Translations under genes and position numbers: made by a program | The notes under the pieces: model-generated | The model's input: the letters and a program-made list of their open reading frames with translations, nothing else | Told to the model about the DNA's origin: nothing | Databases searched by the model: none | Shown here: positions 1 through 37,741 of the stretch, one piece after another | Position numbering within the stretch: the stretch's first letter is position 1 | Layout: each line of letters opens with the position of its first letter | Origin: Octadecabacter ascidiaceicola | GTDB lineage: Bacteria > Pseudomonadota > Alphaproteobacteria > Rhodobacterales > Rhodobacteraceae | NCBI RefSeq assembly: GCF_900185015.1 | Contig: NZ_FXYD01000007.1 | Span: 1 to 37,741 of the forward strand | Reading direction: 5' to 3' | Length of the DNA: 37,741 bases

Positions 1-127
1 AGAAGCCTAAAAACAGCCGCGCTTTCCGGGCGAGACATGCACTTCGTTGCCCGATCCAAGATTTCTTACGTGCAACGGCGCTTGCCATCGTAATTACTCA
101 ACCCTACGAATAACTCTTCGAATACTC
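1..127. repeat. terminal direct repeat, copy 1 (circle overlap)
   Basis: These 127 bases are identical to 37615-37741. An exact repeat at both ends of a contig, of length 127 (a common assembler k-mer), points to a circular molecule cut open once rather than to a biological repeat. The repeat holds the 3' end of wzc (stop at 104-106) and the sequence just downstream. The non-redundant circle would be 37,614 bp. Confidence 0.93.
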
Positions 128-2179
128 ACCATAGTAGCTGCCATAGCGCGTGGCACCGCCGTAGCTTTTGGCTTTCTTGCCGTCGATCTTTGTCAGGATT
201 AATCCGGTCAAGCTCAGGCCAGAATTGGAGATTTCTGCTAATCCAGCTTCCACAACCACAGTGCGCGTCGAGTCCCATGAAACCGCGAATAGGATCGCGT
301 CGGCCTGTTGTCCGATGATACGCGCGTCAGTCACAGGAAGCACAGGCGGGGCGTCAATGATCACGTGGTCATATTTTTCGCGCGCCTCTGCGATAAGGTC
401 TTTAAACTCTTGTGATGAAAGGAAATCTGCAGCGTTGGCTTTCATCCGGACACCAAGCATGAGGTCGAACCCCAACCCATCGACGGAGACTTTACTCTCG
501 GCAAACGTCATAGAGTCCGCATGATCTACCGCCTTGACCTGAACCCCGTCAAAATACTGGCCGAGTGTGTTTTTGCGAATGTCGCCTTCCATAAGCAAAA
601 CGGATTTTCCCATGCCCGCGAGGCTGTGCGCAAGAGAGATTGATGTGGTTGTTTTCCCCTCGCCTGGCACCGAGGACGTCATCAGGATGACGCAGGGTTC
701 TGCTTTCGGGTTGGCGAGCAAGAGAGATGTTCTGAGGTTTCGAACAGCCTCGTAGAATGGTGTGTTTGATTTGGCTTTAAGGAAGGGCAGCAATTTGTCG
801 CGCTTCTTGATTGGGGCCATTGGGATCTGGCCAAGGACAGATCGACCAGCCAGTTTTTGTAGATCGGAGGCGGTTCGAATGCCGCCTTTGTTCATCTCGC
901 GAAGTAAGGCGAGGCCAGCGCCCAGCATTGCACCCAATATTCCGGTTAAGGCGGTGATTATCATAACTCTTGGGCTGGATGCGCGTAGTGGCTCAACAGC
1001 GGGGGACAAAAGGCGGGCATCCGCTTGCTGCGTTCCTTGTTGAACTTCAGCTTCTTTTAGTCGCGTCAGAAAGTATCCGTAGATTTCCCCAGTGGCTTCG
1101 GACTCCCGTTGAAGTTGCTGCAGTGTAAGAAGGTCGCGCGACTCATTGGCTACTTCTTCTTCAAGGTTGGAAATTGCAACTTCCAATGTCGCTTTCTGTG
1201 ATTGGGTTTGCTCCAAGTCAGATTGCGCGCGACCACGTTCAAGGTCGAACATGTCGGTAAACCGCGCGCGATCGCCCGCGTTCGTACCAATCGTCGGGAA
1301 CAGTTGCGCAAGAATACGGTTATCAAAGTCGGCGACATCGTCTTGCGTAGCGGTGACAGGGTCAAACGAGTTAAACATGCTCAACAAGGCTTGCCGCTGT
1401 GTGATGATCGCTTCCAAAGCAACCAGCCTATCGCGCAGCTCTTTCACTTGCCTGTTCTTAGCGATCAGCGCTTCTGGGCTCACCAGTTCAATCCCAGCGG
1501 CAAAGTCCTTTACCGCCAGTTCAGCTTCATTCAGTTCATTCTGAAGCTCGACAGTGCGCACTGCAAGAAACTCAATCGCTTCAACAGATTGCTCCTCTTT
1601 GTAGAGAAGTTGATCGTTGATGTATGTCTGAGCGAGCGCGTTGGCCAAAGATGTGGATTTTTCTGCTGAGCCACTAGACACCCCAATCTCAAACACCAGA
1701 CTTTGCCGGGGGTTGGTGACGGTCAACCTGTCCCGCAGCCGATCAACGGCAATCCGGATTAGTTCTTCTTCGGAATACGCCCTTGGCTCTGGCACTCCCA
1801 AGACCATGTTGCGAACACCAGCGATACTAAACGGGCTGACCTCTGCCAACTGCGGGTTGAACTCAGGATCATTCGTCAGGTCTTCGGCCACGACAAGGCG
1901 ACGCAGCAATTGCCGTGATCTAATCAGGAAGATTTCGGTGTTCAAAGACGGCTGCTCTGCAGAAAGCCCTCCAACCAGTGCATCAAGATCAGTGGCCTGG
2001 GACTGGTTGCTCTCGATCGAAACAGTCGCCGTCGAAACGTAGACCCGCTCAGCAACCTTCGTCGCATAAAGGAAACCCAGCGCACCAAAGACCAGCATCA
2101 AAGCAGCAATCAACCACTTGCCGCGCCAGACTGTTCGAACCAGTTGACCAAGGTCAATTTCGTCGTTGCTATTTTCCAT
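104..2179 (-). CDS. wzc: Wzc-like polysaccharide co-polymerase / tyrosine autokinase
   Basis: This inner-membrane protein controls chain length and export of exopolysaccharide and autophosphorylates on tyrosines. It is 691 aa from the ATG at 2179; a TTG one codon upstream is also possible. An N-terminal Wzz domain follows a membrane segment near residues 20-40. Coiled-coil-rich periplasmic sequence fills about residues 180-390, and a second membrane segment lies near 405-425. The C-terminal BY-kinase has a Walker A motif (VPGEGKTTT, about residue 505), a Walker A' motif (LLMEGD) and a Walker B motif (VIIDAPP, about 605). The last 17 residues are a tyrosine cluster (YGSYYGEYSKSYS), the usual autophosphorylation tail. 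It lies 27 bp downstream of wza, so the two are probably co-transcribed. On the circle the operon continues across the contig ends towards 37207. Family and role are clear; the exact polymer is not known. Confidence 0.95.
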   Translation of the reverse strand: MENSNDEIDLGQLVRTVWRGKWLIAALMLVFGALGFLYATKVAERVYVSTATVSIESNQSQATDLDALVGGLSAEQPSLNTEIFLIRSRQLLRRLVVAEDLTNDPEFNPQLAEVSPFSIAGVRNMVLGVPEPRAYSEEELIRIAVDRLRDRLTVTNPRQSLVFEIGVSSGSAEKSTSLANALAQTYINDQLLYKEEQSVEAIEFLAVRTVELQNELNEAELAVKDFAAGIELVSPEALIAKNRQVKELRDRLVALEAIITQRQALLSMFNSFDPVTATQDDVADFDNRILAQLFPTIGTNAGDRARFTDMFDLERGRAQSDLEQTQSQKATLEVAISNLEEEVANESRDLLTLQQLQRESEATGEIYGYFLTRLKEAEVQQGTQQADARLLSPAVEPLRASSPRVMIITALTGILGAMLGAGLALLREMNKGGIRTASDLQKLAGRSVLGQIPMAPIKKRDKLLPFLKAKSNTPFYEAVRNLRTSLLLANPKAEPCVILMTSSVPGEGKTTTSISLAHSLAGMGKSVLLMEGDIRKNTLGQYFDGVQVKAVDHADSMTFAESKVSVDGLGFDLMLGVRMKANAADFLSSQEFKDLIAEAREKYDHVIIDAPPVLPVTDARIIGQQADAILFAVSWDSTRTVVVEAGLAEISNSGLSLTGLILTKIDGKKAKSYGGATRYGSYYGEYSKSYS

Positions 2180-2206
2180 CAACCAAAACTCTTTGAAAGG
2201 ATCACG

Positions 2207-3553
2207 TTAGTTCGTTGCCGCGTTCACACCGGAAAGGATAAGCGACGGCACCATTTGCTGAACGACGCGGTTCCAGCGGGTCACCGGCTGTTCGGCGACG
2301 AAGACGACATCGTTGGGGCGCAGCTCGAACCGTGTGGCCAAAACCATGTTCACTACGTTCGACCCATCCAGATGCCACGCTGTCACCTGCCCGTTGTTGT
2401 TCGCATCGCGCAGCACATAAATCTGACCAGGGTTGCCTGTGGACTCCGCCACACCACCCGCCTCAAACAATGCGTCCGCAAGCGTCGACTGACGCTCGAA
2501 CGGCATCGCAAATCTGATCTGCTCGCCCACTTCACCGGTCATATATACGTAATCCCGCTCAACCGCTTCGATCTCTAGACGGTCACGGAAATTGCTACGC
2601 TCTTCGGCAAGCTGGTCGCGACGAATGGCAATCTCAGCAGACAGCTCATTCAGCGCGTCAGTCCGTGCAGAGCGGCGTAACTCGGCCACTCTAATTTGCT
2701 GCTCGAAATAGGCTTCGGCGCGATCAAGCCGGAATTGGGTGTCGACAAATACGCTATCACCATCCAAAAGCTCCAGCCGCTGCAACTGGCTGTTGTTGTT
2801 CAGCTGATCCAGCGGGATCTGGTACAGCTCACCTCCGCGATAAATCCGCACGGACGCAAACTCAGGATCCGCGGTCTCAACACCACCAACCGCCGCCAGC
2901 GCTTCGTTCAGGTATACTGGCCCAAGTCGGATTGGAATTACGGCAGGGTCACGCACGGCACCCCCAATGGACACCCTCTGTGAATTGAACTCCGAAATCT
3001 CAACGCTGAAGGATGGGTCAATCTGGTTTTCAATGAGCTTGCTGAAAATCGCATCTTCCGCCGCACTCAACGTCGCGCCACCAACTTGCACACGCCCGAC
3101 ATCTGGGATCGTGATCGACCCGTCATCTTGCACCGTGTAGCCTTGGCGACGGTTCTGCGAGGCCAGAAGCCCGCTCAATTCTTCGACTGAATTACCCCCG
3201 GCAGGTGTGGCCAAAACTAGCACATCACCAACGCCAATCTGGTACGGCCCGCGCGTTACGTTTGGCGGCGTGCGCAACTGCAACGGCGCCGGACGAAGCT
3301 CAGCTTGCACCGGTGCTTCGGGGAGTGCACCCAATCCGCGCAACCCCTGCCCCATGCCCGCAGTCGCATCAAATGCAGACGGAAGCTGCCGCGGGACATA
3401 GCGTGACCCACGGTTGGCGTCGAGCAAGGAAACACTTGTCAAAGGAACAACTTGAACTGCCGCATCGCCTTCGCCTTGACGGATTTCTGCGGGAATGTAG
3501 GCAACCCCACATGCGGACAAAGAAAGGAAGAAAAGGACAGCAAAACGACGCAC
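2207..3553 (-). CDS. wza: Wza-family polysaccharide export outer-membrane lipoprotein
   Basis: Wza-type proteins form the outer-membrane channel through which the polysaccharide leaves the cell. The 448-aa product starts at a GTG, with a GGAG about 9 bases upstream. It has a lipoprotein signal with lipobox LSAC (Cys near residue 15). A Poly_export domain starts at GPYQIGVGDVLVLATP (about residue 103), and SLBB-like beta-grasp segments follow (VSIGGAVRDPAVIPI and YMTGEVGEQIRF). A charged helical stretch of about 60 residues between the SLBB segments (about 278-335) looks like a coiled coil and is seen in some alphaproteobacterial homologues. wzc follows in the same direction. The divergent phosphatase gene lies on the other side, so 3554-3763 probably carries promoters for both directions. 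Confidence 0.93.
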   Translation of the reverse strand: MRRFAVLFFLSLSACGVAYIPAEIRQGEGDAAVQVVPLTSVSLLDANRGSRYVPRQLPSAFDATAGMGQGLRGLGALPEAPVQAELRPAPLQLRTPPNVTRGPYQIGVGDVLVLATPAGGNSVEELSGLLASQNRRQGYTVQDDGSITIPDVGRVQVGGATLSAAEDAIFSKLIENQIDPSFSVEISEFNSQRVSIGGAVRDPAVIPIRLGPVYLNEALAAVGGVETADPEFASVRIYRGGELYQIPLDQLNNNSQLQRLELLDGDSVFVDTQFRLDRAEAYFEQQIRVAELRRSARTDALNELSAEIAIRRDQLAEERSNFRDRLEIEAVERDYVYMTGEVGEQIRFAMPFERQSTLADALFEAGGVAESTGNPGQIYVLRDANNNGQVTAWHLDGSNVVNMVLATRFELRPNDVVFVAEQPVTRWNRVVQQMVPSLILSGVNAATN

Positions 3554-3763
3554 GTTCGGGTTCTCCGGTAAGTTTCATCTGGCGTACCAAACAATACTAA
3601 AACTTTAAAGCGTTAATGACGGCAAAATTCCGCCTTGGACCAAACGGAAAAGCCGCCAAATTTGATCCTTACAAAAACCATTAGAATTCAGTACAAATAC
3701 CCAAGCTTCATTGTGCCATCCGTTCGATATTTTGACCGCCCCATCCCAAAGCGAGAGCAGACG

Positions 3764-4519
3764 TTGTTAAACTTCTTCAAGAAAAAATCCGCGCCTTCAA
3801 AACCAGCGGACGATCGCCCATGCGCACCCGACTCACCTGTTAGTATTATTGGGGATGTTCACGGTTGCCTGAACCTCGCCCAAAGCCTCTATGAAAAGCT
3901 CGGCGCAGAAGACCAAGTTGTCTTCGTCGGTGACTTTGTTGATCGTGGTGAAAACTCTGCAGATACCCTCATCTGGCTACGTGATCGTCAGCGCGCAAAC
4001 CCTGATCGCGTGACCTGCCTTATGGGCAACCACGAAGTCATGATGATCGAGTTTCTCGATGATCCAGCAAAGCGCGGCGCACGCTGGCTATCCCACGGAG
4101 GACTACAGACTCTCGCCAGTTTCGGCGTGCCCGGTGCGCGAGAAATCATGCAACCTGATGAACTGATGGCGGTTAGTGCGCAGCTAAAAGAGGCGATGCC
4201 CGATGGTTTGGAAGACTGGATTCGCGCCCTGCCGACAAGCTGGAACAGTGGTAACCTTTGGGTGGTTCATGCAGGGGCCAACCCTGAACTGCCGATGAAC
4301 AGCCAAAGCGAAAAAACATTCCTTTGGGGCAGCGGTGCGTTCCTACGCGAAGCCCGAACTGACGGTATCTGGGTCGCCCACGGTCACACCGTTGTTGATA
4401 CACCCGAACAACGCGCCTCGAAGATTTCGACGGACACAGGTGCCTATCACTCCGGACGCCTCACCGCCGCACGATGCTTGCCCAACGGCGAAGTCTATTT
4501 CATTCAGGCGACGAACTAG
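3764..4519 (+). CDS. PPP-family metallophosphoesterase (Ser/Thr phosphatase-like)
   Basis: All three PPP metal-binding signatures are present in order: GDVHG, GDFVDRG and GNHE. A C-terminal VAHGHT motif supplies the last metal histidine. This predicts a two-metal serine/threonine (or dual) protein phosphatase. The start is uncertain because there is no in-frame ATG before GDVHG. I chose the TTG at 3764 (product begins LLNFFKKK, read with Met), which gives 251 aa, close to bacterial members. The frame stays open back to a TTG at 3635, with a GTG at 3713. The gene is divergent from wza-wzc, so it might dephosphorylate the Wzc tyrosine tail in place of the usual low-molecular-weight phosphatase Wzb, but that is inference. 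Its last 4 bases overlap the 3' end of the convergent ParD-like gene. Confidence 0.85.
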   Translation: MLNFFKKKSAPSKPADDRPCAPDSPVSIIGDVHGCLNLAQSLYEKLGAEDQVVFVGDFVDRGENSADTLIWLRDRQRANPDRVTCLMGNHEVMMIEFLDDPAKRGARWLSHGGLQTLASFGVPGAREIMQPDELMAVSAQLKEAMPDGLEDWIRALPTSWNSGNLWVVHAGANPELPMNSQSEKTFLWGSGAFLREARTDGIWVAHGHTVVDTPEQRASKISTDTGAYHSGRLTAARCLPNGEVYFIQATN

Positions 4520-4710
4520 GTTGACGTCGGCCCAAGCCCCCTGCCCTCGTCAATTGCGGTTTGCAGCGCTTCAATCTCGACACTGCGTTCCTGATCACGG
4601 CGAATGAGGTCGCGGACGTAATCGCTGGAGTTGGAAAAACGTCCGCCCTCAGATTGCCGTTCCACCCAGGCTTTCATCTGCTCTGGAAGTGATATGTTCA
4701 TTGTCGCCAT
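4516..4710 (-). CDS. ParD/CopG-type antitoxin, C-terminally truncated and orphan
   Basis: The product is 64 aa and begins MATMNISLPEQMKAWVE, followed by GGRFSNSSDYVRDLIRRDQ. This is the ribbon-helix-helix DNA-binding half of ParD antitoxins. The start is well supported by AGGAGG upstream of the ATG at 4710. Complete ParD proteins run to about 80-90 aa and their C-terminal tail wraps the ParE toxin. Here the protein stops at GRGLGPTST and no parE follows, because the phosphatase gene ends at the same point. It probably lost its toxin and toxin-binding tail in a rearrangement. It may still act as a DNA-binding regulator or as an anti-addiction antitoxin. Confidence 0.8.
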   Translation of the reverse strand: MATMNISLPEQMKAWVERQSEGGRFSNSSDYVRDLIRRDQERSVEIEALQTAIDEGRGLGPTST

Positions 4711-4798
4711 GATGGGCCTCCTGCTGAGAATTTATGGCAAAGATTGCCAAAAGTCAAAATTTTTCATTCTCAGCCTCTTTCTTTTTGAGGGGTTAGCA

Positions 4799-4820
4799 AA
4801 AGTTGACAGCTGTCAACTTT
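4799..4820. promoter_or_regulatory. parS-like palindrome 1 (RepB site) overlapping the repC stop
   Basis: This is a perfect 22-bp palindrome with core GTTGACAGCTGTCAAC. It fits the GTT-N4-GC-N4-AAC consensus described for RepB-binding centromere sites of repABC plasmids. The repC stop codon lies inside it. The 20-bp version recurs at 5128-5147. Confidence 0.8.
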
Positions 4821-5991
4821 GCGCCCCGTTCAGCAAAGCCATCACCATCGGCCCCTCAGAAAACTGCCCCTCTTGCGCCTTACGCGCAAGGCTACGCAAG
4901 TAACCACCCGGACTGTTAATCTCACTAATCCGCTGCAAAATACACGCCGTCACAACGGCCGCTCGCTCCGGCCCCATCGCTTGGCTAGCTTCATGGTATC
5001 CACTCGGTGAAATCCCCATCATACCCCGAACAAACTGCGCGGCCCTCACGAAACTATGCCAATCCCTGATCTCCCCATCAGCATACGGCAGCAAATCAGG
5101 ACAGGCCTTAACGATCAGCGCGAGCGGAAGTTGACAGCTGTCAACTTGAACCGGTTCATCACTCCCCTGCCCTTCACCTTCTTGCTTTTCTAAGCAAAGT
5201 TCAGAATCAGAAGGTTCTTTATTTGAATTCTGAAAAGGACGCTCAATATCGTCGTCACTGCCGCTCATATTATCTGTTTCAATGAATAACCAAGCTGTCA
5301 CACGAGACAGAATTTCACTCGCAACAGCGGCCATTTCCTCAAGCTCAGTCGCCACCAATTTACGGCGCATCGTCTTGTGAACTTCCATGAGGTCCGCCAG
5401 CGCACCGTCCCAGTCTCCGCTCAGCCCCTCTTCTTGCCCATAGAGAGCGAACTTCAACGCATCGCGCTTCAGCAAGGTGACATCAGTCCGCAGGGCCTTG
5501 ATACGATCAGCTGCGGCCTCAGCCTCAGCTGCATTGCTTGCGAACTCCCCTGCCCTCGTGAGCAGCGGACGCAAGTCAAACCCGAACGCCCGCATCACTT
5601 CACCAGAGCGATCCTTATGCGCGTAGCGCTTCCCGTTGGGGCTATCACGGCGCACGATGACGCCCGCCTGTACAAGCGCCGCAACATGACGGCGCAGCGT
5701 GCTCTCGGCCATCCCGTGCGCCCGTTCTGCCAAGGCGCGATTAGACGGAAACACGACCAACGACGCATTATCGCCCAGCGAATTACCCTGATGGAACGAC
5801 AGCAATGCGTTCAAAACTGTCAAATCTCGATCGCTGAGGTTGTAGGCATGACGCGCCGTGCAAAGCTGACGAAACACCTCCCATTTGTTCACATGGGGCA
5901 AAGGCGCAGCCGCCTCAGCCGCCTCCAATGCTTGAATTAAGCCAGCCGTTACCTGCCGGCTCCCGAAGGGAGTCGATGAAATGTGGTGCAT
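4813..5991 (-). CDS. repC: RepC replication initiator
   Basis: RepC is the essential initiator of repABC plasmids, and the origin usually lies within its own coding sequence. The N-terminal domain has the family signatures STPFGSRQVT, LSDRDLTVLNALLSFHQG, VVFPSNRALAERAHGMAE and LRRHVAALVQAG; the last two are the winged-helix DNA-binding part. A C-terminal domain (about residues 285-392) follows a low-complexity acidic linker. I use the ATG at 5991 (392 aa, product begins MHHISSTPFG). A GTG four codons upstream (6003) and a TTG at 6051 are also in frame. The gene is third in repA-repB-repC. The 190-bp gap after repB holds the antisense RNA that should repress it. One parS-like palindrome is inside the gene and another covers its stop codon. 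Confidence 0.93.
   Translation of the reverse strand: MHHISSTPFGSRQVTAGLIQALEAAEAAAPLPHVNKWEVFRQLCTARHAYNLSDRDLTVLNALLSFHQGNSLGDNASLVVFPSNRALAERAHGMAESTLRRHVAALVQAGVIVRRDSPNGKRYAHKDRSGEVMRAFGFDLRPLLTRAGEFASNAAEAEAAADRIKALRTDVTLLKRDALKFALYGQEEGLSGDWDGALADLMEVHKTMRRKLVATELEEMAAVASEILSRVTAWLFIETDNMSGSDDDIERPFQNSNKEPSDSELCLEKQEGEGQGSDEPVQVDSCQLPLALIVKACPDLLPYADGEIRDWHSFVRAAQFVRGMMGISPSGYHEASQAMGPERAAVVTACILQRISEINSPGGYLRSLARKAQEGQFSEGPMVMALLNGAQS
5128..5147. promoter_or_regulatory. parS-like palindrome 2 (RepB site) inside repC
   Basis: This perfect 20-bp palindrome is identical to 4800-4819 and has core GTTGACAGCTGTCAAC. It lies within the repC linker region, where it encodes VDSCQL. An exact palindrome repeated 328 bp apart, matching the known RepB half-site pattern, is unlikely to be chance. 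It is probably a partition site. Confidence 0.8.
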
Positions 5992-6036
5992 ATTGCTTTT
6001 CACGGACAAGTTTATGCATTCGCCGCCAAGGACGTT

Positions 6037-6052
6037 GTTGACAGGAGTCAAC
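6037..6052. promoter_or_regulatory. degenerate parS-like site overlapping the ctRNA promoter
   Basis: The sequence GTTGACAGGAGTCAAC keeps both half-sites of the two perfect palindromes and differs only at two central bases. Its first half contains the TTGACA -35 box of the antisense-RNA promoter (6038-6043). RepB bound here could therefore affect ctRNA transcription. That consequence is inference. Confidence 0.6.
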
Positions 6053-6067
6053 GAGAAGACCTATTCT
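6038..6067 (+). promoter_or_regulatory. promoter of the repABC antisense RNA
   Basis: A consensus -35 box TTGACA (6038-6043) and a -10 box TATTCT (6062-6067) are separated by 18 bp and read away from repC into the repB-repC gap. The predicted start of transcription is around 6074. This is the strongest sigma70-type promoter I can see in the window. Confidence 0.75.
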
Positions 6068-6073
6068 GCAATT

Positions 6074-6128
6074 GTCTAGATTACAGCGGGGCCTCTTGAG
6101 ATTTCGATCTTGGGGGGCTTTTGCTTTT
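6074..6128 (+). ncRNA. incA: ctRNA (counter-transcribed incompatibility RNA of repABC)
   Basis: Plasmids of the repABC class encode a small RNA of about 50-60 nt opposite the repB-repC gap. It pairs with the repABC mRNA and represses repC. Here the promoter at 6038-6067 and the terminator at 6091-6129 define a transcript of about 55 nt in the right place and on the right strand. Its 3' half is a hairpin with a UUCG tetraloop. Position, size, promoter and terminator all agree; only expression is untested. Confidence 0.82.
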
Positions 6129-6129
6129 T
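6091..6129 (+). terminator. Rho-independent terminator of the ctRNA
   Basis: A 12-bp stem pairs 6091-6102 with 6107-6118, allowing G-U pairs, and is closed by a TTCG loop (6103-6106). A T-rich tract follows (TTTTGCTTTTT). The G-U pairs make the hairpin stable only in the plus-strand RNA, which supports plus-strand transcription. Confidence 0.8.
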
Positions 6130-6184
6130 AGCCTGCCTTAATGTGCCTCCTTAAATTTCGTTACTGCTCAGACGCGGGATGCGC

Positions 6185-7171
6185 CTATTCCTCGCGCGGG
6201 CGTTTCAGCCAATCGCGGTGAATCTGGGTTAAATTGTCCGCCAGCCAATCGTCAAAGCCGCCATTGCCATCGCGGGGCAGGGCGATCGTGACCTTGTCAT
6301 CAGAACGGGTCACTTTGCCGATCTCAAAGCCGTTTTCGCTAACGACTTTCTGGGATGAACTTGGGTTCGTTTTGGGTGGCTGTTTAGGCTTGGGCGCGGT
6401 GTCGGAATTCACAGCGTCCCAGGCCGCATTAAAACGGTCCTCGGAGGCGTTGCCAGTCGCGCCAATGTTGATCTCACCGACCATGTCTTCCGCAGGAACA
6501 GTGATTGTTTCGTAGTTCGCAGCGAACTGTAGCCACCGGTCACGACCAATACTTGGCGCCGCTCCAATCGCTTCGATCACATCGATCGGGATCCGGTCCG
6601 CGACGGACAGCATGCGCGAGATAAGGGTTTTATCCACGTTCAACGCATCGCAGATCGCCTTGCGGTCGTAATCGGCGGCCTGCATCTGACGTGCAAAATT
6701 ACATTTCTCGATAAAGCTGAGGTCGCGCCTCGCGGTGTTTTCCTGACCCTGCGCCATGACCAACGCACGATCATCGAGATCGCGGATCATCGCTTTTGCG
6801 TCTAAACCCAAATCGCGCAAAGCCAACACACGACGGCGGCCATAAACGATTTGGTAACGGTCCGCGTCATCAGGGTGCGGGCGCACCAAAATGGGAACCT
6901 GTTGCCCGTACTCCTTAAGGGAGGCCATCAGGCGCGCATGCTCGTCGCTGTCATGCTCAAGCCGGTCCGTTAGACCACCCGCACCAATCAGGTTCGGGTC
7001 CAAATCGACCACCGCACGGCTCTTTAAGGCTGCAATAGACTCGCTAACGGCGCCAATCGCGCCGGTGGCATAGCGTGGGCGGGCAGGGTCAACGCGTGTG
7101 GGGTGCGGGGCAGGGGTGTCCCCATCCGCAACCGGAGTCATCAATCCTTTAAGAAGGTCTTTACGCGCCAT
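6185..7171 (-). CDS. repB: RepB, ParB-family partition protein
   Basis: RepB is the centromere-binding partner of RepA in plasmid segregation. The product is 328 aa from the ATG at 7171 (MARKDLLKGLM), a typical RepB N-terminus. The ParB/Srx nuclease-like domain includes LKEYGQQVPILVRPHP, YQIVYGRRRVLAL and GQENTARRDLSFIEK. A KorB-type helix-turn-helix follows (YDRKAICDALNVDKTLISRM). The start overlaps the last 11 bases of repA, which indicates translational coupling. The longer open frame to 7216 has no better start. Likely binding sites are the GTTGACAGCTGTCAAC palindromes at repC. Confidence 0.94.
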   Translation of the reverse strand: MARKDLLKGLMTPVADGDTPAPHPTRVDPARPRYATGAIGAVSESIAALKSRAVVDLDPNLIGAGGLTDRLEHDSDEHARLMASLKEYGQQVPILVRPHPDDADRYQIVYGRRRVLALRDLGLDAKAMIRDLDDRALVMAQGQENTARRDLSFIEKCNFARQMQAADYDRKAICDALNVDKTLISRMLSVADRIPIDVIEAIGAAPSIGRDRWLQFAANYETITVPAEDMVGEINIGATGNASEDRFNAAWDAVNSDTAPKPKQPPKTNPSSSQKVVSENGFEIGKVTRSDDKVTIALPRDGNGGFDDWLADNLTQIHRDWLKRPREE

Positions 7172-8351
7172 CGCCACGCCCCCACGCTGCCTGAACCAAA
7201 TCTTCGAGTTCGCCATTCACAGCGTTCAGGCTTTCCATGGCGCGTTCATAGGTGGTTCGGGTAAACTGACCCTTTTCCACCTCATAAAGCGTCTGCTTAG
7301 TGATTCCTGCGTCTGAAATAGCCGTTGATTTCAACACAGTATGGTTAAGAACATGTTCACCAAACATAGATCGCATGAAACTAACCATCTGGTTCTGCGG
7401 CCCATCGCCTGGTTCATAGCGGGTCACAACATAGCGCAGCCAGTCATAGGACATATCGCCCCCCGCATCGGCCACAACGCCAAGTAAGTTCGATGTCATC
7501 AGCAAAAACTGACACATCGACATCACGTCGAGCATTTGCGGGTGGACAGTGACAAGGATAGCAGTCGCCGCAGACAGAGCGGACATGGTTAGGAAGCCCA
7601 ATTGCGGCGGGCAATCCATGATCACGACGTCATAATCAGACTCTACTTCAGCCAAACACTCGCCTACGCGGGTGAAGAACAGGCTGCCGTCACGGGCTGC
7701 GAGCGCACGCGGGGTCTCATGTTCGAACTCCATCAAGTCGAGGTTGCCGGGTACCAGATCGAGGTTGGTGAAGTAGGTTTTCTGGATCACTTGCGACAGA
7801 GGGACAGGATCCTCATAACGAATCGCGTCATAAAGCGTGCCGCCATCCAGCAGGTCAAATTCCGGCTGGAACCCATGCAAGGCAGACAGGCTGGCCTGTG
7901 GGTCAAGGTCTATGGCGAGGACTTTGTAGCCATCAAGCGCCATCTTCTGCGCGAGGTGTGCTGCAGTGGTCGTTTTGCCGGAGCCACCTTTGAAGTTGAT
8001 GACCGTAATCACCTGAAGTTTGTCTCCGTCCCGGCGCCCCGGAAGGTAGGTTCCTGGTGATTTAGTGCCTATTTCAAGCGTCTCACGCAGATTTTGGATG
8101 TCCTCAGGGGAGTAATACCGACGACCGGCCGCACGGATCTCGGGCGAGGGGCCTTTGCCATCAAGGTGGAGCTTACGCAGGTAAGCATCCTTGACGCCCA
8201 ACAGGTCCGCGACCTCACCACTGGTGAATTTACGCAAAGACCGACGCGCGTCTGGCGGGAAAAGTTGGGCACGGTGCTGTTGCAACTGCGCTGACAAGCG
8301 TGCAGCGTGATCGCCAACTAGCGTATCAATCCGTGCGGAATGGTCTTTCAT
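7161..8351 (-). CDS. repA: RepA, ParA-family partition ATPase and repABC autorepressor
   Basis: RepA drives plasmid partition with RepB and usually represses its own operon. The ATG at 8351 (product begins MKDHSARIDTLVGD) has GAGGACGAG just upstream and gives 396 aa; the frame stays open to 8417 without a better start. An N-terminal MerR-like helix-turn-helix lies near residues 40-90 (FTSGEVADLLGVKDAYLRKL). It is followed by the deviant Walker A motif KGGSGKTTT (about 118-126), the A' motif LAIDLDPQ and the Walker B motif VIMDCPPQLG. It is the first gene of repABC. An inverted repeat about 145 bp upstream is a candidate operator. Confidence 0.95.
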   Translation of the reverse strand: MKDHSARIDTLVGDHAARLSAQLQQHRAQLFPPDARRSLRKFTSGEVADLLGVKDAYLRKLHLDGKGPSPEIRAAGRRYYSPEDIQNLRETLEIGTKSPGTYLPGRRDGDKLQVITVINFKGGSGKTTTAAHLAQKMALDGYKVLAIDLDPQASLSALHGFQPEFDLLDGGTLYDAIRYEDPVPLSQVIQKTYFTNLDLVPGNLDLMEFEHETPRALAARDGSLFFTRVGECLAEVESDYDVVIMDCPPQLGFLTMSALSAATAILVTVHPQMLDVMSMCQFLLMTSNLLGVVADAGGDMSYDWLRYVVTRYEPGDGPQNQMVSFMRSMFGEHVLNHTVLKSTAISDAGITKQTLYEVEKGQFTRTTYERAMESLNAVNGELEDLVQAAWGRGDGA

Positions 8352-8496
8352 CTCGTCCTCGCGTCCCGTTTCCGCCGGAATAGAGACTGTTTTGCACGAA
8401 TAGCGCCTGTCTCTCACCTTCGTTTCTTGGCCGTGGCCCTCTTTGGGGCGTGTTGTTACGGCGGAAAACGTTTTATTCTTCTGCTTGCGTAACTAG

Positions 8497-8522
8497 TTGC
8501 CGGATAATTGTGATTCCGGCAA
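8497..8522. promoter_or_regulatory. inverted repeat upstream of repA (candidate operator)
   Basis: TTGCCGGA and TCCGGCAA form a perfect 8-bp inverted repeat with a 10-bp spacer, centred about 158 bp before the repA start. RepA proteins of this class autoregulate from operators near the repA promoter, so this is a candidate. A second, weaker inverted repeat (GGTCAA / TTGACC, 7-bp spacer) lies at 8587-8605, nearer the divergent capD-like gene. No clear promoter boxes were identified. Confidence 0.4.
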
Positions 8523-8677
8523 GGATTAATTGCGGTGTCGCTACCATATCTAGTGAGTTCCGCACATCAAACGCCTAGTCCCGCGCGGTCAACCGCCGCT
8601 TGACCCTCACGTAAGTAGACAAATGCACCTAAGAAGTTTATTAAAAATCAGCCCCTTGTAGAGAGTGATCGAGTTCT

Positions 8678-10537
8678 ATGCTGAATGCATTGCCCCGCCG
8701 GATGAAGCGCATGGTTTTGTTGACCGCAGATATTCTGTTGGTGCCAATCGCGCTCTATGCAGCCTATGTGCTGCGCTACGGAACGGCAGTTCCGTTTGAG
8801 CGACTGTCGGCGGACTGGCCGATTCTGTTGACAACATTTGCCGCCGCGCCCTTCATCATCGTCTTTTGCCGCCTGCCATGGATCAAGCTTTCGACGCTGG
8901 ATTTTCGCGGCGCGCTGCGGATCGCCGCTGCAGCTGGCATTCTTGCTATCATCGCATCGCTAGCCAGCGTCGCACTGAGCATCGGGTCGCCAAGATCGAT
9001 TCCGGGGATTTTTGCGGTCTCGTTTTTTATTCTTTCTTTCTTTGGACGCGTAGGTGCAATTCTCGGGCTACAACAGCTCGCTAAGTCGCGCACTGCGACG
9101 CCTGTCGCGATTTTTGGGGCAGGGGCCGCGGGTATTCAGCTTTCGTCTGCGTTGCGCCAGAGCCCTGAAGTTGTGCCAGTTTGCTTCGTCGATGATGACC
9201 CGTCGTATCGCGGCCTTAACATTGCCGGCCTTCGCGTTCGTTCACGCGATGGACTGAAACGGATGGTGGCGAACGGGCAGGTTTCCCGCGTCCTGGTTGC
9301 GATCCCGTCGATGGACCAAGCAGGCATTTCGCGCATTGTGGAAGAGCTGGGCGATCTGGGCGTCGAAATCCAAGTTCTACCATCCTTTGTCGACCTAATT
9401 TCTGGCCGCAGCAAAGAGCTTAAACTTGTCGCGCCAGAGGCGCTTCTTGGGCGCGAGAAGGTGAACCTTGATTTGCCTGTCGTCGCGAAATCATACGCGG
9501 GGCGTACTGTGATGGTGACGGGGGCAGGGGGCTCAATCGGGTCTGAATTGTGCAAACAGCTGCTCGAATGTAACCCCGAACGCATCGTGCTGTTTGAGCA
9601 GAGCGAATACGCGCTGTACGAAGTTGAAGCGGCGCTTAGGGCAGGGGCCGCGCAAAAGAACGTCGAAGTCGTCGCGCGGCTTGGGTCTGTTTGTGACCGT
9701 CAGCGCGTAGATGATGTTTTGCAGAACCAGAACGTTGAGATCGTCCTACACGCCGCCGCCTATAAGCATGTGCCGTTGATCGAAGAAAACGAGATTGAGG
9801 GCGCGCGTAACAATATCCTTGGCACTAAAACGCTGGCTGAAGCTGCGATGGCGGCCGAGGTTGAGCGGTTCATTCTCGTGTCCACCGACAAGGCCGTGCG
9901 ACCGACGAATATCATGGGCGCGACCAAGCGTCTGGCGGAACTTGTTCTGCAAGACCTTGCGACACGGTCCGTCAAAACGCGCTTTTCGATGGTGCGGTTT
10001 GGGAATGTGCTGGGGTCTTCCGGGTCAGTCCTGCCGCTGTTTCAAAAGCAAATTCGACATGGTGGCCCTGTTACCGTTACGCACCCTGACGTTACGCGGT
10101 TTTTCATGACCATCCCAGAAGCATCGCGGCTGGTGTTGCTGGCTGGTGCGTTTTCCAAGGGCGGCGATGTGTTTGTTTTGGATATGGGCAAGCCGATGCG
10201 CATCATCGACATCGCACGCCGCATGATTGAAATGTCCGGTGCGACCGTTCAATCACCGACCAACCCCGGCGGGATTGAGATAAAAGTCACCGGCCTGCGC
10301 CCCGGTGAGAAGCTTTATGAAGAGCTGCTAATCGACAATGCATCTTTGACTGAAACGCCCCACGAAAAGATCCTGCGGGCCGAAGAAGAGAAGCACAGCG
10401 AAATCATGACAGCACGGATGTTGATGGGATTCGAAGCAGCTGTTGACGCTGCGAATACCGAAGAGGTTCGCGCGCTCGTGGCTGAGTATGCCAGTGGGTA
10501 TCACATTCCAGATCATGCTGAGCCTGCTAAAGCTTAA
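8678..10537 (+). CDS. CapD/WbpM-like membrane nucleotide-sugar 4,6-dehydratase
   Basis: The 619-aa protein has the layout of the CapD/WbpM/PglF family: four N-terminal membrane segments (to about residue 135), a CoA-binding-like Rossmann fold (VAIFGAGAAGIQL) and a short-chain dehydrogenase domain. The NAD motif is VTGAGGSIGSELC (about residue 282). The catalytic region reads STDKAVRPTNIMGATKR (about 400), with Met replacing the usual SDR tyrosine, as is typical of this family. The likely reaction is 4,6-dehydration of UDP-GlcNAc, the first step to a diamino- or deoxy-sugar for the polysaccharide. The gene is divergent from repABC and stands alone. Identity of the sugar nucleotide is inferred from the family. 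Confidence 0.9.
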   Translation: MLNALPRRMKRMVLLTADILLVPIALYAAYVLRYGTAVPFERLSADWPILLTTFAAAPFIIVFCRLPWIKLSTLDFRGALRIAAAAGILAIIASLASVALSIGSPRSIPGIFAVSFFILSFFGRVGAILGLQQLAKSRTATPVAIFGAGAAGIQLSSALRQSPEVVPVCFVDDDPSYRGLNIAGLRVRSRDGLKRMVANGQVSRVLVAIPSMDQAGISRIVEELGDLGVEIQVLPSFVDLISGRSKELKLVAPEALLGREKVNLDLPVVAKSYAGRTVMVTGAGGSIGSELCKQLLECNPERIVLFEQSEYALYEVEAALRAGAAQKNVEVVARLGSVCDRQRVDDVLQNQNVEIVLHAAAYKHVPLIEENEIEGARNNILGTKTLAEAAMAAEVERFILVSTDKAVRPTNIMGATKRLAELVLQDLATRSVKTRFSMVRFGNVLGSSGSVLPLFQKQIRHGGPVTVTHPDVTRFFMTIPEASRLVLLAGAFSKGGDVFVLDMGKPMRIIDIARRMIEMSGATVQSPTNPGGIEIKVTGLRPGEKLYEELLIDNASLTETPHEKILRAEEEKHSEIMTARMLMGFEAAVDAANTEEVRALVAEYASGYHIPDHAEPAKA

Positions 10538-10584
10538 GCACTGACCAGTTCAACAATACTGACATACTCAAATTCAACGAGTTT

Positions 10585-11094
10585 TTACGGCGTGTATCGT
10601 ACTCCGATACTTGTGCGATTATTCTCATATCGCCCCCAAACGCTCACAGATGAAGCGATTGATGAGGCGTTAAATTCAGCCTGAAATGCGCGGTAGAACG
10701 CGTTCCCGTTGGCTTCCGTGAAGCCACTTACGCTGGCAGTGCAGACGAGGCGTCCATGACGATCAGGTTCTGATGGTAATCCTACACCTGTGCGGCCCAT
10801 GTCTTTCCCGCCAATTGACCGTCGTCCACCTTCAATTGAACGCGCGAAATAATGACGCCTGCCACTGGTTGGTTCTGGAGTGTAGCCCGAACTGTTCAGT
10901 ATGCTTGTTGAATTGGATTCACCCAAAAATTGAGCAATGCACGCCTTTCCAGCCGCGCGTCCAAACGAAGCAAATTGCGCCGCATTCGGCGAGACAGCGT
11001 TTGTTGATTGATCTGTGGAAGTGGGTCCTTCCGAGACGCACCCTGCTAGCCCGATAGTTCCCAGTAATACAACTAATTTACTTGTCACGCGCAT
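10585..11094 (-). CDS. small lipoprotein of unknown function
   Basis: The 169-aa product begins with a lipoprotein signal peptide (LVVLLGTIGLAGC, lipobox LAGC with Cys at residue 19). GAGGAA stands just before the ATG at 11094. The mature part is Ser/Thr/Gly-rich and soluble, with no domain I recognise; it ends YENNRTSIGVRYTP. It may be periplasmic or outer-membrane associated. It converges with the capD-like gene and has no obvious operon partner. Confidence 0.65.
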   Translation of the reverse strand: MRVTSKLVVLLGTIGLAGCVSEGPTSTDQSTNAVSPNAAQFASFGRAAGKACIAQFLGESNSTSILNSSGYTPEPTSGRRHYFARSIEGGRRSIGGKDMGRTGVGLPSEPDRHGRLVCTASVSGFTEANGNAFYRAFQAEFNASSIASSVSVWGRYENNRTSIGVRYTP

Positions 11095-11379
11095 TTCCTC
11101 TTTTCAGTTTATCTGGAATTTTCCCGGCACTATCGGGACCTAATTGTAAAACGACACTGCCATTTTCGGTTTCATAACAATGTATTGGAACGTATCACTA
11201 CTGTGGGTTTCTTTCCTGTTGTTGTATACCCCAATCCATTTAGCCGCCTAGCCACTTGCCTCCGGGCCCTAACAAATTCTTCCCAACCGAGAGACTCTTT
11301 AGATCGGAAAATGTTCTGCCGGGATGGACGTCGCTCAACTGGCGTAAAATGTCACACAGATGAAATTACGCCTTTCCGG
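11095..11379. other. intergenic region without a recognised gene
   Basis: This holds the upstream region of the lipoprotein gene (minus strand) and the sequence after the acnB terminator. Short open frames are present but show no convincing start or protein character. I see no repeat or IS end. Confidence 0.5.
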
Positions 11380-11413
11380 AAAATGAAAAGGGGCACATCG
11401 AAAGATGCGCCCC
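11380..11413 (-). terminator. Rho-independent terminator of acnB
   Basis: Read on the minus strand, a 10-bp stem with one mismatch (11390-11399 with 11404-11413) and a 4-base loop is followed by CTTTTCATTT. It lies 27 bp past the acnB stop. Confidence 0.8.
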
Positions 11414-11439
11414 GTATTCGTTTTGCCTAAGTCCCACGT

Positions 11440-14232
11440 TTAGAAGTGTGCGGACTTAGCACCTGCTGGCTTTTCAACCGGTGGGGCGAACTTGGTCAGG
11501 TCGATGCCCTCAACCGCGTCGATGTATTCGTCCAGCGTTGGGGTGCGCCCCAAGATCGCAGAGAGCACGACGACTGGCGTTGACGCCAACAGCGACTCGC
11601 CCTTCTTTTCGCCGGAGTCTTCAACAACACGGCCTTGGAACAGGCGTGTGGAGGTCGCGAGAACCGTGTCACCCCTAGCGGCCTTTTCCTGGTTGCCCAT
11701 GCAAAGGTTACAGCCCGGACGTTCGAGGTAGAGAATGTTCTCATACTCGGTACGTGCGGTGTTTTTTGGCGCTGCATCGTCAAATTCAAAACCGGAGTAC
11801 TTTTGCAGAACTTCCCAGTCGCCTTCTTCCTTCAACTCGTCAACGATGTTGTAGGTCGGGGCGGCGAGAACCAGCGGCGCCTTGAACTCAACCTTACCGG
11901 CATCCTTTTCGAGATTACGCAGCATTTGTGCGACGATCTTCACGTCACCCTTGTGCACCATGCAAGAGCCGACAAAACCAAGGTCAACCTTCTTTTCCGC
12001 ACCGTAGTAGGAAATTGGGCGGATGGTGTCGTGGGTGTAGCGCTTGGATACATCCGCGTTCTGCACGTCAGGGTCCGCGATCATCGGTTCAACGATGGCG
12101 TCCAGATCAACGACAACTTCGGCGAAGTATTTGGCGTTGTCATCCGGCGCGAGCGCAGGCTTTTCACCGGACCTAATTTCGGCGATGCGTTTATCGGCAA
12201 TCGCGATCAGACCTTTGAGCATCTCAACGTCGTTATCCATGCCCTTTTCGATCATTATATTGATCCGCGATTTCGCAATCTCAAGCGAACCGATCAGCGT
12301 TTCATCCTCGGAGATACAGATAGAGGCCTTCGCCTTCATCTCTGCGGTCCAGTCGGTGAATGTGAAGGCTTGGTCAGCCAGCAGGGTGCCGATGTGAACC
12401 TCAATCACGCGGCCTTGGAAGACGTTGTCGCCGAACTGTTCCAGCATCTGCAGCTGCGTCGCGTGCACCACATCGCGGAAGTCCATGTGGTCGGCCATTT
12501 GGCCTTTGAACGTCACCTTCACGGATTCAGGAATCGGCATCGTCGCCTCACCCGTTGCCAGCGCAAGCGCCACCGTGCCGGAGTCAGCGCCGAACGCTAC
12601 ACCCTTAGACATACGTGTGTGGCTGTCGCCGCCGATGATGATCGCCCAGTCGTCAACCGTGATGTCGTTCAGCACCTTGTGAATAACGTCGGTCATCGCG
12701 TGGTAAACGCCCTTGGGGTCACGCGCGGTGATCAGGCCGAACTTATGCATGAACGCCATCAGCTTTGGCGTGTTTTCCTGCGCCTTGAAGTCCCACACAG
12801 ACGCCGTGTGGCAACCAGACTGGTAGGCACCATCGACGTTCGGAGACAGCACAGTCGCGGCCATCGCCTCAAGCTCTTGGCTGGTCATCAGGCCAGTTGT
12901 GTCTTGGGATCCGACAATATCAACGCCGACGCGGGTATCAGAACCGGCATACAGGGTCGCGCCTGGACGCACACCAACAGCATTCGCGTTGAAGATCTTT
13001 TCAACCGCCGTCAGGCCTTGGCCCTCGTGAACCACTTCTTTGGACGGTGCGAAAGCTGACTCAAGCTCAATCCCCAGCGCCTCACAGGCCACGCTTTGCA
13101 GTTTCTTACCGAAGACGATTGCGTAAGACCCGCCCGCCTTCATGAATTCGACCTTCTGCGGCGTGAACGAGGGGGACATGTCCACCAGCTCTTCCTCGCC
13201 GGTCTCATCAAACAGCTTTTTCTCTTTGGTGTTGATGGTCAGAACCGTGCCCGTCGCAACAGAATACTTTTCCTCAAGTACGGCGTTGCCGTCATTGTTC
13301 AGGATTGGCTTGCCGTTTTCATCGACCTTCTTAACCCAGTTTTTCAGATCGACACCGATACCACCGGTCACGCCAACAGTCGTCAGGAAGATCGGGGAAA
13401 TCCCGTTCGTACCCGCAACAACAGGGGCGAAGTTCACGAATGGCACATAGGGGCTGGCCTGCTTACCAGTCCAAAGGGCGACGTTGTTCACACCAGACAT
13501 GCGGGATGAGCCAACGCCCATCGTGCCTTTTTCAGCAATCAGCATCACGCGCTTGTCAGGGTGCTGCTTTTGCAGCTCCTTTATTTCCACCTGTGCTTCT
13601 GGGGTGATCATACATTGGCCGTGCAATTCACGGTCAGCACGCGAATGCGCTTGGTTGCCTGGCGACAGCAAGTCGGTCGAAATATCGCCTTCACCAGCGA
13701 TATACGTGACGACTTTAACTTCTTCTTCAACGTCTGGCAGCTTGGTAAAAAACTCAGCCTTGGCGTAGCTTTCAAGAATGTCGCGCGCGACAGCGTTGCC
13801 CGCATCTAGAGCAGCTTTTAGACGATCGGTGTCAGCGTCATACAAGAACACTTGGGTCTTCAACACGTCAGCCGCTTGGCCAGCAATCGCTGCTTCATCA
13901 CCGAGCGCAAGGTCGAGCAAGACATCAACAGACGGGCCGCCCTTCATGTGCGACAGCATCTCAAACGCGAACTCGGTTGAGATTTCCGGCACATCAGCAG
14001 TACCCAAAATGATCTCTTTCAAGAACTGCGCCTTAACGCCAGCCGCGCTGGTTGTGCCCGGAAGCGTGTTATAAATCAGGAAGTTAAGGGACTGCTCACG
14101 GTGCTCGTGACCCTTGTCCTTAATCTGCGCAATGATTTCCTGCGTCAGCTCGGCACCATCAATCGGCTTCGGGCTCAGGTCCTGCTTTTTACGTGTTTCA
14201 ATTTCTTCTAGGTAGGCTGCATAAAGGCTCAT
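11440..14232 (-). CDS. acnB: aconitate hydratase B (2-methylisocitrate dehydratase)
   Basis: AcnB interconverts citrate and isocitrate in the TCA cycle and can hydrate 2-methylaconitate. The 930-aa product aligns along the whole AcnB family (E. coli AcnB is 865 aa). It has the N-terminal HEAT-like domain beginning MSLYAAYLEEIETRKKQ, the swivel domain and the catalytic [4Fe-4S] domains. Cluster cysteines are visible in SGCHTASVWD (about residue 472) and in PGCNLCMGNQ (about 836). Other conserved blocks include IIGGDSHTRMSKGVAFGADS and VDLGFVGSCM. It ends at a strong terminator, so it is probably monocistronic. A complete core-metabolism gene is unexpected on an exopolysaccharide plasmid. The large open frames on the opposite strand are shadows. 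Confidence 0.97.
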   Translation of the reverse strand: MSLYAAYLEEIETRKKQDLSPKPIDGAELTQEIIAQIKDKGHEHREQSLNFLIYNTLPGTTSAAGVKAQFLKEIILGTADVPEISTEFAFEMLSHMKGGPSVDVLLDLALGDEAAIAGQAADVLKTQVFLYDADTDRLKAALDAGNAVARDILESYAKAEFFTKLPDVEEEVKVVTYIAGEGDISTDLLSPGNQAHSRADRELHGQCMITPEAQVEIKELQKQHPDKRVMLIAEKGTMGVGSSRMSGVNNVALWTGKQASPYVPFVNFAPVVAGTNGISPIFLTTVGVTGGIGVDLKNWVKKVDENGKPILNNDGNAVLEEKYSVATGTVLTINTKEKKLFDETGEEELVDMSPSFTPQKVEFMKAGGSYAIVFGKKLQSVACEALGIELESAFAPSKEVVHEGQGLTAVEKIFNANAVGVRPGATLYAGSDTRVGVDIVGSQDTTGLMTSQELEAMAATVLSPNVDGAYQSGCHTASVWDFKAQENTPKLMAFMHKFGLITARDPKGVYHAMTDVIHKVLNDITVDDWAIIIGGDSHTRMSKGVAFGADSGTVALALATGEATMPIPESVKVTFKGQMADHMDFRDVVHATQLQMLEQFGDNVFQGRVIEVHIGTLLADQAFTFTDWTAEMKAKASICISEDETLIGSLEIAKSRINIMIEKGMDNDVEMLKGLIAIADKRIAEIRSGEKPALAPDDNAKYFAEVVVDLDAIVEPMIADPDVQNADVSKRYTHDTIRPISYYGAEKKVDLGFVGSCMVHKGDVKIVAQMLRNLEKDAGKVEFKAPLVLAAPTYNIVDELKEEGDWEVLQKYSGFEFDDAAPKNTARTEYENILYLERPGCNLCMGNQEKAARGDTVLATSTRLFQGRVVEDSGEKKGESLLASTPVVVLSAILGRTPTLDEYIDAVEGIDLTKFAPPVEKPAGAKSAHF

Positions 14233-14359
14233 AATCGTCTCGATTTCTAAGTTATATGTGGCGTGGTTGGCCCAACATCAGCGTACTGCCTGAGCGGGCG
14301 AAATGATTGTATGCAGCGGTATACGGAAAGGCAGGGAATTGCAAGGTGGTGATGTGGGC

Positions 14360-14929
14360 CTAAACACCACGCTCGGCCATCCGCCTTAGCTCGTCAGAAA
14401 TCTCCAACTCCAACAAGGCCCTTCGACCTCTGGCCATCAGATCAGCCTCATCTGCAAAATCCAAAACAAGCCTCGCGAGATGTCTCATCTCCAACAGGTC
14501 ATCTTCTGCGAACGGCAGAGGTTGTCCTTGGTTTTTAGCATGGTTCATTCGCTTGGCGATCTGTGTCACGTTGTTGCCAACTTTATTCAACGCACCCTTC
14601 ATGGACAACAATGCCTCGGCCAGATCCGCATCGGGCATCGCCATGCCATTGGTGTTACGGATCACGTTGCGCAGCGCTTCGCTGCGGTTGCGGATGCCTG
14701 CTTCTTTCAGCTTGGCGTCGAACTGGGCGAGGTCCGTAGGTGAGACACGGCATACAATAACCTCGGTCCTGCTACCTCTCTCGACCTGGATTTCCCGCAT
14801 GAGCTGCGCGCAACGGTAAACCGTGCGCACCGTGACGCCATATTCGCGCGCAAGCACCTGCGGGCGAACACCCTCCCTGACTTTTTTGGCGATGGATTGA
14901 CGGGTTGTGTGATCTAATCTACGGGTCAT
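14360..14929 (-). CDS. mobC: MobC-like relaxosome accessory protein
   Basis: The 189-aa product (ATG at 14929; a TTG at 14938 is possible) joins two parts. The N-terminus has a resolvase-like helix-turn-helix (REYGVTVRTVYRCAQLM). The rest matches MobC-type mobilization proteins: an RHH-like segment (SEVIVCRVSPTDLAQFDAKLKE-like, near residues 60-82) and GNNVTQIAKRMNHAKNQG (about 135-152). MobC helps a relaxase open oriT. No relaxase gene is present. The sequence directly upstream, where oriT and a divergent relaxase would be expected, is interrupted by an IS nest from 15014. An inverted repeat (CATTTG-TCG-CAAATG, 14927-14941) covers the start codon and could be an autoregulatory site. Confidence 0.75.
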   Translation of the reverse strand: MTRRLDHTTRQSIAKKVREGVRPQVLAREYGVTVRTVYRCAQLMREIQVERGSRTEVIVCRVSPTDLAQFDAKLKEAGIRNRSEALRNVIRNTNGMAMPDADLAEALLSMKGALNKVGNNVTQIAKRMNHAKNQGQPLPFAEDDLLEMRHLARLVLDFADEADLMARGRRALLELEISDELRRMAERGV

Positions 14930-14941
14930 TTGTCGCAAATG
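14927..14941. promoter_or_regulatory. inverted repeat over the mobC start
   Basis: CATTTG and CAAATG are perfect 6-bp arms around TCG. The repeat overlaps the mobC start codon, where a MobC-type repressor or relaxosome protein could bind. Function is inferred from position only. Confidence 0.35.
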
Positions 14942-15076
14942 TCATACGTTGCTATTTCCTGCCACCCTCACACAACCGAAATCACATCTTTTTTGCGGGC
15001 CGTGGAGCAAAAGTGGACCTGTCGCGGTTTGATGTCACTCCTTTGATAGCATTAACTGCAACAAAGGAGACTGACT

Positions 15077-15309
15077 ATGGGACTGAAACGGACGGACGAA
15101 TTCCGCCAAGATGCGGTGCGTATTGCGCTGACCAGCGGGCTGACACGCCAGTAGGTGGCCGACGATCTTGGCGTTTGGATGTCGACGCGAGGTGCGCATC
15201 CTCAAGGAGGAGAGAGAGACATCCTAAAGTTGCGCCGTGAAGCAATTGATCCAGTGGATCAAATGTAGGCGATAACGTTACCCAGTTCTTCGCGGGCCTA
15301 AAGCAATGA
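15077..15309 (+). pseudogene. IS3-family OrfA remnant
   Basis: The frame opens MGLKRTDEFRQDAVRIALTS, then hits a TAG at the position expected to be Arg (GLTRQ-stop-VADDLGV). The middle, including the leucine zipper, is deleted. Near the end a 50-base hairpin insertion (15230-15279) breaks the frame before QFFAGLK. Several lesions make it clearly non-functional. Confidence 0.8.
15230..15279. repeat. hairpin-bearing mini-insertion E5 in IS3 orfA
   Basis: Fifty bases separate the codons for ILK from those for TQFF, where the family has about two residues, so the net insertion is about 44 bp. The centre is a perfect hairpin, TTGATCCA-G-TGGATCAA (15246-15262), with a possible outer CGCC/GGCG pairing. 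It is unlike the other mini-insertions in sequence but similar in size and architecture. Confidence 0.5.
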
Positions 15310-16005
15310 GATTTAGGTTTGTTGAAGAACTCCGTATAGCTTTCCGGCCAAGCGCTTATGTCATGTTGTCGGTGTAAGCGTGCGTGGGTTGCGGGCTTTC
15401 CGCATCCGACCAGCCTGCCGCCAGCAACGATCTGATCTGGTCACGCTGGCGCACATTAAAGACCAAAAAGTAATCAAACAGATATGCTCGGGCACGTATG
15501 ACTGAGGAACTCAAAGAGATCAGCCTAAATATCGGATATCGCCGTGTTGGCCGTTTGATGCGTCAGAACGGCATATCAGTTGTGAGAACACGCAACCACA
15601 AGGTCGCGACGGATAGCGACCACAAATCAACATGGCGCCGAACTTGCTGGATCGGAACTTCACGGCTGAACAGACCAACCAAAAATGGGCGTCCGATATC
15701 AGCTACGTATGGACGCGCGAAGGCTAGTTGTATCTGGCGCTCGACCATTGTCCTCGGACCAATGGCGGACGAGGTCTCGCTTCTGGATCTGCACTCACGC
15801 CGCGTGATCGGCTGGGCTGTCTCAAATCGGATGAAACGGGACATGGCTATTAGTGCGTTGAAAATGGCTATCGCACTCCGTGCGCCACCCAAAAGCTGCA
15901 TCCCCCACACGGACCTGCGCGCAATATTGTTCTCACGACTATCAGAAAATCCAGCGACAGCACGGCTTCACGGTGTCCATGAACGACAAAGGCAATTGCT
16001 ATGAT
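15306..16005 (+). pseudogene. IS3-family OrfB (DDE transposase), 5' part
   Basis: It starts MRFRFVEELRIAF and carries recognisable blocks of the integrase-core transposase in more than one frame: MTEELKEISLNIGYRRVGRL, then QNGISVVRTRNHKV, DLHSRRVIGWAVSNRMKRD and ALKMAIALRAPPKSCIPHTD. There are frameshifts, in-frame stops (TREG-stop-LYLA) and a 43-base hairpin insertion at 15740-15782. It breaks off at GNCYD, where the IS110-family element entered; the rest is at 17741-17926. Confidence 0.8.
15740..15782 (-). repeat. hairpin mini-insertion E4 (family B) in IS3 orfB
   Basis: Forty-three bases sit between the codons for LYLA and LDLHSRRVIGW, where related transposases have two residues (net +37). 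Its complement aligns without gaps to the 43-base insertion at 28963-29005. They share CGCCATTGGT, then CGAG, then CAATGG and CGA, at identical spacing. The arms CCATTG and CAATGG can form a hairpin. Confidence 0.7.
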
Positions 16006-16200
16006 TGTGAGTATGGTATTGCGGCTTGATGGCCTGACCCAATGCTACGATTGACTACGTGTCATTGCGTTGACGTGTCGACCGTCAAGTCACCCCGGCA
16101 ACGGGCGAGATGTGACCTCAAGGAGCCTGACGGGGACACCCCATCACAGTCCTGTCCTCTCAGATCGGTGCCTGGGCATTCTTAGCAATGAGGGCATCAT
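16006..16200 (+). ncRNA. candidate bridge-RNA region in the left end of the IS110 remnant
   Basis: IS110-group elements encode a structured bridge RNA in the noncoding left end, upstream of the transposase. This 195-base segment is noncoding, lies in that position and has a perfect small hairpin (TTGACG-TGTCGAC-CGTCAA, 16070-16088) and another (CCCG-GCAA-CGGG). I could not assign the donor or target loops. This is positional inference only. Confidence 0.35.
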
Positions 16201-16363
16201 GAAGACAACACATCCAGTTATCATCGGATCTATATGCATAAAGCCAGCCACGTCGCTGTTGCGATTGATACGCAAGGCACCCGTTTGGCTGCACGTTCTA
16301 TTCCGGCAAATCCGAAGGGATATTTGGAGCTGGAACGTTGGGCGCGATCTTTCGGTAACGTTC
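16201..16363 (+). pseudogene. IS110 transposase N-terminal fragment
   Basis: After the start ATG (MKTTHPVIIG) a one-base frameshift leads to HKASHVAVAIDTQGTRLAAR, followed by SIPANPKGYLELERWARSFG. This is the DEDD RuvC-like N-terminus of IS110-family transposases. It is cut at 16363 by the IS5-family element. Confidence 0.75.
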
Positions 16364-17413
16364 GGCTTTGTTGCACAAATCGGTTGTAGGGATTCACTGT
16401 ATGAATCCAGCGTGATAGCTGAATGCATGAGCAGTTGGGCCCCTACGAAGTACAAGACCAAGAATTGGTCGTCTTACAATGACAGCTTGAAGCAACGTGG
16501 ATCGTTGTCGATCTGGTTTGATCCTGAGATGGATTGGGCTCCGCCACCAAGCGGCAAACGCGGTCGGCAACAGAAATTCAGTGATGCCGCCATCCAGACA
16601 TGCCTGACACTGAAGGTCCTGTTTGGCATGCCTCTCCGTCAAACAACTGGGTTCGTACAGAGCTTGCTGCGTTTGGTCGGGTTGGATTGGGCAGCACCTG
16701 ATTTTAGCACCTTATGCAGACGCCAGAAGACTCTGAACGTAAGCCTGCCTTTTCGTGGGTCCAAAGGTCCACTGAACCTGCTCATCGACAGCACGGGGAT
16801 CAAAGCCGAAGGTGAAGGCGAGTGGAATGCGCGCAAGCATGGTGGTTTAAAACGCCGCATCTGGCGTAAGATACACATAGGTATCGACGAAGAAACGCTG
16901 GAGGTTCGTGCAGTCGAAGTCACCAGCAGCAGCATCGGCGATGCTCCCATGCTGCCCGAGTTGCTGAGCCAAATCGCTCCCGATCAGGACATCGGCAGTG
17001 TCACCGCAGATGGGGCGTATGACACCCGTAAATGCCATGAGGCGATTGCAGCACGAGATGCCCATGCGGTGATCCCACCGCGCAAGAATGCCAAGCCCTG
17101 GAAGCCGACGAGCGATGGAGCAATTGCTCGCAATGATGCGGTCAATGCACAACGATATCTGGGTCGCACCCTTTGGCGACGCTGGAGCGGATATCACCGC
17201 CGAAGCCGCGTCGAGACAAAGATGCACTGTATGAAATTACTTGGCCAATCATTGATGGCGCGGGACTTCGAAAGGCAGGTCGCTGAAATCCAAATACGCA
17301 TCGCCGTCCTCAACCGCTACACCGCTCTTGGCATACCTGTCACAGAGGCAGTAGGCTAAGGCTGTCTGGGGCAAGGGGAAAAACGCCCTTCACCCGATTT
17401 ATGCAACAAAGCC
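16364..17413 (+). mobile_element. IS5-family (IS903-like) insertion sequence, 1050 bp
   Basis: The ends are GGCTTTGTTGCACAAAT (left, from 16364) and its near-complement ATTTATGCAACAAAGCC (right, to 17413). This terminal sequence and the length of about 1.05 kb are typical of the IS903 group. The transposase is intact. The 9-bp flanks do not match (GTAACGTTC versus GCGACGATC), which fits a deletion of the IS110 middle next to this element. Confidence 0.9.
16427..17359 (+). CDS. IS5-family DDE transposase
   Basis: The 310-aa product starts at ATG 16427 (MSSWAPTKYKTKNW) inside the element. It is a full-length IS903-type transposase: an N-terminal DUF4372-like region (LTLKVLFGMPLRQTTGFVQS), then a DDE domain with DSTGIK (first Asp), TADGAYDTRKCH (second Asp) and YHRRSRVETKMHCMKLLG (Glu). 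The frame is open further upstream into the IS110 remnant, but that part is not transposase. It is the only apparently undamaged transposase gene in the nest. Confidence 0.92.
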   Translation: MSSWAPTKYKTKNWSSYNDSLKQRGSLSIWFDPEMDWAPPPSGKRGRQQKFSDAAIQTCLTLKVLFGMPLRQTTGFVQSLLRLVGLDWAAPDFSTLCRRQKTLNVSLPFRGSKGPLNLLIDSTGIKAEGEGEWNARKHGGLKRRIWRKIHIGIDEETLEVRAVEVTSSSIGDAPMLPELLSQIAPDQDIGSVTADGAYDTRKCHEAIAARDAHAVIPPRKNAKPWKPTSDGAIARNDAVNAQRYLGRTLWRRWSGYHRRSRVETKMHCMKLLGQSLMARDFERQVAEIQIRIAVLNRYTALGIPVTEAVG

Positions 17414-17724
17414 GCGACGATCCAACGCGCATCCGTTCAGAAGCAGCATTTGCAAAGCTTTGTGGTGTTTGCTCAATCCTTTCATCCAGCGGCAAAACAC
17501 ACCGCTTCCGATTGAATAGCGGCGGTAACAGGCAGGCCAGCGCCGCCCTTGATCGCGTGGCCATTATCAGGATGCGAAGCAACGAGCCGACTCGTGCTTA
17601 TGTCAAGAAACGTACAAAAGGCGGAAAGAACAAAAGCGAAATCATTCGTTGTTTGAAACGCTACATCGTTCGCGAAATCTACAGACAGCTTTGCGTGCCA
17701 AAAATAACACAAATTGCTGCTTGA
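17414..17724 (+). pseudogene. IS110 transposase C-terminal fragment
   Basis: The open frame carries RIRSEAAFAKLCGVCSILSS, then GKTHRFRLNSGGNRQASAAL and EIIRCLKRYIVREIYRQL. This is the Transposase_20 (IS116/IS110/IS902) C-terminal domain with its conserved serine region. It belongs with 16201-16363; about 200 intervening residues are absent. Confidence 0.8.
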
Positions 17725-17740
17725 CGAATATACGAGCTTC

Positions 17741-17926
17741 AATGCTTCCGTTGAGACCTTCTTCAAAACCATCAAAGCCGAACTGATCTGGCGGCGGTCA
17801 TGGGAAACGCGGCGGCAGGCTGAGATGGCAATCTTCGAATAAATCAACGGCTTCCATAATCCACGCCGCCGCCACTCAGCACTGGGCTAGAAAAGCCCCG
17901 TCGTTTTCGAAAAGAAAGTGGTCTAA
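17741..17926 (+). pseudogene. IS3-family OrfB, 3' part
   Basis: It resumes the outer IS3 transposase at NASVETFFKTIKAELIWRRS (catalytic Glu in VETFF). It continues WETRRQAEMAIFE-stop-INGFHNPRRRHSALG, then a second stop and KSPVVFEKK. Two in-frame stops confirm decay. Confidence 0.8.
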
Positions 17927-17964
17927 ACGAGCACTTGAGGCGGCACGAAAGCGCGACAGATCCA

Positions 17965-18270
17965 GTCACATGCATTGCAAATACATGATTGGAATGCTGG
18001 TTGAAGTTGAGAAAATTTCGAAACTGAACTGGAAAACTCAAAGATGTCCGCGTATCTAGATCAAATCAGTCAAAGATACGTTTAGAGCGGTTCTCTATTG
18101 AAGTAAGCGTTTCAATGAAGTTGGTGGAAATAGTCTCTCGACTTGGGGATAATGAAGAGCAAAGTTAATCAAAAGAATGTCTTGAAAACGAACAGATTTT
18201 CGAACTTGGAAGGGTTCAGTTGAGATACTGTATAACGCAAAGCAGATAGCTGAAAAACTAGAACAATTTT
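17965..18270 (+). promoter_or_regulatory. upstream region of the rml operon
   Basis: About 305 AT-rich bases without a gene separate the IS nest from rmlC and should hold the operon promoter. A TATAAC hexamer near 18231 is a possible -10 box, but I cannot assign a matching -35. No terminator or riboswitch-like structure stood out. Confidence 0.35.
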
Positions 18271-18840
18271 ATGAATTTTATTACTCTGACAAAGCTTCAA
18301 GGCGTGGTTCTGATCAATCCACCACGTTTTGGTGACTCGCGAGGCTTTTTCTCCGAGAGCTGGAACCGTCAAAAAATGTTGGCTCACGACATCGATTTTG
18401 ATTTTGTTCAAGATAACCATTCGGTGTCCGCTGCAGTGAACACTGTACGGGGGTTACATTACCAGTCGCCTCCGTCAGCGCAGGCTAAACTGGTGCGCTG
18501 TGGGCGAGGTGCGCTTTTTGATGTGGCTGTTGATGTGCGTAGCGGTAGCCCAACATTTGGCCAATGGGTTGGGTATGAGCTTTCGGCAGAAAACGGGTTG
18601 CAGTTGCTTATTCCTGAAGGGTTCTTGCACGGTTTTGCGACACGCATGCCCGATACCGAAATTATCTATAAATGCAGCGACTATTATGCGCCTGATTGTG
18701 ATGGCGCGGTTCGATTTGATGATCCGGACCTCGGAATTGACTGGGGGCTAAGTGGCCCTGCGGTCTTGTCTGAGAAGGATGAAAAGGCACAGTGGATGAC
18801 TAATTTTGAAAGCCCGTTTGTTGCACAGGACGTATCATGA
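18271..18840 (+). CDS. rmlC: dTDP-4-dehydrorhamnose 3,5-epimerase
   Basis: RmlC epimerises dTDP-4-keto-6-deoxyglucose at C3 and C5, the third step to dTDP-L-rhamnose. The 189-aa length and blocks match the family: [30 protein letters not shown] (catalytic His in RGLHYQ), [21 protein letters not shown] and [14 protein letters not shown]. It is first in an operon with rmlB, rmlD and rmlA, each overlapping the next by 4 bases. No strong ribosome site precedes the ATG. Confidence 0.96.
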
Positions 18841-19877
18841 AAATTCTGGTCACTGGGGGCGCGGGTTTCATTGGGTCCGCAGTTGTTCGCTTGGCAATAG
18901 GCCGCGGCCATGAGGTCGTGAACCTCGATTCGCTGACCTATGCTGGGTGCCTCGAAAGTTTGACGGAGGTGGCAGAAAGCCCGCTCTATAGATTTGCCCA
19001 CATAGACATCCGCGATCGTGCTGCGCTGGATGCGACGTTTGATGCACACAAGCCGGACATGGTTATGCATTTGGCAGCGGAGTCCCATGTTGATCGTTCT
19101 ATCGACGGCCCCGGGGATTTTGTAGACACCAACATTACCGGAACCTACAACATGCTTGAAGCAGCGCGGGCTTATTGGGTAAGCGCAGGAAAACCGGTCA
19201 CATTCCGCTTTCATCATATCTCAACAGACGAAGTGTTTGGGTCATTGGGTGAAACAGGGTTGTTCACGGAAGAAACCGGTTACGACCCGCGTTCGCCATA
19301 TTCTGCGTCTAAGGCGGCCAGTGATCACCTCGTGCGTGCTTGGCATGAAACCTATGGCTTGCCAGTGGTGCTGACCAATTGTTCGAACAACTACGGCCCG
19401 TATCATTTCCCTGAAAAGCTGGTTCCAGTGGTTATACTGAATGCTCTCGCAGGGAGGGAAATTCCTGTCTACGGTGAGGGCTTGAACGTACGTGATTGGT
19501 TGTTTGTAGAAGACCACGCAGACGCACTTTTGCTCGTGTTAGAGAAGGGCGCGTTGGGTCGAAGCTATAATATCGGTGGTGAGAACGAAGCGCGGAATAT
19601 CGATCTTGTGAACGCCATTTGCAGCATCCTTGATGAGAAGCGTCCGAAAGACAGCCCATATTCAAACCAGATTACTTATGTTCAGGATCGTGCCGGCCAT
19701 GACATGCGCTATGCGATAGACCCGTCTCGAATCCGCGATGAGCTTGGCTGGCGCCCATCTGTAACGCTGCAGGAGGGGCTGGAACGAACCGTACAGTGGT
19801 ACCTTGAGAACGAAGATTGGTGGCGTGCATTGCAGGCCCGCGTTGGCGTCGGTTCCCGGCTGGGGACAAAGGCATGA
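18837..19877 (+). CDS. rmlB: dTDP-glucose 4,6-dehydratase
   Basis: RmlB converts dTDP-glucose to dTDP-4-keto-6-deoxyglucose using bound NAD. The 346-aa product has the Rossmann motif [16 protein letters not shown], the substrate block [14 protein letters not shown], the catalytic triad region ([24 protein letters not shown] with YxxxK) and [17 protein letters not shown]. Its start overlaps the rmlC stop as ATGA, and its stop overlaps the rmlD start in the same way. Confidence 0.97.
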
Positions 19878-20725
19878 CGATACTGGTCTTTGGCCAAACG
19901 GGGCAGGTCGCATGTGAACTGGCGCAATTACCAGACGTTGTTTGCCTTGGCAGGGATGAGGCCGATTTGACCTCACCAGAAAACTGTTCCGCTGCAATTC
20001 TCGCGCACAAGCCAACCGCCGTTATCAATGCAGCTGCGTATACGGCTGTCGATAAAGCCGAAGAAGAAGAAACCCTCGCGACCGTGGTCAACGGCGAAGC
20101 ACCCGGTGCGATGGCGCGGACTTGCGCAAACCTGGGTATCCCGTTCGTACAAATCTCGACCGATTATGTATTTAAAGGCGGCGGGGACGCGCCTTGGTTG
20201 CCCAACGATCCGACTGGCCCATTGGGCGCATATGGACGCTCAAAGTTGGCTGGAGAACAGCAAGTGCGTGCAGCGGACAGCGTCTATGCGATTCTGCGTA
20301 CATCATGGGTGGTTTCTGCCCACGGAAACAATTTTATCAAAACCATGCTACGCCTTGGTGCCGAGCGGGACGGGTTGAATGTCGTCGCCGATCAAATTGG
20401 CGGACCAACGGGCGCGAAAGAAATTGCCACAACATGTCACGCGATTGCGATGCAATTGGTTTCGAGTCCGAACAAGGCCGGCACCTATCATTTTTCAGGA
20501 GCACCCGATTGCAGCTGGGCCGACTTCGCACGTGCAATTTTCGATCAATCAGATCTGTCGTGTAATGTCACTGATATTCCATCGAGCGCATATCCTACAC
20601 CTGCAGTCAGGCCGCTCAACTCCCGTATGGATTGCAACGCCACATTTGAAACGTTTGACATTGAGCGCCCTGACTGGCGCGATAGCCTAACAGACATTCT
20701 TACCAATTTGAGGGCCACAGCATGA
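19874..20725 (+). CDS. rmlD: dTDP-4-dehydrorhamnose reductase
   Basis: RmlD makes the last reduction to dTDP-L-rhamnose with NAD(P)H. The 283-aa product starts [16 protein letters not shown] at the ATGA overlap with rmlB; a longer open frame from 19817 is not needed. Conserved blocks are [37 protein letters not shown] (YxxxK), [19 protein letters not shown] and [13 protein letters not shown]. Third gene of the operon. Confidence 0.96.
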
Positions 20726-21594
20726 GCAACCGCAAAGGCATTATTCTCGCAGGTGGCTCTGGCACGCGGCTTTATCCGATCACGATGGGAATAAGTAAGC
20801 AGCTGCTGCCGATCTATGACAAACCGATGATTTACTATCCGATTTCTGTCCTCATGCTTGCAGGTATTCGCGATATCGCAATGATTACGACACCGCAGGA
20901 CCAAGAACAGTTTCGGCGAACTCTGGGGGATGGTAGCCAATGGGGTATCTCGCTTACCTATATCGTGCAACAATCACCGGATGGTTTGGCGCAGGCGTAT
21001 ATTCTTGCTGAGGATTTCCTGGATGGAGCACCGTCTGCAATGGTGCTGGGGGACAACATATTCTTTGGCCACGGGCTGCCTGAAATCCTCGCGGAGGCGG
21101 ATAAACAGACAAGCGGCGGTACGGTCTTCGGGTATCACGTGTCCGACCCAGAACGGTATGGCGTGGTTGGCTTTGACGACGATGGCGTTGCGCAAACAAT
21201 TGTCGAAAAACCGGACGTGCCCGCGTCCAACTACGCGGTCACTGGGTTGTATTTTCTAGACGGCGATGCGCCAAAACTCGCGCGCCAAGTGAAGCCTTCA
21301 CCGCGAGGCGAGCTGGAAATCACATCCTTACTAGAGATGTATCTCGCCAAAGGAGCACTGCGCGTAAACCGAATGGGCCGTGGCTACGCATGGCTCGACA
21401 CGGGTACTCACGGCAGCTTGCTAGATGCTGGAAACTTCGTTCGAACATTAACCAAACGACAAGGGCTGCAAACAGGTTGCCTGGAAGAGATCGCGTTTGA
21501 TCAAGGTTGGATCAGCAGCAATGAGATGCTTAAGCGCGCAGAACTGTTTAAGAAAAACGATTATGGACAGTATCTAAAAGACCTTGTGGAATAG
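20722..21594 (+). CDS. rmlA: glucose-1-phosphate thymidylyltransferase
   Basis: RmlA joins glucose-1-phosphate and dTTP to make dTDP-glucose, the entry step of the pathway. The 290-aa length is standard. Key blocks are LAGGSGTRLYPIT (nucleotide-binding loop), SKQLLPIYDKPMIYYPISVL, VLGDNIFFGHG (metal Asp) and VVGFDDDGVAQTIVEKP. It overlaps rmlD by 4 bases and ends the operon. About 145 bases separate it from the IS30-family transposase. Confidence 0.97.
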   Translation: MSNRKGIILAGGSGTRLYPITMGISKQLLPIYDKPMIYYPISVLMLAGIRDIAMITTPQDQEQFRRTLGDGSQWGISLTYIVQQSPDGLAQAYILAEDFLDGAPSAMVLGDNIFFGHGLPEILAEADKQTSGGTVFGYHVSDPERYGVVGFDDDGVAQTIVEKPDVPASNYAVTGLYFLDGDAPKLARQVKPSPRGELEITSLLEMYLAKGALRVNRMGRGYAWLDTGTHGSLLDAGNFVRTLTKRQGLQTGCLEEIAFDQGWISSNEMLKRAELFKKNDYGQYLKDLVE

Positions 21595-21640
21595 GAGCGT
21601 GCGAACCAGAAAGTGCTGCCAATTATTACCATCTGCTTTT

Positions 21641-21658
21641 ACATAATGTTCATTATGT
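21641..21658. repeat. AT-rich perfect inverted repeat after rmlA
   Basis: ACATAATG-TT-CATTATGT has 8-bp perfect arms and lies 46 bp past rmlA. No T-tract follows, so it is a weak terminator at best. IS30-family elements prefer palindromic targets, and the IS30 left end lies just beyond. Confidence 0.4.
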
Positions 21659-21679
21659 GAATACTTCATGTGGCTGGGG

Positions 21680-22791
21680 CACATTCCATTTTGGATTGCA
21701 TCACTAGATAAATTTCTGATGCAGATCAGGAGGATGTGATGAGACGACCCTACCACAAATTGAACATGGATGAACGTCGAATCTTGGCGACGATGCTTCA
21801 GGCGAACGCCACGAAGACTGAGATCGCCAAAACGCTTGGCCGAAGCCGTTCGACGATCCACCGCGAGATCAAGCGTAACTGGTGGCATGATGAGGAAGTT
21901 CCCCAAGCTGACGGGTACTGGCACGTGACTGCGCAGACGCTCGCGGATCGGCGCCATCTCAAGCGCCGCAAATTGGAGCAACATGAGGATCTACGCGATG
22001 AAGTGATTGGCAAACTAAAAGACGGTTGGTCGCCGGAACAAATCGCAGGTCGGCTCAAGATCGAACCGCGCGCGCCACATCGGATCTGCCACGAGACTAT
22101 TTATCAATATGTGTATTCCAAGAGCGGCCAGTCTCAAGAGCTTGGCCGTTATCTGCCAGCGCGTCAGAAGAAGCGTAAACCCCGCTATGCTCGCAAGGCA
22201 CGTGGTGAGGTTTTCCCCTTGGAAACAAGCATCCACAACCGTCCAGAGGAGGTCAACGACCGCAGCCAGTTTGGCAATCGGGAAGGTGATTTGATGATCT
22301 TTGAGCGCGCTCAGGGTAACGCCAATGTCGCTACGTTGATCGAACGTAAGACCCGCTATACGGTCTTACTGCGCAACAATGATCGTAAGTCGCGGCCCCT
22401 GATGAACAAGCTGATCAATGAGATGTCACCCCTGCCCGCTGAGGCGCGCCGCTCGATCACCTTTGATCGTGGGTTCGAGTTCACGTCCTGGCGCGAGCTC
22501 AAGAAAGGTATAGGGACCAAATCGTGGTTCTGCGATCCACAGGCTCCGTGGCAAAAGGGCTCCGTCGAGAACATGAACAAACGGGTGCGCAGATACCTGC
22601 CTCGGGATACCGCTCTGCTGTCGCTTCCAAATCGATATATAGGGTCGATTTGCGCGCGCCTGAACGCCACACCGCGCAAATGTCTGGGCTACAGGACACC
22701 GGCCGAAGCCTTCCGGGATGAACTGATGAAACTGGAGCGAAGATGAGATACCCTGCCCCCGTAAACCGATGCAATCGAAATGGAACTCACA
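21680..22791 (+). mobile_element. IS30-family insertion sequence
   Basis: Related sequences in inverted orientation stand at both ends: TTCCATTT then GATTGCATC at left, complement at right near 22770-22788. They bracket an intact IS30-type transposase. Outer boundaries are approximate by about 10 bp. Confidence 0.7.
21739..22746 (+). CDS. IS30-family transposase
   Basis: The 335-aa product starts at ATG 21739, 4 bases after AGGAGG. An N-terminal helix-turn-helix (TKTEIAKTLGRSRSTIHREI) is followed by the IS30-typical WSPEQIAGRLK and HETIYQYVYSKSG. The DDE domain then runs through NREGDLMIFERAQ, SITFDRGFEFTSWRELKKG and QKGSVENMNKRVRRYLPRDT (catalytic Glu in VENMN). The frame is complete and likely active. 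It sits between the rml operon and the decayed IS3 copy. Confidence 0.93.
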   Translation: MRRPYHKLNMDERRILATMLQANATKTEIAKTLGRSRSTIHREIKRNWWHDEEVPQADGYWHVTAQTLADRRHLKRRKLEQHEDLRDEVIGKLKDGWSPEQIAGRLKIEPRAPHRICHETIYQYVYSKSGQSQELGRYLPARQKKRKPRYARKARGEVFPLETSIHNRPEEVNDRSQFGNREGDLMIFERAQGNANVATLIERKTRYTVLLRNNDRKSRPLMNKLINEMSPLPAEARRSITFDRGFEFTSWRELKKGIGTKSWFCDPQAPWQKGSVENMNKRVRRYLPRDTALLSLPNRYIGSICARLNATPRKCLGYRTPAEAFRDELMKLERR

Positions 22792-22805
22792 TGGGTGCGC
22801 GCTAC

Positions 22806-23728
22806 TGAGCTACTCCCCCAATCTTTGGACGAAATCTAGCGTGAGTTAAGCTACTTTTTGCACCTGTTGATCGGGGTTGGTGCTTCAATTCTCTGCCAAT
22901 AGGCCAGGCAGGTGGTCGCCCGCCAAAGGCAGAATGCGGACGTTTGTGATTTTGGAACTCCATCTATTTACTGACGCCCGCTTTGGCCTCTTAGCCGCTT
23001 TCCCAGGCATACAGCTAGACGCACTCGTATTTCAGGGATCGCCACAGCCGTTCGACGAAGATGTTGCCGAGGAAGCGGCCTTTGCCATCCATTGATATTC
23101 GAGCATTTGACTGACGCAGCTGATCCGTCCAGGCAAATGACATGAACTGGCTGCCCTGATCCGTGTTCATAATCTCAGGTGGGCGGAACTTGTGGATCGC
23201 CTCGTTCAAAGTATCGACGCAGAACTCGGCCTCCAATGTGTTTGAGATGCACCAAGCCAGAACCTTGCGCGTGTGCCAGTCCATGATGGCAACCAGATAC
23301 TGAAAGCCACGCCGCATTGGCAGATAGGTGATGTCGGCGCAACAGACCTGATTGGGTCGACCGACCTGCAGCTCTCGCAACAGGTCGGGGTAAATCTTGT
23401 GCCCCTTGGCCGCCTTACTGGTGTTGGGTTTCTGATAGATCGGCATAAGGCCCATCAACCGCATCAGCCGTCTGATCCGCTTTTCGTTCACCAGATGCGT
23501 CTTCCAACAAGGCCCGTTTCCACTGATGGATCATAGTCGGATGGACACCGAACCGACTGGCCAATTCGCTGACGGTCTCTTCGCCCTTCAGCGCCTCTAA
23601 CGCGACCTTAGCTTTAAACTCCGGGTGATGTTGCTTCCGTTTCGGCATTCCTGATCTCCTTCGTGGTGAAAATCAGCAGACTATAAATTGCAGCTTACGT
23701 CAGTGTCCGAATTTCGGGGGGTAGCTCA
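22806..23728 (-). mobile_element. decayed IS3-family element, internally deleted
   Basis: Terminal inverted repeats TGAGCTACTCCCCC (left) and the complement of GGGGGGTAGCTCA (right) define 923 bp, about 300 bp shorter than expected. It is a diverged relative, roughly 80% by eye over the compared stretch, of the fragment at 29507-30328. The left flank shares GTAGCGCGCACC, on the complementary strand, with the flank of that copy. Confidence 0.75.
22846..23648 (-). pseudogene. IS3-family OrfA-OrfB remnant
   Basis: OrfA begins MPKRKQHHPEFKAKVALEAL and runs to about WKRALLEDAS. A deletion then joins it out of frame to OrfB at NEKRIRRLMRLMGLMPIYQK. The OrfB core is present (CCADITYLPMRRGFQYLVAI, NTDQGSQF, VERLWRSLKYEC), but a stop follows at the YECV-Tyr position. 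The C-terminus (RPHSAFGGRPP) survives in another frame. Confidence 0.85.
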
Positions 23729-23809
23729 AGGACCACCTCTCACAGAGGTGGTCGCGGAAATTTGGACCAACCGTTAAGATGGATCGCATGACGAAAGAAG
23801 TGATCCACA

Positions 23810-24118
23810 ATGAAGAAACGAAAGAACCATTCACCTGAGTTCAAGGCCAAGGTTGCGCTTGAAGCGATCCGCGAGGAGATGACGCTAGCGGAACTATCGA
23901 AGAAGTACGGCGTCCATCCAACCCAGATCGGGACTTGGAAGCGCGCTGCGATAGAGAACATGGCGACCGCATTTACCCGCAAAGGTTCAGCTCCAGAGCA
24001 GGTCAGCAGCGCGGACATCGACAAGCTGCATTCCAAGATCGGCCAGTTGGTGGTTGAGCGGGATTTTTTGGCGGACGCCTCGCATCAACTGCTCGGGACG
24101 CGAGGCAAAAAATGGTGA
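23810..24118 (+). CDS. IS3-family OrfA
   Basis: The 102-aa product has the HTH_Tnp_1 domain (SPEFKAKVALEAIREEMTLA, ELSKKYGVHPTQIGTWKRAA) and a short leucine-zipper-like tail (IDKLHSKIGQLVVERDFLAD). It ends in an A6 run (24107-24112) overlapping orfB in the -1 frame. That is a typical programmed-frameshift site for making the OrfAB transposase. Confidence 0.9.
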   Translation: MKKRKNHSPEFKAKVALEAIREEMTLAELSKKYGVHPTQIGTWKRAAIENMATAFTRKGSAPEQVSSADIDKLHSKIGQLVVERDFLADASHQLLGTRGKKW

Positions 24119-24981
24119 GCCGGGATCATAAGTTAAGCATTCGTAAACAGTGCGAACTGCTGCAGTTGTCGCGGTCGCGACTTTACTATCAACCTGTCGG
24201 TGAAAGCGCCGAGAACCTGAAGTTCATGGAACTCATCGATAAGCAATTCCTGGAAACACCTTGGTACGGTTCCCGCCAGATGGCGCGTTACATGAAGCGC
24301 AACAATCACCAATGTGGTCGCCATCGGGTCCGGCGTTTGATGCGGCTCATGCGTCTGGTTCCAATTTATCAGGAACCCAACACAAGTAAGAAGCACCCAC
24401 AGCATAAAATCTGGCCTTACCTGCTGAGGAACGCAGTCATCGACCGTCCAAATCAGGCCTGGTGCGCAGATATCACCTATATCCCTATGCGACGTGGCTT
24501 TTTATATCTTGTGGCGATTATGGACTGGTACAGTCGCAAGGTGCTGTCTTGGCGGCTGTCAAACAGCATGGACGCGGACTTCTGCGTGGAGGCTTTGAAA
24601 GAAGCTTTGGCCAAGCACGGTAAGCCGGAAATCTTCAACACAGATCAGGGGAGCCAATTTACGAGTGGTGCGTGGATCGACGTACTGACGGATGAAAATA
24701 TCAAAATCAGCATGGACGGCAAAGGTGCGTGGCCCCCTCTCATCGTTTGCTGCGCAAACGACTGCCGGGCAACGGACAATCGGATGATTGAGCGGCTGTG
24801 GCGGTCACTGAAATACGAATGCGTCTACCTCAACGCTTTTGAGACCGGTTCAGAGATGAGGGCGGGCATCGATAAATGGCTGACGTACTACAACTCTGAG
24901 CGACCCCATTCGACGCACGGCATATTTACCCCCGATGAGGCTTTTGAAAGCAAACCTGAACAAATGAAATTAGCAGCCTGA
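24112..24981 (+). CDS. IS3-family OrfB with an in-frame 13-residue insertion
   Basis: The 289-aa product has the HTH_21 domain (ETPWYGSRQMARYMKRNNHQ) and an rve integrase core: WCADITYIPMRRGFLYLVAI (first Asp), NTDQGSQFTSG (second Asp) and MIERLWRSLKYE (Glu). In relatives, DGKGAW is followed directly by about R-DN before the catalytic Glu (35 residues between the second Asp and Glu). Here a 42-base segment (24733-24774) adds PPLIVCCANDCRAT and stretches the spacing to 48. The gene has no other visible lesion. Whether the enzyme still works is unknown. Confidence 0.88.
   Translation: MVSRDHKLSIRKQCELLQLSRSRLYYQPVGESAENLKFMELIDKQFLETPWYGSRQMARYMKRNNHQCGRHRVRRLMRLMRLVPIYQEPNTSKKHPQHKIWPYLLRNAVIDRPNQAWCADITYIPMRRGFLYLVAIMDWYSRKVLSWRLSNSMDADFCVEALKEALAKHGKPEIFNTDQGSQFTSGAWIDVLTDENIKISMDGKGAWPPLIVCCANDCRATDNRMIERLWRSLKYECVYLNAFETGSEMRAGIDKWLTYYNSERPHSTHGIFTPDEAFESKPEQMKLAA
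24733..24774 (-). repeat. hairpin mini-insertion E1 (family A) in IS3 orfB
   Basis: Read on the minus strand it has a left flank TGCCCGGCAG, a hairpin TCGTTTGC-GCA-GCAAACGA and a right flank TGAGAGGGGG. The copy at 28311-28351 has the same flanks but a different, still perfect hairpin. Net insertion is +39 bp, so the host frame is kept. Confidence 0.82.
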
Positions 24982-25042
24982 AATGACACCCTGATCCATC
25001 TTAACAAGGCTGCAAACTGGTCTAAAATCTAGGACCACCTCT

Positions 25043-25247
25043 CACCTCTGACCTTTCGCGCAAAGTTGGCTGAGAATGAGCTTTCCAGGTTTTGGAAAGT
25101 CCAATAGTGTCCGCACGTACATCATAAGATATTAGACACTGAAAATTGATCTGGCACCGCACCACACCTTATGTTTGGCCAGTAAAAGACTTAGCTTGTC
25201 GTTTGCTTTTAATGCCTGCGCCTAGGCCAATAGATTAAGGTTGGAAA
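25043..25247 (+). promoter_or_regulatory. upstream region of the polymerase/glycosyltransferase genes
   Basis: About 205 noncoding bases. A possible promoter is TTGATC (25146-25151), 18 bp, TATGTT (25170-25175), each 4 of 6 bases from consensus, about 70 bp before the next gene. Weak evidence. Confidence 0.25.
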
Positions 25248-26456
25248 ATGAATTTTCTACAGTTGGGTAACAATAATTATGGACGCTTCCTATTTTTACT
25301 CGTCATATTTGGATCGGCTATTGATACGAGCATAGGCCTAAATTTTTTACTATTATTCGTATTAGTAACGTTAGCTCATTCTACCTTTTTTCGCCGACCC
25401 GCAGGCACCAAAATGCCAGAGGCGCATAAGGTCGCCTGCCTGCTATTTGCATTGACCTATGGTTTTTTCCTTTTGTCCGAACTTGTTAACACAGGTGAGC
25501 TTGGAGAAGTTTCATCAGTCGCGGTAAATTATTCAGTTTATGCGTTGCTAGGTTTTATTCTTTTATCCTGCTACTGGCAAAAAATTACCTTTGAAAGCCT
25601 CAGTAGCGGGATTGGCATTATTGCGATCTTGTACGCAATAATTGCTTTGATTGAAGCTTACACCTACCAAACGCCTCGTGTGGCCTTCGGTTACAATTCC
25701 ATCCCGCTGGGCATGATTGCAGTGCAACTTTTGTTTTGGTGCGGTTGTGTAACCCTTACACGTCGGCAGGGAACGGTAATCAGTTTACTCGGATTGGTGT
25801 GTGCAAGTTGGGTAATCTATCTAACCGGTAGTCGAATGCCCATTGCCGTCATGTTGTTACTTCTGGTGCTCTGGCTCCTCTTTAGCAAGCAACCCGTACT
25901 TACGCGCCTTTGTGTTTTACTGGGTTGTTTGTTGATCATTCCAATTCAGAGCACCCTAACGCCATTTGGACTAGAGCTTATCCTTACCAGGTTTTCATTG
26001 TTAGATATCGACGCCGTCATGGGATTGGAAACCGGGTCTGCTTCGTCAGGCGTGCAGCGCTCATGGATATGGCAATCAGGGGCCGAAATGATATCTCAGA
26101 GCCCTTGGTTTGGATGGGGGCATGAAGCGACGTTAACAAAACAAGCATTGGCCGCCGTCAACGCGCCAGCTTCCATTTCTGTTCAGCCCCATTTCCACAA
26201 TGAACTGATTGATATGGCAGTTCGGTTCGGATTGCCTGCTGCAGGCGGCCTGATTGTAGCCTATTTGAGTTTGTTTAGGCTTCCGACCACGCGGCAGCAG
26301 TTCTGGGTTGTTTTTGTCTTTCTAGGTCAAATGTTTGCTTTGTCCCTAACCGACATCATATCCAATCACAGTGTGACGCTTTCAATGTTTGCATTCAGCG
26401 TAACTTTGCTGCTTTTGTATACCAGCCCCTCTTTGGATGACGGACTTCAACAGTGA
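25248..26456 (+). CDS. Wzy/WaaL-like O-antigen polymerase or ligase
   Basis: The 402-aa protein is highly hydrophobic, with about 10-12 membrane segments. Near residues 285-335 it has the Wzy_C-type signature of the O-antigen ligase/polymerase superfamily: WFGWGHEATLTKQ, then FHNELIDMAVRFGLPAAGGL. In a Wzx/Wzy pathway such a protein polymerises repeat units at the outer face of the inner membrane. The stop overlaps the GTG start of the next glycosyltransferase, indicating an operon. The gene is AT-rich compared with acnB and rep genes, as is usual for laterally moved surface-polysaccharide genes. Polymerase versus ligase cannot be decided from sequence. Confidence 0.8.
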   Translation: MNFLQLGNNNYGRFLFLLVIFGSAIDTSIGLNFLLLFVLVTLAHSTFFRRPAGTKMPEAHKVACLLFALTYGFFLLSELVNTGELGEVSSVAVNYSVYALLGFILLSCYWQKITFESLSSGIGIIAILYAIIALIEAYTYQTPRVAFGYNSIPLGMIAVQLLFWCGCVTLTRRQGTVISLLGLVCASWVIYLTGSRMPIAVMLLLLVLWLLFSKQPVLTRLCVLLGCLLIIPIQSTLTPFGLELILTRFSLLDIDAVMGLETGSASSGVQRSWIWQSGAEMISQSPWFGWGHEATLTKQALAAVNAPASISVQPHFHNELIDMAVRFGLPAAGGLIVAYLSLFRLPTTRQQFWVVFVFLGQMFALSLTDIISNHSVTLSMFAFSVTLLLLYTSPSLDDGLQQ

Positions 26457-27223
26457 AAAAGACCGAACCTCGCTTAATCTTATGCATGAAGTGGGGTGCC
26501 GCTTTTGAGCCTGATTACGTCAATATTCTTTTTCGTGCGTGCCGCAGTAACACGACGGGATCATTACGTTTTGTTTGCCTCACAGATGATGCGACAGGAT
26601 TGCACCCTGATATCGAAGCCTTTCCAATTCCAGAAATCGGACTAACGAAGGATCAGTGGTACACACGCGGTATTTGGCCCAAATTGTCTATGTTCCAAGA
26701 TGAGCTTTATGGGCTTACAGGCAGGGCGTTGTTCATTGACTTGGATATGATGGTCGTCGGGTCATTGGATCCGTTTTTTGAACCAAAATCCCGCCTGATA
26801 ACCTTGGATGTGGGTGAGGGCTGGCGCCCGGGTGGGACGGCTTCCCCCGAAGTTGGTACCGGTGTGTTCGCGTTTGATATCGGTGACCAGAGACAAATCT
26901 TGGATAGCTTTATCGCGCATCGTGATCAGGTTATCGCGGAATTTTTTAACGAACAGGACTATGTCGGCGCGAAGGGTGAAGACATCAGCTTCTGGCCAAA
27001 TGGCAAGGTCATAAGTTTCAAACGCTTTTTACGAAGGGGGCTCGGGCGCGACTTATTCAAAGCTCCACCGCCTCCGGACCCAAATGTTGCGATAGTCGCG
27101 TTTCACGGCACACCGCGGCCGATTGATTTGGTGCGACCTGGTGTATGGGGGCAATTCCCTCATTTAGGTCGGGGTCCGGTAAATTGGGTGCAAGATTACT
27201 GGAATTTTTACGCGTCAGAATGA
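26453..27223 (+). CDS. putative glycosyltransferase (DxD-type)
   Basis: The 256-aa product starts at a GTG overlapping the previous stop. It has a nucleotide-sugar transferase fold signature: GRALFIDLDMMVVGSLDPFF with a DLD metal motif near residue 95. A short acceptor region (GTGVFAFDIGD) and a C-terminal VAFHGTPRP block, similar to GT8/GT32-like proteins, follow. No membrane segments, so probably cytoplasmic. It should add one sugar of the repeat unit; donor and linkage are unknown. Confidence 0.7.
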   Translation: MKKTEPRLILCMKWGAAFEPDYVNILFRACRSNTTGSLRFVCLTDDATGLHPDIEAFPIPEIGLTKDQWYTRGIWPKLSMFQDELYGLTGRALFIDLDMMVVGSLDPFFEPKSRLITLDVGEGWRPGGTASPEVGTGVFAFDIGDQRQILDSFIAHRDQVIAEFFNEQDYVGAKGEDISFWPNGKVISFKRFLRRGLGRDLFKAPPPPDPNVAIVAFHGTPRPIDLVRPGVWGQFPHLGRGPVNWVQDYWNFYASE

Positions 27224-27266
27224 CCGATTTTGAGACGTAAACGTAATAAAGGCGTTGGAAACTATA

Positions 27267-28217
27267 ATGTTTAGAAACTGCATAACTTTGGTCTGCAATA
27301 TAGGTTATATTGATAAAGCAGCGTTTGTTGCACATCAGCTCTTAGCGCAAACTGATCGCAATTTTGATGTGGTCATCTGCACAGACGACATATCTACAGA
27401 TCAGTCTAGGAACGTTCCCAAAGATGCAATTTTACGCCAAATTGATATTGAGGAAACAATCGTAAACCTGCCGCAGAATGAGCGGCTCAAACACTACACG
27501 TATTGGCGGTTGCCAGCGATCCAATCATTAAGCGACGATTATGACAGGATCCTCTACTTAGATACGGATATTTTTGTTGTTGGCGATGGGATATCAGCGC
27601 TATTTGACATTGATATGCAAGGGCTTGGTATCGCCGCTGTTCGCGATATTCATCAACGACATAGGCCAAATCGCAAAGTGCAGGAATTTGCCACACTTGG
27701 TATGTTGAATGCGCCCTATTTCAACGCTGGGGTTCTCTTGATTGATGCCGCGATGTGGCGAAAAACATCAGCCTTCGACTACATCTTGAAGCTTGCAAAA
27801 CAATCACCTGACGCATTGCTGTGCCATGATCAAAGTTTACTTAATATTCACTTTTACCAAAACTGGCTTGAGCTCTCGCCGCTCTGGAATTGGCAAAATT
27901 CAAGTCGTGTGAACCTAATCGGGGAATTTTTGTCACCCTATTTCGTTCACTTTGTCGGTGCGACAAAGCCTTGGAATAGTCCCGATGGATCACTTCCACT
28001 AAAATACCACTCAGATTTTGCACGATATTTTGATCAAAGCCCCCCACCAACGCAGAGACCAAAACTGCATGCAAAATTCCTTTTGAAAAATTTTTGGTAT
28101 TTCAGAAGAACCCAAAAATACCTTGCGCGGTTTTCAGATCCACTCAGCACCGTCAAACATGTTAAGGGAAATATTAGCCCTATGATGGGTGAAAATAGAG
28201 AGGTGAATAGCCCCTAG
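27267..28217 (+). CDS. GT8-family glycosyltransferase, 3' end supplied by an IS
   Basis: The motifs of family GT8 are in order: RILYLDTDIFVVGDG (DxD, about residue 97), APYFNAGVLLIDAAMW, LLCHDQSLLNIHF and FVHFVGATKPWNSP. The ATG at 27267 is preferred over a TTG at 27255. The last codons (VNSP-stop) lie inside the left inverted repeat of the IS3-family element beginning at 28204. The natural C-terminus is therefore lost, although all catalytic motifs remain. It should use an activated sugar for the polysaccharide repeat unit. Confidence 0.8.
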   Translation: MFRNCITLVCNIGYIDKAAFVAHQLLAQTDRNFDVVICTDDISTDQSRNVPKDAILRQIDIEETIVNLPQNERLKHYTYWRLPAIQSLSDDYDRILYLDTDIFVVGDGISALFDIDMQGLGIAAVRDIHQRHRPNRKVQEFATLGMLNAPYFNAGVLLIDAAMWRKTSAFDYILKLAKQSPDALLCHDQSLLNIHFYQNWLELSPLWNWQNSSRVNLIGEFLSPYFVHFVGATKPWNSPDGSLPLKYHSDFARYFDQSPPPTQRPKLHAKFLLKNFWYFRRTQKYLARFSDPLSTVKHVKGNISPMMGENREVNSP

Positions 28218-28262
28218 TATTGTAGACGCTTTCTTCCGTAATTTTGAGGCAAGGAGGCCGTT

Positions 28263-28576
28263 ATGGGGAAGCCATATTTCAGTGAAGATTTCAAGCGTGA
28301 TGCTGTGCATCCACTGCCCGGCAGTCGAAACGAAGTTTCGATGAGAGGGGGATCACGGTACGTGGATATCCAGTTCGTGAGGTTTCGGAGCGATTAGGTG
28401 TCAGCACCTATTCACTCTACAAATGGATGAAGCTTTACGCGAAGGCTGCGTCACAAGCGCCATCTGTGGATCATGAAGCCGAGAACCGCAGGCTCAAGCG
28501 TGAGCTGACACGGATGACGGAGGAGCGCGACATCCTAAAAAAAGCGGCCGCGTACTTCGCAAAGGATGCAAGGTGA
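28263..28576 (+). pseudogene. IS3-family OrfA broken by mini-insertion E2
   Basis: MGKPYFSEDFKRDAVH is followed by 41 foreign bases (28311-28351) and then by ITVRGYPVREVSERLGVSTY. The rest continues without a stop to ERDILKKAAAYFAKDAR in the shifted frame. An A7-G slippery site (28547-28554) for -1 frameshifting is retained. Apart from the insertion the gene looks undamaged. Confidence 0.88.
28311..28351 (+). repeat. hairpin mini-insertion E2 (family A) in IS3 orfA
   Basis: Left flank TGCCCGGCAG, hairpin TCGAAAC-GAA-GTTTCGA (28325-28341), right flank TGAGAGGGGG. The flanks are identical to those of E1 (24733-24774, opposite strand). The hairpin arms differ but remain perfectly complementary. 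Net insertion is about +38 bp, which shifts the frame. Confidence 0.85.
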
Positions 28577-29488
28577 AGTACGCGTTTGTCGCCGAGCACC
28601 GCCCACAGTTTTCAGTGCGTCGGATGTGCCGTTGCCTCAATATCCATCCTAGCGGGTTCTATGCATGGATTAAGAATCCATTAAGCCACCATGCGCGCGA
28701 GGATGCGCGTCAGACGAAGCTGCTCAAAGACGCATGGAAAGACAGTGGCAAAGTCTATGGGTATCGCAAACTGCATGACGATCTCATTGAACAGGGCGAG
28801 ACCAGTTGTCCAAATCGTGTTGCGAGGCTGGCTCGCTTGGCTGGGATCCGCGCTGAGATCGGCTACAAACGTAAACCTGGGAAGTATGGCGGCAGACCAT
28901 CTGTCGTGGTCGATAATACGCTGGATCGGCAGTTTGATGTTGCTGAACCAGATACCGCATGGGGTCGTTTATTGTGGCGCCATTGGTTCGAGCCCAATGG
29001 ACGACGACATCACATACATCAAAACCTACGAAGGCTTCCTGTATCTGGCTGTCGTTATCGACCTCTATTCGCGTCGTGTGATTGGCTGGGCCACGCAATC
29101 ACGGCAACCAACTGACCTTGTCTTACAAGCACTATTGATGGCCGTCTGGCGGCGCAAACCTAAGCAAACGGTCCTGATCCACACCGATCAGGGCTCACAA
29201 TATACCAGTCGGGATTGGGCCGCATTTCTGCGGGCTCACAACATCGAACACTCAATGAGCAGGCGTGGGAATTGTCATGACAACGCGGTCGCTGAAAGCT
29301 TCTTCAACCTGCTCAAACGTGAACGCGTCCGTCGTCGGACATACAAAACCCGCGAGCAGGCCAGACAGGACGTCTTCGATTACATCGAAATGTTCTATAA
29401 CCCAAAACGCAAACATGCGAGAAACGGGATGCTGTCGCCTGTCGACTTCGAAAACAGACAGCGCAATGTGAACCAAGAAGGTGTCTAG
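28573..29488 (+). pseudogene. IS3-family OrfB broken by mini-insertion E3
   Basis: The gene starts at a GTG overlapping the orfA stop (KYAFVAEHRPQFSVRRMCRC). It has an HTH_21 domain (VYGYRKLHDDLIEQGETSCP) and reads to EPDTAW. There 43 bases (28963-29005) replace the two expected residues and shift the frame. Beyond, the rve core is intact: DITYIKTYEGFLYLAVVIDL, HTDQGSQYTS, GNCHDNAVAESFFNLLKRE, then a normal C-terminus. No other lesion is visible. Confidence 0.9.
28963..29005 (+). repeat. hairpin mini-insertion E3 (family B) in IS3 orfB
   Basis: A perfect hairpin CCATTGG-TTCGAGC-CCAATGG (28980-29000) lies towards the right side, and outer GTCGT/ACGAC bases can also pair. It aligns gaplessly with the complement of 15740-15782 over all 43 positions. 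Conservation is concentrated in the hairpin half. Net +37 bp in both hosts. Confidence 0.75.
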
Positions 29489-29506
29489 GAAACTAGGGGC
29501 TATTCA

Positions 29507-30289
29507 GTCGTCATTTTACTATGAGCCGAAAGGCGAGACCGAGATGAACCTCGATCTGATGCGTGTGATCGATAAGCAGTTCCTGGAGACGCCTTTCTAC
29601 GGCGTGCGCCAGATGACCTGGCACCTGCGCAATGAGGATCATTGAACGAGAAGCGCATCCGCCGTCTCATGCGGCTAATGGGTTTGATGCCGATCTATCA
29701 GAAGCCCAACACCAGCAAGGCGGCAAAGGGGCACAAGATTTACCCCTATTTGCTGCGCGGGTTGCGCGTTGATCGGCCCAATCAGGTCTGGTGTGCAGAC
29801 ATCACCTACCTGCCGATGCGGCGTGGGTTCCTGTATTTGGTGGCGATCATGGACTGGCACACCCGCAAGGTTCTGGCCTGGCGCATCTCGAACACCCTTG
29901 AGGCGGACTTTTGCGTCGAGGCGCTGAACGAGGCGATCCACCGGTTCGGCCCGCCCGAGATCATGAACACAGACCAGGGCAGCCAGTTCACGTCCTTCGT
30001 ATGGACTGACCGACTGAAGCGGGTCGGCACCCGGATCTCGATGGATGGCAAGGGTCGGTTCCTCGACAACATCTTTGTCGAACGCCTGTGGCGGTCGTTG
30101 AAATACGAGTGCGTTTATCTCCATGCCTGGGAAACCGGGTCAGAGGCTAAAGCTGGGATCAAAAAATGGATGGAGTTCTACAATCACAAACGTCCACATT
30201 CCGCCCTTGGCGGCAAACCACCTGCCGTGGTCTATTGGCGAAGAAATGAAACTGCCACCCCCGATCAACAGGCGCAAAGAGTAGCTTAA
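29507..30289 (+). pseudogene. IS3-family OrfB fragment
   Basis: It opens in mid-gene (FYYEPKGETEMNLDLMRVID) and shifts frame near 29650 after QMTWHLRNEDH. It then reads on to the end as NEKRIRRLMRLMGLMPIYQK, WCADITYLPMRRGFLYLVAI, NTDQGSQFTSF and IFVERLWRSLKYECVYLHAW. The catalytic core is preserved, but the N-terminus is gone and the start is broken. Confidence 0.88.
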
Positions 30290-30328
30290 GTCACGCCAGA
30301 TCCTGTCCAACAAATGGGGAGTAGCTCA
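29507..30328 (+). mobile_element. IS3-family fragment, left part missing
   Basis: Only the orfB-containing right part survives, ending with GGGGAGTAGCTCA (the same terminal sequence as the element at 22806-23728). Its left edge is exactly the right end of the IS3 element at 28204-29506, which must have inserted in it. Confidence 0.8.
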
Positions 30329-30430
30329 GTAGCGCGCACCGTTGGTAGGGCTGTCCAGTCTCGCCAAACTTCGGAACTGGCGGTGCAGGCCCTGCTCATA
30401 GCAATCGTTGCCGCTTCGCCACGTCCGACA
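30329..30430 (+). pseudogene. fragment of another IS3-family OrfB
   Basis: About 100 bases translate as VGRAVQSRQTSELAVQALLI. This corresponds to the IGWATQSRQPTDLVLQALLM block of the OrfB at 28573-29488, so a third IS3-type element once lay here and was itself the insertion target of the 29507-30328 copy. Confidence 0.6.
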
Positions 30431-30605
30431 CTTCAATGGCAATGTTCGTGTAGAGACAATGACCTCCCTCTCGTCAACCGCTCCAGAATACAGTTTCTTG
30501 CAAAAATAGCGTATAAACTGATACATACAGGGATTGTACAAGATCAAAACTCCTGCAAAAAAGGACGCACTTTCGCCCCCCGTATTTACACAAGGATCAT
30601 GCCCC
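30431..30605. other. noncoding remnant before the methyltransferase
   Basis: Sequence without recognisable coding content. AAGGA near 30590 serves as ribosome site for the next gene. Confidence 0.4.
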
Positions 30606-31481
30606 ATGAAAAGCACCGATTGCCCGTGTTGCACGCAGCCACTCAGCTTAGTGGGACAAGGCAAATACACCGAATTCTTGTGCAGCGAATGCGACCACAC
30701 CTACTTTAAATCAGAAAGTGGAATTTCCGCTGAGGACTATGAAAACAGCGATAAGTACGCTGATTACTACACGGGCGCTCCTCCCTTTTTATGGTATCAT
30801 AAACAGGCTTTGAAGGCGGCTCAAACGCTTCCGCGAGGTAGCAGAGTCCTAGACTTTGGTTGTTACGATGGTTTTTTCGTCAAACGGATGTTGGACAATG
30901 ACGTTGATGCTTATGGTTGCGATTGGAACCTCAAAGCTTTGGAAGCGGGAGGACGGAAGTTTGATATCGGGAACCGATTGAGTAGCGATGGAGAAGGCTT
31001 GTATGACGCCGTTATAGCTCTGGAAGTTATCGAACATTTTGAGGATCCTAACGTCTTTATGGAGGTCGCTTCAAAACTATTGAAGAGCGGTGGTTCTCTC
31101 TTTTTGTCTTGTCCGAACAAGAATGCCGTTTACCGCCCTAGCACCGATCAACCACCTCACCACTTTTCGCGCTTCTCCGCCAACTCATTGGAAACTATAG
31201 TTTCCCGATATGGATTTGACGTGACGCGGCAAGAAATAGAATACTCTTTCCCACAGATGACACGAAACTTTATCGGGGACCGGATGCGCAGCAGATCTAC
31301 AAATGTGGACGAGAGCCCGAAGCCAGGAAAAGTTGACGATAGCGGGCTTTACGTAACTTTGCGCAAAACGGCCAATAAAATCGTGCCTATTGCGGAAGCT
31401 GTTTCGACACCGCTTAGCGCGGTGATGAAAGCTATAAATAAGCCCTATATCGCCCAATTTCTCGAAGCCAAAAAAAAGTGA
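30606..31481 (+). CDS. class I SAM-dependent methyltransferase
   Basis: The 291-aa product starts at ATG 30606 with AAGGA 9 bases upstream; the open frame before it has only a TTG. An N-terminal zinc-ribbon-like pair (Cys6, Cys8/Cys9; Cys26, Cys29) is followed by a Methyltransf_23-type Rossmann domain. Motif I is VLDFGCYDGFFVKRM (about residue 80), motif II lies around DAVIALEVIEHFEDP, and SGGSLFLSCPNKN follows. Such proteins with an N-terminal zinc knuckle often methylate sugars or lipid-linked glycans in polysaccharide clusters. The exact substrate is not shown. Confidence 0.82.
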   Translation: MKSTDCPCCTQPLSLVGQGKYTEFLCSECDHTYFKSESGISAEDYENSDKYADYYTGAPPFLWYHKQALKAAQTLPRGSRVLDFGCYDGFFVKRMLDNDVDAYGCDWNLKALEAGGRKFDIGNRLSSDGEGLYDAVIALEVIEHFEDPNVFMEVASKLLKSGGSLFLSCPNKNAVYRPSTDQPPHHFSRFSANSLETIVSRYGFDVTRQEIEYSFPQMTRNFIGDRMRSRSTNVDESPKPGKVDDSGLYVTLRKTANKIVPIAEAVSTPLSAVMKAINKPYIAQFLEAKKK

Positions 31482-31871
31482 GTTGAAACGCGCAATGCAA
31501 CGCACGTGAGAGGTGAGGTTCTGACGGAAAACGATATTATCGAGTTTTTTGAAGAAAATGATCTAGGGGTATTTTTCTATCGGATGGGTCACTGCCTGAC
31601 CTTGAAGCTTTTGAAATGAATGAAATACTTACTTTGTATGAAGGGCGCGGCCAATTGATGGACACCGATCGGGTCTTTTTAGAAGACACAATCCAAGGGT
31701 GTGCGATGATTTTGAACGACGATGGAAGTGTTGTTTGGTCTTTCGTGAACAAAGCTAACTCTTCTGGTGAATTATGACGATCGCCGCTTATGCCGCACGA
31801 GTTGGTGAATGCTATGAAGGATGCCGTCACCGCGACGCGTCCGAATTAATGGCCATAAGGAGCTCATTATC
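31482..31871 (+). pseudogene. decayed gene remnant of unknown identity
   Basis: Protein-like stretches appear in different frames: LTENDIIEFFEENDLGVFF near 31520-31580, and a 53-aa frame at 31616-31777 (MNEILTLYEGRGQLMDTDRV, ending with GSVVWSFVNKANSSGEL). The second recalls the C-terminal end of large secreted or sulfotransferase-like proteins (WSFVN...GEL), but I cannot name it. The scattered frames suggest a gene that has decayed between the methyltransferase and acyltransferase genes. Confidence 0.4.
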
Positions 31872-32585
31872 ATGACTTTGCTGCATCAAACGATCGACCG
31901 GGCCTATCGTTTGATGGGCCGAAAAGAGTACAAAGTCGATCGTAGTTTGAAAGCACGTGAGCTTTTCGCAAACACGGCCAATCGCATTCTGCCCATTTTG
32001 CGGGGTGCCGTGCTTGGACTGTTGTTCAAATCTCATAAAGGGATCATAATGATAGGGCCTAGGGTGACGCTTAGAGGGCTGTCTCGTCTTAAGGTTGGAA
32101 AAAGCTTGAACATCGAGCGCGACGTTGAGTTGAACGCAATGGCGCGCAACGGGGTCGTCTTCGGGGATAATGTCACAATCAAACGTGGTACAATTATTGA
32201 ATGCGCAGCAGTGTTGCGCAACCTCGGCGACAGTTTGTTGGTCGGTGACCGGGTGGGTTTTTCACCTTATTGCTATATTTGTATTCGCGGCCCTGTTGAA
32301 ATTGGAAGCGACACGATTTTCGGCCCTGGGGCCATGCTTTATTCGGAAAACCATGTTTTCAAGGATCTGAACACCGTAATCTCCGAGCAAGGTGAAGTAT
32401 CGGTGGGTGTGAAAATTGGAAAAGGATGTTGGATTGCAAGTCAGGCTACAATTCTCGACGGAGTAACGTTGGGTGATGGATGTGTTGTTGCGGCAAATTC
32501 AGTAGTAACAAAATCCTTTGCGGCGAATTCGATCGTCGCAGGGGTTCCAGCTAAAAGGATCGGAATGCGCAATGATCAAAACTAA
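31872..32585 (+). CDS. hexapeptide-repeat acyltransferase
   Basis: The 237-aa product starts at ATG 31872 with AAGGAG 9 bases before it. After a hydrophobic segment it carries left-handed beta-helix repeats typical of LbH O-acetyltransferases: VVFGDNVTIKRGTIIE, then VEIGSDTIFGPGAMLYSENH (catalytic-type His in SENHVF) and VKIGKGCWIASQATILDGVT. It ends AGVPAKRIG, the usual tail. The likely role is acetylation (or similar) of a sugar in the polysaccharide. Its end overlaps the next gene by 14 bases. Confidence 0.85.
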   Translation: MTLLHQTIDRAYRLMGRKEYKVDRSLKARELFANTANRILPILRGAVLGLLFKSHKGIIMIGPRVTLRGLSRLKVGKSLNIERDVELNAMARNGVVFGDNVTIKRGTIIECAAVLRNLGDSLLVGDRVGFSPYCYICIRGPVEIGSDTIFGPGAMLYSENHVFKDLNTVISEQGEVSVGVKIGKGCWIASQATILDGVTLGDGCVVAANSVVTKSFAANSIVAGVPAKRIGMRNDQN

Positions 32586-33642
32586 GGCCTCGCTTGCTAT
32601 CGTTGGAACAGTTGGCCTGCCTGCAAATTATGGCGGCTGGGAAACGTTGGTCGAGAATATAGTCACTCCATTGTCCGAACAGTTAGACGTAACAGTCTAT
32701 TGCAGCCGAAACCGCTATAAGACACATCTGACGTCATATAAAGGCGCGCAGCTAGACTACATCGGTTTGAATGCAAACGGGATCCAGTCAATTTTCTATG
32801 ATATCGTTTGTCTTTGGCGCGCGCGCTCATTTGACCATGTTCTGATACTCGGAACATCAGGATGTATTGCACTTCCGTTGTTTCGTCTTATTAGCAAAGC
32901 GCACTATACGCTGAACATAGACGGCCTAGAGTGGCGGCGCGAAAAATGGTCCGGCGCAGCCAAGGCATTCTTACGAATGTCAGAGTACTTAGGGTGTCGT
33001 TTCGCCCATCAACTTGTGGCCGACAATGCAGTCATCCAAACTCACATCCAAACAGCATATAATTGCAAAAGTGCATTAATCGCTTATGGTGGTGACAGCC
33101 CCGCAATGGAAATTATTCCTGATCCCGAAATCCCTCAGGAGCCGTATGCATTTTCGGTTTGCAGAATTGAACCAGAAAATAACCTGCACATGATTCTAGA
33201 AGCATACGCCGGCTTACCTGAAAGTAGATTGGTGATTATCGGGAACTGGAAATCAAGCGCTTTTGGACTCGACTTAAAAAAACGGTACGGTGCGCTCAAA
33301 AATATTACTTTGCTTGACCCTATATATGATCGCGGTAAGCTAGATGGCTACAGAGCTGGGTGCCAACTTTATCTTCATGGCCATTCTGCTGGGGGTACTA
33401 ATCCATCGTTGGTTGAAGCTATGTGGCTTGGTCTTCCAATTCTGGCGTTTGACGTAAATTTCAATCGAGAAACAACTGAGGACCAGGCCCTCTATTTCAC
33501 TTCAATTCAGGATTTGCGTGAAAAAGTAGAAGAGCTTCAGGGTACCAACCTTTCGGAACTAGCAAATACGATGAAGGGAATAGCTGACCGACGCTACACA
33601 TGGGCAAACGTCGCCCGTGACTACCTGGCGCTTTTGGGGTGA
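32572..33642 (+). CDS. DUF1972-type GT4 glycosyltransferase (rhamnosyltransferase-like)
   Basis: The 356-aa product begins with the DUF1972 signature GTVGLPANYGGWETLVENIV. It continues with LNIDGLEWRREKWSGAAKAF and ends in a GT-B fold C-terminal domain (FSVCRIEPENNLHMILEAYA; NPSLVEAMWLGLPILAFDV, the donor-binding Glu region). Characterised DUF1972 proteins such as pneumococcal Cps2T are rhamnosyltransferases, and this plasmid makes dTDP-rhamnose, so a rhamnosyltransferase role is plausible. It overlaps genes on both sides by a few bases, consistent with an operon. Confidence 0.85.
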   Translation: MIKTKASLAIVGTVGLPANYGGWETLVENIVTPLSEQLDVTVYCSRNRYKTHLTSYKGAQLDYIGLNANGIQSIFYDIVCLWRARSFDHVLILGTSGCIALPLFRLISKAHYTLNIDGLEWRREKWSGAAKAFLRMSEYLGCRFAHQLVADNAVIQTHIQTAYNCKSALIAYGGDSPAMEIIPDPEIPQEPYAFSVCRIEPENNLHMILEAYAGLPESRLVIIGNWKSSAFGLDLKKRYGALKNITLLDPIYDRGKLDGYRAGCQLYLHGHSAGGTNPSLVEAMWLGLPILAFDVNFNRETTEDQALYFTSIQDLREKVEELQGTNLSELANTMKGIADRRYTWANVARDYLALLG

Positions 33643-34532
33643 TTTTTAGACTGTTCCTTTTGGCGAGCTCCTTGGCATCTGCATTGGGGAATTTTACTTT
33701 CCTAATTGGCCTCGAGGCGGCTGAAGACTATATTTTCTCTTTGTCCCTAAGCTCATTTTCTGCGGGAGTATTTGGTTACGCGATATTGCCAAATTTGGTT
33801 TTCAAACTGCCGCTCGCCAAGATCATTAACCTATTACTTTTTCTAACTTTTTGTGCATTCGGACTTACTTCAATTTCCAGCACCGCTGGTTTTGTCCTAG
33901 CCATGATCCTTACCTTCGTTTCTGCTGAAATTATTCTTTCAGCTCACGAGGCATGGCGACACTTAATACTCTTGCGAATAACCATGATGATTTCAGGGGT
34001 ATTAAGTTGGGTACAACCAGACGGGCCGGCACTTATTATCCGAGCTTTCTTGGTCGCAGCCCTGGTCTTTTGGGTTCTTGGTCTAGTTAAAAGGGCAAGC
34101 ATTAGGGTACAAGGCGCGCCAAAAATTGCGTCACTCCCGCTTTTAAGTTTAGTAGCAACCAATTTGATCTGGGTCTATATCCTGCCCCTATTTTTGATAA
34201 CCGGGGTTTCGCAGTCCGAACAAAAGGTGCTCTATATTGCGGCCACCGTTTTTCCACTTCTTTACTTCAAAGCTCAAGACGTGGTGTTCAAGCTTGATAT
34301 TCTAGCCCGTGCAAACGAAGGAAATTCACCACAGAAATTCCTGCTGTTTTTCGCAACCCCTCTCGCCCTACTTTACTGTGTTGCGCCGATAGTTCAGGCA
34401 ATAATGAATGGAGGTGGGCTCGCTCCAAGCTCGGTGATTTTCAGTGCACTTTCCCTTGGGTTTTTGTTTGTAAACTATTGGCTAACCTCTTCACTGCAGA
34501 TGCAAAGTTTTCATGGAGCTAAGAAGACCTGA
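33639..34532 (+). CDS. multi-pass membrane protein of unknown function
   Basis: The 297-aa product starts at a GTG overlapping the previous stop. It has about eight or nine hydrophobic segments with very short loops. I recognise no family motif. At 297 aa it is short for a Wzx flippase. It is last in the plus-strand operon and converges with the fusion gene (14-bp overlap of 3' ends). Confidence 0.6.
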   Translation: MIFRLFLLASSLASALGNFTFLIGLEAAEDYIFSLSLSSFSAGVFGYAILPNLVFKLPLAKIINLLLFLTFCAFGLTSISSTAGFVLAMILTFVSAEIILSAHEAWRHLILLRITMMISGVLSWVQPDGPALIIRAFLVAALVFWVLGLVKRASIRVQGAPKIASLPLLSLVATNLIWVYILPLFLITGVSQSEQKVLYIAATVFPLLYFKAQDVVFKLDILARANEGNSPQKFLLFFATPLALLYCVAPIVQAIMNGGGLAPSSVIFSALSLGFLFVNYWLTSSLQMQSFHGAKKT

Positions 34533-35739
34533 CTTTGTCGCCTTGGCCTTTTCCAAGCGCTGTCATCACAAGAAGTTTCACATCTAGTAGAATAGTACGC
34601 ATTGCCACATAGTCTGCATCTGTGATTGCCAACACTTTAGGCTCACTCATGTCAATGTTTTGAACTTGAGCGAGCCCAGTAATACCACCCTTAATTGAAA
34701 AGACTTTGCGCGCCTCTCGTTCATTGACCAAGTCTGTTTGATTGATAAGACATGGTCTCGGACCAACAAAACTCATCTGATTTAGTAACACATTCAATAC
34801 TTGGGGCAGTTCATCAATCTTGGTCTTGCGGAGAAAAACCCCGCTCCGAGTGACCGCAGAAACACAGGCTTCGTGTGTTCCTATATCTGGTGTTCCTACA
34901 TTCATTGTGCGGAACTTATAAAGTTTGAATGAACGCTGTTTCCGTCCGACACGTTTTTGAACAAAAATGCCAGGTCCAGAAGACTCCATTTTTACCACGA
35001 CCCATGCGATAATAAGTAACCAAAACAGCAATATCAGAACTGCGCTTGCGGCAAGAATATCTAACAACCTAATAGCCCAAGAATAAACCGGGTTGGCCGT
35101 TTGATCGTCTGCTAATATTTTATACTGCGAATTCAGTTCCACGGTCTCGTTAAGACTGTCGGAAATCCGATCAACTACGTGGTTAATAGAAACTGCTGGC
35201 TTCGCACACTTCAGTATATTGAGAACCACCGAACGGAAAATGGGTGGAATCCGATTAAGAAACGAAAGGCTGCCTTTGTTGTCATTACCATACACAGCAG
35301 CCAGGCGGAAATGCTGAACGGAAACGTTCACCGCACCGTCGAACACAACTTCTACCAAAGCTTTTGAGATAGCGTAGGGGCTTGTAGCTGCAAAAAATGG
35401 ATGAGCATGCAAAGTCGAAATATTTATGATCCTAGGAATACTGAGCCGCGCAGCCAGACTGACGAGATCCTTCGCCATTCCGACGTTATCCATCGTAAAA
35501 TCTTCGACTGTTCCTGGTTGATCGTTGTTGCGAGCGGCAAGGTGAATGATTGCATCGTAGGTCCTACTGTCATCCACACCTCCGAAACTACTAACGCTCA
35601 CTTTGTCCGAAACGAGATGCGCCAAGGCTGCCTCATTGCGGCTTACCAAGTGTAAATCTTTACCTTCAGATAGCAGCCGTGAAACAAGTTGACGCCCTAT
35701 TGAGCCTCCGGCTCCTGTGATAATAATCTTGTTTGACAT
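34519..35739 (-). CDS. fusion of SDR epimerase domain and monotopic phosphoglycosyl transferase
   Basis: The 406-aa protein joins two enzymes. Residues 1 to about 210 are a short-chain dehydrogenase/epimerase: NAD motif ITGAGGSIGRQLVSRLL, ISTLHAHPFF, and YAISKALVEV (YxxSK; catalytic Tyr about 121). From about residue 219 comes a bacterial sugar transferase of the monoPGT class: a membrane-entry helix (LDILAASAVLILLFWLL), GPGIFVQKRVGRKQRSFKLY, KFRTMN, KIDELPQVLNVLLNQMSFVG (catalytic Asp-Glu dyad in DELPQ) and PRP. The second half would put the first sugar phosphate on undecaprenyl phosphate and so start the repeat unit. The first half may make or select that sugar. A sequencing frameshift is excluded because the frame is continuous. 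Confidence 0.87.
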   Translation of the reverse strand: MSNKIIITGAGGSIGRQLVSRLLSEGKDLHLVSRNEAALAHLVSDKVSVSSFGGVDDSRTYDAIIHLAARNNDQPGTVEDFTMDNVGMAKDLVSLAARLSIPRIINISTLHAHPFFAATSPYAISKALVEVVFDGAVNVSVQHFRLAAVYGNDNKGSLSFLNRIPPIFRSVVLNILKCAKPAVSINHVVDRISDSLNETVELNSQYKILADDQTANPVYSWAIRLLDILAASAVLILLFWLLIIAWVVVKMESSGPGIFVQKRVGRKQRSFKLYKFRTMNVGTPDIGTHEACVSAVTRSGVFLRKTKIDELPQVLNVLLNQMSFVGPRPCLINQTDLVNEREARKVFSIKGGITGLAQVQNIDMSEPKVLAITDADYVAMRTILLDVKLLVMTALGKGQGDKVRSS

Positions 35740-35829
35740 GTGTGTTTCCAGTGTTGGCGCTTTTCTCTCCCGGCTGTCTTTAAAGAGGTTTCTAGGGAGA
35801 TACCATTCGGATTCAAAGCGCCCGTGCCC

Positions 35830-36795
35830 CTAAGCTTTAATTACGCGGACTCGTAAATAGAGTATTGGGAGCACCGTAAGAATTGGCAGACAATAGCGCT
35901 GATAGGTTGTAAAGCCCGGAACCAGAGCAGCGATCAAAGCCAATAGGCCAAACGCACTTAGTGTGAATATTGGCCGTCGAAAGACTGCTAACCCCCAAAG
36001 TTGTAAAACGAAACTGCCCAATGCAATAGGCACAAATAGCACCGCAGGCGCTAAGAACAAAAAGAACCCTGAGAGCATCAGAATTGGCCAAACTATCATT
36101 CGCAATACCACTCCAACAAGCCCTAGCGCTTGGAAGGTCGGCACCTCTGTACCTTGCCTGAAATTGAAGTCTTTGTCATTCCAGTCGAGAAGAAAACTGG
36201 AAATCGCATCAACTTGTCCTCCGACAATTGCGATAATTCCAAAGAAGAAGATCGCAAAGTAAAGCGGGCGGCCTTTGAGAAACAGAATAAAATACGCAAC
36301 TCCGAACAATCGGAATATTGAAATAAGAGGCACAAGGATGGACCCTCGAAATGGGCCAAGATTGAACATTAGAACCGCCAAAAAGGTAATCACGGTATCC
36401 TTCAATACATGGACGGATAGGTGCAAGCGATAGAGGTTGAAGAGTAACAACAGGTACAGAAGAAAATAAAATGTTCGAGAAAACGTTTCTGGTGCGACAC
36501 GCATAGCAGAGGTTCGGAAAGACGAGTGTAGGAGCGCATTTGTGAATGCATACAAGACCATGTTGACCGCGACGAGGTAATTTGGGTTTTGCCCCAAAAA
36601 GGATGCTAAGATATAATACCCATGATTCAGTATCATTCTGGGGTTCGCAGCCGCCATTTCAAAAACGGTATCGCTTCGTGTGAGGTAAGTGACGCTGTCG
36701 GGGTGAAAATCTATCCCAAGGCCGAAGGCCCGTTCCAATACGAGAACCGTTGCACTCAAAATGAACGAGACAACGAAGACTATTCCGTTACTCAT
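35830..36795 (-). CDS. polymerase-like polytopic membrane protein (EpsG/Wzy-like)
   Basis: The 321-aa protein has about nine membrane segments. It shows the loose pattern of EpsG/Wzy-type proteins: FHPDSVTYL loop, AAANPRMILNHGYYILASFL, LSVHVLKDTVITFLAVL. Sequence conservation in this class is poor, so polymerase is a guess from topology and context. Its start overlaps the upstream 139-aa gene by 8 bases, and the fusion gene follows 90 bases downstream. Confidence 0.6.
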   Translation of the reverse strand: MSNGIVFVVSFILSATVLVLERAFGLGIDFHPDSVTYLTRSDTVFEMAAANPRMILNHGYYILASFLGQNPNYLVAVNMVLYAFTNALLHSSFRTSAMRVAPETFSRTFYFLLYLLLLFNLYRLHLSVHVLKDTVITFLAVLMFNLGPFRGSILVPLISIFRLFGVAYFILFLKGRPLYFAIFFFGIIAIVGGQVDAISSFLLDWNDKDFNFRQGTEVPTFQALGLVGVVLRMIVWPILMLSGFFLFLAPAVLFVPIALGSFVLQLWGLAVFRRPIFTLSAFGLLALIAALVPGFTTYQRYCLPILTVLPILYLRVRVIKA

Positions 36796-37207
36796 TCGTG
36801 CTTCCTGGACGCGTCAGCGAAGTATGGCGTAAATCTTGAAAAATCGAACGTGCTTGATCGACAATTTCAGCACGCATCCCTTTCGTGTCTAGTGCTACTT
36901 TTTGGGCTAGATCAAAAGTGCTTCCACTCTCAAACGGAGCTGAAATAGGCGAGCATATCTGTTTGACTACTTTTTGGCCTGAACTGAGGCTCTCGTAGTA
37001 AGTGAGTAGATACTGACCGTTTAAGACAGCCAACTTACGGAAGACACGATTGTAGAGGTCGCACCAACATTGCAACCAATTCTCCAACTTTTGACGAAAA
37101 CCGTTCACAAGAATTTCGCCCAGCAAGAACAGCCGTTGATTAAGGTCAAATTCGTAGTCAGCAAATAAGAACATTTCATCGAGAGCCTCTTGGCTCCCGG
37201 CATCCAC
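36788..37207 (-). CDS. small protein of unknown function (possibly a 3' fragment)
   Basis: The 139-aa frame begins at a GTG (MDAGSQEALDEMFLFADYEF) and is helical and charged (VNGFRQKLENWLQCWCDLYN). I recognise no family. Protein-like sequence continues in frame upstream to about 37270 (SLGQWDILRKENAYIDDIEV) without a start codon, so it may be the 3' part of a broken gene. The overlap with the next gene suggests they are translated together. Confidence 0.45.
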   Translation of the reverse strand: MDAGSQEALDEMFLFADYEFDLNQRLFLLGEILVNGFRQKLENWLQCWCDLYNRVFRKLAVLNGQYLLTYYESLSSGQKVVKQICSPISAPFESGSTFDLAQKVALDTKGMRAEIVDQARSIFQDLRHTSLTRPGSTNE

Positions 37208-37614
37208 TTCAATGTCATCTATGTACGCATTCTCTTTTCTTAAGATATCCCATTGGCCAAGACTCGTAAAACGCTACCGTGTGTTTGGAGCCCAGACAGA
37301 TGGAATCCCGCAAGCGTTACTATGAATAAGCCGGTCAACGAAGCTGTTGTCAGCCATATCTTTTCCGCAAAAAAATGCAGCCGCAACCAATTGCAGCCAT
37401 AGAAACCAAGGCTAGCGTGCTGAAACCCCACTAAATCAGAGTGAAAAGTGCCTCAATTGAGCGTGAAATTCAAGCTCCTAAATTGGGTAAAACTGTTACT
37501 ACACTCTCCGTAACCAAGCTAGGAGGTTCCTATTGTAGAAACGCGTGGAAAGACCAAACAGGGCCAAAAGCAACGGTGGTAAACCGCTGCACTAGTTTGC
37601 TTTTGTCGAATGAG
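37208..37614 (-). pseudogene. decayed region between wzc and the downstream operon
   Basis: On the circle this follows wzc on the same strand. It shows short hydrophobic or protein-like stretches in different frames, for example EKIWLTTASLTGLFIVTLAG (37240-37431 frame) and TVAFYESWPMGYLKKR. There is no complete gene. A decayed membrane-protein gene, perhaps the missing Wzx flippase, is possible but not proven. Confidence 0.35.
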
Positions 37615-37741
37615 AGAAGCCTAAAAACAGCCGCGCTTTCCGGGCGAGACATGCACTTCGTTGCCCGATCCAAGATTTCTTACGTGCAACGGCGCTTGCC
37701 ATCGTAATTACTCAACCCTACGAATAACTCTTCGAATACTC
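37615..37741. repeat. terminal direct repeat, copy 2 (circle overlap)
   Basis: Identical to 1-127. See the first copy. It contains the 3' end of wzc a second time, so annotating wzc from here would be an artefact. Confidence 0.93.

Follow-up and report, generated by a model that had tools for sequence, protein, structure and literature searches.

Insertion sequences of the IS200/IS605 group (Y1 HUH transposition) carry a hairpin, insert 3′ of a short motif and leave no target duplication, and REP sequences are probable single-strand substrates. As described in the literature, REP sequences fall into GTAG and CGTC superfamilies associated with RAYT/Y1, form single hairpins of 20–40 bp in high copy number and lie mostly outside genes (PMC3733652). 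RUP is 107 bp long, with terminal inverted repeats, TA targets and 108 intergenic reports; it is also reported to interrupt the transposases of over six IS families, where a role in limiting the transposase was raised, and the same source places the Rickettsia palindromic elements (RPE) inside bacterial protein genes (PMC2229807). The yeast mitochondrial GC42 units are described as mobile palindromes of about 40 nt whose stems are constrained and which turn over at homologous positions, and the abundant yeast GC clusters are mitochondrial and flanked by AG or ACT direct repeats (PMC4478555).

The element described here is a unit of 39–44 nt with the layout CRY-TGCCCGGCAG-(stem mostly of 7–8 bp, loop of 2–4 nt)-TGAGAGGGGG. 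Two copies, E1 and E2, lie in a DNA stretch of 37,741 nt from Octadecabacter ascidiaceicola (contig NZ_FXYD01000007.1), analysed as a whole and called the window below. RUP, the Correia elements and other bacterial MITEs are likewise small, non-autonomous and structured. The element differs from RUP in its length of about 40 nt, its freely varying stem, the absence of target duplication and the small number of copies outside repeated genes; unlike a RUP-like MITE it has no terminal inverted repeats beyond CC/GG, its ends being CRYTGCC and GAGGGGG. With REP it shares the short single hairpin and the high copy number. It lacks the REP tags GTAG and CGTC: GCAG stands before and TGAG after the stem in the 81 hairpins aligned, in which the boxes are fixed by the search pattern, and the box variants of relaxed scans carried neither tag as far as seen. 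Whereas REP sequences are mostly extragenic, the element is intragenic, in insertion sequences (ISs); its stem sequence is not family-specific, unlike that of REP, and among 12 loci read no Y1 gene was flanked by it on both sides. GC42 resembles it in size, palindromic build, constrained stems and turnover at homologous positions, but the element is bacterial, makes no duplication of the kind that flanks the GC clusters and has its niche in IS genes. RPE are also palindromes within bacterial genes, but they measure 105–146 bp and are fused in frame in their host genes, while the element, at about 40 nt, is blind to the frame and occurs mostly in transposases. A hairpin, the absence of target duplication and insertion 3′ of YC (most of 113 copies) are shared with IS200/IS605, from which it departs by having no transposase, a single main hairpin, a loss of 1–3 target bases and ends unlike those of an IS200 from genome G014 (locus L169).

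RUP is the nearest known system in habit, REP in size and shape and GC42 in life style. Since the REP features tested (tag, intergenic location) and the MITE features tested (terminal repeats, target duplication) are absent, we regard the unit as a new variety among the small palindromic elements that move, one whose niche, the IS genes, is unusual. In the open-access literature, judged mostly by title and start of abstract, no paper was recognised as describing it, and the main text of the 2013 Octadecabacter genome paper has no occurrence of 'repeat', 'palindrom' or 'hairpin' (PMC3646047). The reading that we favour, and hold to be reasonably probable, is that of a non-autonomous mobile DNA element of very small size (39–44 nt), mainly of Rhodobacterales, with ISs as its habitat and a folded single strand as the form in which it moves. 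It would offer a clean natural example of mobile DNA recognised by structure more than by sequence, with 81 distinct stems among 113 copies, and also of mobile elements exploiting other mobile elements.

The two window copies and the distribution of the element

The sequences of E1 and E2 are exactly as the preliminary description gave them. The pattern TGCCCGGCAG-N10-30-TGAGAGGGGG has two matches in the window, at 28315–28351 on the forward strand and 24733–24771 on the reverse strand, and none in 100 dinucleotide-preserving shuffles of it. E2 is a forward-strand unit of 40 nt (CAC...GGGGG, 28312–28351), its limits suggested by comparison with the element-free homologues L031 and L032. After the CAC comes the left box TGCCCGGCAG (28315–28324), itself a short quasi-palindrome that contributes four pairs to the minimum-energy DNA fold, then the variable hairpin TCGAAAC-GAA-GTTTCGA (28325–28341), perfectly paired over 7 bp with the loop GAA, and the right box TGAGAGGGGG (28342–28351). 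E1 is a reverse-strand unit of 42 nt (CGT...GGGGG, 24733–24774), its limits suggested by the element-free homologues L155 and L156; CGT and the left box are followed by the hairpin TCGTTTGC-GCA-GCAAACGA (24743–24761), perfectly paired over 8 bp with the loop GCA, and by the right box. Two differing yet perfectly paired hairpins had been claimed from the start, and both the pattern matches and the DNA folds bear this out. As single-stranded DNA, E1 and E2 fold somewhat better than their shuffles on both strands (z −1.96 to −2.91).

The host genes are of the IS3 type, as had been proposed together with the identical flanks. The flank of E1 matches the Pfam families rve and HTH_21, and that of E2 HTH_21 and HTH_Tnp_1. 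E1 lies antisense in a forward-strand IS3-family transposase frame of 289 aa (24112–24981), which it leaves open by a net insertion of 39 nt relative to the homologues; the IS itself extends approximately from 23744 to 25042 on the forward strand, its ends having been placed by eye by likeness to an IS3 with nine elements in the congener genome G005. The IS3-family element carrying E2 (28204–29506, forward strand) is bounded by terminal inverted repeats of 32 nt with 84% identity. Its first open reading frame (start 28263) is 38 nt longer, net, through E2 and is thereby shifted, the frame having been judged by eye. Close relatives of the gene around E2 are found without the element on Sulfitobacter pontiacus plasmids, and relatives of the gene around E1 without it in Phaeobacter inhibens and Roseovarius; a relative from Sulfitobacter faviae holds a decayed copy at the same spot as E1. 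These element-free homologues disfavour the sequence as a native part of the IS genes in all their copies, a case that had been named beforehand as one that would speak against a separate element.

Beyond the window, exact matches were found in 15 of 293 genomes. All 15 belong to the window's family, to which 179 of the scanned genomes were assigned, and the 114 genomes that represent other families of the class gave no match; the reversed pattern, used as a control, matched in none of the 293. The many dispersed copies with varied but paired stems that had been named beforehand as support thus exist, and the opposing case, in which these two would be the only copies anywhere, is contradicted by G005 alone, with 76 exact copies. 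A covariance model built from the 81 distinct hairpins was applied to five genomes, with at most 150 candidates scored in each, and returned at least 150 copies in G005, 117 in G014, 67 in G025, 18 in G073 and two in the window genome. In the latter (G000, 3.23 Mb) neither the exact pattern nor the model (E 0.1, 150 candidates scored) gave any copy other than E1 and E2. A scan of named genomes yielded at least 118 matching stretches, of which the 80 listed are, by their titles, mostly from Rhodobacterales with some from Hyphomicrobiales, so host counts are lower bounds. Of 126 unique pooled matches, 116 have a paired insert. The ten without one include matches from Streptomyces, Zoogloea, Brevibacillus and an actinomycete bin, which look like chance, and the inserts of L041 and L056, which look like real hairpins with a bulge. 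A 42-base copy matched 13 of 72,556 plasmid records in PLSDB, all from alphaproteobacterial genera. The same copy had no match at E 0.05 among 20,395 records of E. coli and 50,697 of phages; in IMG/VR four contigs matched.

Stem covariation and the strand that may be read

After removal of duplicates, 113 copies carried the 81 distinct hairpins. All seven pairs tested across these change on both sides, and standard pairs occupy 96.5% of the cells, against 57.2% after shuffling and 26–50% with slid partners. Those distinct hairpins that have at least six pairs show stems mostly of 7 or 8 bp and loops of 2 to 4 bases. The perfect conservation of the boxes in this alignment is a product of the exact search pattern, and relaxed scans reveal variants such as CGAGAGG and TGACCGGCAG. 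The relaxed scan gave 283 instances, 178 of them without a box mismatch, and among them the share of non-Watson–Crick stem positions rises with the number of box mismatches, from 3.4% at none to 7.0, 8.4 and 11.6% at one, two and three; at four it is 5.7%, in five copies only. Because pairing falls as the boxes decay, it looks like the mark of copies that are mobile or were so until recently, and not like a permanent trait of each site. The proposal that the structure is what selection acts on is supported, then, for moving copies but not for each copy in situ, where pairing is lost with the boxes and where one apparent exchange of hairpins points to recombination (see below).

The matching of the arms might have a purely mutational origin, template switching having copied one arm onto the other so that a palindrome is corrected with no need for the structure. 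The small number of G.T intermediates (19 among the 1,246 pairs of copies with intact boxes) would suit this account, as would a variant near position 11521 of the G005 locus L202 (11475–11535), in which the left flank is the complement of the right (CCCTCTCA-hairpin-TGAGAGGG), the expected and likely the actual product of a template switch. But the boxes stay fixed while the stems differ completely, as the 178 mismatch-free instances show, and the loss of pairing in copies with decayed boxes means that correction of arms in place is not strong, which leaves this a rather improbable explanation of the covariation.

A transcript was considered as well. The preliminary description had allowed for a structured RNA, and a regulatory or processed RNA within the transposase mRNA would account for a covarying hairpin. 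On the strand that reads TGCCC, G.T mismatches outnumber A.C mismatches 27 to 11 when one copy per site is counted (p 0.014) and 27 to 15 when only hairpins with a single mismatch are used (p 0.088, a weak excess); this weakly suggests that the fold of the TGCCC strand is what is read, and G.U pairs in an RNA would fit the excess too. Against an RNA, 181 site clusters include 51 in sense and 60 in antisense to the gene, with 59 ambiguous and 11 without a call. At the gathering score, a search of the window and L205 against Rfam matched only a tRNA, in L205, and the homologues that lack the element are annotated as complete IS3 transposases. The RNA proposal is not supported by these results, and we consider it very improbable. 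Since orientation is unbiased, the element probably acts as DNA. The other proposal made at the outset, a palindromic mobile element or structured DNA substrate, is the one that agrees with the 181 site clusters, the empty sites, the covarying stems and the even orientation. Under the favoured reading, the mobile form would be a folded single strand, and an enzyme would recognise the hairpin by its shape and the two boxes by their sequence; recognition by shape would mean that any self-complementary stem of 7–8 bp suffices.

Insertion into transposase genes and carriage by insertion sequences

Some homologues have the element and others lack it, as expected of an insertion. Among the fetched loci, 55 copies with an intact right box have an element-free homologue of at least 78% identity, and 43 of these could be aligned and 12 could not. 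Unlike the sites of a MITE, none of the 43 alignable empty sites showed a target duplication: target bases had been lost in 40 (two in 23, one in nine, three in eight), one site showed neither loss nor overlap, and two had a one-base overlap. The lost bases are often NG, as judged by eye. Immediately ahead of the inserted CRY, 88% of 113 copies have C, and one position further out 88% have T or C, so that insertion occurs mostly after YC. A derivation as the remnant or the end of a larger element is disfavoured by the 1.67 Mb of fetched loci, since solitary boxes look degenerate or fortuitous by eye: in these loci, 12 solo left boxes were counted beside 207 full units and six solo right boxes beside 275, and no autonomous parent with the same ends was seen in that DNA.

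The genes entered are mostly transposase genes. When the open stretches beside 113 sites (111 on one strand, 112 on the other) were compared with Pfam, almost only transposase-type families were listed, in tallies made per family and not per site and comprising, in one of the two comparisons, 25 of the 27 families; IS3, IS5/IS4, IS66, IS110, IS256, IS6, IS21, IS30 and IS630 types were represented. The exceptions among the families listed, with one member each, were a phage integrase, a DEAD helicase, a phage portal protein, an acetamidase and a biotin ligase. In the last case the copy, L009 1501–1537, belongs to the few seen outside ISs and lies, by eye, just upstream of the biotin-protein-ligase gene. 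Flanks with protein-level homologues in at least three other loci belong to 246 of 264 unique sites. On genome contigs, 94 of 100 elements stand in a repeated-gene context, compared with 15 of the 112 positions on those contigs that served as controls, and over all loci, the G005 regions among which were fetched around model matches, the figures are 221 of 232 against 38 of 204. A random sample of 20 of the 181 clusters gave a transposase-type Pfam family in 14 at E 0.01 (10 of them above the Pfam cut-off), no match in six and another family in none; for each cluster the stretch scanned had been chosen for having the best homologues in the set of loci, a choice that leans towards repeated genes. 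At the 18 sites of least repeated context, ten stretches were examined, of which five are of transposase type, four have no match and one is a phage portal. Of the 13 PLSDB records, four have the element inside an annotated transposase (IS256, IS66 and twice IS5), eight have no listed feature at the element and one has no annotation.

Such a pattern could arise from survival and hitch-hiking alone, if insertion took place anywhere without bias, copies in host genes were purged and those in ISs were amplified. That ISs multiply their elements, and that recombination between IS copies moves them, as described below, is in keeping with this, and the six sampled clusters without a Pfam match could hide some intergenic sites. 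Intergenic insertions should on this account be tolerated, yet none of the 20 sampled clusters hit a non-transposase family, and homologues in other loci are lacking at only three of the 232 element sites, compared with 126 of the 204 control positions. The 181 clusters, moreover, are many separate sites and not one amplified copy, even if some may share a single insertion in ISs that have since diverged. We regard survival and hitch-hiking as the sole cause as possible but doubtful. Because so few sites lie outside the repeated-gene context, a real insertion bias towards ISs is likely, and part of the preference could be due to amplification and survivorship. A stronger version, which we put forward tentatively and think less likely than not, has the elements as ultra-small hyperparasites that insert specifically into the transposase genes of unrelated IS families and are recognised by hairpin shape, either as selfish DNA or as a dedicated system of transposon silencing. 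Were insertion itself directed at transposase genes, one could test by what means an element of 40 bases locates them in many unrelated families. Under the favoured reading ISs would form a niche, since insertion there would cost the host little, the IS would copy and transfer the element, and recombination between IS copies would shift it from one to another.

One example of carriage is the G005 IS3 that holds nine elements in both orientations, partly degenerate, when compared with the empty IS of P. inhibens; the first of its sites is the very site of E1 in the window. Four copies of this IS lie in the fetched regions, the other three being 98.3–99.75% identical with IS-exact ends. At one site, two copies share one hairpin and two another. 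The alignment has 1,623 columns, none of those that separate the two pairs lies beyond column 859, and of 27 separating columns in the span compared, 23 agree with L213, which has the second hairpin, two agree with the other pair and two are gaps. Since the exchanged hairpin shares its stretch with L213, the swap is best read, from these alignments, as recombination between IS copies, not as compensatory mutation in place. The G005 loci L202, L205, L207, L212 and L213 are mosaic IS3 copies, and the first half of L202 and L207 looks derived from a copy like L213, hairpin included. Elsewhere in G005, a 1.1-kb IS5 carries the element in 22 of 22 copies, as found with an exact junction pattern that would also match an empty site, and in G073 an IS with two elements carries them in four of four copies.

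Copies this numerous raise the question of whether the interrupted transposases still work, the element being skipped by ribosome bypass or excision. A comparable case would be the byps of yeast mitochondria, which are bypassed in translation. The 22 IS5 copies retain an insert that puts an in-frame UGA near the gene start, the pieces of the nine-element IS3 have no other stops (by eye), and the two-element IS of G073 has multiplied to four copies, all of which would suit such skipping. But the two orientations are about equally frequent, no frame is kept (with two bases lost, 38 of 113 copies and 27 of 111 oriented clusters are in frame), and defective ISs can be mobilised in trans. The four nine-element copies differ by about six nonsynonymous to four synonymous substitutions (by eye), and for flanks of copies sharing a site the 72 comparisons gave a dN/dS of about 0.84, the 37 between copies with identical hairpins 1.25 and the 35 between copies with different ones 0.59, rough values obtained with automatic frames in which 181 stop codons were met. 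The ratios do no more than lean away from bypass, to which we give little credence, and towards genes that are dead and depend on mobilisation in trans.

Still less probable is a host or plasmid system that inserts the hairpins on purpose to disable transposases as a form of genome defence. It would explain why transposase genes are so strongly preferred across many unrelated families, and several sites of the nine-element IS3 lie, by eye, in conserved motifs; but element-bearing ISs continue to multiply, nothing is gained by inserting again into a gene already broken, and the target requirement is seemingly a short motif only. Whatever the cause, the element may account for part of the transposase pseudogenes in IS-laden polar Roseobacters.

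Candidate mobilising enzymes and other features of the window

On the favoured reading the mobilising protein would be supplied in trans, and a tyrosine HUH enzyme (Y1/RAYT-like) would be the first candidate. A loss of 1–3 target bases is not known to be typical of HUH transposition, which speaks against this candidate. No mobilising gene was identified among the Y1, IS91-type and reverse-transcriptase candidates examined. Y1_Tnp was present in five of 22 genomes searched, all five with at least two exact copies of the element; six of the searched genomes have that many, and the one exception is the window genome, with its two copies and no Y1_Tnp. This co-occurrence could be explained by a high IS load. 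Twelve Y1 loci were read together with their surroundings, about 1.5 kb to the left and right: one has an element in a neighbouring IS5, one has a degenerate copy nearby and the other ten have no full copy; none is flanked by the element on both sides. Y1/IS200 as a parent was rejected on one sequence, the G014 IS200 L169, whose ends differ. The leader hairpin of this IS200 (L169, L159) contains the 8-mer TGAGAGGG, the core of the right box, which may be chance. IS91 (Y2_Tnp) occurs in G005, G014 and G025 and is absent from G000, G002 and G073, and one G014 copy of IS91 is itself split where the covariance model places an element. Reverse transcriptases (PF00078) were set aside: they occur in five of 13 genomes, and in the four loci read the encoded proteins differ in length and no left box is present. 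As far as looked, neither IS91-type enzymes nor reverse transcriptases have a convincing link with the element.

The window itself begins and ends with an exact terminal repeat of 127 bases (1–127 and 37615–37741), and the contig is probably a closed circle or plasmid of about 37.6 kb. Its reading frames, read by eye, presumably include rep/par-type genes and a polysaccharide cluster, and a reverse-strand frame of 930 aa at 11440–14232 looks, by eye, like an aconitate hydratase B. A perfect 20-bp palindrome, AAGTTGACAGCTGTCAACTT, occurs twice, at 4800–4819 and 5128–5147, at and within the reverse-strand frame 4813–6051; this frame is perhaps a replication gene, and operator or origin sites are a possible role for the palindromes. 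Two IS3 copies are bounded, in inverted orientation, by a perfect 25-bp inverted repeat, GGGGAGTAGCTCAGTAGCGCGCACC (22794–22818 and 30316–30340), which by eye resembles the 5′ part of a tRNA gene. At 16363–17414 the window also holds an IS5-family IS without the element, related by eye to the IS5 that bears it in 22 copies in G005.
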